Of a stretch of 64,000 nt of DNA, positions 1 to 64,000 are shown piece by piece. The stretch covers positions 186,001 to 250,000 of the forward strand of contig NZ_JAIVLG010000001.1 of NCBI RefSeq assembly GCF_020524545.1, written 5' to 3'. The notes under the pieces are model-generated. The model did no database searches and was not told the DNA's origin. It saw only the letters and a list, made by a program, of their open reading frames with translations. A program made the position numbers and the translations under genes. Source of the stretch: Microbacterium paraoxydans. GTDB lineage: Bacteria; Actinomycetota; Actinomycetes; Actinomycetales; Microbacteriaceae. How positions within the stretch are numbered: position 1 is the stretch's first letter; the number at the start of each line of letters is the position of its first letter.

Positions 1-408
1 GTCGTTCAGGGCGAGATCGACCGTGATCGGATCCTTGGCCCGTCCGGACAGCATCGGTCCGCGCTTGGAGATGCTGGAGACCTCGGAGCAGGACACCGCG
101 AACGGGTCGAGCTCGTCGAACAGGTCGGAGGCCGCGGCGAACACGTTCATCTTGTGCGTGGTCACGAGAGCTCCACGGTGATGCGGGTCGTCGCGGATCT
201 GCTCGACCAGCGCGCGGTACTGCGCGGGGTCGGCGTCCATCGGCAGGTCGTGACCGACCAGGGTCCGGGTCGGCAGGTCGAGGATGTCGGCCCAGAGCGG
301 GAAGACCTTCATGATCGACGACGACGCGGTGGTCACCCCGACGAAGCCCATGTAGTCGGCGGATCCCGTGGCAGGTGCGGTACTGACGGCGTCGGTGGTG
401 GTGGTCAT
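1..408 (-). CDS. Shikimate dehydrogenase-like protein, N-terminal part (partial)
   Basis: The 5' end of a gene that runs off the left edge; 136 residues are visible. The text resembles the substrate-binding domain of AroE-family NADP shikimate/quinate dehydrogenases: a GVTTASSSIMKVF stretch in the place of the shikimate-binding serines, then GALVTTHKMNVF, which matches the family's VT.PHK lysine segment. The NAD(P) domain lies outside the window. The start ATG at 408 overlaps the TGA of the upstream dehydrogenase (ATGA), so the two are translationally coupled. Its place behind a sugar kinase and a 2-hydroxyacid dehydrogenase suggests a role in sugar or cyclic polyol catabolism rather than aromatic amino acid synthesis. 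That role is inference; the family match is fairly secure. Confidence 0.75.
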   Translation of the reverse strand, partial: MTTTTDAVSTAPATGSADYMGFVGVTTASSSIMKVFPLWADILDLPTRTLVGHDLPMDADPAQYRALVEQIRDDPHHRGALVTTHKMNVFAAASDLFDELDPFAVSCSEVSSISKRGPMLSGRAKDPITVDLALND

Positions 409-1376
409 CGGGTCTCCTCGGAGAGCGGGACGGGGACGGGATGGGCAGGTGCTGCGCCGGCGAGGACGCCGATCACATCGGCCAATGACAGGGAGCCCAT
501 GTTGTCGACGGCCTGGGTGGTCTGCGCGCCGAGGTGCGGGGTCACGATCACACGGTCGGCGAGGTCCGGGGCGAGGAGTGGACTGTCGTGCGCGGCCGTG
601 TCGCCGTCGAGGGTGTCGGCCGCGTAGCCGGCGAGGGTTCCGTCACGGAGCGCCTGCGCGACGGCTGCCTCGTCGATCAGGTCACCGCGGGCGGTGTTGA
701 CCAGCACGGTGCCCGGTCGCATGTCGGCGAGACGCTCGGTGTCGACGAGCCGCTGCCCTCCCGGGGCATGCAGTGTGATGACGTCGGCGGTGCGGAACAG
801 ATCGTCGAGCGAGGCGGGCTCCGCGCCGCGACCCCGCACGACCTCGTCGGAAAGGAACGGGTCGGCGGCCAGCACGCGCGGCCCGAAGCCGCTCAGCCGC
901 GCGGCGACGCCCTGGCCGATGCGACCGAAGCCCACGATGCCGACCGTGGCCGCACCGAGTTCGCGACCGCGGCGCACGCCCCAGTCGCCCGCGCGCACGC
1001 GGCGGTCGCCGTCGGGGAGGAACCGCAGCGCGGCGAGCATGAGCCCGACCGCGTGGTCGGCCACCGCGTCGGCGTTCGCGCCGGGAGTGTTGGTCACGGG
1101 GATGCCCCGGTCGCGCGCGGCGACGAGGTCGACTGCTTCGGTGCCGACGCCGTAGCGGGCGACGACCTTGAGCTTCGGAGCTGCGGCGAGGTGCGCGTCC
1201 GTGACCGCTCCGGTGCCCGCGATCCAGGCGTCGGCGCCGTGCAGCAGCGCTCGCAACTCCTCGAGGTCGTGATGCGCCGGACCGCGGAGGATGCGATGAC
1301 CTGCCCGGGCAGCGCGTTCCACCAGGTCGAGGTCGCCGTCCGAGAAGGAGCGGCTGGTGACGAGGATCACGCCCAT
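405..1376 (-). CDS. D-isomer-specific 2-hydroxyacid dehydrogenase (phosphoglycerate dehydrogenase-like)
   Basis: A 323-residue NAD-dependent oxidoreductase, close to the family's usual 310-330. Visible marks are YGVGTEAVDLVAARDRGI in the substrate domain, the dinucleotide loop GFGRIGQGVA near residue 150, the catalytic-arginine segment NTARGDLID near 235 and the catalytic histidine in TPHLGAQT near 285. It probably interconverts a 2-hydroxy acid and a 2-keto acid; the substrate cannot be read from sequence. Its ATG overlaps the stop of the FGGY kinase upstream, and its own stop overlaps the AroE-like start, so it lies in the middle of a four-gene minus-strand operon. Together with the kinase it suggests oxidation of a sugar acid or its phosphate. 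Confidence 0.88.
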   Translation of the reverse strand: MGVILVTSRSFSDGDLDLVERAARAGHRILRGPAHHDLEELRALLHGADAWIAGTGAVTDAHLAAAPKLKVVARYGVGTEAVDLVAARDRGIPVTNTPGANADAVADHAVGLMLAALRFLPDGDRRVRAGDWGVRRGRELGAATVGIVGFGRIGQGVAARLSGFGPRVLAADPFLSDEVVRGRGAEPASLDDLFRTADVITLHAPGGQRLVDTERLADMRPGTVLVNTARGDLIDEAAVAQALRDGTLAGYAADTLDGDTAAHDSPLLAPDLADRVIVTPHLGAQTTQAVDNMGSLSLADVIGVLAGAAPAHPVPVPLSEETR

Positions 1377-2866
1377 CAGCGTGGCCGTCCGGCGAACCAT
1401 GGCGCCAGGGTCGTGTAGGCGTCGGCGAAGCGGGCATGCCGCTCGGCGTAGACGGCGTGACGCTCGGCATCCGGGGTGAACTCGGCGGTGACCTCGCTCA
1501 GGGCGCGGGCTGCCGAGAAGTCCGTGAGTCCGAGTCCGACCGCGGCGGTGACCGCTGCTCCGAGGCTGTTCGCCTCCTCCACGATCGTCCGGCGGCGCAC
1601 CGGCACACCCCACACATCCGCGAGCACCGAGAGGTACACGTCGCTCTGCGCCCCGCCGCCCACGGCATCGATGCGGTCGATCACCGCACCGGAGTCGCGG
1701 AATGCGTGGATGCAGCTGAGCAGGTTGAACGCGGTGCCCTCCAGCACGGCCCGCACGAGGTGCGCTCGGCCGTGGTGGCGGGCGAGACCGACGAAGGCAC
1801 CGCGGGCATCCGGGTCCCACATCGGGGAGCGCTCGCCGAGGAGGTAGGGGAGGAAGAAGAGATCGTCGGTGTCGACGTCCGCAGACGCTTCGGCGGTCAG
1901 TCGTCCGGTCTCGGGGTGCGCGGGGTCGGGGGAGAGGGCCTCGGCGATCCACTGCACCGAGGCGCCACCGGCCTGCATGGTCGCCGTGGGCACGAACGAT
2001 CCGGGTACGACGTTGTCGAACGTGAAGGTGCGCATCGCGGGGTCGTGCAGCGGAGAGCCGGCCGCGAACGAGATCCACGACGAGGTGCCCAGGCACACGT
2101 ACGCGCCGTCCTCGGGCGCGACGACACCGGAGCCGACGGCGGCCATCGGGCCATCACCGCCTCCCATCACCACGCGGACGCTCGCGGGCAGACCGAGAGC
2201 CTCGGCGGCGGAATCCGCCAGCGTCCCCGCGATCTGGGTCGAGTCGAGGATCTCGGGGAAGAGCGCCGGGTCGAGGCGTGCGGCCCGCAGGACCTCCTCC
2301 GACCAGGTTCCCGCTGCCTGGTCGTAGGCGTTCGTGCCGGAGGCGTCTGACCGGTCGGTGGCGAGGCGACCGGTCAGGCGCAGGACGATGAAGTCCTTCG
2401 CGACGCAGACCCGGCGCACGCGCGCCCACACGTCGGGCTCGTTGTCGCGCACCCACATGATCTTCTCGACCGAGTAGGTGGGGTTGAGGCGGTGGCCGAG
2501 GATGCCGTAGGCGTGTTCCGCGCCCAGCGCGGCGTCGAGCTCGCGCTGCTGGGCGCCGGCCCTGGTGTCGGCCCAGATGATCGCCGGGCGTGCGGGTTCG
2601 CCGTCGGCGTCGAGCAGCACGGCTCCCATCATCTGCCCGCTCACCACGAGCCCGGCGATGTCGGTCGGAGCCGTGCCGGTGCGGGTGATCAGGTCACGGG
2701 TCGCGGCGACGACCGCGTTCCACCAGTCGGCGGGATTCTGCTCGGCGACGCCGCCCGCGGCGAAGTGCGCGGGGTAGGGGACGGTGACCGAGGCGAGGAG
2801 ACGGCCGTCGTCGTGATGCAGGGACGCCTTGTTGCCGGTGGTGCCCAGATCGTGCGCGATGATCAT
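1376..2866 (-). CDS. FGGY-family carbohydrate kinase
   Basis: A 496-residue protein of the usual FGGY length (480-520). It starts with the actin-fold phosphate loop IIAHDLGTTGNKASL, has the adenine/ribose motif VSGQMMGAVLLDADG near residue 90, and near 385-415 the C-terminal nucleotide-binding run AVGGGAQSDVYLSVLADV. The family phosphorylates pentoses, tetritols or glycerol using ATP in the cytoplasm; this one reads closest to xylulokinase/ribulokinase-like members, but the exact sugar is not deducible. It follows the cupin isomerase by 9 bp, which suggests isomerase-then-kinase steps. The stop codon overlaps the next gene's ATG. Confidence 0.9.
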   Translation of the reverse strand: MIIAHDLGTTGNKASLHHDDGRLLASVTVPYPAHFAAGGVAEQNPADWWNAVVAATRDLITRTGTAPTDIAGLVVSGQMMGAVLLDADGEPARPAIIWADTRAGAQQRELDAALGAEHAYGILGHRLNPTYSVEKIMWVRDNEPDVWARVRRVCVAKDFIVLRLTGRLATDRSDASGTNAYDQAAGTWSEEVLRAARLDPALFPEILDSTQIAGTLADSAAEALGLPASVRVVMGGGDGPMAAVGSGVVAPEDGAYVCLGTSSWISFAAGSPLHDPAMRTFTFDNVVPGSFVPTATMQAGGASVQWIAEALSPDPAHPETGRLTAEASADVDTDDLFFLPYLLGERSPMWDPDARGAFVGLARHHGRAHLVRAVLEGTAFNLLSCIHAFRDSGAVIDRIDAVGGGAQSDVYLSVLADVWGVPVRRRTIVEEANSLGAAVTAAVGLGLTDFSAARALSEVTAEFTPDAERHAVYAERHARFADAYTTLAPWFAGRPR

Positions 2867-2875
2867 GGCCGGAGC

Positions 2876-3451
2876 CTATTCCGCGTAGGGACGCAGGTCG
2901 ACGCCGGAGGCTGCGCGATAGGCGCGCGAGCCCATGCCGTGCTCCAGCACCCAGCCGTAGTCGTGCCCTGCTCCTCCCGGGTAGACCGCGAGGAAGGAGT
3001 ACGGCTCGCCGCCGGTGTTGACCGAGCGGTGCGCCCAGCCCGGCGGGATGTAGCCGATCGTGCCCGGGAGCATGTCCAGCCACTCGGTGCGCTCGCCGTC
3101 GAACATGAGCAGCCCGCCGCGGCCCTTCAGGGCGAGGTAGATCTCGCCCTGGTGGTTCGGGTGCTGGTGCCCCTTGGTCATCCAGAGCTCGCCGGCCGTA
3201 TCGCCGGGCATGATCGTGGTGATCGACTGGGGCAGCTCGCGGTCGACCTCGGGAACGGGGGAGCTGACGACCGTGTAGACGACGGGGTTCTCGCCCGCCG
3301 CAGCGGCGGCCCACGCGTCGTGGTCGCGGAACAGTCCCTCGAGGTCGGACATCCGCCGCGTCAGGGTCGGGCCCTCGGGCGAGAGCGTCAGCTTCTCGGC
3401 GTCGAAGGCGATCGCCAGGGGAGAGATCGGCGGGGTGTGGAACTCGGGCAT
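2876..3451 (-). CDS. Cupin-type glucose-6-phosphate isomerase family protein
   Basis: 191 residues matching the archaeal-type (cupin, PF06560-like) phosphoglucose isomerases. The metal-binding set is visible: TKGHQHPNHQGEIYLALKG supplies two or three histidines and the glutamate, and GYIPPGWAHRSVNTG supplies the last histidine. These enzymes interconvert a phosphorylated aldose and ketose in the cytoplasm. Because it is first in an operon with an FGGY kinase, it may act on a sugar phosphate other than glucose 6-phosphate (inference). An AGGAG ribosome site lies 6 bases before the ATG. The promoter directly upstream carries two matching palindromic operators (see 3489-3525), so the operon is probably repressor-controlled. 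Confidence 0.88.
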   Translation of the reverse strand: MPEFHTPPISPLAIAFDAEKLTLSPEGPTLTRRMSDLEGLFRDHDAWAAAAAGENPVVYTVVSSPVPEVDRELPQSITTIMPGDTAGELWMTKGHQHPNHQGEIYLALKGRGGLLMFDGERTEWLDMLPGTIGYIPPGWAHRSVNTGGEPYSFLAVYPGGAGHDYGWVLEHGMGSRAYRAASGVDLRPYAE

Positions 3452-3488
3452 CGGTGCTCCTCGTAACGGACGCTGCAGCGCTGCGCAA

Positions 3489-3525
3489 CCTGTAATGACA
3501 GGCTTACTGTACCTGTTATGACAGG
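3489..3525 (-). promoter_or_regulatory. Operator pair and promoter for the cupin isomerase operon
   Basis: Two 14-bp palindromes, CCTGTAATGACAGG (3489-3502) and CCTGTTATGACAGG (3512-3525), are spaced 23 bp centre to centre. The outer flanks also mirror each other (GCGCAACC ... GGTTGCG). On the minus strand a -35 TGGACG (3534-3529), a 17-base spacer and a -10 TACAGT (3511-3506) fit between and over the two sites. A dimeric repressor bound here would block the promoter. Candidate binders are the DeoR protein at 4660 or an unlinked GntR-type protein. Confidence 0.7.
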
Positions 3526-3538
3526 TTGCGTCCAGTGC

Positions 3539-4552
3539 TCACCTGCGCAGGGGCGACCGCGCCGCCGTGCGGAGCGCACGGCTCGCAAGGGCGCGCTCGA
3601 GGTGTGCACGCCCGCCCCGCACGGCGTCCGCCACCACCCGCAGCGATCCCGGGTACTCGGTGTGTCCCGCCGGGAGCACCGCCAGCTCGACATCCCGCGC
3701 TCCCGCGGCGACCGCGAACTGTCCCTGCGGCGGCACGTACTGATCCCACAGCGCTGCCTCGACCCGCACCGGCACGCGGGCGAAACCGATGCCCGTCGAT
3801 GCGTCGAACCAGCGCAAGCCCTCCCGTGCGGACGGGTGCGCGAGCACATGCCGGCGCACCGTCTCGCCGCTGCCGAGGCACGGCACCGCCAGTCGCTCGT
3901 CGTACTGCCCGAAGCTGGGCACGATCAGCGTCGCCCCCACGTAGCGTCCGTCCCAGGGCAGGGCCAGGGCGCCGATGCCGCCGCCGAAGCTCTCGCCCAC
4001 GTAGTACAGCGGCAGGTCGCCGACCAGCGCGGTCAGCGCGTCGGCGGCGAGCCACAGATCGCGTGCGCACAGACCGAGCACGTAGCGCTCCGGATCGTCG
4101 ATGCCCCCGAGCACGTGCCGGTCGCGCGGCTCCGGCGCACCGACCCCGGCGTTCAGGGACGGCAGACCGCGGGCGACGGGGAAGATCGCCGCGGCATCGG
4201 CCGGCACCCGCGCCAGATCGATCGCGTCACGGCCGCCGTAGCCGTGTCCGTGGACGACTCCGACCCGCGCGGGAGCGTGCAGCGGCTCGACGACCCAGGC
4301 GCGTAGTCGTACCCCGTCGGAGCCGGAGTGCTCGATCACCGACACCCGGTGACCGCGCTGCGGCGCAGACGACACCACGACGGGAGCCGCGTCCACCGCT
4401 GCGGCCTCCGCGCGCCACCGCCGCCAGCGCTCGTCGAATCCGGCGGGTGCCGGTACCGGGCGCACGGAGCGCAGTTCGGCCTCGCTGCGGCCGTAGCTGC
4501 CGTCGAACGCGGCATCTGGGAACCAGGTGGAGAAGGGCTCGGGAAGAGTCAT
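3539..4552 (-). CDS. Acetyl xylan esterase family alpha/beta hydrolase
   Basis: 337 residues resembling the AXE1/cephalosporin-C deacetylase family, which removes acetyl groups from xylan or oligosaccharides. The oxyanion strand is VVHGHGYGGRDAIDL. The nucleophile serine sits in YYVGESFGGGIG near residue 185, the acid is likely the D of LWDQYVPPQG and the histidine is in LPAGHTEYPG near 300. No signal peptide is apparent, so it should act on imported, acetylated sugars. I chose the ATG at 4552 because homologous text begins at MTLPEPFSTWFPDA; an in-frame ATG at 4645 would add an Arg/Pro-rich stretch and cut into the space before the divergent regulator. It lies upstream of, but 87 bp away from, the isomerase operon. 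Confidence 0.85.
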   Translation of the reverse strand: MTLPEPFSTWFPDAAFDGSYGRSEAELRSVRPVPAPAGFDERWRRWRAEAAAVDAAPVVVSSAPQRGHRVSVIEHSGSDGVRLRAWVVEPLHAPARVGVVHGHGYGGRDAIDLARVPADAAAIFPVARGLPSLNAGVGAPEPRDRHVLGGIDDPERYVLGLCARDLWLAADALTALVGDLPLYYVGESFGGGIGALALPWDGRYVGATLIVPSFGQYDERLAVPCLGSGETVRRHVLAHPSAREGLRWFDASTGIGFARVPVRVEAALWDQYVPPQGQFAVAAGARDVELAVLPAGHTEYPGSLRVVADAVRGGRAHLERALASRALRTAARSPLRR

Positions 4553-4659
4553 GCGGGAAAGGGGATCCTGTTCCGGGAGAGAGGCGGGCGGGTGCGCGTC
4601 GACAGGGATGCGGCGAGGGGCGGCGTGGCAGACTGGAGCTCCCATCGGAAGGAGACCGC

Positions 4660-5469
4660 GTGCTGGTCACGGAACGACGTGAGCGCATCCTCGCGGTGGT
4701 GCGCGATCGCGGGACGGCGTCCATCGCCGAGCTCGCGGCGCAGCTCGACGTGAGCGAGATGACCGTCCGCCGTGACATCGACCAGCTCGCCGAGGAGGGC
4801 GCGGTCGAACGCGTCCGCGGCGGTGTGCGGGTACGCGGTGGTCACAGGCTCGCTCCGGTGCCGGCGGTGTCGGCGGAGCGGCGTGCGATTGCCGCCCTGG
4901 CCGCCGGTTTCGTCGAGCCGGGGATGGCGGTGGGCATCTCCGGCGGAGCCACCGCCCTCGCCCTCGCCCGGGAGCTCGTGCGTGTGCCGGAGCTCACGGT
5001 CGTGACGAACGCCCTCCCGGTCTCCGACCTGTTCTCGCCGCCCGAGCGCGCCGACGCACCGTACACGCAGAACGTCGTTCTCACCGGTGGTGTACGCACC
5101 CCGACGCAGGCGCTCGTCGGGCCGGTCGCCGTGCGCGCGCTGGAGCACCTGCACTGCGACCTGGTCTTCCTCGACGCGCATGGTCTCGACGTGCAGGCCG
5201 GCATGACGACCATGAACCTGCTGGAGGCCGAGACCAACAGGGCGTTCATGGCAGCGACACGTGATGTCGTCGTGCTCGCCGATCACAGCCGCTGGGGCAC
5301 GGTCGGTCTCACGACCGTCGCCGATCTCGCCGACATCGATCGCCTCGTGACCGATGACGGACTCGACGACGCGGCCAGGGAGACGCTTGCCGCTCATGTC
5401 GGCGCCGTGCACATCGCCGCGCGGCGCTCCGGAGACGATCGCGGACTCGCGGCGGGGCTCGCGGACTAG
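4660..5469 (+). CDS. DeoR/GlpR-family transcriptional regulator
   Basis: 269 residues. The N-terminal winged helix carries the DeoR signature: RERILAVVRDRGTASIAELA, then VSEMTVRRDIDQLAEEGAVERVRGG (residues 20-60). The rest is the sugar-phosphate-sensing DeoRC domain with GISGGATALALARELV near 100 and the FLDAHGLDVQAGMTT and VLADHSRWG segments. The GTG at 4660 follows a GGAAGGAGA ribosome site by 5 bases. It diverges from the esterase gene and is next to the phosphosugar operon, so it is the obvious local repressor, released by a phosphorylated sugar. Whether it binds the CCTGT-N4-ACAGG sites at 3489-3525 is untested. Confidence 0.9.
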   Translation: MLVTERRERILAVVRDRGTASIAELAAQLDVSEMTVRRDIDQLAEEGAVERVRGGVRVRGGHRLAPVPAVSAERRAIAALAAGFVEPGMAVGISGGATALALARELVRVPELTVVTNALPVSDLFSPPERADAPYTQNVVLTGGVRTPTQALVGPVAVRALEHLHCDLVFLDAHGLDVQAGMTTMNLLEAETNRAFMAATRDVVVLADHSRWGTVGLTTVADLADIDRLVTDDGLDDAARETLAAHVGAVHIAARRSGDDRGLAAGLAD

Positions 5470-5480
5470 GCCCGCCCGCG

Positions 5481-6371
5481 TCATCGGCGTGCCGTGCTCG
5501 CCCGCGGCACCAGTGTCGCCGGCACCGTCACGTGCCGCACCGGCAGGTCGGCACCGGGCCGCGCGGCAAGCTGACGCTCCAGCTCGGTGAAGGCGGCATC
5601 CACCAGTTGCTGATGGTCCGGCGCGATCGTGCTGAGCGTCGGCACCGAGAACCGTGCGGCGCGGATGTCATCGATGCCGATCACCGCGACATCCTGGGGC
5701 ACGCGGCGCCCGTGCGTCTGCAGGGCGGCCAGCGCGCCCAGCGCCACCGAGTCGTTCGCGCACACGATGCCGTCGAGGTCGGCGATGGCGGCGGTCATCT
5801 TTCCCGCCACGCGCTCACCCTCTTCCGCCGTGAACGCATCCACTTGCGCGGTCAGCAGCGGATCGGGGGAGATGCCCGCCGCGGCCAGGGCTTCGAGGTA
5901 GCCGGTGTGGCGTCGGTCGGCGGCATCAGACGGGCGGGAGTCGCGACGACCGACGAACCCGATGCGTCGGCAGCCGGCGGCGATCAGATGCGCGGTCGCG
6001 GTGGCGGCCGCCGCGCGGTTGTCGATCGTGATGTGCGTGAACGGGCTCACCTGGATGTGCTCTCCCAGCAGCACGAGAGGCCCGGGAGACGTGCGGCGGG
6101 TGAGGTCGGCCACCGTGAGCGACCGCGGGATGTGGATGAGCCCGTCGATCGGTGGCAGGCCCACGCCGTTGGCGACATCGATCTCGCGCGCATGCTCGCC
6201 CTCGGTCTGGACGATCAGCACGGCGAGACCGCGGTCATCGGCACCGCGCACGATGCGCGACGACAACTCGGCGAAGTACGGCTCCTCCAGGTGCGGCACG
6301 GCGAGGGCGATGAGCCCCGTGCGCGTCGCGCGCGCGAGGGGTGCGGCGCGACCGCTCGTCGGCGTGGTCAC
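5481..6371 (-). CDS. LacI-family ligand-binding protein lacking the DNA-binding domain
   Basis: 296 residues that match the sugar-binding (type I periplasmic-binding fold) part of LacI/PurR repressors: TGLIALAVPHLEEPYFAEL, CRRIGFVGRRDSRPSD, LDGIVCANDSVALGALAAL and DVAVIGIDDIRAARFSVP. The usual N-terminal helix-turn-helix and hinge (about 50 residues) are absent. The GTG at 6371 has a strong AAGGAGG site six bases upstream. Even extending to the upstream GTG gives only a basic, HTH-free leader, and just 68 bp separate it from the preceding gene. It may be a sensor that partners another regulator, or a decayed repressor. It is last in the minus-strand glycan operon after the FAD oxidoreductase. 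No signal peptide is seen, so a transport role is unlikely. Confidence 0.82.
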   Translation of the reverse strand: MTTPTSGRAAPLARATRTGLIALAVPHLEEPYFAELSSRIVRGADDRGLAVLIVQTEGEHAREIDVANGVGLPPIDGLIHIPRSLTVADLTRRTSPGPLVLLGEHIQVSPFTHITIDNRAAAATATAHLIAAGCRRIGFVGRRDSRPSDAADRRHTGYLEALAAAGISPDPLLTAQVDAFTAEEGERVAGKMTAAIADLDGIVCANDSVALGALAALQTHGRRVPQDVAVIGIDDIRAARFSVPTLSTIAPDHQQLVDAAFTELERQLAARPGADLPVRHVTVPATLVPRASTARR

Positions 6372-6439
6372 CTGCGGCCTCCTTGGGGGACGACGGTCGC
6401 CGACGACGCGGCGGCTGTCCTTCACGTTAGCGCTCTCCG

Positions 6440-8701
6440 TCACGATTGCACCCGGAACGCGATCACACGGGCCTCGGCGACGCCGTTGGTGCGCTCGACC
6501 ACGAGACGCGCCGCCGTGAACGCGCCCAGATCGGAGGGCACCGGATGCACGCGCAATCGGTGCCGGTTGTCGCGCTCCTCGGCTACGAGGCGCCATTCGT
6601 CGCCTCCGACGGGCAGCACCTCGACCCGGTAGTCGCGGACGAGCTGGGGCAGCACCTCGTCGGGGCTGCGGTGGTGGTGCAGCGTGTTGAGCTCGAGGTC
6701 GACGTCGTCGTCGAACACCAGGCGGATCTCGGAGCCCGACACCGGTCGGTCCCAGTCCAGCCGCAGCCACTGCGCGCCCTCGGCTTCGGGGTCGGACGCC
6801 CACATGTGCGGTCCACCGAAGGGCCGGTTGTATCCCGAGGTCGCCCGCTCCGGGGCCAGTGCCGCGGAGGCAGGGCTGGTGCGGAAGACGACGCTGCGTC
6901 CGCGCAGCGGCTTGGTCGGCCACTGCACGAGCAGTCCGTCGCGGTCCACCTCGACGTTGCGGTCGTCGTTGTCGACGCGGTGCACGAGGGTCAGCACCCC
7001 CGGCGGCAGTGCCGACGACACGTGCACCTGCACGCGCGGGTCGGCGCGCAGCACGACGATCGCGTTCTGCGGCTCGGTCGGGGCGAAGGGCGTGTCGATG
7101 CGCACCCACCGCGGACCGCCGGCCGGCACGTCGACGACGGTACCGTGCTCGCGGTGCGCCGGAACGACGTTCTGCGGACGACCGGTCGACCACACCTCGA
7201 CCGTGATCTGCGCATCCTCATCGGCCGAGAGCAGCAGATCGGTCGTATCGAGCCGCGGATGGACGGGCACGACGATGCCGAGGTCGTCGGCGAGGCGCAG
7301 CGGCTCCGCATCCGCGACGCGCGTGTCGGCCACGCCGATCGTGCGCATGGTGCTCGAGGCCGAGACGGTCGCCGCGCGGGCGTGGTCGTCGTCATCCTCG
7401 TTCGCGACGCCGATGAGGGTCGCATCGGCCCGCAGCAGCGCCTGCCGCAGCTCCGCACGGTGGTGCGTGTACAGGTCCCGCGGCGTCGCGTCGTGCTGGT
7501 GGCAGAGGGCGGCAGCCGTTCCGGCGGCCTCGCCCATCGCGGCGCAGGTGGCCATGACACGAGCGGCGCCGAAGGCGATGTGAGTGGCCGATATGTCGCG
7601 GCCTGCCATGAGCAGGTTCTCGACGTTCACCGAGTAGAGCGAGCGGAACGGGATCTCGAACACGCCGTCGGAGAATCGCTGCACGGCGCCGGCGCCGGTC
7701 GCGTACATCCCCTCGGCCGGGTGGAGATCGATCGACCAGCCGCCGAAGGCGATGCCGTCGTCGAACGGGGTCTGCTCCAGGATGTCCTGCTGACGCAGTG
7801 TGTAGTCGCCGATGAAACGCCGGTATTCGCGCTTCCCGGGAAGGTTGCCGATCCACTCCAGGGTCAGGTTGTCGGCGTCGAACTCGCCGGAGTTCTTGAT
7901 GTGGTCCCAGATGCCGAGGATCACCGATCGCAGCTCGTCGCGGATCTGCTCGTTGTCGTCGACGATGTCGAGCGTGCCGCCCCACTCGATCCACCAGTAG
8001 TGCGCCCCGCTGTCACCGCTGCGGATGATGCGGGTGAAGGGGATGGGGGTGGTCGAGATGTCCTTCGCGCTCTCGGGTGCCACGTACTTCACGGGGTGAC
8101 CGAGGTCCTTGGTGTAGAAGAGCAGCGTCGAGCCGAGGAACTCGCGCACCGGCTCCGGCGGCGCCCACTCCTCGTCGAACTCCTCGCGGCTCTCCTTGCC
8201 GAGCCGGTGCCTGGCACCGACCAGGCGCCCGACCAACCCGTCGCCCGTGCAGTCCAGGAACAGCGGGCCGCGGAACACGGTGCGGATCTCCGACCCCATG
8301 GTCCATCCGGTCACCGAGCGTACGCGGCGGGCGTCATCGGGGCCGGTGGCCTCCGCTTCGAGCACCTCGGTGTTGAGGAACAGGGTCAGATTCGGTTCCC
8401 GGCGCACGATGTCGAGCACGACGTCGTCCCAGTAGACCGGGTTCCCCTCCGGATTGCGGTACTGGTTCTCGCGGTACATCTCGCCGATGATCCCGGTCTC
8501 ACGCGCCCAGCGCTGATTGCCGTGCGCGGTCGCCCCGCACACCCAGACCCTCACCTCCGACGACGAGTTGCCGCCGAGCACCGGCCTGTTGTTGATCAGC
8601 ACGGTGCGTCGGCCGAGGCGAGCGGCCGCGACGGCGGCGCTCACCCCGGCGAGGCCGCCGCCGACGACGATGATGTCGGCTTCGACGGTCTGGGTGCGCA
8701 T
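6440..8701 (-). CDS. FAD-dependent oxidoreductase of polysaccharide-utilisation type
   Basis: 753 residues. The N-terminal Rossmann loop VVGGGLAGVSAAVAAARLG (residues 12-30) and PVLGGNSSSEVRVWVCG identify the FAD_oxidored (PF12831-like) family, and GPLFLDCTGDGLVG and LLMAGRDISATHIAFGAARVMATCAAMGEAAG are the later FAD contacts. The last 300 residues are beta-rich and probably form accessory domains. No signal peptide is visible, so it is predicted cytoplasmic. Its substrate is unknown; homologues often sit in polysaccharide loci. It lies between a secreted BNR-4 protein and the HTH-less LacI-type protein on the minus strand, 36 bp after the BNR gene, and is likely co-transcribed with the sugar importer. 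Confidence 0.85.
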   Translation of the reverse strand: MRTQTVEADIIVVGGGLAGVSAAVAAARLGRRTVLINNRPVLGGNSSSEVRVWVCGATAHGNQRWARETGIIGEMYRENQYRNPEGNPVYWDDVVLDIVRREPNLTLFLNTEVLEAEATGPDDARRVRSVTGWTMGSEIRTVFRGPLFLDCTGDGLVGRLVGARHRLGKESREEFDEEWAPPEPVREFLGSTLLFYTKDLGHPVKYVAPESAKDISTTPIPFTRIIRSGDSGAHYWWIEWGGTLDIVDDNEQIRDELRSVILGIWDHIKNSGEFDADNLTLEWIGNLPGKREYRRFIGDYTLRQQDILEQTPFDDGIAFGGWSIDLHPAEGMYATGAGAVQRFSDGVFEIPFRSLYSVNVENLLMAGRDISATHIAFGAARVMATCAAMGEAAGTAAALCHQHDATPRDLYTHHRAELRQALLRADATLIGVANEDDDDHARAATVSASSTMRTIGVADTRVADAEPLRLADDLGIVVPVHPRLDTTDLLLSADEDAQITVEVWSTGRPQNVVPAHREHGTVVDVPAGGPRWVRIDTPFAPTEPQNAIVVLRADPRVQVHVSSALPPGVLTLVHRVDNDDRNVEVDRDGLLVQWPTKPLRGRSVVFRTSPASAALAPERATSGYNRPFGGPHMWASDPEAEGAQWLRLDWDRPVSGSEIRLVFDDDVDLELNTLHHHRSPDEVLPQLVRDYRVEVLPVGGDEWRLVAEERDNRHRLRVHPVPSDLGAFTAARLVVERTNGVAEARVIAFRVQS

Positions 8702-8737
8702 GGGTGTCCTTTCGGGGAGGGGAGGGGTGGGGTGCCG

Positions 8738-10546
8738 CTAGAGCGCGGCGATCGCTTCGATCTCGTAGACGCGGGCGACGTCGGTGGCGGAGTCGGAGGG
8801 ATCGGTGATGAGCAGCCGCACGGCATCCGCCGTGAGCCCCTGGGCGTCGACGACGACCGTGGTGCTCGTGTTGCCCGTGATCGTGCCGACCGGGACCCAG
8901 CCGCTCGCGGTGCGCAGCTCGACCGTGAAGTCGCGCAGCACCGACGACTGCGGCGGGCCGACGGAGTATCCGCTGCGCACGCGCACGACATCGAGTGGTG
9001 CCGCGTCCGTCCACTCGACCGTGATGGTCGGCTCCGCGTCGTCCGCCGCGGAGATCCAGCGGCTCGCGTCGGCGCATCCGCCGTCGATCGCCTTCTCCGG
9101 CCCGGTGTCGGTCCGCAGCTGCGAGGAGGCCGTCGCGGTGCCGCCGATCGCGAGGTTCTCTCCGCCGGAGACGCCGCGGAGGGAGGAGACGACGGCCGCG
9201 AGGGTCGTGCTGCCGGATTGCCCGTCGCGGGGGATCTCCGCGTGCCGCAGCGTGCCGCCGCCGGGCACCGCTGGGGCGCTCAGATAGACGACGTCGGTGC
9301 CGTCGGTGCGGGTCGCGGCGCGCAGGCGCTGCTGGCCCTGCACCGGTTCGCCCACCGCGTCGGTGCTCCAACCAGTGGCCCCGGAGGTCAGCTGAACGGT
9401 CTGGCTGCGGGTGATGCCGCAGTCCTGTGCACTCACGACGGCGTACACGCGGGTCTCGCCGCCCGCGGTCGTGGTGTCGAGCGCAGCGATGGTCTGCACG
9501 CCGCCGCCGAGGGCGTCGGTGTCGACGAGGGTCTGGCTGGTCCAGGCGGTGCCGCTCCAGGTCGCCCATCGCACGTCGAACGAGTTCTCCGTCGTATCGG
9601 CGTAGCGATAGGCCAAGCCGACGAGCTCCCCGGCGGCGATCGCCATCTTCGCGGTCTGCACGGCGGGCACGGCGTCGCCGATGGTCTCGCCGGGTTCGTA
9701 GCCGCGCCACACGACAGCCCCGGGGGTGTCGGGGCGGATCGGGGTGGGCAGCGCCTGCCCCGCGACGTCGTCGAATCCTCCCGATGCCGGGTCGTAGACC
9801 GCGTAGGAGCCGAGGTGCCGGTACGGGTCTGCGGGCCACGGCCCCCACTCCCACAGCACGTGCACCCTGCCGTCCGCATCGACCTCGAGATCGTCGGGGT
9901 AGAAGGAGTGGTTCACGGCGGCCGCGATGGTCGTCTCCCGGCTCCACGCGCCGGTGGCGGGATCGTAGTGGTACAGCACCCCGTCGCGGCGGGCCTGCGG
10001 GTCGGCGCCGACGCGCACCATGAGCCACAGGTCGCCGTCCGCGCCCTGCGCCGTGACCGGATACGAGATCGCGGCACCGGCATCCGGCATCTCCGCGCTC
10101 ACGTCGACGAGCGAGGTCGCGTCGTAAGGGACGGTGGAGCGGAAGTACTTCCACGGCTCGTGGTGCATCGACACGAACGCGTGGATGTAGCCGTCGCCGT
10201 CGATCGCGATCGACGGCTGGTTGTGACCGTTGTCGTCGAGGTACTCGGCGCACGCTCCGGTGGCCAGGCGCAGGCAGCCCGAGGTCCAGGTGCCGTCGGC
10301 AGCGCGGACAGCCAGGTTCACCTGATGCTTCGCCGCCGTGGAGCCGGGAACGTTGTAGGCGAAGTACGTCTCGTCGCCGTCGACGACGAGCGGGTTCCAC
10401 CAGCCCGACTGGTTGGAGCTGTCGACCGTGACCGGTACGTTCTCGACCTCGGGGGTCGCAGCACCGGCCGACGCGGGCACGGAGAGGGCGAGCACGGTGA
10501 GGGTGGCGGCCGCGGTGGCGCCGATGTGCGAGCGGAGGGTCATCAT
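8738..10546 (-). CDS. Secreted BNR-4 repeat protein with C-terminal F5/8-type domain
   Basis: 602 residues with an N-terminal Sec signal peptide (about residues 1-31, ending ALSVPASAGA). The next 400 residues look like a seven-bladed beta-propeller of the BNR_4 family, with the hallmark NGHNQPSIAIDGDGYIHAF followed by SMHHEPWKYFRS. Conserved histidines of this type are catalytic in the propeller-fold polysaccharide lyases PL24/PL25, so a lyase or hydrolase acting on an acidic glycan is plausible but unproven. Residues about 460-602 (AIGGTATASSQLRTDTGPEK to the end) look like a discoidin/CBM32-type carbohydrate-binding domain. Two ATGs in tandem (10546, 10543) follow a GAGGA site overlapping the upstream stop; the second has the better spacing. 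Confidence 0.85.
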   Translation of the reverse strand: MMTLRSHIGATAAATLTVLALSVPASAGAATPEVENVPVTVDSSNQSGWWNPLVVDGDETYFAYNVPGSTAAKHQVNLAVRAADGTWTSGCLRLATGACAEYLDDNGHNQPSIAIDGDGYIHAFVSMHHEPWKYFRSTVPYDATSLVDVSAEMPDAGAAISYPVTAQGADGDLWLMVRVGADPQARRDGVLYHYDPATGAWSRETTIAAAVNHSFYPDDLEVDADGRVHVLWEWGPWPADPYRHLGSYAVYDPASGGFDDVAGQALPTPIRPDTPGAVVWRGYEPGETIGDAVPAVQTAKMAIAAGELVGLAYRYADTTENSFDVRWATWSGTAWTSQTLVDTDALGGGVQTIAALDTTTAGGETRVYAVVSAQDCGITRSQTVQLTSGATGWSTDAVGEPVQGQQRLRAATRTDGTDVVYLSAPAVPGGGTLRHAEIPRDGQSGSTTLAAVVSSLRGVSGGENLAIGGTATASSQLRTDTGPEKAIDGGCADASRWISAADDAEPTITVEWTDAAPLDVVRVRSGYSVGPPQSSVLRDFTVELRTASGWVPVGTITGNTSTTVVVDAQGLTADAVRLLITDPSDSATDVARVYEIEAIAAL

Positions 10547-10553
10547 GGCGTCC

Positions 10554-11879
10554 TCAGCCGACCAGCTTCTGCGCTTCGGCTCCGGCCTGGGCCATGGCGT
10601 CCTTCGCGCTCTGCTGTCCGACGAGCACGGCCTGCACCCGGTCGGCGATCTTCGTCTCGATCTGCGCGTACTGCGGGTACTGCCAGAACGGGTTCGTGGT
10701 CGCGGTGGCGGTGATCTTCTCGGCGAAGCGCGCGCCGAACGCATCCGACGACACCACCTCGGAGGCCTGCGCCTCTTCGGTCACCGGCGGCAGGCCGCGC
10801 AGCTCGTAGTCGCCGATCACGGCGTCGAGGTCGCTCGTCGCCCACTGGCCGAAGTCGGCCGCCGTGCGGGTGCTGTCGGCGTCTCCGCCGCCCACCACGG
10901 CGATAGCGCCGCCCCACACGAGTGCCCGCGGGGTGTCGCCCTTCTTGAGCACCGGGCGCGACTCCGGCACGAGCTTCGACGCGAGGTCGGGGTCGGGGGA
11001 GTCCTTCGTGACCGAGCCGCGGCCGACGGGAGCGTCGTCGTAGATGGCGGCGCGGCCCTGGGCGAACAGCGAACGGGCGTCGAAGCGGTCGACGTCCGCA
11101 GCGATGAGGCCCTGGTCGTACAGCGACTTGTACCAGGTGACGGCTTCGACGCTCGCGTCGTCGCCGATCGTGACCTCTCCGCCCCTCACGAGCTCGCAGC
11201 CGAAGGTCTGCATCCAGATGAGGATGTCCTTCAACTGGGCGGCCTTCGTGGAGGCTGCGTAGGGGATGAGTCCGCCGCCGAGGTTCTTGAGCTTCTTGAG
11301 CGAGCCCTCGAAGTCGTCGACCGTGGTGGGGAAGGTCGAGATGCCCGCCCTGTCGAGGATCTCCGAGTTGGTGATCAGCCCGATGGCGCCGATCGTCCAC
11401 GGGAACGCGTACTGCACGCCGTCGAGCTGGGTCGCGTCGAGACTGGATGCCGTGTAGCCGCGGTCCTTCGTGAGCGCAGACACGTCTTCGAGCTTGCCGA
11501 GGGCGGCCAGCGAGGCGAGCCAGGCCACGTCGACGTGCGCCGCACCGGTGAACTGCCCGCCGCGCACCTGCAGCATCAGCTGCTTGAAGTACTCGTTGTA
11601 GGGGAATGAGACCTCGGTGATGCCGACGCCCTCCGCGCTCTTGTACCCCTCGAGCAGCGCCGTGATCGCGGGGGCCGCGGCCTCTTCGGTCAGCGACCAG
11701 CTCGAGAACGAGAAGTCAGTGGCGGTGAAGTCTCCGGTGCCGAATCCGGCGCCGGGGCTGGAGGAGGGGTTGCCGGTGCTCCCGCCGGTGGGCATGCACC
11801 CGGCGAGGAGCACGCCGGCGGCGCCGAGGCCGGCGAACTGCAGCAGCTGACGGCGGGAGACGATGGTCTTTTCGGACAT
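10554..11879 (-). CDS. Extracellular solute-binding lipoprotein of sugar ABC importer 1
   Basis: 441 residues. The N terminus SRRQLLQFAGLGAAGVLLAGC combines a twin-arginine-like start with a lipobox (LLAGC), so the mature protein is probably a Tat-exported, lipid-anchored binding protein. The remainder fits the family-1 (MalE-like) sugar-binding fold: WLASLAALGKLEDVSALTKD, YAFPWTIGAIGLITNSEIL and the helix-rich C terminus. It delivers an oligosaccharide to the two permeases upstream (13777-11952). No ATPase gene is linked, which is normal for actinobacterial importers that share an MsmK-type ATPase. It is followed 7 bp later by the secreted BNR-4 enzyme, which ties the importer to glycan breakdown. 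Confidence 0.92.
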   Translation of the reverse strand: MSEKTIVSRRQLLQFAGLGAAGVLLAGCMPTGGSTGNPSSSPGAGFGTGDFTATDFSFSSWSLTEEAAAPAITALLEGYKSAEGVGITEVSFPYNEYFKQLMLQVRGGQFTGAAHVDVAWLASLAALGKLEDVSALTKDRGYTASSLDATQLDGVQYAFPWTIGAIGLITNSEILDRAGISTFPTTVDDFEGSLKKLKNLGGGLIPYAASTKAAQLKDILIWMQTFGCELVRGGEVTIGDDASVEAVTWYKSLYDQGLIAADVDRFDARSLFAQGRAAIYDDAPVGRGSVTKDSPDPDLASKLVPESRPVLKKGDTPRALVWGGAIAVVGGGDADSTRTAADFGQWATSDLDAVIGDYELRGLPPVTEEAQASEVVSSDAFGARFAEKITATATTNPFWQYPQYAQIETKIADRVQAVLVGQQSAKDAMAQAGAEAQKLVG

Positions 11880-11951
11880 GGGTGTTCTCTCTTCTTCGAG
11901 GGACTGCGGTCTTTTCGAGGAACTGCGGTGGAGGTGCGGGATTCGCGGCGA

Positions 11952-12860
11952 TCAGCCCTTGACCGCGCCGGCGGTCAGCCCGCCGACGAGGAAGCGTTGC
12001 AGGGCGATGAAGGCGATCGCTACGGGGAGCGAGACCACGAGCGAGGCCGCCATGAGCTCGGGCCAGGCCGTGGACGCCTCGCCGATGAACGTGTTGACCA
12101 GGCCCGGAGGCAGGGTCTGCTTGTCGGGTCCGGCCAGGGTGAGGGCGAAGATGAAGTCGTTCCAGCCGCGCACGAAGGCGAACAGCCCGGCCGCGATGAG
12201 GCCGGGGGCAGCCAGCGGCATCACGATCGAGTGGATGATTCGCATGCGCGAGGCTCCGTCGACGCGCGCGGCTTCGATGAGCTCGTCGGGGATGGTGTCG
12301 AAGAAGCCCTTCAGCATCCAGACGCACAGCGGCAGCGTGAACGTCGTGAAGGACAGCACCAGCGCCGTGTAGGTGTTGAGCAGGCCGTAGGCGGAGAAGA
12401 CCGCGTACAGCGTGATCAGCAGCAGCGCCTGCGGGAACATCTGCGAGGCGAGCACGAAGTACATGAGGCTGCGCCTGCCGCGGTAGCGGAACTTCGAGAA
12501 CGCGTACCCCATGTAGGCCGAGACGATCACCGAGAGGATGGCCGTGATGACCGACACCACGATGCTGTTGCGGAGGTAGCCGAACAGTGCCGGGTTGTTC
12601 GCGAGCGCGGCGTAGGCCTCGAAGGTGATCTCGGTGGGGAACAGCTTGGGCGGATAGGCGAAGACCTCGGTGCGAGGGGTGAGAGACGTCGCCAGCAGCC
12701 AGTAGACCGGCAGGAGCGCGAATCCGCCGAACACGACGACGGCGATCCACGCGCTCACCGTCGACGCGCGCCGGTCGGCCCGGTGCCGACGGCGGCGAGG
12801 CGGGGCGGACGACGGGGTGGTGACGGCGGTCACCGTCTCCTCGGTCAGCACGGCGGTCAT
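11952..12860 (-). CDS. Sugar ABC transporter permease 2 (MalG-type)
   Basis: 302 residues with a basic cytoplasmic leader (residues 1-33) and six predicted membrane helices, beginning WIAVVVFGGFALLPVYWLLA. The EAA loop that contacts the ATPase is EAARVDGASRMRIIHSIVMP near residue 205, and the C terminus ends VGGLTAGAVKG, typical of MalG-type permeases. Its ATG overlaps the TGA of the partner permease. It forms the membrane channel with the protein at 12857-13777 and receives substrate from the lipoprotein encoded just downstream. Confidence 0.93.
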   Translation of the reverse strand: MTAVLTEETVTAVTTPSSAPPRRRRHRADRRASTVSAWIAVVVFGGFALLPVYWLLATSLTPRTEVFAYPPKLFPTEITFEAYAALANNPALFGYLRNSIVVSVITAILSVIVSAYMGYAFSKFRYRGRRSLMYFVLASQMFPQALLLITLYAVFSAYGLLNTYTALVLSFTTFTLPLCVWMLKGFFDTIPDELIEAARVDGASRMRIIHSIVMPLAAPGLIAAGLFAFVRGWNDFIFALTLAGPDKQTLPPGLVNTFIGEASTAWPELMAASLVVSLPVAIAFIALQRFLVGGLTAGAVKG

Positions 12861-13777
12861 CGCTTCTCTCCCTTCTCGGATACGCGCACGTAGACGACGA
12901 CGAGCGCCATCAGCAGGACCATCCACAGCAGACCGAGCGCGCCGGCGTGGCCGAGGTCGAAGCCGTCGAACGCGGTCTCGTACACCGCGGTGGCGAAGGT
13001 CTGGGTGGAACCGGCGGGACCTCCGCCGGTGAGCACGTAGATGATGTCGAAGTGCTGGAAGTTCCAGATGAACTCCAGCAGCAGGACGAGCCCGATGATG
13101 CCCTGCATCTGCGGGACCGTGATCGAGAAGAAGCGGCGGATGGTGCCGGCTCCGTCGATCTCGGCGGCCTCGTGCAACTCGACGGGCACGGTCTGGAGCC
13201 CGGCGAGGAGCATGACCATCATCCAGGGGAAGGACTGCCACGTCTTCGCCACGATCACGGCCACCATGGCGCTGGTGGGGTTGGCCAGCCACGCCTGCGG
13301 CTCATCGATCAGGCCGACGCTCTCGAGCACCGCGTTGAGCACGCCGTAGTTCGCGTTGAAGATCCACATCCACAGGAACGACACGACCACGCCGGGGATC
13401 AGCCAGGGGATGAGCATCAGCCCGCGCATCACCTTCGCTCCGCGGATACGCGTGTTGAGGGCGAGCGCGAGTCCGAAGCCGATCACGAACGGCGCGATCG
13501 TGGTGCCGATCGTGAACACCAGGGTCTGGGTGAGCAGTGGGAAGAACTCACCGGTGAGCACGTCGGCGATGTTCTGGAAGCCGACGAACTCCCGCCCCGG
13601 TTCGACGAGGCTCTGCTTGAAGAAGGCGGTGATCAGCGCGGTGATCAGCGGGTACACCACGACGGCGGCGAGGAGCGCGAGGCCCGGTGCCGTGAGGAGC
13701 AGCGCGAACATCCCGTCGGAGAGGCGTCGGGGGCGCCGCCCTGTTCCTATGTGTGAGGAAATGGTCTGTTCTGTCAT
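12857..13777 (-). CDS. Sugar ABC transporter permease 1 (MalF-type)
   Basis: 306 residues with six predicted helices, beginning FALLLTAPGLALLAAVVVYPL. The EAA loop is HEAAEIDGAGTIRRFFSITVP near residue 200, and the IYVLTGGGPAGSTQTFATAVY segment is a hallmark of sugar ABC permeases. It is the first gene of the minus-strand operon permease-permease-binding protein-BNR-FAD-LacI-like. It diverges from the beta-helix gene across a 263-bp AT-richer control region, so importer and extracellular enzyme can be induced together. Confidence 0.93.
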   Translation of the reverse strand: MTEQTISSHIGTGRRPRRLSDGMFALLLTAPGLALLAAVVVYPLITALITAFFKQSLVEPGREFVGFQNIADVLTGEFFPLLTQTLVFTIGTTIAPFVIGFGLALALNTRIRGAKVMRGLMLIPWLIPGVVVSFLWMWIFNANYGVLNAVLESVGLIDEPQAWLANPTSAMVAVIVAKTWQSFPWMMVMLLAGLQTVPVELHEAAEIDGAGTIRRFFSITVPQMQGIIGLVLLLEFIWNFQHFDIIYVLTGGGPAGSTQTFATAVYETAFDGFDLGHAGALGLLWMVLLMALVVVYVRVSEKGEKR

Positions 13778-14040
13778 CTAGGTCATCCTTGGCCTGGGGT
13801 GATCAGTACGCACAGTCGCTGTACATTTCGGGCTTCCCCAGTATTCACAGGGCTATGCCACGAAGTCAACCGACAAGCAGGATCGTTAACAACTGTGTGA
13901 TTCTGTTACTTCTGTGCATCTAGATCAGTCTACAAATATCGATCCTTGATAGTCGATTATCGATTGGGTAAGGTCCTGGGGAGCCGCTGTCGCGGCGACG
14001 CGCGAGCTCCTCGCGCGTGGATCGAGAGTTCGGAGACGCA
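13778..14040. promoter_or_regulatory. Divergent control region between importer 1 and the beta-helix gene
   Basis: 263 bp, clearly more AT-rich than the genes. For the plus-strand gene a -35 TTGATA (13946-13951), an exact 17-base spacer and a -10 TAAGGT (13969-13974) can be read. The spacer contains CGATTATCGATT (13954-13965), whose complement holds the word TCGATAAT shared with the promoters at 18691-18722 and 27061-27080. Further TGT-rich words (13885-13920) may hold the minus-strand importer promoter, but I cannot fix its boxes. Confidence 0.65.
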
Positions 14041-17000
14041 ATGAAGCGTGTGCTGGCAGGCCTGGCCGTGGCGGCCGTGTTCGGATCTGCGCTGGGTGCG
14101 CAGGCACCGATGGCTGCGGCCGCGGTGGAAGACGACGCCCTCTACATCGCGCCGGGCGGTGACGACGACGCTGCAGGCACCGTCGGCGATCCGCTGGCCA
14201 CCCTCGAGGGGGCTCGCGACCGCATCCGCGACCTGAAGGACGGCGCAGGGCTTCCCGCCGACGGCCTCACCGTCTACCTCCGTGAGGGGGAGTACCCCCG
14301 CAGCTCATCGTTCGAGATCGGCGAGGCCGACTCCGGCACGGCCGATGCGCCGATCACCTACCGTTCCTACCCGGGTGAGACGGCGACCCTCACCGGGGGG
14401 ACGGAGCTTCCCCGCGACGCCTTCGCGGCGGTCGACGACGCCGCCATCACCGACCGCATCATCGACCCCGCCGCGCGCGACAGGGTCGTCGCGGTCGACC
14501 TCGCCGACCTCGGCATCACCGAGTACGGGCAGCTGAGCAGGCACGGCTACTGGAAGGCGAACGACGTCAGCACCACCCCGCCCATGGAGCTGTTCATCGA
14601 CGGCCAGGGCATGACCCTCGCGCGATGGCCCAACGCCGATGCGGCCACCCCGACCGTGCAGATGGGCGACATCATCGACGCCGGCCCCGACCGCAACGAC
14701 GCCGACCTGCAGGACCGCGGCGGCACGTTCGCGTACGGCTACGACCGCCCCCAGTACTGGACGCAGGCCGAGGACGTCTGGCTCGACGGCATCTTCGGCT
14801 ACAGCTGGGAGTGGTCGTACAACAAGATCGAGAGCATCGACACCGACGCCAAGACGATCACCCTGCGCTACGGCGAGATGTCCGGGATCATGAAGAGCTG
14901 GTTCCCCGACTTCCACTTCGCGCAGAACCTGCTGGAAGAGCTCGACGCCCCCGGTGAGTACTACATCGACCGCGACGCAGGGACGCTCTACCTCATCCCC
15001 AACGCGGCGTTCACCTCCGGACGCGGCGACGTCACCGTCACCACGCTCGACGAGCCGATGCTGCGCGCCGACGGGGCGTCGTACGTGACCTTCGACGACC
15101 TCGTCATGGAGTACGGCCGCGCCACCGCCGCCGTCATCCTCGGGGGATCGCACGTGACGATCTCGCACAGCGACATCCGCAACTTCACCGACGGCGGCGT
15201 GCTCATCAACTCGCCCGGCCGCTACACCTACGACGGCATCCCGGTGAACCGGGGCGGACGCGACCACGCCGTCACCGACAGCCGCCTCACGCACGTCGGC
15301 GGTGTCGGCGTGGTGCTCCAGGGGGGAGACAAGACCACGCTGGAACCGGGACGCAATCGCGTCGAGAACTCCGAGATCGCCGACTTCGCCTACTATCACA
15401 AGGCCTACAACCCCGGCGTGATGTTCGACGGCGTCGGCAACATCGCCAAGGACAACGAGATCCACGATGCGCCGCATCCGGGCATCATCGTGCACGGCAA
15501 CGACCACCTGTTCGAACGCAACGAGGTGTACGACGTCTGCAAGCAGTTCCACGATCTCGGAGCGATCTACATGAACTCCGGCAAGACTCCGCAGCAGCGC
15601 GGCCACGTCTTCCGCGAGAACTACTTCCACGACATCGGGGTGGGCATGGCCGGCGTCGAGGGCATCTACGCCGACAACTTCACGTGGGACCTCCAGATCG
15701 AGAAGAACATCTTCGTCGACATGGGCAACGCCGCCATCAAGAGCGGGTCGGCCGACTACATCGAGGCGCGGAACAACATCTTCGTCGACTCGTTCGCGCC
15801 CTACGACAATTACGAGCAGTGGATGGGCGACCAGGAGGGCAACGTGGTCGACCGCGACTACATGCCGGCCTGGCAGCAGGTGTTCGCCGACAACGACGAC
15901 TTCGTGGGAACCCCGTATCTGACCAAGTACCCCGAGCTCGCGCACTTCTTCGAGGACGACCACCACTTCCCCAACAACAGCACGTTTGCCCAGAACGTCG
16001 TGTGGAACCCGAATCGCACCCCGATCGCCGGCATCAACGAGCACGGAGCGAAGGACGGCAAGAACCTGCTGAACTACGAGGACAATTGGGTCGCCGACGC
16101 CGATCCCGGCTTCGTCGATGCCGCGAACGGCGACTATACGCTCACGACCGACGCGGCCGTGTTCGACGAGATCCCCGGATTCGAGGACATCGCGTTCGAC
16201 GAGATCGGCGTGGACGGGGCGATCGGCCAGACGCAGCAGCCGCAGAACGTGCCGCTGGAGGACATCGCCTTCGAGAGCTCGATCCTGACGATGGATGCCG
16301 GTGACGAGGTGCGCGTTCGGGCGGTGCCGCTGCCCTGGAATGCCGACGACGCCGCGGTGACCTACGCCTCGGCGGATGCCGCCGTCGCCACGGTCTCGTC
16401 TGCCGGTGTGGTGCTCGGCATGGGGCCGGGGGAGACAACGATCACCGCGACGGCAACGGCCGACGCCACCAAGACGGCGACCATCGAGGTCGTGGTCGAA
16501 GAGGGCGACGGGGTGCTGCACTTCACCGACTTCGAGTCGGGAGCGAACGGCTGGCCCACCGACCCCAACCGCAGCATCCAGATCGACGGGACGGGCGACC
16601 GGGTGTACCGCATCCTCAAGGGCGCGAACAGCCTCCTGCCGCGCGATTTCACCGAGTTCATCCTGGACGTCGACGTGACGGCACCGGCGAGCACCCCGAC
16701 CGATGCGGGGCTGATCGTCTACGACCGCAACGGCAACGGCGGTGGCTACATCCGCTTCCGTCAGGCCGCGGCCGGCCCCACCTGGACCATCTTCGACGAC
16801 GGCTGGCAGGTCGTCGCCGAGCAGGTCGTCCCCGCGGAGCAGGCCCTGGTGCCCGGTGCGACCTCGCACGTGCGCATCGCCGTGCAGGACGGGCTGATCC
16901 GCATCTCGGTCAACGGCGTCGTCGCCCTCGAGGGCGACGACCCCGCCCCCGGTGCCGCAGGCCGCGTCGGCTTCTACGTCGAGAACTATCCGTCGCTCGA

Positions 17001-18114
17001 CCTCGACGACATCGGCTTCTCGCTGTCGGGGGTACCGGTCGAAGGCGTCAGCATCGACGCGGAGACCGTGTCGCTGAACGTGGGCGAGCGGCGCCCGGTG
17101 GCGGCGACCGTAGCCCCCGAGGATGCGAGCGACGCCAGGCTCACCTGGAACAGTGACACTCCGAGCGTCGCGACCGTGTCGGGCGGTCGGATCACCGGGG
17201 TGGGGGAGGGCACCGCCACGATCACCGCGACCTCGGTCGCCGACCCCGGTCTCAGCGATACCGTGACCGTCACGGTCGCCGACGCCGAGTACCCGGTCGT
17301 GCGTCTGGATGCGCAGTTGAAGGACGCCGCGAACTGGAGCCAGTCGAGCGTGATCGCCGTCGACGACTCGGGCGTCGTGATCAGCGGACAGGGTGTGCAC
17401 GGCTATGAGGCCGAGAGATTCGGCGACGCGCTGCTGCAGTTCGACGCCGACTTCGGGGCGTTCGACGGCGGCTGGTACGGCTTCCAGGCGCGCTCCGACC
17501 AGACCGGACTCCCCGCGTGGCAGAACTCCAACACCGGCTACCTCGCGGTGATCAAGGAAGACGTCATCGAGTTCCAGAGCTGGACGCCGGGGCAGACCAT
17601 GCTCGACACGATCCCCAACACCGTGATCGCGCCGAACTCCACGCACCGCATCGAGTTCGGTGCCGTGGCGGAAGGCGACGCCACGCGTGTGGTGCTGCGC
17701 GTCGACGACGTGACCGTGTGGAGCACGGTCGACGCCAGGCGCGGGCTGCCGATCGGCGCCGACGGATTCTTCAACGTGTACCACTACGGCAAGACGAACA
17801 CCCTGGCCGTGCGCCCGACACCGCCGACGGCATCCGTGACCGGTATCTGCTGGGCGCAGGAGGCCGACCCGAAGACCCGGTACGTGCGCGGCGAGGAGCT
17901 CGACGTGACCGGCATGATCCTCGGGGTGCAGTGGAGCGACGGCACCACGACCACCCAGCAGGTCATGGCCGATATGGTGAGCGGGTTCGACAGCAGCAAG
18001 GTGCACCCGCATCAGACGCTGACCGTCACCCACGACGGGGCGAGCGTCGAACTGCAGATCTCTGTGCGGCCCAAGATCAAAGACGATGAAGTGGAGGTGC
18101 CGAGATGCGCGTGA
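14041..18114 (+). CDS. Large secreted right-handed beta-helix protein, GH141-like, with Ig-like domains
   Basis: 1357 residues. It has a signal peptide (about 1-32, cleaved after AAAA), then LYIAPGGDDDAAGTVGDPLA and VYLREGEYPRSSSFEIGEAD, the opening typical of parallel beta-helix glycosidases such as family GH141 (known members: alpha-L-fucosidase, xylanase). The helix continues to about residue 720, with repeated HND/GN turns. It is followed by a Big2-like domain (735-815), a concanavalin-like domain (830-1000), a second Big2 domain (1005-1085), another concanavalin-like domain and a C-terminal Ig-like domain (1275-1350). There is no LPXTG anchor or membrane tail, so it is released or held by glycan binding. 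The ATG at 14041 follows GGAGACGCA. The gene overlaps the SGNH esterase by 10 bp. The GH141 assignment is tentative; the fold is secure. Confidence 0.82.
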   Translation: MKRVLAGLAVAAVFGSALGAQAPMAAAAVEDDALYIAPGGDDDAAGTVGDPLATLEGARDRIRDLKDGAGLPADGLTVYLREGEYPRSSSFEIGEADSGTADAPITYRSYPGETATLTGGTELPRDAFAAVDDAAITDRIIDPAARDRVVAVDLADLGITEYGQLSRHGYWKANDVSTTPPMELFIDGQGMTLARWPNADAATPTVQMGDIIDAGPDRNDADLQDRGGTFAYGYDRPQYWTQAEDVWLDGIFGYSWEWSYNKIESIDTDAKTITLRYGEMSGIMKSWFPDFHFAQNLLEELDAPGEYYIDRDAGTLYLIPNAAFTSGRGDVTVTTLDEPMLRADGASYVTFDDLVMEYGRATAAVILGGSHVTISHSDIRNFTDGGVLINSPGRYTYDGIPVNRGGRDHAVTDSRLTHVGGVGVVLQGGDKTTLEPGRNRVENSEIADFAYYHKAYNPGVMFDGVGNIAKDNEIHDAPHPGIIVHGNDHLFERNEVYDVCKQFHDLGAIYMNSGKTPQQRGHVFRENYFHDIGVGMAGVEGIYADNFTWDLQIEKNIFVDMGNAAIKSGSADYIEARNNIFVDSFAPYDNYEQWMGDQEGNVVDRDYMPAWQQVFADNDDFVGTPYLTKYPELAHFFEDDHHFPNNSTFAQNVVWNPNRTPIAGINEHGAKDGKNLLNYEDNWVADADPGFVDAANGDYTLTTDAAVFDEIPGFEDIAFDEIGVDGAIGQTQQPQNVPLEDIAFESSILTMDAGDEVRVRAVPLPWNADDAAVTYASADAAVATVSSAGVVLGMGPGETTITATATADATKTATIEVVVEEGDGVLHFTDFESGANGWPTDPNRSIQIDGTGDRVYRILKGANSLLPRDFTEFILDVDVTAPASTPTDAGLIVYDRNGNGGGYIRFRQAAAGPTWTIFDDGWQVVAEQVVPAEQALVPGATSHVRIAVQDGLIRISVNGVVALEGDDPAPGAAGRVGFYVENYPSLDLDDIGFSLSGVPVEGVSIDAETVSLNVGERRPVAATVAPEDASDARLTWNSDTPSVATVSGGRITGVGEGTATITATSVADPGLSDTVTVTVADAEYPVVRLDAQLKDAANWSQSSVIAVDDSGVVISGQGVHGYEAERFGDALLQFDADFGAFDGGWYGFQARSDQTGLPAWQNSNTGYLAVIKEDVIEFQSWTPGQTMLDTIPNTVIAPNSTHRIEFGAVAEGDATRVVLRVDDVTVWSTVDARRGLPIGADGFFNVYHYGKTNTLAVRPTPPTASVTGICWAQEADPKTRYVRGEELDVTGMILGVQWSDGTTTTQQVMADMVSGFDSSKVHPHQTLTVTHDGASVELQISVRPKIKDDEVEVPRCA

Positions 18115-18710
18115 CGTTCATCGGGGACTCGATCACGGATGCCGGTCGCGACCGCGCCGACGCAGGTTCGTACGGAGACGGATACGTGTCGCTGCTCGCG
18201 CCGGAGCTGATCGCCGGCGGTGCCACCGTGCGCAACCTCGGTATCGCGGGCGACAGGGCGAGAGACCTCGCCGCGCGGTGGGAGTCGGAGCTGCTGCCGA
18301 CCGAGCCCGAGCTGCTCACGGTGTACGTGGGCGTCAACGACATGTGGCGCCGGTTCGACAGCGACGACCCCACGAGTGCCGGGGAGTTCGCCGCGACCCT
18401 CGGCCCCCTGATCGACCGGGTGGTCGAGGAGCACGGGCCGCGTCTGATCCTGATGGAGCCGTTCTTCCTGCCCGTCGACGAGGAGCAGCACGGGTGGCTC
18501 GACGACCTCGACGGCAAGCGCCGTGCGGTGCGGGCGCTCGCCTCAGCGCACGGGGCCGCGTTGGTGCCGCTGCACGAGGTGTTCACGGCGGCTGCCGCCG
18601 AGCATCCGGTCGCCGATCTGGCTCCGGACGGCGTGCACCCGACACCGCTCGGCTCCCGTCTGATCGCGGATGCCTGGCGCGCCGCCGCGTCCATTAGCGA
18701 TAGTCGATAA
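18105..18710 (+). CDS. SGNH/GDSL hydrolase (probable carbohydrate esterase)
   Basis: 201 residues, the normal size for one SGNH domain. All four blocks are visible: FIGDSIT with the nucleophile serine (residues 5-11), NLGIAGDRARDL for the glycine block, VGVNDMWRRF for the asparagine and DGVHPTPLG for the Asp/His pair near 185. No signal peptide is seen, so it is predicted cytoplasmic. Such enzymes commonly remove acetyl groups from sugars. It overlaps the beta-helix gene by 10 bp and precedes the GntR gene, so it probably deacetylates imported fragments of the same glycan. Confidence 0.92.
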   Translation: MRVTFIGDSITDAGRDRADAGSYGDGYVSLLAPELIAGGATVRNLGIAGDRARDLAARWESELLPTEPELLTVYVGVNDMWRRFDSDDPTSAGEFAATLGPLIDRVVEEHGPRLILMEPFFLPVDEEQHGWLDDLDGKRRAVRALASAHGAALVPLHEVFTAAAAEHPVADLAPDGVHPTPLGSRLIADAWRAAASISDSR

Positions 18711-18722
18711 TGGACGTAGACT
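18691..18722 (+). promoter_or_regulatory. Autoregulatory palindrome and leaderless promoter of the GntR gene
   Basis: A near-perfect 23-bp palindrome: arms CCATTAGCGA (18691-18700) and TCGATAATGG (18704-18713) around TAG, 9 of 10 pairs matching. A -10 box TAGACT (18717-18722) ends 7 bases before the ATG at 18730, which implies a leaderless message; the poor -35 (TTAGCG) falls inside the palindrome. A repressor bound here would block its own transcription. Confidence 0.65.
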
Positions 18723-18729
18723 AGTGGTC

Positions 18730-19380
18730 ATGACGGATGCTCTGGGCACGGCCGGGCTGCAGCGAGGACTGCTCTCGGATCAGATCTACGCGATGATCAA
18801 GGCGATGATCAAGGACTCGACGCTCGCCCCCGGCGAGCAGCTGGTCGAGTCGCAGCTCGCCAGGCAGCTGCAGGTCAGTCAGGCTCCCGTACGTGATGCC
18901 CTCAAGCGTCTCGCGCACGAGGGGCTCGTGTCGCACGTGCGTCATCAGGGCAACTTCGTGGCGAGTTACTCGGCCGAGGAGGCGGAGCAGGCCAAGGTCG
19001 CCCGGGTCGAACTCGAAGGCCTGGCCGGGCGCCTCGCGTGCGGGGCGCTTCCGGCCTATCGTCGCGCGGAGCTCGTGACGATGATCGCGCAGATGCACGA
19101 GGCAGCGGAGGTCGCGGATCTCGCGCGGTTCCGCGAGCTCGACTTCGCCTTCCACCGCGCCGTGATCGAGGCGAGCGGCAACACGTACCTCCCGCGCATG
19201 TGGGATCTGCTCGAGCCGAGCCTGCGGGTCATGCACGTGCTGGGTGACCCCACGTTCACCGGTGACTGGCACGAGGTCGCCGACTGGCATGAGGGGCTCC
19301 TCGATGTGCTCGACGCCGGTGATGCGGAGGCGGCATCCGCGCTGTTCCGACGCCACGCCGCCGGCACTCTCCTCGACTGA
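18730..19380 (+). CDS. GntR-family (FadR/FCD) transcriptional regulator
   Basis: 216 residues. The winged helix occupies residues 10-75 with the pattern LLSDQIYAMIKAMIKDSTL, then VSQAPVRDALKRLAHEGLV and HQGNFVASY. The C-terminal FCD domain (about 85-215) shows the metal/ligand residues in FRELDFAFHRAVIEASGN and the late HEGLLDVLDAGD. It should sense an organic acid or sugar acid. The ATG is 7 bases after a -10 box and has no ribosome site, so translation is probably leaderless. TCGATAAT words at its own promoter, at the beta-helix promoter and at the second binding-protein promoter suggest it controls the whole 14-27 kb locus. Confidence 0.9.
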   Translation: MTDALGTAGLQRGLLSDQIYAMIKAMIKDSTLAPGEQLVESQLARQLQVSQAPVRDALKRLAHEGLVSHVRHQGNFVASYSAEEAEQAKVARVELEGLAGRLACGALPAYRRAELVTMIAQMHEAAEVADLARFRELDFAFHRAVIEASGNTYLPRMWDLLEPSLRVMHVLGDPTFTGDWHEVADWHEGLLDVLDAGDAEAASALFRRHAAGTLLD

Positions 19381-19397
19381 GGGGTCTGGCTGAGCAC

Positions 19398-20207
19398 TCA
19401 GCCCGCGAAGGCGTAGAGGCGGTCGGCCGTGGCGGACCAGAACGCGCGGGCGGCGGCATCCGACAGCGCAGGCACCGCCGTGCGGGTCGCGGCCAGCACG
19501 GCGGCGTAGGTCGACGACTTCGTCGACATCGGCCAGTCGCTGCCGAACATCAGTCGTTCGGCGCCGAACACGTCGAACGCGGCACGCAGCACGCCCCGCG
19601 CGACATCGGACGGTCGTGCACCGAGGTCGAGACCGGAGACCTTTGCCGAGACTCCGGGCGCCGATGCGGCCTCGGCGAGAGCGTCCAGCCACGCGGCATC
19701 GGCCGCCCGCGCTCCCAGCCCGAGGTGGCAGACGACGATCGCGGTGTGCGGATGCCGTCGTGACAGCGTCGCGGCCGCGGGGAGCTGCTCCGGGCGGATC
19801 AGCAGTTCCAGGGTGCGCGAAGTCGTGCCCAGGTGATCGGCGAGGGCGTCGAGGCCGTCCACATCCGACAGATCCGCGGCGAACTGCGGCACCGCGGCAC
19901 GCACTCCGACGACCGCGGGAGTGAAGGCGACCGAGGTCGCCCCGCCCGCGTATCCCGGTGCGGGCGCATACTGCAGCACCGCGCGCCGCACGCGCGGGTC
20001 GGAGGCAGCGGTGGCCACGAGCATCCGTGCTTCCGCGACGGAGTCCGCGGCCTGCACCGCGATGGCCGACGTGACTCCGGCAGCGGCGAGCTCGATCCCC
20101 AGGTCGTCCGTACCGGCGCGCCGCGGCAGCCCGAGGTCGTCGCGGAACCACGGCAGCGGCACGGCATCCACATCCCACAGATGCACGTGCGCGTCGACGA
20201 TCCTCAC
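19398..20207 (-). CDS. Amidohydrolase-2 family sugar lactonase (fuconolactonase-like)
   Basis: 269 residues of the TIM-barrel metal-dependent hydrolase family COG3618. Marks are IVDAHVHLWD at the N terminus, IVVCHLGLG near 165, AKVSGL near 200 and the late FGSDWP near 235. Relatives open L-fucono-, L-rhamnono- or galactaro-lactones. The gene start is the GTG at 20207, which overlaps the stop of the aldo/keto reductase; the longer open frame adds only an Arg-rich leader. The dehydrogenase next door would supply the lactone, which makes a sugar to lactone to aldonate sequence likely. Convergent with the GntR gene, 17 bp apart. Confidence 0.87.
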   Translation of the reverse strand: MRIVDAHVHLWDVDAVPLPWFRDDLGLPRRAGTDDLGIELAAAGVTSAIAVQAADSVAEARMLVATAASDPRVRRAVLQYAPAPGYAGGATSVAFTPAVVGVRAAVPQFAADLSDVDGLDALADHLGTTSRTLELLIRPEQLPAAATLSRRHPHTAIVVCHLGLGARAADAAWLDALAEAASAPGVSAKVSGLDLGARPSDVARGVLRAAFDVFGAERLMFGSDWPMSTKSSTYAAVLAATRTAVPALSDAAARAFWSATADRLYAFAG

Positions 20208-21154
20208 CTTCCGAGCGTCTCCGCGTCGAGGTCGTCCCACAGCCCCGCGGGCAGCCGGGCGTCGAGGCCGTCGACGAAGGCGTCGACCTCCGCCGGGGTG
20301 CGGGCCCCGACCACCACGGCGTCGGCGCCGTGGCGGAGCGGGAACTGCACGGCGGCATCCGCGAGCCGCACCCCGTGGTCGGCGCAGATCCGCTGCAGTC
20401 GCAGAGCATGCTCGCGTACCTCGTCTGGTGCGGGCCTGTACTCGAAGAACGGGGAGCCTGTCGGATCCACCAGGATGCCGGAGTTGAACACCGCGGCGGC
20501 GAGCACGCCGATGCCGCGCGTCCTGGCGGTCGGCATCAGACGGTCGAGCGCCGTCCGGTCGAGGAGCGTGAGTCTTCCGGCCTCCATCACCACGTCGAGC
20601 GGGGCTTCGGCGACGTAGCGCTCAAGCGGATCGAGGCGTCCGAGGCCCACGCTGATGGCCCGCACCACGCCCTGCTCCCGGAGCTCGACGAGAGCGGGGA
20701 TCGAGATGTCGAGGGCGGTGGCGACGTCGAGCGGGTCGTGGAGGTGCAGCACGTCCACCCGGTCGACGTCGAGCCGTGCGAGGCTCCCCTCCAGGCTGCG
20801 CAGCACTCCGTCGCGGGACAGGTCCGCCACGGAGTCGTGGCCCCGTGCCGCGCCGCGCACCGGTATCCCGTCGGCGTCGACGACCACGCGACCCACCTTC
20901 GTCGCGATGACGTACTCGTCGCGGGAGAGGCCGCGCAGGGCGAGGCCGAGCTTGCGCTCGCTCTCGCCCGACCCGTACAGGGGCGCCGTGTCGAAGAAAC
21001 GCACGTCACGCGCCAGGGCGGCCTGCACGGTCGCGACCGCGTCGGCGTCGCTCACCGGAGTGAACAGGTTGCCGATCGGCGCGCATCCGAGGCCGGCGTC
21101 CGCCCGCGCGACGACCGAGGGACTCAGCGGACGGAGCTCTGGACGGAACGCCAT
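20204..21154 (-). CDS. Aldo/keto reductase, D-threo-aldose (L-fucose) 1-dehydrogenase-like
   Basis: 316 residues. The AKR fold is marked by LGCAPIGNLFTP, RFFDTAPLYGSGESERKLGLAL with the catalytic Asp/Tyr, the lysine in IATKVGRVV and the histidine in VDVLHLHDP. This layout matches the pyridoxal 4-dehydrogenase/D-threo-aldose 1-dehydrogenase branch, which oxidises L-fucose, D-arabinose and related aldoses to lactones with NAD(P). It overlaps the RraA-type gene by 31 bp if the ATG at 21154 is right; a shorter start is possible but none has a better ribosome site. It precedes the lactonase in the same operon. Confidence 0.87.
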   Translation of the reverse strand: MAFRPELRPLSPSVVARADAGLGCAPIGNLFTPVSDADAVATVQAALARDVRFFDTAPLYGSGESERKLGLALRGLSRDEYVIATKVGRVVVDADGIPVRGAARGHDSVADLSRDGVLRSLEGSLARLDVDRVDVLHLHDPLDVATALDISIPALVELREQGVVRAISVGLGRLDPLERYVAEAPLDVVMEAGRLTLLDRTALDRLMPTARTRGIGVLAAAVFNSGILVDPTGSPFFEYRPAPDEVREHALRLQRICADHGVRLADAAVQFPLRHGADAVVVGARTPAEVDAFVDGLDARLPAGLWDDLDAETLGR

Positions 21155-21906
21155 GCCTCGTACTCCTCGCGGCTGTCGGGGGTGAGGGGGTAGTAGTCGC
21201 TCAGCCGTGCGCCCTCGTCGAGGCGGGTACGGCTGAAGACCTCCCAGTCTTCGTGATCGCGGGCCGATTCGACGACTTTCGGTGCCATGGCGCGCGGCAC
21301 CACGACCGGGCCGTCGTCGTCGGCGACGACCAGGTCGCCCGGCATGCACAGTGCTCCGCCGACCGCCACCGGCACGTCGTACGCCCAGGGCACGAGCTCC
21401 GACTGCGACGCGTAGTGGGGCGTGGTGCCGGTGGACCAGACGGGGATGCCGAGCTCGCGGATGCGCCCTGCGTCGCGGATGCGCCCGTCGACCACGATGC
21501 CGGCACCGCCCTTGCGGGCGAAGTACCGAGCGAGGATGTCGCCGATGCAGCCGGAGAAGCGACTGCCGTACGCTTGGATCACGAGCACGTCGCCGGGCTG
21601 CACGGCCTCGAGCACATGCCAGAGCGCGGTGTGCCGCTCGGCGTACTCCTGCCCGACCCCCGAAGCCATGTCTTCGCGCTGCGGCATGAACTGCAGGGTG
21701 AGCGCCGATCCCACGACGCGCTGGCCGGCGCTCAGCGGCTGCGGGCCGTCGACGTAGCTGCGACGGATACCGAACTCGTGGAGTTTCGCGCAGGCCGTCG
21801 CGGAGGAGATCGCGTCGAAGGAGTCGAGTGTGTCGCGCGTGGGCCGGTCGTAGGCGGGACCGCGCACGGGAAGGGCGAAGTCGGGTCGGATCAGGTCGGC
21901 GCTCAT
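21124..21906 (-). CDS. RraA-family protein (4-hydroxy-4-methyl-2-oxoglutarate aldolase-like)
   Basis: 260 residues. The RraA/HMG-aldolase fold is visible: DAISSATACAKLHEF, the GSALTLQF strand, VQPGDVLVIQAYGSRFSGCIGDILA and the metal/substrate loop GIVVDGRIRDAGRIRELG with its conserved Arg-Asp. Class II aldolases of this group split 2-keto-3-deoxy or 4-hydroxy-2-keto acids to pyruvate. In this operon it could cleave the keto-deoxy sugar acid made after lactone opening, but no sugar-acid dehydratase is encoded in the window, so that step is missing. The ATG overlaps the stop of the upstream gene (ATGA). Confidence 0.85.
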   Translation of the reverse strand: MSADLIRPDFALPVRGPAYDRPTRDTLDSFDAISSATACAKLHEFGIRRSYVDGPQPLSAGQRVVGSALTLQFMPQREDMASGVGQEYAERHTALWHVLEAVQPGDVLVIQAYGSRFSGCIGDILARYFARKGGAGIVVDGRIRDAGRIRELGIPVWSTGTTPHYASQSELVPWAYDVPVAVGGALCMPGDLVVADDDGPVVVPRAMAPKVVESARDHEDWEVFSRTRLDEGARLSDYYPLTPDSREEYEAWRSVQSSVR

Positions 21907-23819
21907 GCGGCTCCTCCGGGGATGTGGTGGCGCGGCGAGCCGGTCGCGCACGCGATGGTCAGGTCGAGGTCGGCGATGTGGGCGGGTGGCAGCGTCACGA
22001 CGAGGTCGTCGTCGGTCTCGAAGGACCGCGTGACGCGGGGCCCTTCCGGTGCCGCGTAGGTGCCACTGGCTCCGGGCCATCCGCTGTCCTCTTCCGCTGT
22101 GGCGGCGACGCGGACGATCCGATCGAGCCCGAAGCGTCCGCCGCGCAGCCGCACGGTCCGCGTGTGCACAGCCGAAGTGTTCACGAGTTGCACGCCGATG
22201 CCGTCCGCGTCGAGGTGGTGCACGAGCGCGGCGACGTCAGGGGGGAGCCCCGGTCGCGCACGGTCGACGTCTTCGTAGCGCAGAGCGGTGAAGCCGAGGC
22301 CGCCGTTGTAGAGCACCTGGGGTGCCCCGGCGATCAGCTGCGTGAGCACCTCGGTCACGACGGGGTTCACCCGCTGCCAGAAGTGCAGGTGCGCCGAGTC
22401 GGGGTCACGGTCGTCGCCGAGCATCATGGCGGTGCGTCTGGCGACCTGCCCGAGTGCCATCTCCAGCGCCTCGACCGGGTACTCGGGCAGGTTGCCGCTG
22501 AGATACGAATACCATCCGGCCTCGTGTCCGGCTTCCTCCTTGTCGCGGAACGGAGCAATGAGGTCGGCGGATGCCGGGAGTCCGGCGATCGCGTCCTCCA
22601 GCCGTGCTGCATCGCCGGGAGATCGCGTCCACCACCACAGCCACATCGGCAGGTCGAGCTGCAGGGGGCCGAAATCGAACCAGCCGTCCGCGCCGTAGCG
22701 ATACGGCACGAGGCGTCCGGGCTCGGCCGCCGCGGCGCCGAGTCGTGCCATCCATCCGCCGCGCAGGCTGTAGGTCGAGTCGGCGACGCTCGCGGTCCGC
22801 CCCTCGGCGAGAACGGTGTCGAGCATCGTGCGCACGAGGTCGAGCGCGGCATCGTCGTTCGTGACGAGCGCCCTGTTGAGTGCTCCGATCAGCGCGCTCA
22901 TGCCGACCGAGTGCAGGCCGTGCGGCCACGCCCAGCCGTAGTGTCCGCCCCACCAGCGGCCGTCCTGCAGCGAGCCGACCGCGCCGTCAGGACCGACGTT
23001 GTCGGGCAGCAGCCCTCCGGCGGCACGCTCGCGCCAGCCGTCGACGTAGCGTTCGATCCAGGCGCTCGATGCGGAGTCTCCGTCGTACAGCCAGCGGTTC
23101 GCGGCGAGCGAGGTCGCGGCGAGGTTCACGGCGATGTCGCCGTCGGCACGGCGCTGCATCTCGTCCGCCATCCGTGTGGCGTTGCCGTCATCCGCGAGGT
23201 CGTCCCAGGTGCGGATGCCGTCGAGTCCGTGCAGCGGCAGGCCGTAGGGCCGCATCTCGGCGCGGTCGGCCGAGTACGGAGCGACCTGGTCGTCGAGGCC
23301 GATGCGCGCGCCGAGGGCGCCGTTGTGCGGGGCGCGCAGGATGTTGCGCTCGGCGTCGTAGTTGCCTTTCGCGGGGTCGACGAACAGGGCCGCGAAACGT
23401 GACGCCCTCTCGGCGAAGGCCGCGTCGGTCGGATCGGCCGCGCAGATGCCGGCGAGCAGCAGCAGGGATTCACCCTGGTGGAACCAGTCGTAGCCGTTGT
23501 CGTACTCGTCGGTCAGCATCCCGGCCTCGGTGAGCTGCACGGTGACGCCCTCCCAGTGCCGTTTGGCGTCGGCGAGCGCCTCGTCCGGTCCGCCCAGCGC
23601 ATAGAACGCCGGCCAGTTGAAGAAGGGCTCGTACAGGTCGTCGACGCCGTCGCGGTCGACGAACTCGGCCACTCCGCGCAGGCGTCCGTCGGGGAGCGTG
23701 TACCGGTCGCGGAAGACGCGTCGCGCCCCCTCGATCTCGGCGAACAGTCGCCGCTGGAGCACGGCCCAGGCCGGGATGCTCCGCAGCGGGGTCGTGATCG
23801 GGTGCTCGGACACGGTCAT
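21903..23819 (-). CDS. Unrecognised 638-residue protein, probable alpha/alpha-toroid enzyme
   Basis: I do not recognise a named enzyme. Residues 1-450 are helix-rich with many aromatic and acidic patches (LYEPFFNWPAFYALGG near 70, LTDEYDNGYDWFHQGESLLL near 105, GRWWGGHYGWAWPHGLH near 295), the pattern of an (alpha/alpha)6-barrel glycan-active enzyme or linalool-dehydratase-like toroid. The last 130 residues are beta-rich. There is no signal peptide or membrane segment, so it should work on imported sugar. It sits between the importer-2 permease and RraA-type genes with ATGA overlaps on both sides, so it is made with them. A glycoside hydrolase, uronate-acting hydrolase or epimerase are all possible. 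Confidence 0.7.
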   Translation of the reverse strand: MTVSEHPITTPLRSIPAWAVLQRRLFAEIEGARRVFRDRYTLPDGRLRGVAEFVDRDGVDDLYEPFFNWPAFYALGGPDEALADAKRHWEGVTVQLTEAGMLTDEYDNGYDWFHQGESLLLLAGICAADPTDAAFAERASRFAALFVDPAKGNYDAERNILRAPHNGALGARIGLDDQVAPYSADRAEMRPYGLPLHGLDGIRTWDDLADDGNATRMADEMQRRADGDIAVNLAATSLAANRWLYDGDSASSAWIERYVDGWRERAAGGLLPDNVGPDGAVGSLQDGRWWGGHYGWAWPHGLHSVGMSALIGALNRALVTNDDAALDLVRTMLDTVLAEGRTASVADSTYSLRGGWMARLGAAAAEPGRLVPYRYGADGWFDFGPLQLDLPMWLWWWTRSPGDAARLEDAIAGLPASADLIAPFRDKEEAGHEAGWYSYLSGNLPEYPVEALEMALGQVARRTAMMLGDDRDPDSAHLHFWQRVNPVVTEVLTQLIAGAPQVLYNGGLGFTALRYEDVDRARPGLPPDVAALVHHLDADGIGVQLVNTSAVHTRTVRLRGGRFGLDRIVRVAATAEEDSGWPGASGTYAAPEGPRVTRSFETDDDLVVTLPPAHIADLDLTIACATGSPRHHIPGGAA

Positions 23820-24670
23820 CCTTTCGTGGCTCCGGCGACGAGGCCGCCGATGATGTGACGCTGCATGATGATGAAGAACACCATCGCGGGAAGGACCGCG
23901 AGCAGAAGAGTCGGGAACACCTGCGTGTAGTCGGTGGAGAACTGCCCGACGGCCGCGTACACCCCGGTGGTCACGGTGTAGATGCCGGAGCTCGGGCCGA
24001 GGATGATCTGCGGGCTCACGAAGTCGTTCCACACGCCGATCGAGTTCAGCACCACGACCGTCGCGACGACGGGCTTCATGATAGGGAAGATGCAGGCCCA
24101 GAATGCGCGGATGGGGCCGGCGCCGTCCAGGGCCGCGGCCTCGTCGATGTCGCGAGGAACGCTGCGCAGGTATGCGGTGAACAGGAAGATCGTGACCGGC
24201 AGGGTGGCCGCTGTCTCGAACAGGATGAACCCGGGGATCGTGTTGATCAATCCCAGCACCCGGAGCACGAACACCACAGGGATGAGCGTCACCTGGCCGG
24301 GGATGAACAGCCCCGACACGAACAGCAGCAGGAGCCCGAGGTGCCACTTCGACCGTCCGCGGGCGATCACGTACGCGACGGGCGCGGCGAGGGCGATGCA
24401 GCACAGGTTCACCAGCACGACGAAGAGCAGGGTGATGCCGTAGGCCGCGATCACGTTGAACTTGCTGCTGGTGATCGCCGCCCACAGATAGTCGAACGTG
24501 AACATCTGCGGTGTGATCAGCAGCGGGTTCTCGATGATGTCGGCCTGCGGCTTGAAGGCGTTGATCAGCATCGTGTACATCGGGATCAGCATCGTGATCG
24601 CGACGACGGCGAGGACGATCCAGCGGATCGCGCTCACGACGACGGCTGGGCGGTCGCGGGTCTGCTTCAT
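23816..24670 (-). CDS. Sugar ABC transporter permease (MalG-type), importer 2
   Basis: 284 residues with six predicted helices starting IRWIVLAVVAITMLIPMYTML. The EAA loop DEAAALDGAGPIRAFWACIFP lies near residue 185 and the tail is HIIGGLVAGATKG, both characteristic. The ATG overlaps the stop of the MalF-type gene and its stop overlaps the next gene's ATG. Partner of the permease at 24670-25650 and the lipoprotein at 25750-27012; no ATPase is linked. Confidence 0.93.
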   Translation of the reverse strand: MKQTRDRPAVVVSAIRWIVLAVVAITMLIPMYTMLINAFKPQADIIENPLLITPQMFTFDYLWAAITSSKFNVIAAYGITLLFVVLVNLCCIALAAPVAYVIARGRSKWHLGLLLLFVSGLFIPGQVTLIPVVFVLRVLGLINTIPGFILFETAATLPVTIFLFTAYLRSVPRDIDEAAALDGAGPIRAFWACIFPIMKPVVATVVVLNSIGVWNDFVSPQIILGPSSGIYTVTTGVYAAVGQFSTDYTQVFPTLLLAVLPAMVFFIIMQRHIIGGLVAGATKG

Positions 24671-25650
24671 CAGTCGGTCGCCTTCTGCTCTGCCCGGCGT
24701 CGCACCAGCGTGACGGCGAGGCCGACGACTGCGGTGACGATGAGGAGGATCATGGATTGTGCTGCGCCGAAGCCGAGCGCCGAGTTCGCGAACGAGTCTT
24801 TGAGGATCTGGTAGACGATCGTCTGCGTCGACCCCGCCGGTCCGCCGTCCGTCAGCGACAGCACCACGTCATAGGCCTTGAGCAGCCCGACGAGGGTGAG
24901 CACCAGGTTCACGGTGAAGACCGGGGCGATCAGCGGCAGCGTGATCGAGCGGAACTGCTGCCAGCGCGACGCGCCGTCGACGGTCGCCGCCTCGTAGTAC
25001 TCGGCGGGAACCGACTTGATACCGGCGAGGAACAGGATCATGTTGAATCCGAAATGCGACCACACGATCGTGAAGATCACGCTCGCCTTCGCGAAGGTCG
25101 GGTCGGTGAGGAACGGCATCGACGGCAGGCCGATCGTCGACAGGAAGCCGTTGACTGCCCCGGTAGGGGACAGCATCGCGGACCACAGGAAGCCGATGAT
25201 GAGCGCGCTGATCACATAGGGGTAGAAGAAGATCGTGCGCAGGATCGTGTTCGAGCGCCCGGGGCCCGAGATGAGTGCGGCGATCGCGAGACCGATCGCG
25301 TTGCACAGGATCGTGCCGACCACGGCGATGATGCCGGTGAAGATCGCCGCCTGGATCGACCGCGGGCTGCGGAACGCCTTGGCGTAGTTCTCCCAGCCGA
25401 CGAAGGTGAAGTCGAGGCTGTAGCCGTTCCAGTCCGTGAAGCTGAGTACGGCCGCGAGGATCATCGGGATCACGAACATCGCCAGGAAGACGACCACGGC
25501 GGGCCCTCCCATGAGGATGCCGGGGATGCGGTTGCGCCATTCCCGCAGTGCGGTCCGGCGGCGGTCGGTGTGCGGCTGCATCGGGGTCGATGCTCCTGTC
25601 GATGCGGAGGGCGCCGTCGGGGGCGGCGCTGTCGTGGTCGGCGGTGTCAT
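24670..25650 (-). CDS. Sugar ABC transporter permease (MalF-type), importer 2
   Basis: 326 residues from the ATG at 25650. An alternative ATG at 25581, which has an AGGAG 11 bases upstream, would remove a Pro/Thr-rich leader and leave 303 residues, closer to the family norm. Six helices follow, starting GILMGGPAVVVFLAMFVIPMI. The EAA loop YEAATVDGASRWQQFRSITLP and the VVLSLTDGGPAGSTQTIVYQ segment fit sugar permeases. It lies 99 bp after the binding-protein gene on the minus strand. Confidence 0.9.
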   Translation of the reverse strand: MTPPTTTAPPPTAPSASTGASTPMQPHTDRRRTALREWRNRIPGILMGGPAVVVFLAMFVIPMILAAVLSFTDWNGYSLDFTFVGWENYAKAFRSPRSIQAAIFTGIIAVVGTILCNAIGLAIAALISGPGRSNTILRTIFFYPYVISALIIGFLWSAMLSPTGAVNGFLSTIGLPSMPFLTDPTFAKASVIFTIVWSHFGFNMILFLAGIKSVPAEYYEAATVDGASRWQQFRSITLPLIAPVFTVNLVLTLVGLLKAYDVVLSLTDGGPAGSTQTIVYQILKDSFANSALGFGAAQSMILLIVTAVVGLAVTLVRRRAEQKATD

Positions 25651-25749
25651 GGCTGGCGGCACTCTCGTTCTCGTGGCGCGGGGGAGGGGGTGGCGCTGCG
25701 GCGCCGGGGAGGTGTCCGGGACGATGCCGGTCCCGGACACCTCGGCAGG

Positions 25750-27012
25750 TCAGCCGGCGTTCGCGGCGAACCAGTCGTCCATCGACTGCAGCACCTGGTC
25801 TGCGGGTGCGCCGCCGATCAGGGCCTGCGTCTGCGTGTTGATCTCGCCCGGGTAGCCGTCGGGGAGTGTGCGCTCGCCGTAGCCGCCGCCGGTGGGCGTG
25901 TAGGCGGCAGCGGGCGTGTCGGCCACGATCTGCAGGAGCTCCTCGCCGAGCGCGGTCATCTCGTACTCGTAGCCGTCGCGGAAGTTGCCGTCGACGGCGA
26001 GCTGGTCGCTCACCGCTTTCTGATCGGTGGTGAGGAACTCGATGAGCATGGCCGCGGCATCCTGGTTCTTACTCGCCTTGAGGATCGAGTAGGGGCTCGC
26101 GATGTTGGCACCCATGGCCGGCTGCTGGTCGGCGTCGACGGCCGGAGCGCGGAACACGCCGATGTCAGCCGAAGCCTCCGCCTTGGCCTGGGTGCCGGCG
26201 AACCAGCTGCCCATCGGGTAGACGGCCGTCTTGCCCGAGAGGAAGGCCTGCTCGGCGTCGGGGTACTTGATGCCCAGGGAGTCGGTGGGGATGTAGCCCT
26301 CCGCGACCCAGTCGGCGTAGGTGTTCACCGCGTCGCCGTAGGTCTCGCTGAAGGTCACGTCGCCGGCCGAGATGTGGTGGAACCAGTCGGGGTCGTCGCT
26401 GATGATGGTCGGCAGCCCGAGTGCCTGGAGGGCGTGGCTGGTCATCCAGTCGCCGCCGGTCTGGATCGGAGTCCAGCCGGCGTCCTTCAGAGCTCCGAGC
26501 GCGTCGGTCAGCTCGTCGACGGTGGCGGGCAGCTCGGTGATGCCGGCTTCCTCGAACGCGGTCTTGTTGTAGAAGAACAGGCTCTGCAGCTGCACGCCGA
26601 TGCCGGCCATGTAGTTCTTGCCGTCGATCGAGTACTGGTCGGCGAGCGGGCCGGAGGATGCCCAGTCGTACTCCGAGAGGTCGACGAGCTCGGGGGCGAG
26701 CTTGGTAGTCGGGGCGATCGACTGCACCACGTCGGGGGCGTCGCCCGCGGCCAGCAGACGCGGAACGGCGGCCTCGACGCCCTCGGCGCCGGGGTTCTGG
26801 ATCACGACGTCGATCTCGGGGTTCGCCTCCTCGAAGGGGGCGACGAGGTCGTTCCAGAACTCCTCGGTGAGATTGGGGGTGACGTTGACGAGCATCCGGA
26901 CGGTGGTCTCCTCAGAGGAGCCGCCGTCGGCGGGAGCGGTGGAGCAGCCGGCGAGCACGAGCGCTGAGGCTGTGGCGACACCGGCGAGGGGGAGGATTCG
27001 GGCCTTGATCAT
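25750..27012 (-). CDS. Extracellular solute-binding lipoprotein of sugar ABC importer 2
   Basis: 420 residues. The signal MIKARILPLAGVATASA leads to the lipobox LVLAGC, so it is Sec-exported and lipid-anchored. The mature part fits the MalE-like family: FWNDLVAPFEEANPEIDVV, LLAAGDAPDVVQSIAP, LFFYNKTAFEEAGI and FLSGKTAVYPMGSWFAG. A GGAAAGGATC ribosome site lies just before the ATG. First gene of a seven-gene minus-strand operon that ends at the lactonase. Its promoter carries the AATCGATAATCG word shared with the GntR and beta-helix promoters, so it is probably induced with them. Confidence 0.93.
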   Translation of the reverse strand: MIKARILPLAGVATASALVLAGCSTAPADGGSSEETTVRMLVNVTPNLTEEFWNDLVAPFEEANPEIDVVIQNPGAEGVEAAVPRLLAAGDAPDVVQSIAPTTKLAPELVDLSEYDWASSGPLADQYSIDGKNYMAGIGVQLQSLFFYNKTAFEEAGITELPATVDELTDALGALKDAGWTPIQTGGDWMTSHALQALGLPTIISDDPDWFHHISAGDVTFSETYGDAVNTYADWVAEGYIPTDSLGIKYPDAEQAFLSGKTAVYPMGSWFAGTQAKAEASADIGVFRAPAVDADQQPAMGANIASPYSILKASKNQDAAAMLIEFLTTDQKAVSDQLAVDGNFRDGYEYEMTALGEELLQIVADTPAAAYTPTGGGYGERTLPDGYPGEINTQTQALIGGAPADQVLQSMDDWFAANAG

Positions 27013-27060
27013 CGTTGATCCTTTCCTGATGCATGAGGGAGGGCCGCTGGCGACTTTACA

Positions 27061-27080
27061 CTAATCGATAATCGTTTGTG
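27061..27080 (-). promoter_or_regulatory. Promoter/operator of the importer-2 operon
   Basis: AATCGATAATCG at 27063-27074 lies between a possible minus-strand -35 TTCACA and -10 TGTAAA. It shares the 12-base core CGATTATCGATT (complement) with 13954-13965 and the word TCGATAAT with 18704-18711. This is the third site of a likely GntR regulon. The remaining 48 bp up to the ATG carry only the ribosome site. Confidence 0.6.
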
Positions 27081-27122
27081 AAGCGCGGCACGAGACGGAC
27101 CGTCAGGAGCAGCGGCGGAGAG

Positions 27123-27659
27123 TCAGCCGGCGGCGAGGCGCGCGCGGTATGCGGCGACCGCGTTCCGGTTCGCGCAGGTCGTGGAGCAGTACCGCTTCGA
27201 GCGGTTGCGCGAGAGGTCGAGGGCGATCGACCGGCAGGTGTCGTCGTCGCACACGGTGAGGCGCGAGCCTTCGTCGGCGCGGATGACGTCGATGAGCGCC
27301 ATGGCCGTCTCGATCAGGATGCGCTCGGCGAGGGGACGCTCGTCGGCGACGGCGTGCAGGTGCCAGTCGGCGCCGTCGTGGCGCACGAGCATGGGGGTGA
27401 GGAGGGCTTCGGCGAGGGCGTCGTTCACGTGCGCGGCCATGTCGTCGCGCGGGGCGAGGAGCATGTGTCGCAGCCGTCGGCGAAGGCGTCTCAACGAGGC
27501 GAGCTCGTCCTCGTCGCGGTCGATCCGGCCCGTGTAGGGGAACGCGCGGAAGAACGTCTCCTCGTCGGCGAGCTCGCTCAGGGTGTCTGGATCCTCCGCG
27601 GAGTTCACGAGCCAGACGGCTGCACGCAGCGCGTCTTCCGTGTCATCCGTGAAGATCAT
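27123..27659 (-). CDS. ABATE/CGNR zinc-finger regulator
   Basis: 178 residues. The N-terminal two thirds look like the ABATE stress-sensing domain (AAVWLVNSAEDPDTLSELAD, LRRLRRRLRHML). The C terminus is the CGNR zinc finger: CDDDTCRSIALDLSRNRSK then RYCSTTCANRNAVAAYRAR, with four cysteines. Proteins of this type are presumed DNA-binding regulators. It diverges from the EamA transporter gene with only 39 bp between starts, so one protein bound there could control both. Its own inducer is unknown. Confidence 0.9.
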   Translation of the reverse strand: MIFTDDTEDALRAAVWLVNSAEDPDTLSELADEETFFRAFPYTGRIDRDEDELASLRRLRRRLRHMLLAPRDDMAAHVNDALAEALLTPMLVRHDGADWHLHAVADERPLAERILIETAMALIDVIRADEGSRLTVCDDDTCRSIALDLSRNRSKRYCSTTCANRNAVAAYRARLAAG

Positions 27660-27660
27660 G

Positions 27661-27698
27661 TTGACACCTTACATCGCCGGCGACTACCGTCATCGATC
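27661..27698 (+). promoter_or_regulatory. Leaderless promoter of the EamA transporter gene
   Basis: A perfect -35 TTGACA (27661-27666), an 18-base spacer and a -10 TACCGT (27685-27690) end 8 bases before the ATG at 27699. No ribosome site fits, so the message is probably leaderless. The -35 box abuts the start of the divergent CGNR gene, an arrangement suited to control by that protein. Confidence 0.5.
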
Positions 27699-28664
27699 AT
27701 GAGCAAGGTGGCAGATGACGCGATCGGCCTGGCGCGGGGAGGCGTCCGCCTCGGTCTGCCCGTGGCCATCGCCGCCGCTTTCTCGTTCGGCATGTCCGGC
27801 GCCTGGGCGCGCGGGCTCATCGACGCCGGGTGGACCCCGGGGGCCGCGGTCACCGCGCGCATCTGGGTGGCGGCCTTGCTGCTGCTCGTGCCGACGGTGA
27901 TCGCGATGCGGGGCCGGTGGGGACTCCTGCGGCGCAACGTCGGCATGATCCTCGCCTACGGTCTCCTCGCCGTCACCGCGACGCAGCTGTTCTACTTCCA
28001 GGCGGTCGCCGTGATGGATGTGGGGATCGCCCTGCTCATCGAGTACACCGCCCCGGTCGCGGTGCTGCTGTGGCTCTGGCTGCGCAGAGGGGAGCGACCG
28101 ACGCGTCGAAGCGTCGTGGGCGCGGTCGTCGCCTTCGTCGGACTCGTGCTGATGCTCGACATCCTCACCGGAGCCGAGGTGAATGTGGGCGGTATCCTGT
28201 GGGCGCTCGGAGCCATGGTGGGGGCGGCGGCGTACTTCGTGCTGTCCGCCAAGGCCGACACGGGGCTGCCGCCGCTTGCGCTCGCCGGAAGCGGTCTGCT
28301 GCTCGGCGCGCTCGGACTCACCGTCGCCGGGGCGATCGGGGTCTTGCCGATCACCTGGACGACCGATGACGTCGCCTACCGGTTCGGCAGCGTGCCGTGG
28401 ATCGTCCCCGTGCTGGCGATGGGTGTCGTCGCGACGGCACTCGCGTATGTGCTCGGCATCGCGTCCACGCGGATGCTGGGTTCGCGGCTCGCCTCCTTCG
28501 TCGCGCTCGCCGAGGTCGTTGCGGCGCTCCTGTTCGGCTGGTTGCTGCTCGGGCAGCTCCCCGATCTGCTGCAGGTCCTTGGCGGGGTGCTCGTGCTCGT
28601 CGGCGTCATCGTGGTCAAGTTGGGCGAGCCGGTCACTCGGGAGTTCGTCGAGCCGGTGCCGTAA
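27699..28664 (+). CDS. EamA/DMT-family membrane transporter (RhtA-like)
   Basis: 321 residues with about ten predicted membrane helices in two EamA halves. The first half contains AAAFSFGMSGAWARGLIDAG and AVTATQLFYFQAVAVMDVGIALLIEYTAPVAVLLW, the conserved end-of-half motif; the second contains ALAYVLGIASTRMLGSRLASFVALAEVVAALLFGWLLLG. The family exports amino acids or other small metabolites from the cytoplasm. The ATG follows a likely leaderless promoter. It is transcribed away from the CGNR gene and is not obviously tied to the prp operon 90 bp downstream. Confidence 0.9.
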   Translation: MSKVADDAIGLARGGVRLGLPVAIAAAFSFGMSGAWARGLIDAGWTPGAAVTARIWVAALLLLVPTVIAMRGRWGLLRRNVGMILAYGLLAVTATQLFYFQAVAVMDVGIALLIEYTAPVAVLLWLWLRRGERPTRRSVVGAVVAFVGLVLMLDILTGAEVNVGGILWALGAMVGAAAYFVLSAKADTGLPPLALAGSGLLLGALGLTVAGAIGVLPITWTTDDVAYRFGSVPWIVPVLAMGVVATALAYVLGIASTRMLGSRLASFVALAEVVAALLFGWLLLGQLPDLLQVLGGVLVLVGVIVVKLGEPVTREFVEPVP

Positions 28665-28684
28665 CCGAGAGCTTCCTGGACGGG

Positions 28685-28748
28685 AATGTATACGGCGCTG
28701 CAGTCAGCTGTCCCTTCGGTCCCCTCGGTGCCCCGTTTATGTATACAC
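28685..28748 (+). promoter_or_regulatory. Twin ATGTATAC operator words before the prp operon
   Basis: The word ATGTATAC occurs at 28686-28693 and again at 28739-28746, 53 bp apart, on either side of the presumed promoter. It fits the GTATAC core typical of FadR-type GntR proteins. The same word, as a full palindrome ATGTATACAT, lies at 41415-41424 before etfB. Likely bound by the adjacent GntR protein. Confidence 0.65.
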
Positions 28749-28755
28749 TGAGGGC

Positions 28756-29442
28756 ATGACCCTTCCCGTGGAGCGCACCTCGGCCGGTGATCGCGCGTAC
28801 GCGGCGCTTCTCGACGACATCCAGTCGGGCACGCTCGCCGCAGGTGTCGTGCTCGGCGAGGTCGAGCAGGCCGAGCGCCTGGGGGTGAGCCGCACGCCGA
28901 TGCGCGAAGCACTGCGCAGGCTCGCCGCCGACGGACTCGTCGTCCAGCAGTCGCCGCGGGTCACGGTGGTCGCCGACCTCGACGCCGACGACATCCGCTC
29001 GCTCTTCGAGATCCGCCGCGCCCTCGAGGAGAGCTCGGCGCGCCTCGCCGCCGCCAGGGGAGATGCTTCCCTGTTCGCCGCGCTCGCCGACGAGTTCGCC
29101 CATGTCGACCTCGACGCCGTCGCCGGCCGTGACGCCTATTACGCGCTGATCGCCCGCTTCGACGCCGCCCTCGACGCGGCCGTGGCGAACGACTACATCG
29201 CCTCTGCGCTGCGCACGGTGCGCACGCACCTCGTGCGGGTCCGCCGGATGGCGCGGGACAACCCCGCTCGACTCGCCGCTTCCGCCGGCGAGCACCGCAC
29301 CATCGCCGAGGCCCTCGCCGCCCGCGACGGCGACCTCGCCGCCCACGCCACGCACGTGCACCTGCACAACGCGCTCACCGGCATCCTCGACTCCCTCCCC
29401 GAAGACGTCTCGTCTCCTCCCACGACCGAAGGACTCTCATGA
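28756..29442 (+). CDS. GntR-family regulator of the methylcitrate operon
   Basis: 228 residues with an N-terminal winged helix ([20 protein letters not shown], then [19 protein letters not shown]) and an FCD-type C-terminal domain ([20 protein letters not shown] ... [20 protein letters not shown]). The ATG is 8 bases after a GAGGG-like site. The gene overlaps prpD (ATGA), so it is first in the gntR-prpDBC operon and should sense a methylcitrate-cycle intermediate and act on the ATGTATAC words just upstream. That regulator placement is known for actinobacterial prp operons; the ligand is inferred. Confidence 0.9.
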
Positions 29443-30965
29443 CCGTCACCCACCACGTCCGCGTGCATCGCAGCGACGAGAACCTCGCACGTGAGGATCA
29501 GCTCGCCTGGAGGATCGCCGAGGTCGCCGCCGACCCGGTCGAGGTCGAGCAGGACGTCGTCGACATGATCATCAACCGCATCATCGACAACGCCTCCGTC
29601 GCCGCAGCCTCCCTGACCCGGGCGCCCATCAATGCGGCGAGGGCCCAGGCGTTCAGCCATCCCGTCTCGACCGGCGGTGTCGGCGCGAACCTCTTCGGCG
29701 CCGCACTCGATCACCACACCAGCCCCGAGTGGGCGGCGTGGGCGAACGGCGTGGCCGTGCGTGAGCTCGACTACCACGACACGTTCCTCGCCGCGGAGTA
29801 CTCGCACCCCGGCGACAACATCCCGCCGATCCTCGCGGTCGCCCAGCACGCGGGCAAGGACGGGCGGGCTCTCGTGCGCGGCATCGCCACCGGCTACGAG
29901 ATCCAGATGGACCTGGTGCGCGCGATCTGCCTGCACAAGCACAAGATCGACCACGTGGCCCACCTCGGCCCCTCGGCAGCCGCCGGCATCGGCACCCTGC
30001 TCGGTCTCGACGTCGAAACCATCTATCAGGCCATCGGCCAGGGCCTGCACACCACGACCGCCACCCGCCAGAGCCGCAAGGGCGAGATCTCGACCTGGAA
30101 GGCGCACGCTCCGGCCTTCGCGGGCAAGATGGCCGTCGAAGCGGTCGACCGGGCGATGCGCGGGCAGACCAGCCCCGCCCCGATCTACGAGGGTGAGGAC
30201 GGGGTGATCGCGTGGATGCTCGACGGCAAGGACGCCTCCTACGACGTGCCGCTGCCCGCTGCGGGCGAGCCGAAGCGTGCGATCCTCGACTCGTACACGA
30301 AGGAGCACTCGGCCGAGTACCAGGCGCAGGCGCTCATCGATCTCGCCCGCAAGCTCGGGATCGAGAACCCGGCGCTGCGTGACCCCGCGAACATCGAGCG
30401 GATCGTCATCCACACCAGCCACCACACCCACAACGTGATCGGCTCCGGGGCGAACGACCCGCAGAAGTACGACCCGACCGCCTCGCGCGAGACGCTCGAC
30501 CACTCGGTGCCCTACATCTTCGCGGTCGCGCTGCAGGATGGCGGCTGGCACCACGTCGACTCCTACGCGCCGGAGCGGGCCGGCCGTGCGAACACCGTCG
30601 CGCTGTGGCACAAGATCACCACGGCCGAGGACGCTGAGTGGACCCGCCGCTACCACTCGGAGGACCCCGATGAGAAGGCGTTCGGCGGTCGCGTCGAGAT
30701 CCTCCTCACCGACGGGTCGACCGTGGTGGACGAGATCGCCGTCGCGGATGCCCACCCCCTCGGGGCGCGTCCATTCGCTCGCGAGAACTACATCGCGAAG
30801 TTCCGCCTGCTGGCGGAGCCCGTGCTCGAACCCGCCGAGATCGAGCGGTTCCTGAACCTCGTCCAGCGCCTGCCCGAGCTGACCGCGGCCGAGGTCGGCG
30901 AGCTGTCGATCGTCGCGAAGCCCGGAGTGCTCGAGAACGCTCCGGCGCCAGCGGGACTCTTCTGA
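29439..30965 (+). CDS. prpD: 2-Methylcitrate dehydratase
   Basis: 508 residues, the length of PrpD of the MmgE/PrpD family. Characteristic stretches include [20 protein letters not shown], the [20 protein letters not shown] active-site region near residue 112, [20 protein letters not shown] and [21 protein letters not shown]. It dehydrates 2-methylcitrate to 2-methyl-cis-aconitate in propionyl-CoA disposal. The operon order with prpB and prpC, both with short or overlapping junctions, confirms the assignment. Confidence 0.96.
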
Positions 30966-31867
30966 TGCTGTACTCCACCATCACCCCGTCCGAGAAGCGC
31001 CGTCTGTTCCGCGAGCGGCTCGCGAGCGGGGAGCTGCTGCGCTTCCCCGGCGCGTTCAACCCGCTGAGTGCACGTCTGATCGAGCAGAAGGGCTTCGACG
31101 GCGTCTACATCTCGGGTGCCGTGCTCTCGGCCGATCTGGGCCTCCCCGACATCGGCCTCACCACGCTCACCGAGGTCGCCGTTCGTGCGAAGCAGATCGC
31201 TCGCATGACCGACCTGCCCGCGATCGTCGATGCCGACACCGGCTTCGGCGAACCGATGAACGTCGCCCGCACCATCCAGGAGCTCGAGGATGCGGGTCTC
31301 GCCGGCACGCACATCGAGGACCAGATCAACCCGAAGCGCTGCGGTCACCTCGACGGCAAGAGCGTGGTCGACGAGGACACGGCGATCAAGCGCATCCGCG
31401 CCGCCGCCGACGCCCGTCGCGACGAGAACTTCCTCATCATGGCCCGCACCGACATCCGGGCTGTCGAGGGGTTGGATGCGGCGATCGACCGCGCTAAGGC
31501 TCTGGCGGACGCGGGCGCCGACGCCGTGTTCCCCGAGGCGATGCGCACGCTCGCGGAGTTCGAGGCCATGGCCGAGGCGCTCGACGTGCCGATCCTGGCG
31601 AACATGACGGAGTTCGGCAAGAGCGAGCTCTTCTCCGTGGACCAGCTGCGCGATGCCGGGGTCAACCTCGTCATCTGGCCGGTGTCGCTGCTGCGCATCT
31701 CGATGGGGGCCGCGGGCCGTGCGCTCGATACGCTGAACGAAGAGGGGCACCTGACCTCGAAGCTCAGCGAGATGCAGCACCGCGCCGACCTCTACGACCT
31801 GATCGACTACGAGTCGTACAACCATTTCGACTCCGGTGTCTTCAACTTCACCATCACGAAGGAGTGA
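30965..31867 (+). CDS. prpB: Methylisocitrate lyase
   Basis: 300 residues of the isocitrate lyase/PEP mutase superfamily. The metal and catalytic loop GTHIEDQINPKRCGHLDGK (KRCGH, catalytic cysteine) is at about 115-130, with VDADTGFGEP and IMARTDIRAVEG as metal/substrate segments. It cleaves 2-methylisocitrate to pyruvate and succinate. Its ATG overlaps the prpD stop, and its stop lies just before prpC's ATG. Confidence 0.96.
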   Translation: MLYSTITPSEKRRLFRERLASGELLRFPGAFNPLSARLIEQKGFDGVYISGAVLSADLGLPDIGLTTLTEVAVRAKQIARMTDLPAIVDADTGFGEPMNVARTIQELEDAGLAGTHIEDQINPKRCGHLDGKSVVDEDTAIKRIRAAADARRDENFLIMARTDIRAVEGLDAAIDRAKALADAGADAVFPEAMRTLAEFEAMAEALDVPILANMTEFGKSELFSVDQLRDAGVNLVIWPVSLLRISMGAAGRALDTLNEEGHLTSKLSEMQHRADLYDLIDYESYNHFDSGVFNFTITKE

Positions 31868-31869
31868 CC

Positions 31870-33003
31870 ATGACCGAGCCGGACATCAAGAAGGGCCTCG
31901 CAGGAGTCGTCGTCGACACGACCGCGATCTCGAAGGTCAATCCCGAGACGAACAGCCTGCTGTACCGCGGCTATCCGGTGCAGGAGCTGGCGGACACGCA
32001 GCCGTTCGAAGCGGTCGCGTATCTGCTCTGGCACGGCGAGCTGCCGACGCCCGAGGAGCTGGCGGCGTTCCGGGTGGAGGAGCGCAGACACCGCGCACTC
32101 GCCGACAACGTCAAGGCCGCGATCGACCTGGTCCCGCTCGACGCGCACCCGATGGACGAGGTGCGCACGGCGGTGAGCCTGATCGGCGCCTCCGACCCCG
32201 GTGCGGGCGGCTCGGTGCTCGATGCGGGCGGCAGCCCCGAGCAGAACCTCGAGCGCAGCATCCGCCTGTTCGCCGCGCTTCCGGCCATCGTCGCCTACGG
32301 TCAGCGTCGCCGCCGCGGGCAGGAGCTCATCGCTCCCCGGGACGACCTCGACTACTCCGCGAACTTCCTGTGGATGACCTTCGGCGAAGAGGCGCACGAC
32401 GTCGTGGTGGACGCCTTCAACCGCTCGATGATCCTGTATGCGGAGCACTCGTTCAACGCCTCGACGTTCACCGCCCGGGTGATCACCTCGACCCTGAGCG
32501 ACATCTACTCCGCCGTCGTCGGGGCCATCGGCGCGCTCAAGGGGCCGTTGCACGGTGGGGCGAACGAGGCCGTGCTGCACATCTTCGACGACATCGGCAC
32601 TGCCGACAACGTGGTGCCGTGGCTCGACAAGGCACTCGCCGAGAAGCGCAAGATCATGGGCTTCGGGCACCGGGTCTACAAGAAGGGCGACTCCCGGGTG
32701 CCGACCATGAAGGCCGCCCTCGACACCCTCGTCGAGCACTACGACCGCCGTGATGTGGCCGAGTTGTACGACACGCTCGAGTCGGAGTTCGTGACGCGCA
32801 AGGGTATCTACCCGAACCTCGACTATCCGTCGGGTCCTGCCTACAACCTCATCGGCTTCGACACCCTCACCTTCACGCCGCTCTTCGTGGCGGCGCGGGT
32901 GACCGGGTGGACCGCGCACGTCATCGAGCAGGCCGGCTCGAACGCGCTGATCCGTCCGCTCTCGCACTACGACGGCCCGGACGAGCGGCACGTCGAGGGC
33001 TGA
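31870..33003 (+). CDS. prpC: 2-Methylcitrate synthase
   Basis: 377 residues of the citrate synthase family, in the size class of bacterial methylcitrate synthases. Catalytic histidines lie in AEHSFNAST and GPLHGGANEAV and in MGFGHRVYKKGDSRVP, and the aspartate region is NLDYPSGPAYNLIGF. It joins propionyl-CoA and oxaloacetate. I chose the ATG at 31870 because GGAG lies five bases upstream; the GTG at 31864 is less well placed. Last gene of the gntR-prpDBC operon, followed by a palindromic repeat. Confidence 0.94.
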   Translation: MTEPDIKKGLAGVVVDTTAISKVNPETNSLLYRGYPVQELADTQPFEAVAYLLWHGELPTPEELAAFRVEERRHRALADNVKAAIDLVPLDAHPMDEVRTAVSLIGASDPGAGGSVLDAGGSPEQNLERSIRLFAALPAIVAYGQRRRRGQELIAPRDDLDYSANFLWMTFGEEAHDVVVDAFNRSMILYAEHSFNASTFTARVITSTLSDIYSAVVGAIGALKGPLHGGANEAVLHIFDDIGTADNVVPWLDKALAEKRKIMGFGHRVYKKGDSRVPTMKAALDTLVEHYDRRDVAELYDTLESEFVTRKGIYPNLDYPSGPAYNLIGFDTLTFTPLFVAARVTGWTAHVIEQAGSNALIRPLSHYDGPDERHVEG

Positions 33004-33022
33004 CCTTCCGCCCGCACCAGCT

Positions 33023-33079
33023 TCGAATCGCGCAAATGGTCCTGTTTCATGCCGAGACGGGACCATTTGCGCGATTCGA
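33023..33079. repeat. Dispersed palindromic repeat, copy R1
   Basis: Perfect 20-bp inverted repeat: arms 33023-33042 (TCGAATCGCGCAAATGGTCC) and 33060-33079, loop 17 bases. Between convergent prpC and the ABM-domain gene. Same family as copies at 33785, 34901, 38922 and 60972. There is no T-run after the stem, so it is not a typical intrinsic terminator, though it could act as one. Confidence 0.9.
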
Positions 33080-33100
33080 GCGGGCGCAGCGGGGGACTCG

Positions 33101-33685
33101 TCAGCGGGTGAGCCAGCTCCGCAACGACCGGGTCACGAAGGGCAGCACCCAGTAGGCCATGATCGGGGTCAGGACCAGTGTCGTGAGGAGTACCCGCAGC
33201 CAGATCGGGAGGCTCTCCCATCCGGGCACGGGACTCAGCGCGTAGGTGAAGGCCAGGTTCACCGGGAAGAAGCCCAGCCAGATCGAGGTCGCCTGCTTCC
33301 ACCGCGGAGGCGCGGGTGCGATGGCGACCGTGGCGGTGCCCCCGTCGGAGGACGGGAGCGTGATCGTCCCGGTGGTCGGCTCGTCGAACCAGCCCTCGAT
33401 GCCGGTGCGCCGTTTGGAGCGCTCGCTTCGGACGAAGCCCTCGCCCATCGACAGCCACCACGTGCGCTCGGCCGACTGCTCCCACTGGACGAGCGACTCC
33501 TCGCTCGCGAAGCGGTACAGCATGTGCCAGACCTGAGAGTCCTCGCCGGCGCGCACCCAGCCCGACCCCAGGAAGCCCGGATACTTCGTCGCGAGGTTCA
33601 CCCCCGTCTGCACCCAGGCGGTCGCCTCGGTGATGCGGCCGGGGTCGACTTCGCGGCGGATGGACACGGTGACGGGCTCGGACAT
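33101..33685 (-). CDS. ABM-domain protein with two C-terminal membrane helices
   Basis: 194 residues. Residues 1-90 resemble the antibiotic-biosynthesis-monooxygenase/dimeric ferredoxin-like fold: VTVSIRREVDPGRITEATAW, YPGFLGSGWVRAGEDSQVWHMLYRFASEESLVQWEQS. Two helices near the C terminus (IWLGFFPVNLAFTYAL and LRVLLTTLVLTPIMAYWVL) make it a membrane protein. Similar actinobacterial proteins are known only from sequence; function is unknown. It is flanked by palindromic repeats R1 and R2 on both sides and shares no operon with its neighbours. Confidence 0.78.
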   Translation of the reverse strand: MSEPVTVSIRREVDPGRITEATAWVQTGVNLATKYPGFLGSGWVRAGEDSQVWHMLYRFASEESLVQWEQSAERTWWLSMGEGFVRSERSKRRTGIEGWFDEPTTGTITLPSSDGGTATVAIAPAPPRWKQATSIWLGFFPVNLAFTYALSPVPGWESLPIWLRVLLTTLVLTPIMAYWVLPFVTRSLRSWLTR

Positions 33686-33784
33686 GATGCGGTCCTCGGG
33701 ACACGGACGCTCGGGGTCGGGGCGTCGAAGCGGATGCGCCAGGGTGGCGGCGCACGGTCGATTCTAGGCGGTGTCTCCCCGGCC

Positions 33785-33843
33785 TTCGAATCGCGCAACT
33801 GGTCGGATTCTGCGGTGTGAATCGACCAGTTGCGCGATTCGAA
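33785..33843. repeat. Dispersed palindromic repeat, copy R2
   Basis: Perfect 21-bp inverted repeat: arms 33785-33805 and 33823-33843, loop 17 bases, same length as in R1. The arms read TTCGAATCGCGCAACTGG and its complement, so relative to R1 an A-T stem pair has become C-G on both sides. It sits between two minus-strand genes. Confidence 0.9.
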
Positions 33844-33850
33844 AGCGGTG

Positions 33851-34840
33851 TCAGTGGTGCAGTGCCGCCACGACCCGACGGACCAGTTCTTCCGGCTTGT
33901 GCAGGAGAGGTGAGGTGACTTCGATGACGGTCCATCCGGCGGCCCGCAGCGCCGCGATGCGCTCGACGTCCTGCGCCCAGCGGTGGTCGTGGAGCATCCC
34001 GAGGTACTCGATCGCCACTCGTTCTTGCACGTAGGCCAGATCGACGCAGGCGAGGAACCGTCCGTCCTCATCGAGCACGTCGAGATTGAGCTGCGGCTCC
34101 GGCAGCCCGGCCGAGACGAGGACATGGCGCACGTGTGTCTCCCGCGGTGACCAGGAGTCCTCGCGAATGGAGGCGAGTGCTGTGCGCAGCCGGTCGGCAC
34201 CCCGTCGACGGCCGGCCTCGAGTGCGTTCCTCAACTCCTCCACGGTCGACAGGGGTGGACGTCCCGCGTGGGGGCGTCCATGACCGGGTCTCCACTGTCG
34301 ACAGAAGTAGTCCCCGAGCGCGACGAGATCGACCACGGGCAGGTCCCCCAGCGCCACCCAGGTCGCAGCAGGCGAGGTCACTCGCAGCCCGTCGTGGATC
34401 TCGGTGGAGGTGAGGCTGGCCAGCGTGCGGTGGCCGATGATGCCGCGCGCACGAGGAAAAGGTATCGCTCCGGATGCGCTCACATGCAGGCCCAGGTGCT
34501 CCCCGGCGGCGATCTCGCCCCGCATGTCGAGTTCGAGGGGCAGAGGTGCACCCCAGATCGATGCCGCCGTCCGGTGACTGAAGAAATGGCCCGGATGCAG
34601 TCTCGCCGCGTACAGCCGGGCGCGGGCGACACGACCTCGCCGCTGTCTTTCGTAAGGGTCCGCGATGTCCGTCACGTCGTCGTCCAGAGCGTCCGCGGCG
34701 TCGCGATGCGCACGGACTCCGTGGAAAGGTGCTCGCAGGTCGGACCCGCGCAGACGACCCCGACATACCCCGTGCAGTCGCGCGATGCGTACGGAGAACG
34801 TGTCGTCGAAGCCGTCAGGTAGTGGATGTCGTCGTCCCAT
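33851..34840 (-). CDS. DUF559-type endonuclease-fold protein
   Basis: 329 residues. The last 110 residues resemble the Vsr/DUF559 PD-(D/E)XK-like domain: SPRETHVRHVLVSAGLPEP, ACVDLAYVQERVAIEYLGML, then WAQDVERIAALRAAGWTVIE. The D of CVDLAY and the E of VAIEYLG fit the metal-binding pattern. The N-terminal part (YAARLHPGHFFSHRTAASIW, VTSPAATWVALG) resembles AbiEi-like actinobacterial proteins of unknown role. Such genes are common and scattered in Microbacteriaceae; DNA cleavage is not shown. The ATG at 34840 precedes MGRRHPLPDGFDDTF, the first plausible family text; longer frames read through repeat R3. Confidence 0.8.
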   Translation of the reverse strand: MGRRHPLPDGFDDTFSVRIARLHGVCRGRLRGSDLRAPFHGVRAHRDAADALDDDVTDIADPYERQRRGRVARARLYAARLHPGHFFSHRTAASIWGAPLPLELDMRGEIAAGEHLGLHVSASGAIPFPRARGIIGHRTLASLTSTEIHDGLRVTSPAATWVALGDLPVVDLVALGDYFCRQWRPGHGRPHAGRPPLSTVEELRNALEAGRRRGADRLRTALASIREDSWSPRETHVRHVLVSAGLPEPQLNLDVLDEDGRFLACVDLAYVQERVAIEYLGMLHDHRWAQDVERIAALRAAGWTVIEVTSPLLHKPEELVRRVVAALHH

Positions 34841-34900
34841 GGACACCACCGTGGCGCAGTGCCCCCGGCCCCCGTGGTCGTCATCCACAGGCTCGCTCCC

Positions 34901-34963
34901 CGTTCGAATCGCGCAATTCGTCCAATACGAGACCCGGATGCGACAGGTTGCGCGATTCGAACG
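34901..34963. repeat. Dispersed palindromic repeat, copy R3
   Basis: Perfect 16-bp arms CGTTCGAATCGCGCAA (34901-34916) and TTGCGCGATTCGAACG (34948-34963), with a degenerate inner part. It lies just upstream of the DUF559-type gene. Same family as R1, R2 and R4. Confidence 0.85.
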
Positions 34964-34990
34964 GCCCCCAAACGGTGCCGCGACGAAGAG

Positions 34991-35040
34991 GACCCCCGCC
35001 GACCCGATTCGGCGGGGGTCTCGCGGTGTGGGAACCGCGA
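34991..35040. terminator. Strong GC hairpin with adjacent small hairpin
   Basis: Stem of 12 perfect pairs, GACCCCCGCCGA (34991-35002) with TCGGCGGGGGTC (35009-35020), loop of six, followed at once by TCGCGGT/ACCGCGA (35021-35027 with 35034-35040). No gene ends nearby on the plus strand. On the minus strand a pyrimidine-rich tail (CCTCTTCGTC) follows, which would suit a leader terminator. It could also be a small RNA end. Function uncertain. Confidence 0.5.
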
Positions 35041-35200
35041 CGGGAGCGAGAGTGCTCACCGTGCGCGCGGTAGACGTGACACCCGATCCGGTCTGAGTCT
35101 CTGTCCGCGCAAGTGCAGTTGTACCCGCGGGAGATGACCGGCCGGTGAACGCGGCGCGAACAACCTCGACGGATGCGGCGATCCACGCGGAACAAACTGA

Positions 35201-35236
35201 TAGGACGTCCTAGTAAATATCCGGACGCCGGAGTAA
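35201..35236 (+). promoter_or_regulatory. Probable operator of the valine-catabolism operon
   Basis: A 12-bp palindrome TAGGACGTCCTA (35201-35212) is followed by GTAAATA, and the related GGACGCCGGAGTAAACT follows about 22 bp later, giving a direct repeat of the form GGACGnC..AGTAAA. It lies 45-80 bp before mmsA. A dimeric (TetR-like) repressor is plausible; none is encoded beside it. Confidence 0.4.
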
Positions 35237-35278
35237 ACTCCTCAATGTGCCAACGACGGCACGGAGGGATGTCACACA

Positions 35279-36781
35279 ATGACTCGGACCATCGCCCATT
35301 TCATAGGCGGATCGCTTCTCACTCCCGACTCCGGTCGCTTCGCTGATGTGTTCGATCCGAGCACCGGTGCCGTGCAGGCGCGGGTGCCGCTCGCGTCGGC
35401 CGAGGAGGTTCGCCGGGTGATCGCGACCGCCGAGGAGGCCCAGGTCGCGTGGGCCGCGACCAACCCGCAGAAGCGTGCGCGGGTGCTGTTGCGTTTCCTC
35501 GACCTGGTGCAGCGCGAGATGACACCGCTCGCCGAGCTCCTCGCCAGCGAACACGGCAAGACGGTCGACGACGCCAAGGGCGACATCCAGCGCGGGCTCG
35601 AGGTGATCGAGTTCTCGGCCGGGGCTCCGCACCTGCTCAAGGGCGAGTACTCCACGGGTGCCGGGGCCGGGATCGACGTCTACTCGATGCGGCAGCCCCT
35701 GGGCGTGGTCGCCGCGATCACCCCTTTCAACTTCCCGGCGATGATCCCGCTGTGGAAAGCGGGGCCTGCGCTCGCCGCGGGGAACGCCGTCGTGCTCAAG
35801 CCCAGCGAGCGCGATCCCTCGGTGCCGGTGCGCCTCGCCGAGCTCTTCCTCGAAGCGGGGCTTCCCGCCGGGGTGCTCAACGTCGTGCACGGTGACAAGG
35901 AGGCGGTCGACGCGCTGCTCACCGATGACCGCATCCGCGCCGTCGGGTTCGTCGGGTCCACGCCGATCGCCGAGTACATCTACGGCACCGCGACCGCCCA
36001 CGGCAAGCGGGCGCAATGCTTCGGCGGCGCCAAGAACCACATGATCGTGATGCCGGATGCCGACCTCGACCAGGCGGTCGATGCGCTCATCGGGGCGGGC
36101 TACGGGTCGGCGGGCGAGCGCTGCATGGCGATCTCGGTGGCCGTGCCGGTCGGACAGGAGACAGCCGATGCTCTCGCCGCCAAACTCACCGACCGTGTCG
36201 CCCGACTGCGGGTCGGCCCCTCTCTCGCGGCCGATGTCGACTACGGACCCTTGGTCACTCGCGCGGCCGTGGAGCGGGTCGAGGGGTACATCCAGCAGGG
36301 CGTCGACGAAGGGGCGACCCTGCTCGCCGACGGCCGCGGCTTCACCGTCGCCGGATATGAAGACGGCTTCTACCTCGGACCGACGCTGTTCGACCATGTC
36401 ACCACCGACATGGCGATCTACCGGGAGGAGATCTTCGGCCCGGTGCTCGTGATCGCCCGTGCCGCCGACTACGAAGAGGCGCTGCGCATGGCCTCCGAGC
36501 ACGAGTACGGGAACGGCGTCGCGATCTTCACCCGTGACGGCGACGCCGCCCGGGACTTCGCCGCTCGCGTCGAGGTAGGGATGGTCGGCGTGAACGTGCC
36601 GATCCCGGTGCCGATCGCCTACTACACGTTCGGCGGATGGAAGCGCAGCGGCTTCGGCGACCTCAACCAGCACGGTACCGACGCCTTCCGCTTCTACACG
36701 AAGACCAAGACGGTGACGAGCCGCTGGCCCGCGGCGGGCATCCGCGACGGCGCCAGCTTCGTCATCCCGACCATGCACTGA
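35279..36781 (+). CDS. mmsA: Methylmalonate-semialdehyde dehydrogenase (CoA-acylating)
   Basis: 500 residues of the aldehyde dehydrogenase superfamily. The MMSDH-specific text is seen: HFIGGSLLTPDSGRFADVFD, PLGVVAAITPFNFPAMIPLW, AQCFGGAKNHMIVMPDADLD and the catalytic cysteine in GYGSAGERCMAISVAV near residue 282. Members convert (S)-methylmalonate semialdehyde to propionyl-CoA using NAD and CoA. It starts the mmsA-acyl-CoA dehydrogenase-mmsB group, typical of valine degradation. GGAGGG lies 11 bases before the ATG. Confidence 0.94.
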   Translation: MTRTIAHFIGGSLLTPDSGRFADVFDPSTGAVQARVPLASAEEVRRVIATAEEAQVAWAATNPQKRARVLLRFLDLVQREMTPLAELLASEHGKTVDDAKGDIQRGLEVIEFSAGAPHLLKGEYSTGAGAGIDVYSMRQPLGVVAAITPFNFPAMIPLWKAGPALAAGNAVVLKPSERDPSVPVRLAELFLEAGLPAGVLNVVHGDKEAVDALLTDDRIRAVGFVGSTPIAEYIYGTATAHGKRAQCFGGAKNHMIVMPDADLDQAVDALIGAGYGSAGERCMAISVAVPVGQETADALAAKLTDRVARLRVGPSLAADVDYGPLVTRAAVERVEGYIQQGVDEGATLLADGRGFTVAGYEDGFYLGPTLFDHVTTDMAIYREEIFGPVLVIARAADYEEALRMASEHEYGNGVAIFTRDGDAARDFAARVEVGMVGVNVPIPVPIAYYTFGGWKRSGFGDLNQHGTDAFRFYTKTKTVTSRWPAAGIRDGASFVIPTMH

Positions 36782-36820
36782 TCCGCACTGCCCGGCACGA
36801 GACTCCCACAAGGAACCACG

Positions 36821-38026
36821 ATGACCATGACCACCGTCACCACCACCGCCGAGGAACGCGAGGCGATCATCGGCGCCGTCCGCGAGTTCGCCGAGACCGA
36901 GCTCGCCCCGTACGCCGCGGAACGAGACGAGAAGCACTTGTTCCCGCGCGAATCGTTGCATCGTGCCGGCGAACTCGGCCTCGGCGGCATCTACGCGGAC
37001 GAGGAGTTCGGCGGCACCGGCCTCAGCCGCCGCGACACCGTCGCGATCTTCGAGGAGCTCGCGAAGGGTGATCCGGCGGTCGCGGCCTACATCTCCATCC
37101 ACAACATGGTCGTGTGGATGATCGACACCTATGGCGACGATGCGCAGCGCGGGCAGTGGTTGCCGCAGCTCACCTCGATGTCCGTGTTCGGCGGATACTG
37201 CCTGACGGAACCGGGCGCGGGATCGGACGCCGCGAACATCGCGACGAGTGCGGTGCGCGACGGCGACGACTTCGTCCTCACCGGGGTGAAGCAGTTCATC
37301 TCGGGTGCGGGCGAGGCCGCCGTCTACGTGGTGATGGCACGCACCGGAGAGCCGGGCGCGCGCGGGATCAGCGCGTTCCTGGTGGCCGGCGATGCCGAAG
37401 GGGTGAGCTTCGGGGCGCCGGAGAAGAAGATGGGCTGGCATGCGCAGCCGACCCGCCAGGTGATCCTGGACGGCGTGCGGGTTCCGGCCTCCGCCGTGCT
37501 CGGCGCTGAAGGTCGTGGATTCGCCATCGCGATGTCGGCCCTCAACGGCGGCCGGCTCAACATCGCGGCGTGTTCTCTGGGCGGCGCACAGTGGGCGCTC
37601 GACCAGGCTGTGCAGTACGTGCACGAGCGGGTGGCCTTCGGAGAGCCGCTTGCCGAGAAGCAGTCGATCCTGTTTGCGATCGCCGACATGCGCACCGACC
37701 TGCATGCTGCTCGTCTCATGGTGCGCGACGGCGCGCAGGCGGTCGACGAGGGGGCGCCCGATGCGACGATGCGCTGCGCCATGGCGAAGCGCTTCGCGAC
37801 CGATGCCGGCTTCGATGTCGCGAACCGGGCACTGCAGCTCCACGGCGGCTACGGGTATCTGCAGGACTACGGCATCGAGAAGGTGGTCCGTGACCTGCGG
37901 GTGCATCAGATCCTGGAGGGGACGAACGAGATCATGAGGCTGATCGTCGGCCGCGAGATGCTGCGACCAGCCGGATCGGCCTCCCTCCAGCGCGGCGGCG
38001 GAGACCAGACGCGGAGCGCATCATGA
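36821..38026 (+). CDS. Acyl-CoA dehydrogenase (probable isobutyryl-CoA dehydrogenase)
   Basis: 401 residues. ACAD signatures: GGYCLTEPGAGSDAANIATSA near 127, QFISGAGEAAVYVVMART, and the FAD/CoA helices GRLNIAACSLGGAQWALDQA and HGGYGYLQDYGIEKVVRD. The catalytic glutamate is most likely in ILEGTNEIMRLIVGRE near the C terminus, as in isobutyryl-CoA and short-chain dehydrogenases. The place between mmsA and mmsB fits the isobutyryl-CoA to methacrylyl-CoA step. It needs an ETF, and etfBA lie 3.5 kb downstream. Its stop overlaps mmsB. Confidence 0.93.
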   Translation: MTMTTVTTTAEEREAIIGAVREFAETELAPYAAERDEKHLFPRESLHRAGELGLGGIYADEEFGGTGLSRRDTVAIFEELAKGDPAVAAYISIHNMVVWMIDTYGDDAQRGQWLPQLTSMSVFGGYCLTEPGAGSDAANIATSAVRDGDDFVLTGVKQFISGAGEAAVYVVMARTGEPGARGISAFLVAGDAEGVSFGAPEKKMGWHAQPTRQVILDGVRVPASAVLGAEGRGFAIAMSALNGGRLNIAACSLGGAQWALDQAVQYVHERVAFGEPLAEKQSILFAIADMRTDLHAARLMVRDGAQAVDEGAPDATMRCAMAKRFATDAGFDVANRALQLHGGYGYLQDYGIEKVVRDLRVHQILEGTNEIMRLIVGREMLRPAGSASLQRGGGDQTRSAS

Positions 38027-38910
38027 CCCGCGTGGCCTTCCTCGGCCTCGGGCACATGGGGCTGCCGATGGCGAGGAACCTCGTCGCGGCTGGCCATGAG
38101 GTGCACGGCTTCGACCTCGTGCCCGCTGCCGTCGAGGCCGCGCAGGCTGTGGGGATCCCCATCGCGGATGGTGGGGCGGATGCCGTGGCCGAAGCGGACG
38201 TCGTCACCACGATGTTCCCTGCCGGAAAGCACGTGATCGAGGCGTATCGCACCGAACTGCTCGCGGCTGCGCGACCGGGCACCCTCTTCATCGAGTCGTC
38301 CACGATCGCCGTCGATGAAGCGAGGGCTGCCCACGCGCTCGCGATCGCAGCGGGACATCGCAACATCGATGCCCCGGTCTCGGGAGGTGTGGTGGGTGCC
38401 GAGAACGGAACTCTGGCCTTCATGGTCGGCGGATCGGACGAGGACTTCGCCGCGGCGCTCCCGCTGCTGGAGGTCATGGGCAAACGGATCGTGCATTGCG
38501 GTGGGCCCGGGCTCGGCCAGGCGGCGAAGGTCTGCAACAACATGGTGCTCGCGGTCTCGCAGATCGCGGTGGCCGAAGCGTTCGTGCTGGGGGAGCGGCT
38601 GGGGCTCGAGCACCAGGCGCTGTTCGACGTGGTGTCGCAGGCATCCGGGCAGTGCTGGTCGATCACGACGAACTGCCCGGTTCCCGGCCCGGTTCCCACG
38701 AGCCCTGCCAACCGCGACTATCAGCCGGGCTTCGCCGGAGCGCTCATGGCGAAGGACCTCGGACTCGCACTGCAGGCGATCGAGCAGACGTCGACCGACG
38801 CCAAGATGGGTCGGCTGGCGCAGGAGCTCTATGCCGCCTTCGCCGCCGGTGACGGAGCGACTCGGGACTTCTCCGGCATCATCACCGACATTCGTGACGA
38901 TCGTGTGTGA
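38023..38910 (+). CDS. mmsB: 3-Hydroxyisobutyrate dehydrogenase
   Basis: 295 residues of the beta-hydroxyacid dehydrogenase family. The NAD loop FLGLGHMGLPMARNLVAAGH is at the N terminus, the substrate motif DAPVSGGVVGAENGTLAFMV near 119 and the catalytic lysine segment GGPGLGQAAKVCNNMVL near 160; the C-terminal all-helical domain is complete. It oxidises 3-hydroxyisobutyrate to methylmalonate semialdehyde, the substrate of mmsA. The ATG overlaps the acyl-CoA dehydrogenase stop. Confidence 0.94.
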   Translation: MTRVAFLGLGHMGLPMARNLVAAGHEVHGFDLVPAAVEAAQAVGIPIADGGADAVAEADVVTTMFPAGKHVIEAYRTELLAAARPGTLFIESSTIAVDEARAAHALAIAAGHRNIDAPVSGGVVGAENGTLAFMVGGSDEDFAAALPLLEVMGKRIVHCGGPGLGQAAKVCNNMVLAVSQIAVAEAFVLGERLGLEHQALFDVVSQASGQCWSITTNCPVPGPVPTSPANRDYQPGFAGALMAKDLGLALQAIEQTSTDAKMGRLAQELYAAFAAGDGATRDFSGIITDIRDDRV

Positions 38911-38921
38911 CCCCCGGGGGT

Positions 38922-38980
38922 TTCGAATCGCGCAAATGGTTCCGTCCGTGGCATGGATGGATCCATTTGTGCGATTCGAA
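38922..38980. repeat. Dispersed palindromic repeat, copy R4
   Basis: Arms TTCGAATCGCGCAAATGG (38922-38939) and CCATTTGTGCGATTCGAA (38963-38980), 17 of 18 pairs; the one change makes a G-U pair in plus-strand RNA. It sits between mmsB and echA, both on the plus strand. Confidence 0.88.
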
Positions 38981-39022
38981 GGTCAGGGTGAATGCTGAAG
39001 GAGATCCGAACGAGAGGGCGAC

Positions 39023-39799
39023 ATGACTGAGTACGAGACGATCCTGGTCGAGCAGCGTGGACGAGTGGGGTGGATCACCCTGAACCGACCGGAGGCTCTG
39101 AACGCGTTGAACAGCCTGCTCGCGGAAGAGGTCACCGCCGCGGCCGTGGCCTTCGACGCGGACGAGGGCGTCGGTGCCATCGTGCTGACCGGATCCGAGA
39201 AGGCCTTCGCGGCCGGGGCCGACATCAAGGAGATGGAGGGCATGTCCGCGGCGGAGATGCTCGAGACCGACCACTTCGGCATCTGGCACGACTTCGCTGC
39301 CGTGCGCACCCCTGTGATCGCGGCGGTCTCCGGCTTCGCTCTGGGCGGTGGGTGCGAGCTCGCGATGATGTGCGACATCATCCTGGCGGCCGACACGGCG
39401 AAGTTCGGCCAGCCGGAGATCAATCTCGGCGTCATCCCCGGAATGGGTGGCACCCAGCGCCTGATCCGCGCGGTCGGCTACTACAAGGCGGCCGAGCTGG
39501 TGCTCTCCGGACGCTTCATGGGCGCCGAGGAAGCAGAGCGCGCCGGCCTCGTGTCGCGTGTCGTCCCCGCGTCCGATCTCCTCGCCGAGGCCACGACGCT
39601 GGCCGACACGATCGCGTCGAAGTCGCTGCCGTCCGTGTACGCCGCGAAGGCCGCGCTGGATGCGGCGATGGAGACGACCCTCGCCGACGGCCTGGCGCAC
39701 GAGAAGCACGCCTTCGCGGCGTTGTTCGACACCGCAGACCAGAAGGAGGGGATGGCCGCGTTCCGGGAGAAGCGGTCGCCGGACTTCCAGAACCGCTAG
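39023..39799 (+). CDS. Enoyl-CoA hydratase (crotonase family)
   Basis: 258 residues, the standard crotonase size. The oxyanion-hole segments [14 protein letters not shown] and [20 protein letters not shown] and the two catalytic glutamates (in GGCELAM and in [20 protein letters not shown]) are present, so it should be a true hydratase. In this context it would hydrate methacrylyl-CoA to 3-hydroxyisobutyryl-CoA. A separate 3-hydroxyisobutyryl-CoA hydrolase is not encoded in the window. It is 112 bp after mmsB across repeat R4 and may have its own ribosome site (AAGGAG at about 38998-39003, too distant to be sure). Confidence 0.92.
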
Positions 39800-39805
39800 G
39801 TGCTC

Positions 39806-39891
39806 GTTCGCAACTCCTCAGGAAGGAGCGCGTCACGCGGGAAACGGCGCTCGTCGCGGTCGCGGACGACGATCTCTGCGGAGTTGTGAAC
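39806..39891. repeat. Palindromic element between convergent genes
   Basis: Arms GTTCGCAACTCCTCAG (39806-39821) and CTGCGGAGTTGTGAAC (39876-39891), 14 of 16 pairs, flanking a 54-base GC-rich centre. It fills the gap between echA and the YdeI-like gene, which converge. It has a different sequence from R1-R4; it may act as a bidirectional terminator or be a single copy of another repeat. Confidence 0.6.
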
Positions 39892-39895
39892 GCGT

Positions 39896-40339
39896 TCAGC
39901 CGGAGAGCGCGTCGAGGATCTTCGCGATACGACGTTCGCGGGTCGCCTCCTGCTTGGCCTCGGCCACGCTGCGCGCGTGTTCCTTGCGCGCGGAGTAGGA
40001 CAGCGCGTCGAAGGCCGCGCGCACGGCGGGGTCGGTGTCCAGGGCTGCAGCGAGCTCGGCGGGGATGTCGACGGTGCGCTCCGCGGAATCCACTCGGATC
40101 ACGGCGTCGATCTCCTGCCCGATCTCCACTGCCAGGTCGGCGCGGACGGCCTTGCTGAACCCGATCATGTTCTCGCTGCCCATGCGCGCCACGCGTAGCC
40201 TGGCGGTGCGTCCGCCGATGGTGACGGTCACGGGGAAGGACTTCCCCGCCCCGAAGGACGTGACCTGCTCGTCGCTGAGCAGGATCGCGGCAGCGGGGCC
40301 GCGGCCGGTGAGGACGGTGTGCAGACGCAGTTCGCTCAT
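39896..40339 (-). CDS. YdeI/OmpD-associated family protein with DUF1905-like domain
   Basis: 147 residues. The N-terminal half is a small beta-barrel (VLTGRGPAAAILLSDEQVTSFG ... IGGRTARLRVARMG), typical of DUF1905. The C-terminal helices (ALDTDPAVRAAFDALSYSARKEHARS, RERRIAKILDALSG) match the bacteriocin-protection YdeI-type domain. Its biochemical role is not known. It follows the SRPBCC gene with an ATGA overlap, so it is translated with it. Confidence 0.85.
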   Translation of the reverse strand: MSELRLHTVLTGRGPAAAILLSDEQVTSFGAGKSFPVTVTIGGRTARLRVARMGSENMIGFSKAVRADLAVEIGQEIDAVIRVDSAERTVDIPAELAAALDTDPAVRAAFDALSYSARKEHARSVAEAKQEATRERRIAKILDALSG

Positions 40340-40806
40340 GCCCAGAGGGTACTCCCGTGGCCCTCGATCTCGGCGGCGAGGATCGTGTTGCGTTCGCTGA
40401 TCAGGCGGCGCATGTACGCGCTGAGGAACAGGGCGTCGACGGCTCGGCCGAGCGGGCCGAAGGGCGACCGGAACGTCACCGTGTCACGCATGAGCGTGCC
40501 GGACGGATGCGCATCGAACCGGTGCTCGTGCAGAAACTCCGCGAACGGGCCGGCGATCTGCCGATCCGAGAAGCCGCGGGGCTGATCGATGTCGAACACG
40601 ACGGAACGCAAGCGGAACGGGATGCCGAAGTGACGTGCGCGCCAGGTCACGGTCGAGCCCTCCGTGAACGATCCCCCGGCCGGTGCCTCCACCATCGACT
40701 CTCCGTGACGAGCCATCGAACGGACATGCAGGTCGGGATCCAGCGACGCGGCGAACGCTGCGGCGGGTGGCGCGGCGATGAGCGTCTCGAGGACGAACCG
40801 GGGCAT
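40336..40806 (-). CDS. SRPBCC-family (polyketide cyclase-like) protein
   Basis: 156 residues with the START/SRPBCC pattern: LETLIAAPPAAAFAASLDPDLH at the N terminus, the middle strands FRLRSVVFDIDQPRGFSDRQ and FAEFLHEHRFDAHPSGTLMRDTVTF, and a long C-terminal helix from LFLSAYMRRLISERNTILA. The fold binds hydrophobic ligands; no specific role can be given. It lies between the MarR and YdeI-like genes in one minus-strand unit. Confidence 0.85.
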   Translation of the reverse strand: MPRFVLETLIAAPPAAAFAASLDPDLHVRSMARHGESMVEAPAGGSFTEGSTVTWRARHFGIPFRLRSVVFDIDQPRGFSDRQIAGPFAEFLHEHRFDAHPSGTLMRDTVTFRSPFGPLGRAVDALFLSAYMRRLISERNTILAAEIEGHGSTLWA

Positions 40807-40807
40807 G

Positions 40808-41344
40808 TCAGAGAGGCTCGGGGCGCGGGCGAGGGTCGGCGAAGTCGCCGGCGGCCTTGCGGAGCCGCGCGACGATCGCGACGAGTTCGGCTGCGTCGCC
40901 TGCGCTCATGCCGGGGTCGACGAAGACCTCGGAGTTCAGAGCATCGGTGGCGCGCTCGACGAGTTCGCGTCCGGCATCCGTGAGCGCCAGGAGTGCGGCC
41001 CGGCCGTCGTGCGGATGTGGTTCCCGCACGACGAGCCCGTCGCGGACCAGTCGCTCCGCCGTGCTCGTGACCGTGGTCGGGTGCACCTGAAGGCGTGCGA
41101 CGACGCTCGACAAGGGGAGGCGTCCGGCGCGGCTGAACGCCAGCAGGCGCAGCACCTCGAACCGGGCGAAGCTGAGTGCGAACGGCTTGAGCGCCGCATC
41201 GACGCGGGCGAGCAGCAGCTGTTGGGCCCGCATGACCGAGGTGACCACGGCCATGCCGTCGGCGGCATCCGTCCATCCGTGCGCGACCCACTGCCGCTTG
41301 GCCTCGGCGAGCGGGTCAACGGGGAGGGGGCGGGGTCGGCTCAC
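40808..41344 (-). CDS. MarR-family transcriptional regulator
   Basis: 178 residues. The winged-helix core is LSFARFEVLRLLAFSRAGRLPLSSVVARLQVHPTTVTSTAERLVRDGLVVREPHPHDGRAALLALTDAGREL in parts, including the DGR wing motif (PHDGRAA). MarR proteins respond to phenolic or other small ligands. It heads the MarR-SRPBCC-YdeI-like unit and is divergent, by 178 bp, from etfBA. It could act on either side; the palindromic ATGTATACAT at 41415 is more GntR-like than MarR-like. Confidence 0.92.
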   Translation of the reverse strand: MSRPRPLPVDPLAEAKRQWVAHGWTDAADGMAVVTSVMRAQQLLLARVDAALKPFALSFARFEVLRLLAFSRAGRLPLSSVVARLQVHPTTVTSTAERLVRDGLVVREPHPHDGRAALLALTDAGRELVERATDALNSEVFVDPGMSAGDAAELVAIVARLRKAAGDFADPRPRPEPL

Positions 41345-41414
41345 CTCTCTACGGTACCGGCGGCGGGGTGCGGCGGACGGAGCGTGGGGGAAAGCCGTCG
41401 TGTGAGTGTGGGGT

Positions 41415-41424
41415 ATGTATACAT
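41415..41424. promoter_or_regulatory. ATGTATACAT palindrome before etfB
   Basis: A perfect 10-bp palindrome about 100 bp before the etfB ATG and 70 bp before the MarR start. It contains the same GTATAC core as the two words before the prp operon (28686 and 28739). A weak promoter (TTGGCT at 41468, TAGACT at 41493) lies between it and etfB. It suggests the prp GntR protein or a paralogue also controls etfBA. Confidence 0.55.
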
Positions 41425-41521
41425 TGCCGGGGCAAATCGCGGGTCATGACGATGGTTTCCTCTGCTTTTGGCTACATAGAGGCCCATGCGGATAGACTCA
41501 GCGTGTCGTGAGGAGCAATCG

Positions 41522-42298
41522 ATGAAGATCTTCGTCTTGGTCAAAGAGGTGCCCGACACCTATGGCGATCGCAAACTGAATCTCGAGACCGGGCTCGCTG
41601 ATCGTGCCGCCGGAGATGTCGTCCTGGATGAGATCACGGAGCGTGCTCTCGAGGTAGCGCTCAGCTACGCCGACAAGAACGACGGGACCGAGGTCGTGGC
41701 CCTCTCGATGGCACCGGCCGGTTCGACCGCCTCGGTGCGTCGGGCGCTCGCGATCGGTGCGGGGTCAGCGGTGCACATCGCCGATGAGGCGCTCGCGGGG
41801 GCAGATCTGGGCCTCACCGCCGAGGTGCTCGCCGCCGCGATCCGCCGGGGGAGCCCTGACCTCGTGATCACCGGGAACCTCTCGACCGACGGCTCGGGTG
41901 GTGTCATCCCCGCCATGCTCGCCGAGCACCTCGGATTCGCGCAGGCCACCGCACTCGCGTCGGTCGAGATCACCGCAGACGGCATCTCCGGAATCCGCGG
42001 CGCGGATGCCGGCAGTCAGCCCGTCTCGGCGGCGCTGCCGGCGGTGATCTCGATCACCGAGGCGCTCCCCGACGCACGCTTCCCCAACTTCAAGGGCATC
42101 ATGGCGGCGAAGAAGAAGCCGCTCGAGGTGCTCTCGCTCGCCGACCTCGAGGTCTCCGCCGATCCGTCCCTGGCGCCGCGGACGATCATGACCGCGGTCT
42201 CGGAGAAGCCTCCGCGTGCGGCCGGGGTGAAGATCACCGATGAAGGCGACGCCGCCGACAAGCTCGTCGACTACCTCGTGCAGAACAGGCTGGTGTGA
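41522..42298 (+). CDS. etfB: Electron transfer flavoprotein beta subunit
   Basis: 258 residues, normal for EtfB. Characteristic segments: [67 protein letters not shown] in parts and the C-terminal recognition region [25 protein letters not shown] lies seven bases upstream. It binds AMP and, with EtfA, takes electrons from acyl-CoA dehydrogenases. A single base separates it from etfA. Confidence 0.96.
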
Positions 42299-42299
42299 C

Positions 42300-43271
42300 A
42301 TGACCTCTTCCGAGAACCCGATCCTCGTCCTCGTCGACACCGATCCCTCCGGGTATGTGGCCAGCAGCACCGCAGCGCTGATCGGCGCCGCTTCGACGGT
42401 CGGCTCGCCCGTCGCCCTGATCGTCGGCGGGAGCCCGGCTGCGGTCGATCAGGTGGCCGCAGCGGGAGCGGCCGTCGTGCTCACCGCCGAGGGGGATGCC
42501 TCGTCCCTCACTGTCCCGATCGTCGATGCGCTGGAGGCCGCTGCGGCGCAGGTGCGCCCGGATGCCGTGCTCATCTCGAACTCCATCACCGGTCGCGACG
42601 TGGCCGGCCGGTTCGCCGTGCGTACCAAGAGCGCGCTGTCGGTCGACGCCATCGGAGTCTCGCGAGATGACGAGGGTGTGGTCGCGCATCACTCCGTCTA
42701 CGGCGGCGCCTACCTGGTCGACTCCGCTCCGACCTTCGGCATCCCCGTCATCACGGTGCGCCAGGGGGCGGTGGACGTGCGGGCCGAGGCCGTGGCCACC
42801 CACTCGGTGGAGGCGCTCGCCGTGACGCCCTCCGGTGCGACCGCCGCGACCGCGGGTCCGATCGAAGCGGTCGAGGTGGCCTCTTCCCGTCCGGAGCTCC
42901 GGGGTGCGACGCGCGTGGTCTCGGGCGGCCGTGGGCTGGCGTCGAAGGAGAAGTTCGTGCTCGTCGAGGAGCTCGCCGACGCGCTGGGCGCCGCAGTGGG
43001 GGCTTCTCGGGCGGCAGTCGATGCGGGGTACATCCCGCAGTCTCACCAGGTCGGACAGACCGGGGTCTCCGTCTCGCCGCAGCTGTATGTCGCGCTCGGG
43101 ATCTCCGGTGCGATCCAACACCGCGCGGGCATGCAGACGTCGAAGAACATCGTCGCGATCAACAAGGACCCGGAGGCGCCGATCTTCGAGGTTGCGGACT
43201 TCGGCATCGTCGGCGACGTGTTCACCGTCGTGCCGCAGGTGATCGCGGCGCTCGAGGCGCGGAAGAACTAG
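42300..43271 (+). CDS. etfA: Electron transfer flavoprotein alpha subunit
   Basis: 323 residues. The C-terminal FAD domain is clear: [40 protein letters not shown] and [20 protein letters not shown], then [20 protein letters not shown]. It forms the heterodimer with EtfB and passes electrons to a membrane quinone reductase. The next gene, two bases downstream, encodes a cytochrome-b-like membrane protein that could be that acceptor or be linked to it. Confidence 0.96.
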
Positions 43272-43273
43272 CC

Positions 43274-44929
43274 ATGGCGACGCGGATGCTGCGACGCGGG
43301 CTGCCGCGCGTGCCCGGCGGAGAGCCGTGGCCCCCTGCGCCGGAAGGCTCCTTCACCGCGGTTGCCGACACGCCAGATGTCGGACTCGCGCCCGCCACCC
43401 GTCCGACATCTGGCGTGTCGGCGGGCGAGTTGAACGGAGCCGGAGCCGGGGCCGGGAACGGAGCCGGGGCCGGAGCCGGAGCCGGAGCCGGGGCCGGGGC
43501 CGGGGCCGGGAATGGGGCCGCTGCGGGCACGGGGGAGGTCGTCGCGGCCGTTGCGGGGGGAACGGCGGTGAGCATGCGACGCGGGCTGCCGCGGACGACC
43601 GGTGGCGAGCCATGGCCTCCCACGGATGTCGTCGCCGCAGACGTGTCGTCTTCCCGTGGCGCGGCGGCGGCCCCCGTCGCATCCGCGCCGACCAGCCCGT
43701 CCGCGCCGGCCAGCACCTCAGCGCCGACCAGCTCGTCCGCTCCGGCGGTGGCGCCCGCCCCCGTCGTGTCCGCTCCGGCGGTGGCGACCGAAGGGCTGCG
43801 CCGTGGGCTGCCCCGTGTCGTGGGCGGTGAGCCCTGGCCGCCCGCCGATACCACCCCGACGATCTCCGCTGCCGCGGCCCTCGTCGAAGCTCCCGCTCCT
43901 GCCCCCGCAGCCGCGCCCGTCCCGTCGTCCGCTGTCGCCACCGTCGCCGCGGTCGACACGCCGCTGGCGTGGAGGCGCACGGTCTGGAACGGGCGCGCGC
44001 CCCGAAGCATCGCCGCGGTGGAGGCCTCCGGGCGTCGTCGTCCGACCTGGACGCAGGCGATCGCCGTCCTGTTCGGTGCCGCCGCGCTCGGAGTGCTCGC
44101 CGGTGCAGCCATCGCGCTGGTCCGCACTCTCCTGAGCCTGCCGTTCATGCAGGATTTCCTCGCGGCCTTCCCGGGCGAGTACGAACCGGCCATCGCGGTC
44201 GAGCCCGGCTTCGCACCGTGGGTGAACTGGGCGCACTTCTTCAACATGTTCCTGATGGTGCTGATCATCCGCTCCGGGCTCCAGGTGCGCACCGAGAAGC
44301 GTCCGACCGTCTTCTGGACGCCGCGGGGCAATGCGAAGGGCAAGATCAGCCTCAACCTGTGGTTCCACCAGGCCCTCGACATCCTGTGGCTCGTGAACGG
44401 GGTCATCTTCGTGGTGCTGCTCTTCGCCACGGGACACTGGGTGCGCATCGTGCCGACCAGTTGGGAAGTCTTCCCGAATGCGCTGTCGGCGGCGCTGCAG
44501 TACGTCTCCTTCGACTGGCCGCATGAGAACGGCTGGAACAACTACAACAGCCTCCAGCAGCTCGCGTACTTCGCGACCGTGTTCATCGCGGCCCCGCTCG
44601 CGGCGATCACCGGATTCCGGATGTCGGGGCTGTGGCCGAAGAAGGCCGAGAAGTTGTCGAAGGCGTACCCGGTGGAATGGGCGCGTGCCCTGCACTTCCC
44701 GATCATGCTGTACTTCGTGGCGTTCATCATCGCGCACGTCGCACTCGTGATGCTGACCGGATTCCTGCGCAACCTGAACCACATGTTCGCTGCGCAGGAC
44801 GCCGCCACCTGGACCGGCTTCTGGGTGTTCGTCCTGTCGCTCGTGGTGATCGCGATCGGCTGGGTCGCGGCACGTCCACTGGTGCTGGCGCCGATCGCGA
44901 AGGTGTTCGGGAAGGTCTCGGGGCGCTGA
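43274..44929 (+). CDS. Cytochrome b/b6-domain membrane protein with repeat-rich N terminus
   Basis: 551 residues. The C-terminal 300 carry about six membrane helices and histidines in WVNWAHFFNMFLMVLIIRSG, NLWFHQALDILWLVNGVI, ALHFPIMLYFVAFIIAHVAL and nearby, the pattern of di-haem cytochrome b561-type electron carriers. The N-terminal 230 residues are low complexity (Ala/Pro/Gly) but contain three near-identical motifs, RRGLPRVPGGEPWPP (about 7-21), RRGLPRTTGGEPWPP (about 102) and RRGLPRVVGGEPWPP (about 176). A palindrome at 43364-43422 is read in frame, as is a hexanucleotide GA-coding repeat at 43435-43520. It starts two bases after etfA, so it is part of that operon and may pass ETF electrons to quinone. 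Family fairly sure; role inferred. Confidence 0.85.
   Translation: MATRMLRRGLPRVPGGEPWPPAPEGSFTAVADTPDVGLAPATRPTSGVSAGELNGAGAGAGNGAGAGAGAGAGAGAGAGNGAAAGTGEVVAAVAGGTAVSMRRGLPRTTGGEPWPPTDVVAADVSSSRGAAAAPVASAPTSPSAPASTSAPTSSSAPAVAPAPVVSAPAVATEGLRRGLPRVVGGEPWPPADTTPTISAAAALVEAPAPAPAAAPVPSSAVATVAAVDTPLAWRRTVWNGRAPRSIAAVEASGRRRPTWTQAIAVLFGAAALGVLAGAAIALVRTLLSLPFMQDFLAAFPGEYEPAIAVEPGFAPWVNWAHFFNMFLMVLIIRSGLQVRTEKRPTVFWTPRGNAKGKISLNLWFHQALDILWLVNGVIFVVLLFATGHWVRIVPTSWEVFPNALSAALQYVSFDWPHENGWNNYNSLQQLAYFATVFIAAPLAAITGFRMSGLWPKKAEKLSKAYPVEWARALHFPIMLYFVAFIIAHVALVMLTGFLRNLNHMFAAQDAATWTGFWVFVLSLVVIAIGWVAARPLVLAPIAKVFGKVSGR
43364..43422. repeat. Perfect 22-bp palindrome inside the cytochrome-b-like gene
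   Basis: Arms 43364-43385 (starting GCCGACACGCCAGATGTCGG) and 43401-43422 are perfectly complementary over 22 bp around a 15-base loop. It encodes residues about 31-50 of the protein's disordered linker. No second copy of this sequence was seen in the window. Confidence 0.88.
43435..43520. repeat. GGAGCC/GGGGCC hexanucleotide repeat (Gly-Ala tract)
   Basis: A run of about 14 units of GGAGCC, GGGGCC and variants with one AAC/AAT break encodes an alternating Gly-Ala tract. Such tracts change length easily by slippage; units are multiples of three, so the frame would be kept. Confidence 0.85.
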
Positions 44930-44951
44930 CGCGGAATCCGTCGTACGGGTG

Positions 44952-44980
44952 TTGACACGCAACCAAGCAAACGCTTGACT
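44952..44980 (+). promoter_or_regulatory. Promoter with CAAGC-N4-GCTTG operator
   Basis: Perfect -35 TTGACA (44952-44957), a 17-base spacer and a poor -10 TTGACT (44975-44980). The spacer holds the palindrome CAAGCAAACGCTTG (44964-44977). The transcription start would fall at about 44987, on the GTG chosen for the next gene, so the message may be leaderless. Related sites lie at 48812, 51484, 55632 and 62386. Confidence 0.6.
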
Positions 44981-44986
44981 GGCAAC

Positions 44987-45733
44987 GTGTTCGCGCCTCT
45001 CGCCTTCTTCTCCTTCGTCCGCCTCGACGACCGCTCCCAGCACGCGGCGTACAACCGCTGGCATCAGCTCGACCATCGCCCGGAGAACCTCGCGCTCCCC
45101 GGCGTGGCCTGGGGCGACCGGTGGGAGGTTCGACCGGAGTACGCCGACCTCGGCGGAGGATCGCTCGCCGGTGCGGTCGACTTCGTCGCGATGTACTGGT
45201 TCAGAGACCCGGTCGACGAGTCGGTCGCCGCCTGGGACGCCCTCGGGGAGGCCTCGTTCCAATGGGGGAGGGGCCCGCTGATCCCCGGCATCCACCGACC
45301 GCTGCTGGCCTTCTTCCGGCCTGTCAAGGGGTACGCCGCTCCGCGTGCGCTGGTCGACCCCGCAGTGCTGCCCTACCGTCCGCATCGCGGCGTCCATCTC
45401 ACCGCGACGCGGTTCGCCGAGCCGCACGGTGCCGAGGCCCACGACGCGCACCGGCGGGAGGATCGCGAGCTCATCCCGTCGTTGCTGGAGGTCGACGGGG
45501 TCGCGGGGGTGTGGACTTTCTCCTACAGCCACCCCCAGCGCCATTCGTCCTTGCCCTTCGATGAGACGCCCGTCGATCCGCCGGGAAGCATGCGCATCCG
45601 CCTCGTGTACCTCGAGGACGACCCGGCCACGGTTACGCCTGCGCTGCAGGATGCAGAAGACGGGTTTCCGACGACGGGCGAGCGGATGCTCTCCACGCCG
45701 GTGAAGACGATCATCCCCTGGCAGGACTGGTGA
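44987..45733 (+). CDS. Hypothetical protein, EthD/DABB-like
   Basis: 248 residues from the GTG at 44987; a TTG at 44975 would add four residues but sits inside the operator. I see FAPLAFFSFVRLDDRSQHAA followed by YNRWHQLDHRPENLALPGV, which looks like the histidine-bearing start of a ferredoxin-like alpha/beta barrel of the EthD/DABB type, and a second similar half from LTATRFAEPHGAEAHDAHR. Function unknown. The stop overlaps the SnoaL gene GTG, so the two are made together. Its promoter carries the operator of region 4, which links it to ketone catabolism. Confidence 0.7.
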   Translation: MFAPLAFFSFVRLDDRSQHAAYNRWHQLDHRPENLALPGVAWGDRWEVRPEYADLGGGSLAGAVDFVAMYWFRDPVDESVAAWDALGEASFQWGRGPLIPGIHRPLLAFFRPVKGYAAPRALVDPAVLPYRPHRGVHLTATRFAEPHGAEAHDAHRREDRELIPSLLEVDGVAGVWTFSYSHPQRHSSLPFDETPVDPPGSMRIRLVYLEDDPATVTPALQDAEDGFPTTGERMLSTPVKTIIPWQDW

Positions 45734-46179
45734 GCGAGGCGTTGGAGGCGCGCCTGCGGGCGCTCGAGGATCGCTCCGAGATCGCCGAGCTCATCGCCCG
45801 GTACGGTCCCGCCGTGGATTCGGGTGATGCCGAGGCGGTCGCAGCCCTGTGGACGCCGGAGGGCACGTATCAGTTCGACGACACGGTGCTGGATGCCGAA
45901 GGGATCCGCGCGCTCGTGAGCATCCCGACGCACGCGGAGTACCTGCGCCGCGGCTGCGCGCACATCGTGTCGGCCCCGCGCATCGAGATCGACGGGGAGG
46001 AGGCCGTCGCCGTGACGCACTCCGTGGTGATGCTGCGCGACGGGGACCGATGGATCGGCGAGCGGGTCAGCGCGAATCGGTGGGAGCTGCTCCGCACCCC
46101 GATCGGCTGGCGGATCCGCCACCGGCGCAACAGGCTGCTCGACGGCGATGCCGCCGCCCGGGAGCTGCTCGCGCGCTGA
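45730..46179 (+). CDS. SnoaL/NTF2-like protein
   Basis: 149 residues, one NTF2-like domain: LEARLRALEDRSEIAELIARYGPAVDSGDAEAVAALW at the N terminus in parts, then GTYQFDDTVLDAEGIRALV and a final WRIRHRRNRLL. The family includes small dehydratases and isomerases as well as non-enzymes; catalytic residues cannot be assigned safely. The GTG start overlaps the stop of the previous gene. It is the first of four such domains in region 4. Confidence 0.85.
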   Translation: MSEALEARLRALEDRSEIAELIARYGPAVDSGDAEAVAALWTPEGTYQFDDTVLDAEGIRALVSIPTHAEYLRRGCAHIVSAPRIEIDGEEAVAVTHSVVMLRDGDRWIGERVSANRWELLRTPIGWRIRHRRNRLLDGDAAARELLAR

Positions 46180-46189
46180 GCGGCAGGGG

Positions 46190-47350
46190 TCAGCGCGCGA
46201 AGCGGGTGAGGGGAGTCTCGCCGGCCGCCGTGAGGCGCGCGAGCGCGCGGGCGCGCGGGCCGAGGGCGCTGCCGAAGCGCACATCCCAGGACTCGTGCGT
46301 GTCATCGCCCAATGCCACGCGGGCGTGATGCGGCCAGTTCGGGTCGTCGAGCATCTGTCGTCCCAGCAGCACCAGGTCGGCATCGCCGTGTGCGAGGAGC
46401 TGGGAGGCCTGCTCCGGATCGACGATGAGACCGACGGTGGCGGTGGGCACCCCCGCTTCGTCGCGGACACGGCGCGAGAAGTCGGCGTGGAAGGCGAAAC
46501 CGCGCCGGACGCGGGTGTCGACCGTGCGGTCGGTGGTGATCCCGCCCGAGGAGGTGTCGATCAGGTCGACGCCAGCAGCCGCGAGTTGGCGCGCCACCTC
46601 GACCGTCTCATCGATGCCTGCACCGCCGTCGGTGCCGTCGACCGCCGAGACGCGGAACGACAGCGGAACGCCGTCGCCGATCGCAGCGCGGACCGCGGAC
46701 ACGACCTCGAGCGGATAGCGGAGGCGGTTCTCTGCGCTGCCGCCGTAGTGGTCCGATCGCCGATTCGAGACGGGGGACAGGAACGTGTGCAGCAGGTAGC
46801 CGTGAGCGCCGTGCAGTTCGATGAAACGGAAGCCGGAGGCGATCGCTCGAGCGGCCGCGTCGTGCCAGTCCTGCACCGAACGGGCGATCTGTTCGGTGGT
46901 CAGGGCCGCGGGCACGACGTGACCGGGGCCGGCCGCCAGGGCGCTGGGGGCGACGAGGGGCCACGGTCCGGATCCGGTCGCGGCGTCGTCGGCGTCCAGA
47001 GGCGCGCCCGCCCGCCACGGCTCTCGCACCGCCGCGCGTCGACCGGCATGACCCAGTTGCACACCGGGCACGGACCCCGAGGCGGAGAGGAGGGCGGTGA
47101 CCCGGCGCCACCCGGGGATCTGCGCGTCGCTCCACAGGCCCGCGTCGAACGGCGAGATGCGCCCCTGCGGATGCACGGCGGTCGCCTCGGCGATCACCAG
47201 CCCCGCGCCTCCCAGTGCGAAGCGGCCGAGATGCGCGACGTGGAAGTCGGTGACCAGGCCATCCGAGGATGCGTACATGCACATCGGGGAGACCCCGACG
47301 CGATTGGGCAGGGTCACCTCCCGCAGTGTCAGGGGAGAGAAGAGGGTCAT
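46190..47350 (-). CDS. NADH:flavin oxidoreductase of the Old Yellow Enzyme family (YqjM-like)
   Basis: 386 residues. The FMN-binding start LREVTLPNRVGVSPMCMYAS has the cysteine typical of YqjM-type ene-reductases, IELHGAHGYLLHTFLSP supplies the histidine pair that holds the substrate carbonyl, and NRRSDHYGGSAENRLRYPLE follows. These enzymes reduce the C=C of enones with NAD(P)H. In this cluster it would saturate an unsaturated cyclic ketone ahead of the Baeyer-Villiger step. The ATG overlaps the MFS gene stop. Confidence 0.92.
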   Translation of the reverse strand: MTLFSPLTLREVTLPNRVGVSPMCMYASSDGLVTDFHVAHLGRFALGGAGLVIAEATAVHPQGRISPFDAGLWSDAQIPGWRRVTALLSASGSVPGVQLGHAGRRAAVREPWRAGAPLDADDAATGSGPWPLVAPSALAAGPGHVVPAALTTEQIARSVQDWHDAAARAIASGFRFIELHGAHGYLLHTFLSPVSNRRSDHYGGSAENRLRYPLEVVSAVRAAIGDGVPLSFRVSAVDGTDGGAGIDETVEVARQLAAAGVDLIDTSSGGITTDRTVDTRVRRGFAFHADFSRRVRDEAGVPTATVGLIVDPEQASQLLAHGDADLVLLGRQMLDDPNWPHHARVALGDDTHESWDVRFGSALGPRARALARLTAAGETPLTRFAR

Positions 47351-48753
47351 GGGGACTCCTTGGGGGCCGGCGGCAGACGGAGGAAGGCGGCGAGCACCGC
47401 GGTGACGACCCCGCAGGCGGCCGCGAAGCCGAACGACAGCTGCAGTGCCTGTTCGGAGAGGAAGGCGGGATCGGTGGAAGAGGGGAGGGCGGTGATCACG
47501 AAAGCGAACAGCGCGGCGGCCACGGCGCCCGAGAGGGTGCGCACGACGGAGTTGACGCCGTTCGCGGTCGCCACGTCGTCGCTCGGCACGGAGGCGGTGA
47601 TCAGCGAGGGCATCGCTGCGAAGGCGAACGCCACGCCCGCCCCTACGAGCGCGGACCCGATCATGACGGGCAGGGGCCCGCCGTGCGCGAGCATCCGGAA
47701 CAGGAAGGCCGACGCCATGATCGCCGAGCCCAGCAGGAGGGCTCGCTGCCCGCCGAAGCGCGTGATGACCCGTGCGGCGAGGGGTGCGAGGGCGATCATC
47801 GTCAGCGCGGAGGGAAGGAGGAACAGGCCGGCCGCCGCCGTGGCGACCTCGAGCCCGTAGCCGGTGGATGCCGGCGCGAGGGCCTCCTGCGTCGTGAGCA
47901 GGTGGTTGGCGTACATGCCGAAGGTCGCGAAGAATGACGCGATGTTGATCGGCAGGATGGGCGCGCGCGTGGCCGTGCGTACATCGATCAGCGGAGCCGG
48001 GTGTCGTCGCTCCCACAGCATCCAGCCGGCCAAGGTCGCGATGGCGACCAGGCCCAGCACGATCGTGGATGCGCTGGTCCACCCCCAGTACTGCCCGCGG
48101 GAGATCGCGAGCAGCAGCGCCGTGAGTCCGGCCGCCAGCAGGGTGGCGCCGATGAGGTCGAAGGCCCGGCGACCGCCGGGCGGGGCTTCGGCGATGCGCC
48201 AGCGGATCAGGATGCAGAACGCGGCGCCGACCACCGCCGAACACCAGAAGATCGTCGGCAGGCCGCCCCACTGGAGGAGGGGGCCGGCGAGGACGAGGCC
48301 GAGTGCCGAGCCCATGCCGAGGGTGCCGCTCATGAGGGCGATGCCGAGGACGGCACGGCGGCGTGAGACGAGGGCGCTCAGCAGGCCGATTCCGATCGGC
48401 ACGACAGCGGTGCCGAAGCCCTGCAGGGCGCGTCCGATGAGCGCGGCGGTGAAACCGGGGATCACCGCCGCGAGCAGGGATCCGAGTACCAGCAGCCCCA
48501 TCGAGACCAGGAGCAGGAGGCGCCGCCCGTGCAGATCGGCGAGACGGGTGACCACGGGGGTGCCGACCACGCCGGTGAGCAGGGTGACCGTGATGAGCCA
48601 GGATGCGTCGGCGGCCGTCGTGTCGAGCAGGTCCGGGATCAGGGGGAGGAGGGGGACGATGAGGGTGAACTGCAGCGACGTCAGCATGCCGCAGGCGGCG
48701 AGCAGCCCCACCATCACGCGCTCGTGGCGCTCTCGTTCCGACTTCACCGTCAC
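47347..48753 (-). CDS. MFS transporter (DHA2, 14-helix drug efflux type)
   Basis: 468 residues with about 14 predicted helices. The first-half motifs are present: LQFTLIVPLLPLIPDLLDTT, GVVGTPVVTRLADLHGRRLLLLVSM (motif A, RLADLHGRR) and the conserved arginine region ALQGFGTAVVPIGIGLLSAL. DHA2 members export toxic organics by proton antiport. The GTG start at 48753 precedes a basic cytoplasmic N terminus. It may remove the ketone or an intermediate; it shares the promoter gap with the divergent MBL gene. Confidence 0.9.
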   Translation of the reverse strand: MTVKSERERHERVMVGLLAACGMLTSLQFTLIVPLLPLIPDLLDTTAADASWLITVTLLTGVVGTPVVTRLADLHGRRLLLLVSMGLLVLGSLLAAVIPGFTAALIGRALQGFGTAVVPIGIGLLSALVSRRRAVLGIALMSGTLGMGSALGLVLAGPLLQWGGLPTIFWCSAVVGAAFCILIRWRIAEAPPGGRRAFDLIGATLLAAGLTALLLAISRGQYWGWTSASTIVLGLVAIATLAGWMLWERRHPAPLIDVRTATRAPILPINIASFFATFGMYANHLLTTQEALAPASTGYGLEVATAAAGLFLLPSALTMIALAPLAARVITRFGGQRALLLGSAIMASAFLFRMLAHGGPLPVMIGSALVGAGVAFAFAAMPSLITASVPSDDVATANGVNSVVRTLSGAVAAALFAFVITALPSSTDPAFLSEQALQLSFGFAAACGVVTAVLAAFLRLPPAPKESP

Positions 48754-48811
48754 CGTTTCGCTCGAGGGGGCGATGCCCTTTCGTCAGGCTATCCGGATCT
48801 CGTGAAATGAA

Positions 48812-48828
48812 CAAGCGATTGCTAGGGT
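48812..48828 (+). promoter_or_regulatory. CAAGC-N4-GCTAG operator before the MBL-fold gene
   Basis: CAAGCGATTGCTAG (48812-48825) overlaps a -10-like TAGGGT (48823-48828). The ATG at 48835 lies 7 bases after that box, so this message too may be leaderless. It belongs to the same operator family as 44964, 51484, 55632 and 62386. Confidence 0.55.
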
Positions 48829-48834
48829 GATGAT

Positions 48835-49869
48835 ATGGCCAGCCGCATGCATGATGTCGTCCCCGTGGACGAGGGCGAGTGCGATGCCTGGGAGGCGGGA
48901 CACCTTCTCGGACCGGCCGACCTCGGAGCCGGGCTCTGGAGCATCCCGACGGCGATTCCCGAGGGGACGCTGCCCGGCACGCTCGGCTACGCCCTGATCG
49001 GTGACGACGGCGTGCATCTGATCGATCCCGGCTGGGACGGGCCGGAGAACCTGGAGCGCATCGAGCGGGCCCTGGTCGTCGCCGGGCGTTCGGTCTCCGA
49101 CATCCGGACGGTCGTCGTGACCCACCACCACCCGGACCACCTCGGCCTCGCCGAGCGGGTGCGATCGCTCGTCGGCGCGCGGGTCGTGATGTCGGCCACC
49201 GAGCGGAGGGTGCTCGCCACCGTCACCGACCCGATCGCGCGTGATCCGCAGGCGTACCGCGACACGCTGGAGCGCTGGGGCGTTCCCGAAGGGAGGCGCG
49301 AGGAGCTCGTCGCATCGTTCGCGCGGCCCTCCCTCACCGGCGATGTCGAGCCCGACACCCTCCTGGACGACGGCGACGTGCTCGACCTCGCCGGCCGCCG
49401 CCTGGAGGTCATCGCAACCCCGGGGCACACGAGCGGGCACATCTGCCTGGCCGACCGCGATGCCCGCCTCCTCTTCACGGGAGATCACGTGCTGCCGCGC
49501 ATCTACTCGGGCGTCGGCATCGGCGTGCTCGACGGAACCGAGCCGATGGGCGACCTCCTGGCCTCGCTCGACCGTCTCGCCGAGTTCGACGACTTCACGG
49601 TGCTCCCCGGGCACGAATTCCGCTTCACGGGGCTGGCATCGCGTCGAGCAGGGATCGCCGCTCATCATCTGCGACGCACCCGCGAAGTGGCCGCGCTCGT
49701 CGCCGAGCTCGGCGACAGCCCGGTGTGGACCTATGCGAGCCGGCTCACCTGGACCTCGGGCTGGCACGGACTCGACGGGTTCTGGCTCCACTCGGCGCTG
49801 CGTCAGACCGAGATGCACCTCGAGCTGGCGCGCGGAGGACGGGCGCAGGAGTGGCTCAGCCGCGGCTGA
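48835..49869 (+). CDS. MBL-fold metallo-hydrolase
   Basis: 344 residues. The metal motif VVVTHHHPDHLGLAERV near residue 95 (HxHxDH), a further histidine in TPGHTSGHICL near 200 and the aspartate in LLFTGDHVLP define an active binuclear zinc fold. N-terminal PGTLGYALIGDDGVHLIDPGWDG is typical. The family includes thioesterases, lactonases and glyoxalase-II-like hydrolases. Its job in this cluster could be CoA-thioester or lactone hydrolysis. It converges with, and overlaps by 14 bp, the SnoaL gene at 49856. Confidence 0.9.
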   Translation: MASRMHDVVPVDEGECDAWEAGHLLGPADLGAGLWSIPTAIPEGTLPGTLGYALIGDDGVHLIDPGWDGPENLERIERALVVAGRSVSDIRTVVVTHHHPDHLGLAERVRSLVGARVVMSATERRVLATVTDPIARDPQAYRDTLERWGVPEGRREELVASFARPSLTGDVEPDTLLDDGDVLDLAGRRLEVIATPGHTSGHICLADRDARLLFTGDHVLPRIYSGVGIGVLDGTEPMGDLLASLDRLAEFDDFTVLPGHEFRFTGLASRRAGIAAHHLRRTREVAALVAELGDSPVWTYASRLTWTSGWHGLDGFWLHSALRQTEMHLELARGGRAQEWLSRG

Positions 49870-50290
49870 TCACGCGGCGCTGCAGGCGCCATCCCGCCGC
49901 GGTGCGGATGAAGGAGTCGGAGTAGACGCCCATCGCCGCGAGGGTCGGCACCCCGTCCGTGCCACGGTAGTAGCGGAAGTAGGAGCGTGCGGTGGCACGA
50001 TCGTCGTCGAGCTCGACGGCGATGCTGGAGACGTCGTGCCGGGTGTGCGTGCCCGGGCCCTGGATACCCGCGGCCCGCCGATCATGCACCCCGGCCAGCA
50101 GCGCCGCCCGGCCCGTGATCGTCTGCACCGGCATCGGGAGGTCGGTGGCGTCGGTGAGGTCCCACACCGCATCCGGAGTGAAGCAGTCGATGTACTCCTC
50201 CGGGTCTCCGGTATCGGCCAGATGCGCGATGCGTGCGAGGAGCATCGCGATGTCCTGGCGGTCTCCGATCGCCCGGAGATCAGCGCTCAT
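49856..50290 (-). CDS. SnoaL/NTF2-like protein
   Basis: 144 residues, one NTF2-like domain: LRAIGDRQDIAMLLARIAHL, YIDCFTPDAVWDLTDATD, then the last strand AAGWRLQRRVISR. It follows the thioesterase with an ATGA overlap. Function not assignable; the conserved pocket suggests a small hydrophobic substrate. Confidence 0.85.
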   Translation of the reverse strand: MSADLRAIGDRQDIAMLLARIAHLADTGDPEEYIDCFTPDAVWDLTDATDLPMPVQTITGRAALLAGVHDRRAAGIQGPGTHTRHDVSSIAVELDDDRATARSYFRYYRGTDGVPTLAAMGVYSDSFIRTAAGWRLQRRVISRG

Positions 50291-50727
50291 CGGCCTTCCC
50301 CCGCCCAGCGCTCGAGGTGTGCGCGCAGGCCGCCCGGGATCGGAACGCTCTCCTGCGTGGGAGACACCGTGACGATCGTGTTCTCGGCGCGCGCGACCGG
50401 CACTGCGTCGTCGAGCCGGGTCATCTCGAACGCGAAGCGGAAGGAGGATCGGCCGATCCGTCCCATTCGCAGGTCAATCCGGATCTCGTCGAACAGGCGC
50501 GCCGCGGCCAGGTACTCGCAGGTGGTGGCCCGCGACACGGTCCACCAGCCGAAGCGCTCGACGAGGGTGTCCTGGCGCAGGTCCTGCAGGAACAGGAACT
50601 CGGACTGCAGGCCCTCCATCTTCGGGAACCAGGCGGCGTAGTAGAGGATGCCGGCCGGGTCGGTGTCGGCGTAGCTGAGTCGCACCGTGTGCGAGTGGAG
50701 GATCGGCCGGTCGGCGGCCTCGATCAC
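50287..50727 (-). CDS. Acyl-CoA thioesterase (4HBT hotdog fold)
   Basis: 146 residues. The hotdog motif VRLSYADTDPAGILYYAAWF (with the catalytic Asp of the 4-hydroxybenzoyl-CoA thioesterase type) starts near residue 15, followed by EYLAAARLFDEIRIDLRMG and the last strand FEMTRLDDAVPVARAENTIV. It would hydrolyse a CoA thioester of the pathway. The GTG start overlaps the SDR stop (GTGA). Confidence 0.9.
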   Translation of the reverse strand: MIEAADRPILHSHTVRLSYADTDPAGILYYAAWFPKMEGLQSEFLFLQDLRQDTLVERFGWWTVSRATTCEYLAAARLFDEIRIDLRMGRIGRSSFRFAFEMTRLDDAVPVARAENTIVTVSPTQESVPIPGGLRAHLERWAGEGR

Positions 50728-51467
50728 TGCGTCACCGTCCAGCCGCCGTCGACCGGGAGGAAGACGCCGTTGATGTAGCCGGCGAGCGGGGAGAGGAGGA
50801 AGAGCGTCGCCCACGCGATGTCGTCGGGGGTGGCCATGCGATGCAGGGGGATGCGGGTGAGCACGTGCCGACCGGTCTCGCTCGCCGCGAATCCCGCCAG
50901 CCGCGGGGTGTCGGTCATGCCGGGGGCGACGCCGTTGGATCGGAAGTCCCTCGCGCGATGGGCGGCGAGGTGGCGGATGTAGCCCATGATCGCGGCCTTG
51001 GACGCCGAGTACCAGGCGTTGTCCGTGCCCACGAGGTTGCCCGCGACCGACGTGGTCGCGACCATCGCCGCGCCGTCTCCGGGTCCTGCGGCCGACCACG
51101 CCTCCGTCATTCGGCGCACGCTGCCGACGCAGATCTCGAGCGCCCGGTCGAACGGGATGTCGGAGCTGGAGGCGGGCCCCGCGTTGTTGTGCAGATAGCG
51201 GATCGTGCCGAGAGTGCTGCGGGCATCGGCGAATCCGGCACCCACGGCGTCGTCGTCCGACACATCCGCCACCCAGGTGTGCACGGCCGGAGCGCTGGTG
51301 CGCACGAGCCGGGCGGTCTCGTCGAGGCCGGCGGGATTCAGGTCCCACAGGCTGACGGCGAGCCCGAGCTCTGCCGCATGCATGGCCGTCGCCCGGCCGA
51401 TGCCGCTTCCGGCGCCGGTGATGAGCACCGCGTCTCCTGCCGCGAATCCGAAGTCGACTGCACCCAT
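50724..51467 (-). CDS. Short-chain dehydrogenase/reductase (SDR)
   Basis: 247 residues of classical SDR type. The cofactor loop is LITGAGSGIGRATA and HNNAGPASSS the NNAG motif; the catalytic triad is the serine in TTSVAGN and the YSASK motif in NAWYSASKAAI, which is intact. An AAGGAG ribosome site precedes the ATG. It would oxidise a hydroxyl or reduce a ketone in the ketone pathway. Its promoter carries CAAGCATTTGCTTG at 51484-51497. Confidence 0.92.
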   Translation of the reverse strand: MGAVDFGFAAGDAVLITGAGSGIGRATAMHAAELGLAVSLWDLNPAGLDETARLVRTSAPAVHTWVADVSDDDAVGAGFADARSTLGTIRYLHNNAGPASSSDIPFDRALEICVGSVRRMTEAWSAAGPGDGAAMVATTSVAGNLVGTDNAWYSASKAAIMGYIRHLAAHRARDFRSNGVAPGMTDTPRLAGFAASETGRHVLTRIPLHRMATPDDIAWATLFLLSPLAGYINGVFLPVDGGWTVTQ

Positions 51468-51483
51468 ACCGCGCTCCTTTGCC

Positions 51484-51497
51484 CAAGCATTTGCTTG
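51484..51497. promoter_or_regulatory. CAAGC-N4-GCTTG operator before the SDR-thioesterase operon
   Basis: Perfect-half palindrome CAAGCATTTGCTTG, 17-30 bp before the SDR ATG and 55 bp after the BVMO gene end. It has the same spacing and halves as 44964. The best preserved site of the set. Confidence 0.65.
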
Positions 51498-51552
51498 CTT
51501 GACTCTAGCGCCGTCGTGGCGGGAAGGCCACCCCGTCACGACGGCGATGCCC

Positions 51553-53151
51553 TCAGCGGGACGACAGCACGAAGCCGCGGTAGCCGGCGGAGGCGACCTC
51601 CTCACAGCGATCGATGTAGTTCTTGAAGCCGCCGATGTAGGGCAGGAAGCCCCGCGCCTTGCCCGTGATGTTCGCACCCGTGTACCAGGAAGGAGCGGAG
51701 CCGAACAGGGTGCGATCGGCCAGCTCGAGGGAGTGCGCGGTCCAGGCCTTCGCTGCGTCGGATCTGGCCTCGATCGACGTGTGGCCCCGGCGGCGGCAAT
51801 GCGCGATGATGCGCAGAGCGAAGTCTCCCTGCTGTTCCGAGGTCAGCGCCATGTTTGACAGCACGCTCGGGCTGCCCGGTCCGTTCAGCACGAGGAGGTT
51901 CGGGAAGCCGGGCAGCGCGACACCGAGGTACGTCGAGGGGAAGCCCGCCCACTCCTCGCGCAGCGACCGGCCCTCGCGCCCGCGGATGTCGATCGCGGTG
52001 AGGGCGCCCGTCATGGCGTCGAATCCGGTGGCGTAGACGATCACGTCGTGCTCGCGTTCCCGCTCGGTGGTGCGGATGCCGGTGGCGGTCACTTCGGCGA
52101 GGGGCTCCCGGCGCAGATCCACCAGCGTGACGTGCGGTTCGTTGAACGTCTCGTAGTATCCGGTGTCGGTGCAGATGCGCTTGGTCCCGACCGGGTGGTC
52201 GTGCGGGGTCAGCGTCTCCCGCGTGGCGGGGTCGGGCACGCGCTCGGCCAGCTTCTGCTCGAAGAAGATCCGGGCGGCGTCGTTGATCACCGGATCGACG
52301 GTGAGTCCCTGGAACGCCTTGGCGAAGAGCACTCCGCCGCGTGTCCAGCTCTCCTCGAACACCGCGGCGCGCTCCTGCTCGTCGGCTTCAGCGAAGGGGG
52401 TGGGATGGCTCGACCAGGGCGACCCGGCCGCGCCGTTCCACGACAGCTCGCGTCGACGGACGAGATCGTCCTGCTGGCGTCGCCACTCCTCGTCGTCGAG
52501 CACCCGGTTGAAGGCGGGCACGCTGTAGTTGGCGCTGCGCTGGTAGACGGTGAGCTCGGCGGCCTCCTGCGCGATGAGCGGGATTGCCTGGACGCCCGAG
52601 GATCCTGTCCCGATCACGGCGACGCGCTTGCCCCGCAGATCGACGGGAGCCTCCGGCCATGCCGACGTCTGCAGCACCTCACCGGTGAACTCGTCACGGC
52701 TTGGGAGGTCGGGCAGCTGCGGCTTCGACAGTCCTCCCGTCGCCATGATCAGCCAACGAGCGGACGTCGCCAGTCCGGACTCCGTCTGCACCTCCCACCC
52801 CTGCGCCCGCTCGTTCCAGGACGCGGATGCCAGGCGCTCGCCGAAGCGGTAGTGCCGGCGCACATCGAAACGATCGGCGACGTGGTTCAGGTAGCGCAGG
52901 ATCTCGGGTTGCGTCGCGTAGCGCTCGCTCCAGCGCCATTCGCGCTGCAGGGCGTCGTCGAAGGAGAACGAGTAGTCGATGCTCTCCACGTCGCAGCGCG
53001 CGCCGGGGTAGCGATTCCAGTACCAGGTGCCGCCCACGTCGTCGCCGGCTTCGAGGCCGAGGACGTCGAATCCGGCGCGCTCGGCATGGATGGTCGAGTA
53101 CAGGCCGGCGAAGCCGGCGCCGACGACGATGACGTCGTGTTCGGGGATCAT
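51553..53151 (-). CDS. Baeyer-Villiger-type flavin monooxygenase
   Basis: 532 residues of the flavin monooxygenase class B family. N-terminal Rossmann VVGAGFAGLYSTIHAERAG and the BVMO mark GGTWYWNRYPGARCD are present, and the NADPH Rossmann loop is VIGTGSSGVQAIP near 190. The usual BVMO signature FxGxxxHxxxWP appears as FTGEVLQTSAWP, with glutamine (codon CAG) where the histidine is expected. Substrate range unknown; ketones to esters or lactones with NADPH and O2 is the known chemistry. The ATG overlaps the alpha/beta hydrolase stop, a typical pairing of ketone monooxygenase and lactone hydrolase. Confidence 0.92.
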   Translation of the reverse strand: MIPEHDVIVVGAGFAGLYSTIHAERAGFDVLGLEAGDDVGGTWYWNRYPGARCDVESIDYSFSFDDALQREWRWSERYATQPEILRYLNHVADRFDVRRHYRFGERLASASWNERAQGWEVQTESGLATSARWLIMATGGLSKPQLPDLPSRDEFTGEVLQTSAWPEAPVDLRGKRVAVIGTGSSGVQAIPLIAQEAAELTVYQRSANYSVPAFNRVLDDEEWRRQQDDLVRRRELSWNGAAGSPWSSHPTPFAEADEQERAAVFEESWTRGGVLFAKAFQGLTVDPVINDAARIFFEQKLAERVPDPATRETLTPHDHPVGTKRICTDTGYYETFNEPHVTLVDLRREPLAEVTATGIRTTEREREHDVIVYATGFDAMTGALTAIDIRGREGRSLREEWAGFPSTYLGVALPGFPNLLVLNGPGSPSVLSNMALTSEQQGDFALRIIAHCRRRGHTSIEARSDAAKAWTAHSLELADRTLFGSAPSWYTGANITGKARGFLPYIGGFKNYIDRCEEVASAGYRGFVLSSR

Positions 53152-54074
53152 CGGTGGTCCTTCGGATCGGGGGCGGTGAGGGAGCGGAGGTCGCTCCAGA
53201 GGATCTCGGCCGCGCTGACGCCGGGGCCGTAGCCCGGGATGGTCAGGAAGCCGTGGAACTGGTCGGGATGGTGGCGCAGGATGACCGGGACTCCCGCCTC
53301 GCGCAGCCGGTGCGCATACGCGGTCCCCTCATCGCTGAGCGGATCGAGACCGGCGGTGACGACCACGGCGGACGGAAGGCTCCCGAGATCGTCGACCGCG
53401 AGCGCGGTGACATCGCTGTCGAAGCGGTCGCGGTGCTCGCCCAGGAACGTGCGCCAGTAGTGCGCGAGCAGCTCGGAGGTGACGAAGTATCCGCTCGCCC
53501 TCGTGCGGTGGCTCTCGGTCGACATCGTCGGGTCGAGGAACGGATACAGCAGCACCTGCGCCACGACCGGGCTGCTCCCTCGGTCGCGCAGGGCGATGGC
53601 GGCACCGGCCGCGATGTTGCCGCCCGAGCTGTCGCCCGCCACGATGATCCCGTGGTCGGCGAGGCCGGTGTCCGATGCCCAGTCGACCACGCAGACCAGG
53701 TCATCGCGTGCGGCGCCCGGTCCGGACTCGGGGGCGAGCCGGTAGCCGACCGATACGACGGTGGTCCCGGTCGCGCGGGCCCAGCGTCGGCAGAAGCCGT
53801 CGTGTCCGTCGATCGAGCCGTGCAGGAAGCCCCCGCCGTGGGCATACACCGTCGTGGGGGCGTCGGCTCGCACGGCGTGCGGGTGGTACACCCGGATCGG
53901 GATGCCGTGTGCGCCGGCATCGACGGTCACATCGTCCGTCGACGCGACGTCCTCCGGGTTGGGTGCCGGGCGGATCCGTGCGTCGGCGGCGGCACGGCCC
54001 TCCAGCGGGGTCATGGTCGCGAGCGGGGGGAAGCTCGCGGTGAGCAGGTCCAGCATGCGCGTCGTCTCGTCCAC
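53148..54074 (-). CDS. HSL-family alpha/beta hydrolase (esterase/lactonase)
   Basis: 308 residues of the hormone-sensitive-lipase (GDSAG/HGGG) family. The oxyanion motif YAHGGGFLHG is near residue 77, the nucleophile serine in VAGDSSGGNIAAG near 145, the acid in AGLDPLSDEG near 245 and the histidine in DQFHGFLTIPG near 275, so it should be active. It is transcribed ahead of the BVMO, which it would serve by opening the ester or lactone product. A PadR gene diverges from it across a perfect palindrome. Confidence 0.93.
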   Translation of the reverse strand: MDETTRMLDLLTASFPPLATMTPLEGRAAADARIRPAPNPEDVASTDDVTVDAGAHGIPIRVYHPHAVRADAPTTVYAHGGGFLHGSIDGHDGFCRRWARATGTTVVSVGYRLAPESGPGAARDDLVCVVDWASDTGLADHGIIVAGDSSGGNIAAGAAIALRDRGSSPVVAQVLLYPFLDPTMSTESHRTRASGYFVTSELLAHYWRTFLGEHRDRFDSDVTALAVDDLGSLPSAVVVTAGLDPLSDEGTAYAHRLREAGVPVILRHHPDQFHGFLTIPGYGPGVSAAEILWSDLRSLTAPDPKDHR

Positions 54075-54098
54075 ATGATCTCCTTCGATCAGCAGCAG

Positions 54099-54115
54099 TA
54101 TGACTATTAGTCATA
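54099..54115. promoter_or_regulatory. PadR operator palindrome
   Basis: TATGACTATTAGTCATA, a perfect 17-bp palindrome centred in the 81-bp gap between the esterase-BVMO unit and the padR gene. It is the evident site for PadR control of both directions. Confidence 0.75.
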
Positions 54116-54155
54116 GTACGATCAGGAATATCTCACTCATCGACGAGGAGGTCAA

Positions 54156-54728
54156 GTGAGCGACCGTGAACACACCGACGAGCGGCCCGAGCTGCCGGCG
54201 ACGAGCTGGGCCGTGCTCGGCATCCTGTCGTTCGGCACCGAGCTGTCGGGCTACGACGTCAAGCAATGGGCCGATCAGAGCCTCGCCTACTTCTACTGGG
54301 CGCCGTCGCAGAGCCAGATCTACACCGAGCTGCGACGCCTGGAGCGGCTCGGGCTGGCGGTCTCCCGGGTCGAGCAGACGCATGCGGCCAAGAGCAGGCG
54401 TCTCTACGGCATCACCGACCTCGGGCGTCGGAGTATGCGCCGCTGGTCGGACGAGATCCCGGCTGAGCCCGTCGTGCTCAAGCATTCGCACATCCTGCGG
54501 CTGTGGGCCGCGCACAACGGAGACCTCGACCGTCTGCGGGAGACCCTCGCCGCGTATCGAGACGAGGCGTCGCGCAATGCCGAAGAGGCGGGTGCCCATG
54601 CTCTGGGTGCGCGGCGCGAAGACGACTGGCGGTTCTCCGGCGTCGCGCTGGAGTGGTCGGAGCGGTTCTACCGCGACGAGGCCGCCCGCATCGACTGGCT
54701 CATCGAGCGTCTGAACGGTATGCGATGA
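54156..54728 (+). CDS. PadR-family transcriptional regulator
   Basis: 190 residues. The winged helix carries the PadR marks: SWAVLGILSFGTELSGYDVKQW, YWAPSQSQIYTELRRLERLGLA and the wing KSRRLYGITDLGRRSM. The rest is a helical Vir-like dimerisation domain. GAGGAGG lies before the GTG. It is divergent from the esterase-BVMO unit and should repress it until a ketone or phenolic inducer binds; the 54099-54115 palindrome is its likely operator. Confidence 0.93.
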   Translation: MSDREHTDERPELPATSWAVLGILSFGTELSGYDVKQWADQSLAYFYWAPSQSQIYTELRRLERLGLAVSRVEQTHAAKSRRLYGITDLGRRSMRRWSDEIPAEPVVLKHSHILRLWAAHNGDLDRLRETLAAYRDEASRNAEEAGAHALGARREDDWRFSGVALEWSERFYRDEAARIDWLIERLNGMR

Positions 54729-54768
54729 GCGTCGAGGTGCGGGCGTGAGCCCCGTCGGCGGTGTGCTG

Positions 54769-55548
54769 TCAGAGGCCGAAGCCGCCGTCGACGTCGAGCT
54801 TCTGGCCGGTGATGAAGCCCGCGGCCGGGGAGGCGAGGAAGGCGACCGCCGCAGCGATGTCGACGGCGGTGCCGAAGCGGCGCAGCGGGATGTTGGCCGT
54901 CGCGACCTCGAGCGCGCGCTCGTCGAGATCGCCGGATGCCATCAGCCGTGCGGACATCCCGTCCCACAGCATGCCGGGTCCGACGGCGTTCACGCGCACG
55001 CCGAAGCGTCCTTCCTCGGCGGCGAGTCCGCGGGCCAGGGCCTCGACGCCGCCCTTCGGGGCGACCGAGAGTCCGTCGCGCACGGGGTAGCGGCGGGTCC
55101 CGGCGCTCGTCACCACGGTGAGCGATCCCGACGACTCCCGCAGCGCGGGCAGGAACGCCTTCGCGACGGCGAAGAACCCGACCAGGTCGTCGTCGACCTG
55201 CTGGGCGAACTGCTCGACCGAGACCTTCGAGAGATGCACCATCGGCACGTGGGGACCAGCCGCGTGCACCACCGTGTGCACCGCTCCGTGGCGCGTCAGG
55301 AGGTCGTGGGCGAGGGCGGCGGCCCCCGCCTCGTCGCGGACGTCGAGCCGGTGCGCCTCGCCCGCGTCGCCGAGGTCGGCGAGCAGCTCGGGACGCGGTT
55401 CGGAGCGATGGGTGATCGCGACCCGAACGCCCTCCGCGGTGAGGGTGCGGGCGATCGCGGAGCCGATGCCCCCGGTGCCGCCCGTGACGACGGCGATGCC
55501 GGGGAGGTCGCGGAGTCGGCGGTTCTCAGAAGTCTGTGCAGTGTCCAT
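54769..55548 (-). CDS. SDR-family protein with altered catalytic motif
   Basis: 259 residues with an SDR cofactor loop VVTGGTGGIGSAIARTLTAEG and VVHAAGPHVPMV. The serine strand is VVTSAGTRRYPV, but four residues before the lysine (YxxxK in active SDRs) the sequence reads SVAPK, so the tyrosine is replaced by serine. It may be an enoyl reductase of a different type, or catalytically altered. I started at ATG 55548 (MDTAQTSENRRLRDLPG); a longer frame adds 30 residues not typical of the family. Its upstream side carries a degraded CAAGC word (55582). Confidence 0.82.
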   Translation of the reverse strand: MDTAQTSENRRLRDLPGIAVVTGGTGGIGSAIARTLTAEGVRVAITHRSEPRPELLADLGDAGEAHRLDVRDEAGAAALAHDLLTRHGAVHTVVHAAGPHVPMVHLSKVSVEQFAQQVDDDLVGFFAVAKAFLPALRESSGSLTVVTSAGTRRYPVRDGLSVAPKGGVEALARGLAAEEGRFGVRVNAVGPGMLWDGMSARLMASGDLDERALEVATANIPLRRFGTAVDIAAAVAFLASPAAGFITGQKLDVDGGFGL

Positions 55549-55631
55549 GAGCCGGAATCTAACAGGTGTCCGAATCGTAACCAAGCAATTGACCGGTTGG
55601 GCGTTGCCCGGGGTGTCCGAGTGTGATTTAC

Positions 55632-55645
55632 TAAGCAAGCGTTTG
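55632..55645. promoter_or_regulatory. Degenerate CAAGC-N4-GCTTG operator before the importer genes
   Basis: TAAGCAAGCGTTTG (55632-55645) matches 8 of 10 half-site positions. A half site (CCAAGCAATTG) lies at 55581. They sit between the SDR and the substrate-binding protein, which are divergent. Confidence 0.45.
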
Positions 55646-55687
55646 GTCGCCCTTGCGCTCTAACTCAACGATGAGAGAGGTTCGGAT

Positions 55688-56908
55688 ATGCGGTTCAACA
55701 GACTCGCGGCGGTTGCCGCAGGGATCGTGGTGTCGACGATGGTGCTCGCCGGCTGCTCGGGCGGTGACGCGGACGCAGGCAGCGGCGGCGACGGCGGAGA
55801 CGACCCGATCCAGATCGTCGTGCTCGGCGGCATGGGTGCCGAGGGCATCCTCGCGGACAACGCGACCACCGCCGTCACCGCGGCGCTGGCATCCGTCGAC
55901 GCCGTGAACGACATGGGCGGAATCCTCGACCGTGAGGTCGAGATCACCCATCTCGAGGACAACGCCGACCCCACGGTCGCCGTCACGAAGCTGCGGGAGT
56001 ACATCGCCACCGAGGGCAAGCCCGACCTGGTGATGAACTCCGGTCCCTCCACCATCACGGAGGCGATGCTGCCGATCCTCACGCAGAACCAGATCGTCTC
56101 GTTCAACATCGGCCCGACGACCGGATCCGGCGACCCCTCGGTCAACCCCTACAGCTTCGACCTCAGCGCCTCCGTGCCCGACTACCTCGGCTCGTTCGTC
56201 GACGAGATGGACGCCCGCGGCTACGAGAACGTCGCCATCCTGCACGGCTCCAGCGCCTACGGCGAGCTCTTCGGCTCGCTGGGTGAGACCACCTTCGCAG
56301 ACGCTGGGTTCACCGTGACCGGCAACGAGGGGTTCGACAATGCGGCGCTCGACATGACCGCTCAGCTCTCCGCGCTGCAGCAGGGCGACCCCGATGTGCT
56401 CGTGCTCGATGCCTACGGTGCGCCGCTGGGCTATGTGCTGCAGAGTCTGGAGAAGCTCGGCTGGGACGTCCCCGTGATGGGCAACTCCTCGGTCGCCGCG
56501 ACCGGACTGATCGCCACGCCGGCCCCCGACGGCGTGCTCGGCACCGACCAGGTCAAGAACCTCACGATGCAGGTCTACTCCAGCACGCAGTACAACCCCG
56601 ACGACACCAAGGTCAACGAGGCCGTGGAGCGCATGCTCGCCGCCGGTGACATCAAGTCGTCGCTGATCCTGGCGTACAACTACGACTCGGCACTCCTGTT
56701 CAAGGCCGCCGCGGAGAAGGCCGGTGGCGTCGACGACCCCGACGCACTCGTCGCGGCCCTCATCGACCCCGAGGTGCAGAAGGCCGCCGAGACCGCGATC
56801 CTCGCGAACTACGCGTTCGAGGAGGATGCGCACAGCCCGCATGTGACCCCGGACCAGTTCGCGTTCATCCCGCCGGGAGAGCTCGTCAACGGTCAGTTCC
56901 AGCCGTGA
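55688..56908 (+). CDS. Branched-chain-type ABC transporter substrate-binding lipoprotein
   Basis: 406 residues. The lipobox signal AAGIVVSTMVLAGC is followed by an acidic Gly-rich linker. The mature part is a type I periplasmic fold of the Leu/Ile/Val-BP family: LGGMGAEGILADNATTAVTAAL, LASVDAVNDMGGILDREVEI, PDLVMNSGPSTITEAMLPIL and SAYGELFGSLGETTFADAG. In actinobacterial degradation clusters such proteins often bind aromatic or terpenoid acids rather than amino acids. It is followed by a hairpin and then the permease genes. Confidence 0.92.
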   Translation: MRFNRLAAVAAGIVVSTMVLAGCSGGDADAGSGGDGGDDPIQIVVLGGMGAEGILADNATTAVTAALASVDAVNDMGGILDREVEITHLEDNADPTVAVTKLREYIATEGKPDLVMNSGPSTITEAMLPILTQNQIVSFNIGPTTGSGDPSVNPYSFDLSASVPDYLGSFVDEMDARGYENVAILHGSSAYGELFGSLGETTFADAGFTVTGNEGFDNAALDMTAQLSALQQGDPDVLVLDAYGAPLGYVLQSLEKLGWDVPVMGNSSVAATGLIATPAPDGVLGTDQVKNLTMQVYSSTQYNPDDTKVNEAVERMLAAGDIKSSLILAYNYDSALLFKAAAEKAGGVDDPDALVAALIDPEVQKAAETAILANYAFEEDAHSPHVTPDQFAFIPPGELVNGQFQP

Positions 56909-56931
56909 CCCCGGCCGGCGTGTGACCCATC

Positions 56932-56971
56932 GCCGGCGGCTCGGATCTGGAACCGGATCCGAGCCGTCGGC
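56932..56971 (+). terminator. Intercistronic hairpin after the binding-protein gene
   Basis: Stem GCCGGCGGCTCGGATC (56932-56947) pairs with GATCCGAGCCGTCGGC (56956-56971), 15 of 16 pairs, around a short loop. There is no T-run. Such hairpins commonly stabilise the binding-protein message relative to the permease genes that follow; partial termination is also possible. Confidence 0.7.
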
Positions 56972-57007
56972 ACACCAAGCCAAAGTGATGGAAGGAACCC
57001 GACCTCA

Positions 57008-57865
57008 ATGACCATCATCTGGTCCGGCCTGGCGCTCGGTGCGATCTACGCACTGGTGGCGATCGGCTACAACATCGTCTTCCTCTCGCAGAAGACCTTC
57101 AACTTCGCGCAGGCGGCTCTCATGATGCTGGGCGCCTTCCTCGCGTACGTCGGCATCGTCGTCTGGGGCCTTCCCTGGTGGCTCGTCGCGATCGGTGCCG
57201 CCGTCATCGTCGGAGCCATCGCCGCGCTCGAGGAGCGCATCGCGATCCGCCCGGTCAAGGACCCGCACAACCTCCTGGTCACCACCCTCGGCGCCTCGAT
57301 CATCATGGAGGGCGTGGCCCAGGTGATCTGGGGCGGCGAACCCAAGCGGGTGCCCTTCTTCATGGGCGACCAGGTGCTGGAGTTCCTGGGCGGCCGCGTC
57401 TACCCGGTCGAACTCGCACTGATCGTCCTCGTGATCGTGCTCGTCATCGTCCTCACGCAGTATGCCAAGAGGAGCATGACCGGAATCGCCCTGCTCGGCA
57501 TGAGCGAGAACCGCGAGGCCGCGCAGCTGCGTGGCGTCAACGTGCGGCGCTTCGCGCTCATCGCCTTCATCTTCACCGGTGTGCTGGCCGGGTTCCTCGG
57601 CGTCTTCGTCGGGCCCAAGACCTACGCCGTCGCGACCCTCGGCGCCTCGCTGGCGCTGAAGGGGTTCGTCGTCCTCGCGATCGGCGGCTTCGGATCCCTC
57701 GGCGGCGTGCTCGTCGGCGGACTGATCGTGGGGCTGGCGGAGGCCCTCGCCACGCGGTACATCGGTGCGGACTACGCGGGACTGACCGTGTTCTTCATCC
57801 TCATCGTGATTCTAATGGTCAAGCCGACGGGACTCTTCACCCGTCGCGTGGAACGGACGGTGTGA
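57008..57865 (+). CDS. LivH-type ABC transporter permease
   Basis: 285 residues with about eight helices, starting TIIWSGLALGAIYALVAIGY. The EAA-like loop is ALLGMSENREAAQLRGVNVRRFALIAF near residue 165 and the family's GGFGSLGGVLVGGLIVGLAE follows. A GGAAGGAACC ribosome site precedes it. It pairs with the permease half of the LivM-LivG fusion just downstream. Confidence 0.93.
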   Translation: MTIIWSGLALGAIYALVAIGYNIVFLSQKTFNFAQAALMMLGAFLAYVGIVVWGLPWWLVAIGAAVIVGAIAALEERIAIRPVKDPHNLLVTTLGASIIMEGVAQVIWGGEPKRVPFFMGDQVLEFLGGRVYPVELALIVLVIVLVIVLTQYAKRSMTGIALLGMSENREAAQLRGVNVRRFALIAFIFTGVLAGFLGVFVGPKTYAVATLGASLALKGFVVLAIGGFGSLGGVLVGGLIVGLAEALATRYIGADYAGLTVFFILIVILMVKPTGLFTRRVERTV

Positions 57866-57867
57866 CC

Positions 57868-59682
57868 ATGGCCTCCCTCTGGTTGAAACTGCGAGCGGTC
57901 CCGGGGTGGGTCTGGCCCCTCGCGGTCGGGATCCTGCTGATCGTGCTCCCGTTCCTCGGGCTCGGCTACGCCGCGACGCGGCAGATCGAACTCACCCTCA
58001 TCCTGGCGCTGATCGTGCTGGGACTGAACCTGTCGCTCGGGTACGCCGGCGAGCTCGCGATGGGCCAGGTGGCGATGTACGCCGCCGGCGCCTACGCCGC
58101 GGGGCTCGCCAACAAGGCGGGAGTGACCGACATCTGGTTGCAGCTGCTGATCGGTGCCGCGGCCGCCCTCGTGATCGGGCTCATCTCCGGAATCCCCGGT
58201 CTGCGGCTGGGAAGCTGGTCGCTCGCGATGACCTCCTTCTTCCTGATCCTGATCGTCCCCGACGTGCTGTCGATCTTCAAGGAGGAGACGGGCGGTCGCA
58301 ACGGACTGGCCGGGATCATGCCCGCCACCTCCTTCGGCCAGATGATCGACGGGCGGACCTACTACATCATCATCGTCGGCGTCACCATCGTGGCCTTCGC
58401 GCTGATTCGCAACCTGGTCCTCTCGGAGCACGGCACCGCGCTGCGGGTGCTCAAGCAGAGCCCGGTGCTGGCCTCCTCCATGGGGATCTCGGTGTTCCGC
58501 GCCAAGCTCACCGCCTACGCGATCGGGGCCGTCCCCGCAGGGATCGCGGGGGTGCTGTTCGCCAACCTCGATCTGTTCATCTCACCCGAGGCGTTCGCCT
58601 TCTCGTTCGCCATGACGGTGCTGGCCGCATCGATCTTCGGCGGCTCGGCCAGCGTCTACGGAGCGCTCATCGGTGCCGCCGTGCTCCAGTTCGGGATGAA
58701 CCAGTCGACCAACTTCAGCAAGTTCGGCCTCATCATCTCGGGTGCCTTCCTGCTGATCGGCGGCGTGGCCTTCACCGGCGGGCTCGCAGGTCTGCTGCGC
58801 AGCCTCGTGCGCAGAGCCGACAAGGCCGCCAAGGCGAAGACCGGCGTCCGGCCGCCCGAAGCGGCATCCGCCGAGGTCGAGAAGCTCGACGGCGCGATGC
58901 TTCGCACGCAGGGCGTCTCGAAGGCGTTCGGTGGCAACCAGGCGCTCTCGAAGGTCTCGATCGACGCGGCGCCGGGAGCGGTGACAGCGATCATCGGTCC
59001 GAACGGCTCCGGCAAGACCACGCTGCTGAACATGATCTCCGGGTTCTACAAGACAGACGCGGGGACGATCGAGCTCGACGGCGCGGCGATCCAGGGACTG
59101 CCCTCGTACCGTGTCGCCCGCGCGGGAGTCTCGCGCACCTTCCAGACGCCGAACATCCCCGAGAAGCTGACCGTGTTCGAAGCCGTCGAGGCCGGGTGCT
59201 ACGCGACCGAGCGCTCGAGCGTGTTCGCCTCGGTGCTGCGTCTGCCGATGTTCTGGCGGTCGCACAAGGAGAACCGTGCGGCCGCCGAGCGAGCCCTCGC
59301 CCTGGTCGGCCTCAGCGCACAGCGCGACGAGCCGGCCGATTCCCTGCCCTTGGGCAACCGGCGGCTTCTGGAAGTGGCCCGAAGCCTCGCGGCCTCCCCG
59401 AAGGTCGTGCTGCTCGATGAGGTGGCCTCCGGGCTGGACGAGGACGAGCTGGAAGTGCTCGAGAGCCTCGTGATGCGTCTGCGCGATGCCGGGATGACCG
59501 TCATCCTGGTGGAGCACAACTTCCAGCTCGTGCTGCGCGTCGCCGACGACATCTACGTCCTGGCACAGGGCGCGGTCATGGCGCACGGCACCCCGGATCA
59601 GATCGAGAGCAACCCCCGCGTCATGGAGGAGTACCTCGGCGTCACCGCGGAGGCGCATGCGACAGGAGGCGACCATGAGTGA
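57868..59682 (+). CDS. Fused LivM permease-LivG ATPase of a branched-chain-type ABC transporter
   Basis: 604 residues. Residues 1-320 are the LivM permease (LILALIVLGLNLSLGYAGEL, then GELAMGQVAMYAAGAYAAGL, with the loop ALRVLKQSPVLASSMGISVF). Residues 350-600 are a LivG ATPase: Walker A IIGPNGSGKTTLLN, GVSRTFQTPNIPEKL, Walker B KVVLLDEVASGLDEDE and the switch histidine in VILVEHNFQ. The ABC signature is degenerate, reading LPLGNRRLLEVARSLA where LSxGQ is usual. Fusions of these two subunits occur in actinobacteria. Stop overlaps the LivF gene by 8 bp. Confidence 0.92.
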   Translation: MASLWLKLRAVPGWVWPLAVGILLIVLPFLGLGYAATRQIELTLILALIVLGLNLSLGYAGELAMGQVAMYAAGAYAAGLANKAGVTDIWLQLLIGAAAALVIGLISGIPGLRLGSWSLAMTSFFLILIVPDVLSIFKEETGGRNGLAGIMPATSFGQMIDGRTYYIIIVGVTIVAFALIRNLVLSEHGTALRVLKQSPVLASSMGISVFRAKLTAYAIGAVPAGIAGVLFANLDLFISPEAFAFSFAMTVLAASIFGGSASVYGALIGAAVLQFGMNQSTNFSKFGLIISGAFLLIGGVAFTGGLAGLLRSLVRRADKAAKAKTGVRPPEAASAEVEKLDGAMLRTQGVSKAFGGNQALSKVSIDAAPGAVTAIIGPNGSGKTTLLNMISGFYKTDAGTIELDGAAIQGLPSYRVARAGVSRTFQTPNIPEKLTVFEAVEAGCYATERSSVFASVLRLPMFWRSHKENRAAAERALALVGLSAQRDEPADSLPLGNRRLLEVARSLAASPKVVLLDEVASGLDEDELEVLESLVMRLRDAGMTVILVEHNFQLVLRVADDIYVLAQGAVMAHGTPDQIESNPRVMEEYLGVTAEAHATGGDHE

Positions 59683-60394
59683 CATCCTGCTGGAGGTGTC
59701 GGCACTGCAGACCGGCTACGGCGACCTGACGGTGGTGCGCGATGTCTCGCTCACCGTGCGCACCGGTGAGATCACGGTGCTGCTCGGGCGCAACGGCGCG
59801 GGAAAGACGACCACGCTGCGGGCGATCACCGGGCTCAACAAGATCTCGGGCGGCACCGTGTCGTACCTCGGGGAGCAGCTGACCGACGCCCCCCACAAGC
59901 GGGTCGCGCGAGGCATCTCCTACGTGCAGGAGGGCAAGAAGGTCTTCCGTGAGCTGAGCATCGAGCAGAACCTCCTGCTGGGCGGGTTCTCCCGCGGGAT
60001 GGGCAAGAGGGCGCTGATCTCGGCGGCGGATGAGATCTACCAGCTCTTCCCGGTCCTCGGGAGCAAGCGCGCCCTGCCCGCGGCGAGCATGTCCGGAGGT
60101 CAGCAGCAGATGCTCGCGATCGGGCAGGCGCTCATGGCGAAGCCGAAGCTGCTCATCCTCGACGAGCCCAGTCAGGGGCTGGCACCCGTGATCGTCAAGG
60201 AGGTCATGGAGCGTGTGCACGAGCTCAAGGACACGGGCATCGGCATCCTGCTGGTCGAACAGGCGGTGCAGGAGTCGGTCGGGATCGCCGACGAGGTGGC
60301 GGTGATCGAGATGGGCCGGACGACTCTCACCGGCGCGGCCGCCGATGTCACGCTCGACGACCTGCAGCGCGCGTACTTCGGCGCGGTCGCCTAG
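59675..60394 (+). CDS. LivF-type ABC transporter ATPase
   Basis: 239 residues, complete ATPase: LQTGYGDLTVVRDVSLTVR, Walker A LLGRNGAGKTTTLRAI, the LivF text GISYVQEGKKVFREL, the intact signature MSGGQQQMLAIGQALM, Walker B LLILDEPSQGLAP and the switch region ILLVEQ. AGGAGG lies before the ATG at 59675. Works with the fused LivM-LivG and LivH proteins and the lipoprotein encoded first in the operon. Confidence 0.95.
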   Translation: MSDILLEVSALQTGYGDLTVVRDVSLTVRTGEITVLLGRNGAGKTTTLRAITGLNKISGGTVSYLGEQLTDAPHKRVARGISYVQEGKKVFRELSIEQNLLLGGFSRGMGKRALISAADEIYQLFPVLGSKRALPAASMSGGQQQMLAIGQALMAKPKLLILDEPSQGLAPVIVKEVMERVHELKDTGIGILLVEQAVQESVGIADEVAVIEMGRTTLTGAAADVTLDDLQRAYFGAVA

Positions 60395-60430
60395 GCCCGC
60401 CCGCGATCGCTGATCGCTCCGATTCTTCGC

Positions 60431-60472
60431 CCGGTCGCACTCCCTTCCCCCTCGGGAAGAGGGTGCGACCGG
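60431..60472. terminator. Bidirectional terminator-like hairpin
   Basis: Stem from CCGGTCGCAC (60431-60440) to GTGCGACCGG (60463-60472) with pairing continuing towards the loop (16 of 18). It lies between convergent livF and the SnoaL-like gene. There is no T-run on either side. Confidence 0.65.
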
Positions 60473-60496
60473 AAGCGGGGTGCGGACAGGCGGACG

Positions 60497-61546
60497 TCAG
60501 GATTCCGGGAGCGCGGAGCCGGTGGGGTAGCCCAGCACGGTGCTCTGCTCCCGCGCGAAGGCGCTCGTGATCCGGTGGGCGATGAGCCAGCGGCCGTCGA
60601 CCCGGTGGTAGATGACATCGTAGAAGCCCCTCATCGCGAGGCGCGGCGCTCCGGTGTCTTCGGCGTAGTCGCCGTGGAACTCCAGGTGGATGCGGGACGT
60701 CGCGCGATCACCGTCGACGACGAGCTGCGGAAGGTGCAGGAAGTGGATGCCCGCGAACGAGGCGTCCGCGCAGAAGGCCCGGAGCGCCACCCGGCCCTGC
60801 ACGAAGGTCAGGGGAGCAGCATCTCCGACCGGCCGCGACTGGTACACGCCGTCCTCGGTGAAGAGCCCGCTCCACGTCTCCCCGTCGCGCTCGTCGAAGG
60901 CGCGGGCGTACGTGGCCTCCAGGTCGATGATCTCGAGCCGATCCTCGAGGGCACGGAGGCGCTGCTCGACGTTCGAGTCGCGCGAACGGCTCGATTCTTC
61001 GCCGATGTGGAGCCCTTTGCGCGATTCGAAGAGGGCGGTGTCCGCGACGGACCGACGCACCGCGAGGGAGGGATCCTCCGGACCACGGCGACCGCGCGGG
61101 CCTTCGCCTTCCGGCTCGCGCATGCGCCCCGCGTCGGACCTCGTCCATTCGCGCACGGCCGTGCGTTCGACGATGCGCCAGCCGTCGGGGTCGCGTCGCA
61201 CATGATCGAGGTACCGGAAACCGCTCGTGAAGTTGCGGGTCTCGTCGTCAGCGGGTGCGCCCCAGTGCACCGCTGTGCCGTAGGTCTCGGCGAAGGCGTG
61301 ATCGCCGAACAGCTCGACCCGGTGGTTGCCGATGAGGTGCATCGTGCCGGCGAAGACGGACGTGCGCTCGCGCAGCCACGCGACATAGTCGTCGGCCGTG
61401 CCGGAGAACCCGGTGTGATGGTCGACTCCGTCGTGGGCGTAGACGTCCCGGACGCCGGGGTAGTCGGCACGGTCGACCGCTGCGCAGTAGCGGAGCACGA
61501 GGTCGTGGATCTCCTGCCGGTCCGAGAGCTCGGCGAGGGTGTTCAT
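60497..61546 (-). CDS. Fused tandem SnoaL/NTF2-like protein with palindromic linker
   Basis: 349 residues made of two NTF2-like domains: domain 1 from MNTLAELSDRQEIHDLVLRY to about residue 140, and domain 2 from about 193 (VEQRLRALEDRLEIIDLEAT) to the end. Single-domain SnoaL proteins are about 145 residues. The linker (about 150-192) is Arg/Glu-rich and its end, residues 173-192, is encoded by the palindrome 60972-61030. No stop or start codon separates the domains, so a fusion through the repeat is the simplest reading. The ATG at 61546 overlaps the upstream SDR stop. Confidence 0.8.
   Translation of the reverse strand: MNTLAELSDRQEIHDLVLRYCAAVDRADYPGVRDVYAHDGVDHHTGFSGTADDYVAWLRERTSVFAGTMHLIGNHRVELFGDHAFAETYGTAVHWGAPADDETRNFTSGFRYLDHVRRDPDGWRIVERTAVREWTRSDAGRMREPEGEGPRGRRGPEDPSLAVRRSVADTALFESRKGLHIGEESSRSRDSNVEQRLRALEDRLEIIDLEATYARAFDERDGETWSGLFTEDGVYQSRPVGDAAPLTFVQGRVALRAFCADASFAGIHFLHLPQLVVDGDRATSRIHLEFHGDYAEDTGAPRLAMRGFYDVIYHRVDGRWLIAHRITSAFAREQSTVLGYPTGSALPES
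60972..61030. repeat. Degenerate in-frame copy of the dispersed palindromic repeat, R5
   Basis: Arms 60972-60989 (TTCGAGTCGCGCGAACGG) and 61013-61030 (complement of TTCGAATCGCGCAAAGGG) pair at 15 of 18 positions. The right arm has the R1-R4 core GCGCGATTCGAA unchanged. It lies inside an open frame, in the linker of the fused SnoaL protein. Confidence 0.75.
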
Positions 61547-62376
61547 GCCTGGTCCGGCATATTCGTCCATCCGCGCCCTGACGCCTTCCCGTACCATCCG
61601 GACGCGGCGAGTGTCCCGCCGTCCACCGGGATCGTGTGTCCCGTGATGAATGCGGCATCGGGGGAGGCGAGGAAGGCCACGACGCCCGCGAAGTCCTCTG
61701 GCCGCCCGAACCGCCCGACCGGTAACCAGGACTGCAGGAGAGCGGGGTCGCGCCCGGCCAGCATGAGCGCGGCCGGCGTCTGCGGCGTATCGGCGAGATC
61801 CGGAGCGATCGCGTTCACCCGGATGCCCGAGGGGCCCAGCTCGACTGCGAGGCTCTTGGTGAAGGCCGCGACCCCTGCGTTGTAGGCGGAGTACACCGCG
61901 TTGCCGGGGATGCCTCGGAACGCCTCGACCGTGGAGACGTTGATCACGCTGCCGGCGCCGACCGCGATCATTCCGGGCAGGAGCGCGTGGGTCACCGCGA
62001 AGACGTGCCACAGGTTGAGCTCGTGCAGGCGCTGCCACTGTTCGGGGGGGCTCTTGGCGAAGAACGACTTCGCGGGACGGAAGTCGCCCACGTTGTTGAC
62101 CAGGACGTCGGCGTGCCCGTGGTCGCGCTCGACCGACGCGGCGAGCCGGGTAACCGTCTCCTCGCGGGTGATGTCGCCCACGAGCACGGTGCAGCTTCCC
62201 CCGTCTGCTTCGATGTCCGCGGCCGTGGCTGCCGCCGCATCACCGTCGATGTCGACGAGCACGACGTGAGCGCCCTCCGCTGCGAAGCGGCGGCTGACAC
62301 CCCCGCCGATGCCGAGGGCTCCGCCGGTCACGACGACGGCGCGTGGGCGCTGGGGAGTGACGCCTTCGTTACTCAT
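61543..62376 (-). CDS. SDR-family protein with catalytic lysine replaced
   Basis: 277 residues with an SDR cofactor loop VVVTGGALGIGGGVSRRFA and the LVNNVGDFRP motif. The serine strand is VINVSTVEAF, and the expected YxxxK reads YSAYN (codon AAC), so the lysine is asparagine. It may be inactive or may use another base. Its stop overlaps the fused SnoaL start, so the pair is expressed together. It is divergent from another SDR across 73 bp. Confidence 0.83.
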   Translation of the reverse strand: MSNEGVTPQRPRAVVVTGGALGIGGGVSRRFAAEGAHVVLVDIDGDAAAATAADIEADGGSCTVLVGDITREETVTRLAASVERDHGHADVLVNNVGDFRPAKSFFAKSPPEQWQRLHELNLWHVFAVTHALLPGMIAVGAGSVINVSTVEAFRGIPGNAVYSAYNAGVAAFTKSLAVELGPSGIRVNAIAPDLADTPQTPAALMLAGRDPALLQSWLPVGRFGRPEDFAGVVAFLASPDAAFITGHTIPVDGGTLAASGWYGKASGRGWTNMPDQA

Positions 62377-62385
62377 GCAACAAAC

Positions 62386-62399
62386 CTAGCATTTGGTTG
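62386..62399. promoter_or_regulatory. Degenerate CAAGC-N4-GCTTG operator between divergent SDR genes
   Basis: CTAGCATTTGGTTG (62386-62399) matches 8 of 10 half-site positions of the set at 44964, 48812 and 51484. It is 10-23 bp before the minus-strand SDR start. Confidence 0.45.
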
Positions 62400-62449
62400 G
62401 TAGCATGGACAGGCCGACGCACCGGAGCGTCGTGCAGTGAGGGGGCGGA

Positions 62450-63265
62450 ATGAGCCTGACGTTGGATTTCGCGGGCAAGGTGGTCGCGGTCACCGGTGGC
62501 GGACGCGGCGTCGGACGCGGCGTGGTCGAGGCCTTCCTGGATGCCGGCGCCGAGGTCGAGTTCTGCGGACGCACCGAGCCGGAGAGACTGCCGGAGCGCG
62601 ATGGCCGCACTGCGTCGTTCCGCGGCGTCGACGTGCGCGACGCCGCACAGAACGAGGCCTGGGTCGCGGGCATCGCCGAGCGACACGGACGCCTCGACGT
62701 GCTCGTGAACAACGTCGGCGGATCCCCGTTCGGCCGCTTCGAAGCGGGTTCTCCTCGCTACTTCCAGGCGATCACCGAGATCAACTTCCTCTCCGCCGCG
62801 GTCGCGACCCGCGCAGCCTTCGCGCCGCTGCGGGAAGCATCAGGCAGCGTGATCAACATCACCTCCATCAGCGCCCGTCGGCCCAGCCCCGGCACGGCCG
62901 TCTACGGCGCGGCGAAGGCGGCGCTCGAGAGCCTGACCCGCAGCCTCGCGGTCGAGTGGGCCCCGCAGATCCGGGTCAATGCGGTCAGCAGCGGGCTGGT
63001 GCACACCGAGAGCGCGGTCGACCACTACGGCACCCCGGAGCAGTACGCCCAGATCGCGCGCACGGTCCCGCGCGGGCGCCTCGCCTCCCCTCGGGAACTC
63101 GGCACCGTCTGCGTCATGCTCGCCTCGCCACTCTCAGCGCATGTCACCGGTGCCGTCGTCCCCGTCGACGGTGGTGGCGAGTGGCCCGCCTTCCTCACCC
63201 ACACTCCGAACGCGGACATCGTGCAACAGGCCGACCGCGACATCACCGAAGGATCCCTCTCATGA
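62450..63265 (+). CDS. Short-chain dehydrogenase/reductase (SDR)
   Basis: 271 residues, classical SDR: VVAVTGGGRGVGRGVVEAF, VLVNNVGGSP, serine in INITSISARRP and the intact YGAAK in TAVYGAAKAALESL. Complete catalytic set. It probably oxidises a hydroxyacyl-CoA or an alcohol intermediate, and it is followed with an ATGA overlap by a thiolase gene, which supports a beta-oxidation-like role. Confidence 0.92.
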   Translation: MSLTLDFAGKVVAVTGGGRGVGRGVVEAFLDAGAEVEFCGRTEPERLPERDGRTASFRGVDVRDAAQNEAWVAGIAERHGRLDVLVNNVGGSPFGRFEAGSPRYFQAITEINFLSAAVATRAAFAPLREASGSVINITSISARRPSPGTAVYGAAKAALESLTRSLAVEWAPQIRVNAVSSGLVHTESAVDHYGTPEQYAQIARTVPRGRLASPRELGTVCVMLASPLSAHVTGAVVPVDGGGEWPAFLTHTPNADIVQQADRDITEGSLS

Positions 63266-64000
63266 CCGAAGCCGTCATCGTCTCCGCCGTGCGCTCGCCC
63301 ATCGGCCGCGCGTTCAAGGGCAGCCTGAAGGACATGCGCGGTGACGACCTCGCCACGCAGATGGTGCGGGCGGCCGTCGATGCGGTGCCGGGGCTCGACC
63401 CGGACGAGATCGTCGACCTCATGGTGGGCTGCGCGCAGCCGGCGGGCCAGCAGGGCTACAACATCGGGCGGATGCTGGCGCTGCAGCTCGGCTGGGACAC
63501 CGTGCCCGGCACCACGGTCAACCGCTACTGCGCCTCCTCGTTGCAGACCACCCGGATGGCCTTCCACGCCATCCGAGCCGGCGAGGGCGAGGTCTTCGTA
63601 TCCGCCGGTGTCGAGGCCGTGTCGCAGTTCGGCTCCGGGAAGTCCGACGGCATGCCCGACACCAAGAACCCGCGCTGGGCCGACGCCGCGGCGCGCACGG
63701 CACGTGAGGCGCAGGACCCGGACTTCATCTGGTCGGACCCTCGGGCGCGGGGCGAGCTCGAGGACATCTACATCGCGATGGGGGAGACCGCCGAGAACGT
63801 GGCATCCTTCCGCGGAGTGTCCCGTCATGAGCAGGACGAGTGGGCGGTTCTCAGCCAGAACCGGGCCGAGGCTGCGGCCGCTCGGGGGTTCTGGGACACC
63901 GACATCACGCCGGTGCGCCTGGCCGACGGCACGCTCGTCACGGAGGACGACGGTCCCCGTGCAGGGGTCACGCTGGAGGGCATCAGCGGCATGCAGCCGG
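63262..64000 (+). CDS. Thiolase (acetyl-CoA acyltransferase), N-terminal part
   Basis: The first 246 residues of a thiolase that runs off the right edge. Marks: EAVIVSAVRSPIGRAFKGSL, the nucleophile cysteine in TTVNRYCASSLQTTRMAF near residue 92 and ETAENVASFRGVSRHEQDEWA. Thiolases cleave 3-ketoacyl-CoA with CoA to shorten it. It completes a beta-oxidation-type finish to the ketone catabolism region. The C-terminal half with the second cysteine is not visible. Confidence 0.93.
   Translation, partial: MTEAVIVSAVRSPIGRAFKGSLKDMRGDDLATQMVRAAVDAVPGLDPDEIVDLMVGCAQPAGQQGYNIGRMLALQLGWDTVPGTTVNRYCASSLQTTRMAFHAIRAGEGEVFVSAGVEAVSQFGSGKSDGMPDTKNPRWADAAARTAREAQDPDFIWSDPRARGELEDIYIAMGETAENVASFRGVSRHEQDEWAVLSQNRAEAAAARGFWDTDITPVRLADGTLVTEDDGPRAGVTLEGISGMQP

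Follow-up and report, generated by a model that had tools for sequence, protein, structure and literature searches.

The window analysed here, a 64,000-nt stretch of a Microbacterium genome, contains a gene for a nuclease-like protein that lies between two members of a group of 59-bp palindromes, R1 to R4, together with a more distant and weaker copy, R5. The features are as follows:

33022..33080, no strand: R1, a 59-bp palindrome with convergent genes on either side
33785..33843, no strand: R2, a 59-bp palindrome 7 nt past the stop codon of the nuclease gene
33851..34840, minus strand: nuclease-like gene (329 aa) with a DUF559/Vsr-like domain at the C-terminus (residues 231-329)
34903..34961, no strand: R3, a 59-bp palindrome 62 nt ahead of the start codon of the nuclease gene
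38922..38980, no strand: R4, a 59-bp palindrome between two tandem genes, 11 nt past the stop of the first
60972..61030, no strand: R5, a weaker fifth copy with 2 of 20 end or 28 arm bases changed

The original prediction had described four palindromes, R1 to R4, and all of them are present, each exactly 59 bp long. Two of its finer details are likewise found in the sequence: an A-T pair has become C-G between R1 and R2, and R4 contains a G-T pair, a change that would still pair as G-U in RNA. R5, which was absent from that list, is placed within an open frame with SnoaL-like domains on both sides, and the R4 site is common to three other Microbacterium genomes. Folded as single-stranded DNA, R1, R2, R3, and R4 gave z-scores of -10.7, -10.8, -5.3, and -8.5, respectively, and in each case none of 200 shuffles did as well; for R5, the z-score was -2.95 and 1 of 200 shuffles was equally good. 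When single arms were counted in the window alone (up to 3 mismatches), there were 12 matches versus 6.4 by chance (sd 2.6), a number reached by 3 of 100 shuffles, which is modestly above chance.

The strength of the family is in its paired arms genome-wide, rather than in single arms in the window. Across the genome, we found 40 copies whose two 10-bp ends together carry no more than 3 mismatches (34, 5, 1, and 0 copies with 0, 1, 2, and 3 mismatches, respectively), 35 copies with up to 3 mismatches across 28 arm bases, and 18 copies with perfect 14-bp arms in a scan that let 16-45 bases stand between the arms; the same three scans run with the reversed pattern as a control yielded none. All 18 perfect-arm copies are 59 bp long, a length that rests on end-anchored matches, the flank length histogram being unusable because lengths nested around one centre receive similar scores. 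Changes in the two arms are correlated (0 of 3000 shuffles as good), with a z-score of 5.9 at positions 11-20 and no clear covariation at positions 21-29, in line with the earlier claim that they vary together. The ends are nearly invariant within a genome, and the copies of one genome diverge so widely inside that nothing points to a recent burst. According to a home-made gene caller, 37 of the 40 copies lie between two called genes, as had been anticipated, while 2 overlap a called gene and 1 is at the edge of a stretch. Copies with exact ends were found in 68 of 366 genomes of the genus. Thus, the family is neither peculiar to its own genome nor equally common in unstructured form in coding DNA, and the copy counts, intergenic location, covariation, and folding support the earlier view of a REP-like, hairpin-forming repeat family. 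Exact-end matches outside Microbacterium (Rhizobium, Gastranaerophilales, and others), among the matches listed, look like chance or unrelated repeats, and viral spread was rejected as viral contigs gave 0 matches.

The C-terminus of the 329-aa protein (residues 231-329) has a predicted fold whose top Foldseek match is the homing endonuclease I-Bth0305I (E 0.013, probability 1.00); none of the matches was as good as E 0.001. In structural comparison with the C-terminal model, I-Bth0305I scored VIA Z 11.5 (rmsd 2.3, 91 residues), Vsr Z 9.9, and TnsA Z 6.8, and a sequence search for solved structures returned nothing useful. Beyond the C-terminus, the structure model is of low quality (mean pLDDT 52), and the N-terminus is possibly a winged helix. 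Residues E234, D267, E278, H284, and D291 are shared by all 49 sequences compared; we take them to be the catalytic residues of EDxHD/Vsr-like nucleases. On the predicted model, residues 231-329 would adopt a Vsr-like catalytic fold. In Pfam, the homologues carry DUF559 (32/39), MTES_1575 (9/39), and AbiEi_4 (1/39), and scans with Pfam, NCBIfam, and PADLOC gave no match to transposase families. The same domain make-up is seen in AbiEi-like plus DUF559/MTES_1575 proteins of Actinobacteria, a family for which we know of no flanking palindromes and for which PMC titles and abstract openings do not mention any.

Just as R2 and R3 flank the nuclease gene in the window, palindromes flank its homologues. 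With a threshold of at least 14 of 20 outer pairs, 59-bp palindromes were found on both sides of 32 of 49 homologues, on one side of 11, and on neither side of 6; the upstream and downstream arms at a single gene are alike at 18.4 of 20 positions, compared to 12.0 of 20 between genes. At further named loci with homologues, which are probably four genomes of the same homologue survey and are counted once, an exact or near-exact element adjoins the gene in 4 of 4, on both sides in 3. Where copies of TTCGAATCGC are missing, palindromes with other arms flank the gene. In the cases tested, the arms of the dispersed copies match those beside the gene of the same genome; for example, genomes G070, G333, G226, and G345 hold 17, 15, 12, and 15 palindromes close to their own flanking arms, respectively, and G073 holds only 4 with its flanking arms, two of them adjoining the gene. 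Among distant homologues, the flanks share at least 18 of 20 bases in 27 of 44 cases, versus 5 of 800 mismatched flank pairs, and matching flanks were also found in other genera; of the control genes, 2 of 290 have matching flanks, one being the gene between R1 and R2. The flanking palindromes end in TTC...GAA or YTCC...GGAR, and these ends are paired. Close homologues are present in 12 of 16 genomes with at least 12 exact copies, versus 21 of 350 others (kinship ignored). Copies also persist without the gene, since a close homologue is missing from 15 of the 29 genomes that carry 5 or more exact copies; two M. oxydans genomes of this kind hold 26 and 10 copies. Taken together, these results indicate a strong association of the nuclease gene family with cognate palindromes.

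A RayT partner, as suggested by the original prediction, did not hold up: RAYT (Y1_Tnp, PF01797) is absent from the genome of the window and matched in 1 of 366 genus genomes, G355, itself without exact-end copies, and we rejected it as the partner of the palindromes. Because the palindromes that flank it are cognate, the Vsr-like nuclease gene between R2 and R3 is the candidate partner instead. The arrangement resembles REPIN-RAYT systems, as outlined in the excerpted accounts of REP doublets forming hairpins and of REP-associated tyrosine transposases (PMC3116915; PMC3733652), in its extragenic hairpins, which are dispersed, constant in length, nearly invariant at their ends, and altered inside by compensatory changes, in the location of the repeats mainly behind genes (PMC3733652), and in that cognate repeats of a type specific to each gene adjoin the gene, but the partner gene here is another one, with a Vsr-like nuclease domain. 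Like the CGTC-tagged REPs, which the relevant text of PMC3733652 describes without a dedicated transposase, these are short palindromic repeats behind genes and have no RAYT; however, they differ in sequence and phyla, and a candidate partner gene exists here. The words "Microbacterium" and "Actinobacteria" are absent from the main text of that paper (PMC3733652). Unlike GTAG/CGTC-tagged REPs, the Microbacterium palindromes carry no unpaired GTAG or CGTC tag, and their ends (TTC...GAA or related) are paired. Integron attC sites, which belong with the integrase IntI and GTTRRRY core sites, are similar in size and in their place behind genes, but the ends of the palindromes are unlike that core. 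I-Bth0305I shares the predicted C-terminal fold and the conserved E, D, E, H, and D; its gene resides in a group I intron, whereas the Microbacterium gene is free-standing between palindromes and its product has a possible winged-helix N-terminus.

We therefore consider it rather probable that the 59-bp palindromes form the non-autonomous, dispersed component of a REPIN-like system partnered by the unrelated Vsr-like nuclease gene between R2 and R3, and we infer that the nuclease binds, cuts, and spreads the palindromes. In such a system, the protein would recognise its own palindrome, as a cruciform, a single-strand hairpin at replication, or a duplex, via its N-terminal and middle parts, and the C-terminal EDxHD/Vsr-like domain would nick or cut. 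Repair would then copy the palindrome, or the whole palindrome-gene-palindrome unit, to a new place, preferably a short gap behind a gene or a spot already holding a palindrome, and recombination of the two flanking palindromes may delete the gene and leave a single solo palindrome. Arm pairing and fixed length would be retained because the enzyme needs the hairpin, and arms and enzyme would diverge together, giving every lineage an arm sequence of its own. Besides the cognate flanks, a nuclease-like unit found in place of an element in G152 (described below) favours this reading. Counting against it are the copy-rich genomes that lack a close homologue, the 6 homologues with no flanking palindrome, the wide internal divergence of copies, the poor model outside the C-terminus, and orthologous comparisons that mostly show loss, with neither a clean empty site nor a target duplication seen.

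Alternatively, the palindromes may be host elements selected at gene ends, either as bidirectional terminators without a T-run or as hairpins protecting mRNA 3' ends, with the nuclease as a passenger settling there. Several observations are consistent with this. Of 34 copies in tandem or convergent gaps, 28 begin within 22 nt of a stop codon, and 3 of 37 copies lie between divergent genes. Many orthologous copy sites are common to different species and retain the ends and the 59-bp length while the interior is altered; the mismatch counts (34/5/1/0) point the same way, as does the persistence of copies where the nuclease gene was not found. In relatives, a terminator-like hairpin with a T-run replaces the element at one site (G002), and a hairpin followed by TTTT stands at another (G071). 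However, position behind genes does not discriminate, as REPs with a RAYT partner sit likewise in the text of PMC3733652 on their placement. Unlike intrinsic terminators, in which a GC-rich hairpin precedes a T-run, the window copies have no T-run 3' of them, as read from the window sequence; this fits the earlier statement that they are not terminators, whereas the terminator-like placement and the one relative with a terminator-like hairpin there leave that statement in doubt. The host-element explanation also leaves the matching pair of palindromes at each gene and the gene-linked arm changes unexplained, and we regard it as rather unlikely.

It is quite improbable that the palindromes serve as sites bound by the winged-helix nuclease-like protein or by a different chromosomal factor, e.g., one acting near the origin, with the gene autoregulated by its flanking sites and moving none of them. 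The near-invariant ends and the position of R3 ahead of the start codon would fit, as would the clustering of copies near dnaA: the origin half of the chromosome contains 26 of 30 copies in G173 and 20 of 22 in G152 (KS p 8e-9 and 3e-9, respectively; many sites are common to both genomes), the opposite of a matS-like clustering at the terminus, which was rejected. Close relatives, however, lack most copies with no known defect (in G002, the 5 own sites compared comprise 1 good copy, 1 decayed copy, and 3 without a copy). Moreover, the gene unit is found at several places in the genus and a similar unit occupies the place of an element, which together point to mobility. In this single case, a 1.2-kb unit in G152 replaces a perfect 59-bp element of G173 and retains one end of the old element; the unit is another nuclease-like gene between palindromes of its own, with no match to the family profile and with Pfam matches under the curated cut-offs. 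The comparison is suggestive of a target occupied, in a homing-like manner, by a copied-in nuclease unit. The comparison of gene-unit with single-palindrome loci is biased, as L009, L040, L041, L046, and L159 were chosen for holding palindromes; free of that bias, a third-family palindrome stands at the place of a B gene in blindly picked DNA of G071, and three other blindly compared gene-unit places (G071 twice, G002 once) showed no palindrome.

Orthologous comparisons mostly show old shared sites and loss rather than gain; among them, we saw neither a 59-bp palindrome inserted into a clean empty site nor a target duplication. A duplicated TTCGAA target, which is palindromic and hence a direct repeat at both ends, was rejected because B-type elements end otherwise and no clean empty site was seen. 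It is very improbable that the unit is an ordinary IS bounded by palindromic ends, with the dispersed copies as its MITEs: the gene does sit between repeats, its C-terminal fold is also TnsA-like, and one unit lies within an older element, but each end is a complete palindrome, copies of the same genome have diverged inside, and the homologues match no transposase family in the three scans.

Returning to the nuclease-partnered, REPIN-like system, we hold with roughly even confidence that it exemplifies a kind of self-spreading element that is common across Actinomycetales and has yet to be described, in which AbiEi-like Vsr-fold nuclease genes home via their own palindromes. Each subfamily would have its own palindrome type, single palindromes would be targets and solo remnants, and the subfamilies would compete for places behind genes.

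To our knowledge, REPINs have so far been linked to one enzyme class. If our reading is true, the REPIN lifestyle would have arisen a second time, independently, with a nuclease replacing the HUH transposase, and DUF559/MTES_1575, a gene family much annotated yet unexplained, would gain a role. If a Vsr/homing-type nuclease keeps and spreads hairpins, it may also be a candidate partner for the palindromes of genomes without RAYT, such as the CGTC REPs and those of many Actinobacteria. The matched enzyme-palindrome pairs would then form a natural series in which the co-change of a protein and its DNA hairpin could be tested.

The four palindromes of the original prediction (R1 to R4) were confirmed in the sequence, each exactly 59 bp long, and a fifth copy was found in the window, which includes the following features.

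33022-33080: palindrome R1
33785-33843: palindrome R2
33851-34840, minus strand: nuclease gene, 329 aa
34903-34961: palindrome R3
38922-38980: palindrome R4
60972-61030: fifth copy, R5

The window's longest inverted repeat (43352-43434; 34-nt arms, 85% complementary) is unrelated to this family. When we searched the window's own genome (G000; 3.58 Mb, 17 contigs) for perfect 14-bp arms, permitting 16-45 bases between them, 18 copies were returned, every one of 59 bp; allowing up to three mismatches across the 28 arm bases gave 35 copies, and up to three across both 10-bp ends gave 40, with no end mismatch in 34, one in 5, two in 1, and three in 0. Reversed-pattern controls gave no matches in G000. 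Across the 40 copies, half-site positions 1-10 (TTCGAATCGC) are almost invariant; further in, the positions are degenerate and the centre is weakly conserved. The 130 copies outside G000 were selected by their ends, so end conservation in them is not independent. A search of other genomes, as the original prediction had proposed, showed that the exact-end family occurs in further Microbacterium genomes, the named relatives among the matches listed being Microbacterium species. Three AT-rich palindromes of 60-62 bp with TTCGAATCGC ends, spaced about 290 bp apart at a Gastranaerophilales MAG contig end (L081), are probably another repeat.

Pairing was examined by shuffling half-sites within genomes (113 copies from 11 genomes, each carrying 3 or more). 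Positions 11-20 pair above expectation (885 vs 818.4, z 5.9, 0/3000 shuffles; G000 alone, z 4.1, 0/3000 shuffles), bearing out the prediction that the arms vary together, and no clear excess was seen at positions 21-23 or 24-29 (542 and 319 of 3000 shuffles, respectively, equal or exceed the observed value); the stem thus spans about 20 bp and closes a centre of roughly 19 nt. Folded as DNA, R1 to R5 gave z between -10.8 and -2.95.

The gene neighbourhoods of the G000 copies, called with a home-made gene caller, agree with the predicted intergenic placement: 37 of the 40 copies lie between genes (24 in tandem, 10 in convergent, and 3 in divergent gaps), 2 share bases with a called gene, and 1 lies at the edge of its stretch. 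The background in these stretches, counting gaps no shorter than 59 bp, was 59 tandem, 17 convergent, and 35 divergent. In 28/34 tandem or convergent cases no more than 22 nt separate a stop codon from the start of the copy. R5 falls inside a minus-strand open frame (60497-61546), where it stands between two SnoaL-like domains and may be translated as a linker. The origin-proximal half is where copies gather in the chromosomes of four genus genomes: the half around dnaA holds 26/30 copies in G173 and 20/22 in G152, two genomes that have sites in common and are therefore not independent; G071 agrees (5/5), and in G085 9 of the ten sites used fall within 440 kb of dnaA.

The 170 distinct copies include 30 groups that share both flanks with another copy, and at orthologous sites with flank identity near 84% the ends and length are retained while the interior is largely different. 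Near relatives can miss most copies: five G000 sites compared in G002 gave 1 good copy, 1 decayed copy, and 3 without a copy, and G071 has a copy at one of two. The sites are therefore old, and some lineages have lost many of them. In L144 and L179, quite different palindromes (CGTCTGTTTCTGCCGTATG; CGCGATATGTCACCTGAA) lie at places that hold TTCGAATCGC elements in other genomes.

The suggested RayT partner did not hold up, as a REP-associated tyrosine transposase (RAYT) was found in 1/366 genus genomes. The nuclease gene lies between R2, 7 nt past its stop, and R3, 62 nt ahead of its start; beside R3, at 34980-35035, is a terminator-like hairpin (AGACCCCCGCCGA...TCGGCGGGGGTCT) that is near-unchanged in many genus genomes. 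Homologues at E 1e-40 or better occur in 216/366 genomes. Flanks were scored for 49 of them (the top 30 of the search plus 20 picked from its list, minus a broken G152 remnant), and 59-bp palindromes lie on both sides in 32, on one side in 11, and on neither in 6 (24, 4, and 2 for the 30 best; 8, 7, and 4 for the remaining 19). Among the palindromes flanking the 30 best, many carry arms that differ from TTCGAATCGC (e.g., TTCAAAGAGCGCAAACGG, TTCGAGGAGCGATG, and TTCGAGTCGCATG), and arms beside the remaining 19 include CTCCCGTGGCAG and CTCCGGTATGAG. Within a gene's own pair of palindromes 18.4/20 arm bases agree, vs 12.0 between genes. Four genomes without exact TTCGAATCGC copies hold palindromes within 3 mismatches of the gene-flanking-arm pattern (G070, 17; G333, 15; G226, 12; G345, 15, its sequences being among the matches listed), a point that rests on the listed sequences and not on counts alone, as the loose pattern also catches 26 G000 copies. 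G073 has 4 such palindromes, two at the gene; B-type palindromes, with ends other than those of R1 to R4, were found apart from the gene twice in 280 kb of G002 and once in M. oxydans BEL163. Two more nuclease homologues in G000 each lie between palindromes of their own type.

C1:314000-317500 (L306): flanking palindromes of 58 bp, GTGCGGGATC arms
C1:525600-529200 (L307): flanking palindromes of 49-51 bp, GAGAAGG arms

A profile built from 39 homologues matched 207/396 genomes of the order, in 56/109 genera, at E 1e-25 or better. We located 45 distant homologues and, one being short of flank, scored 44 by the best 20-mer common to both flanks. At least 18/20 bases matched in 27/44 distant and 36/48 nearer homologues, in 5/800 mismatched pairings of flanks from the distant set, and in 2/290 control genes, one being the gene between R1 and R2. 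Other genera or families contributed 19 of the 44, and 11 of these 19 reach 18. A fatty-acid-desaturase-like control gene without nuclease homology (L209 of G002, 4003-5034) has flanks agreeing at 18/20 bases.

Pfam matches in the 39 homologues were DUF559 (32), MTES_1575 (9), and AbiEi_4 (1); the window protein matches DUF559 at E 1.4e-4, marginally above the curated cut-off. The AlphaFold model built for it on five sequences has poor overall quality (mean pLDDT 52) and is good at residues 231-329. Foldseek gave no match under E 0.001, the top match being I-Bth0305I (E 0.013, prob 1.00, TM by target 0.69-0.71); VIA-align Z was 11.5 for I-Bth0305I, 9.9 for Vsr, and 6.8 for TnsA. Residues E234, D267, E278, H284, and D291 are invariant in 49/49 sequences. 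From predicted secondary structure and weak AbiEi matches, we read the N-terminus as a putative winged helix.

Common flanks of close homologues (best E below 1e-110 in the genus-wide search; 33 genomes) are seen in one group of 22 genomes, another of 5, and a few elsewhere. A perfect 59-bp element lies at 2050729 in G173; at this place G152 has, in a single case of replacement, 1.2 kb of DNA in which a different gene stands between two 83-89-bp palindromes, and the old element's last 11 bases persist beside it. That gene is unmatched by the 39-homologue profile, and its Pfam matches (MTES_1575, E 3e-8; AbiEi_4, E 1e-4; DUF559, E 1e-3) are all below curated cut-offs. At the nuclease gene's second place G000 has a single palindrome, in a comparison biased by fetching loci for their palindromes.

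With kinship ignored, a close homologue is present in 14/29 genomes that have 5 or more exact copies vs 19/337 others (p 4e-9), and in 12/16 that have 12 or more vs 21/350 others (p 5e-11). G152, one of 15 copy-rich genomes without a close homologue, retains a broken remnant; M. oxydans G167 (10 copies) and G170 (26 copies) are also without one. Mainly in view of this persistence of copies in genomes where no close homologue was found, the hairpins at gene ends may have a role in the host.

In the PMC literature, with subscription papers and preprints largely beyond its scope, the arm sequences are absent, and titles and abstract starts gave no link of DUF559 to palindromes or of AbiEi/DUF559 to repeats, nor any such link under REPIN/RAYT in Actinobacteria or Microbacterium palindromes. 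The system resembles REPIN-RAYT, as described in PMC3116915 and PMC3733652, in palindrome anatomy, place behind genes, and a cognate gene; however, the defining enzyme is absent and a Vsr/homing-fold enzyme is in its place, and we therefore class it as REPIN-like and not as a REPIN-RAYT member. The most economical reading is that the nuclease is a putative agent of both recognition and copying of the palindromes.
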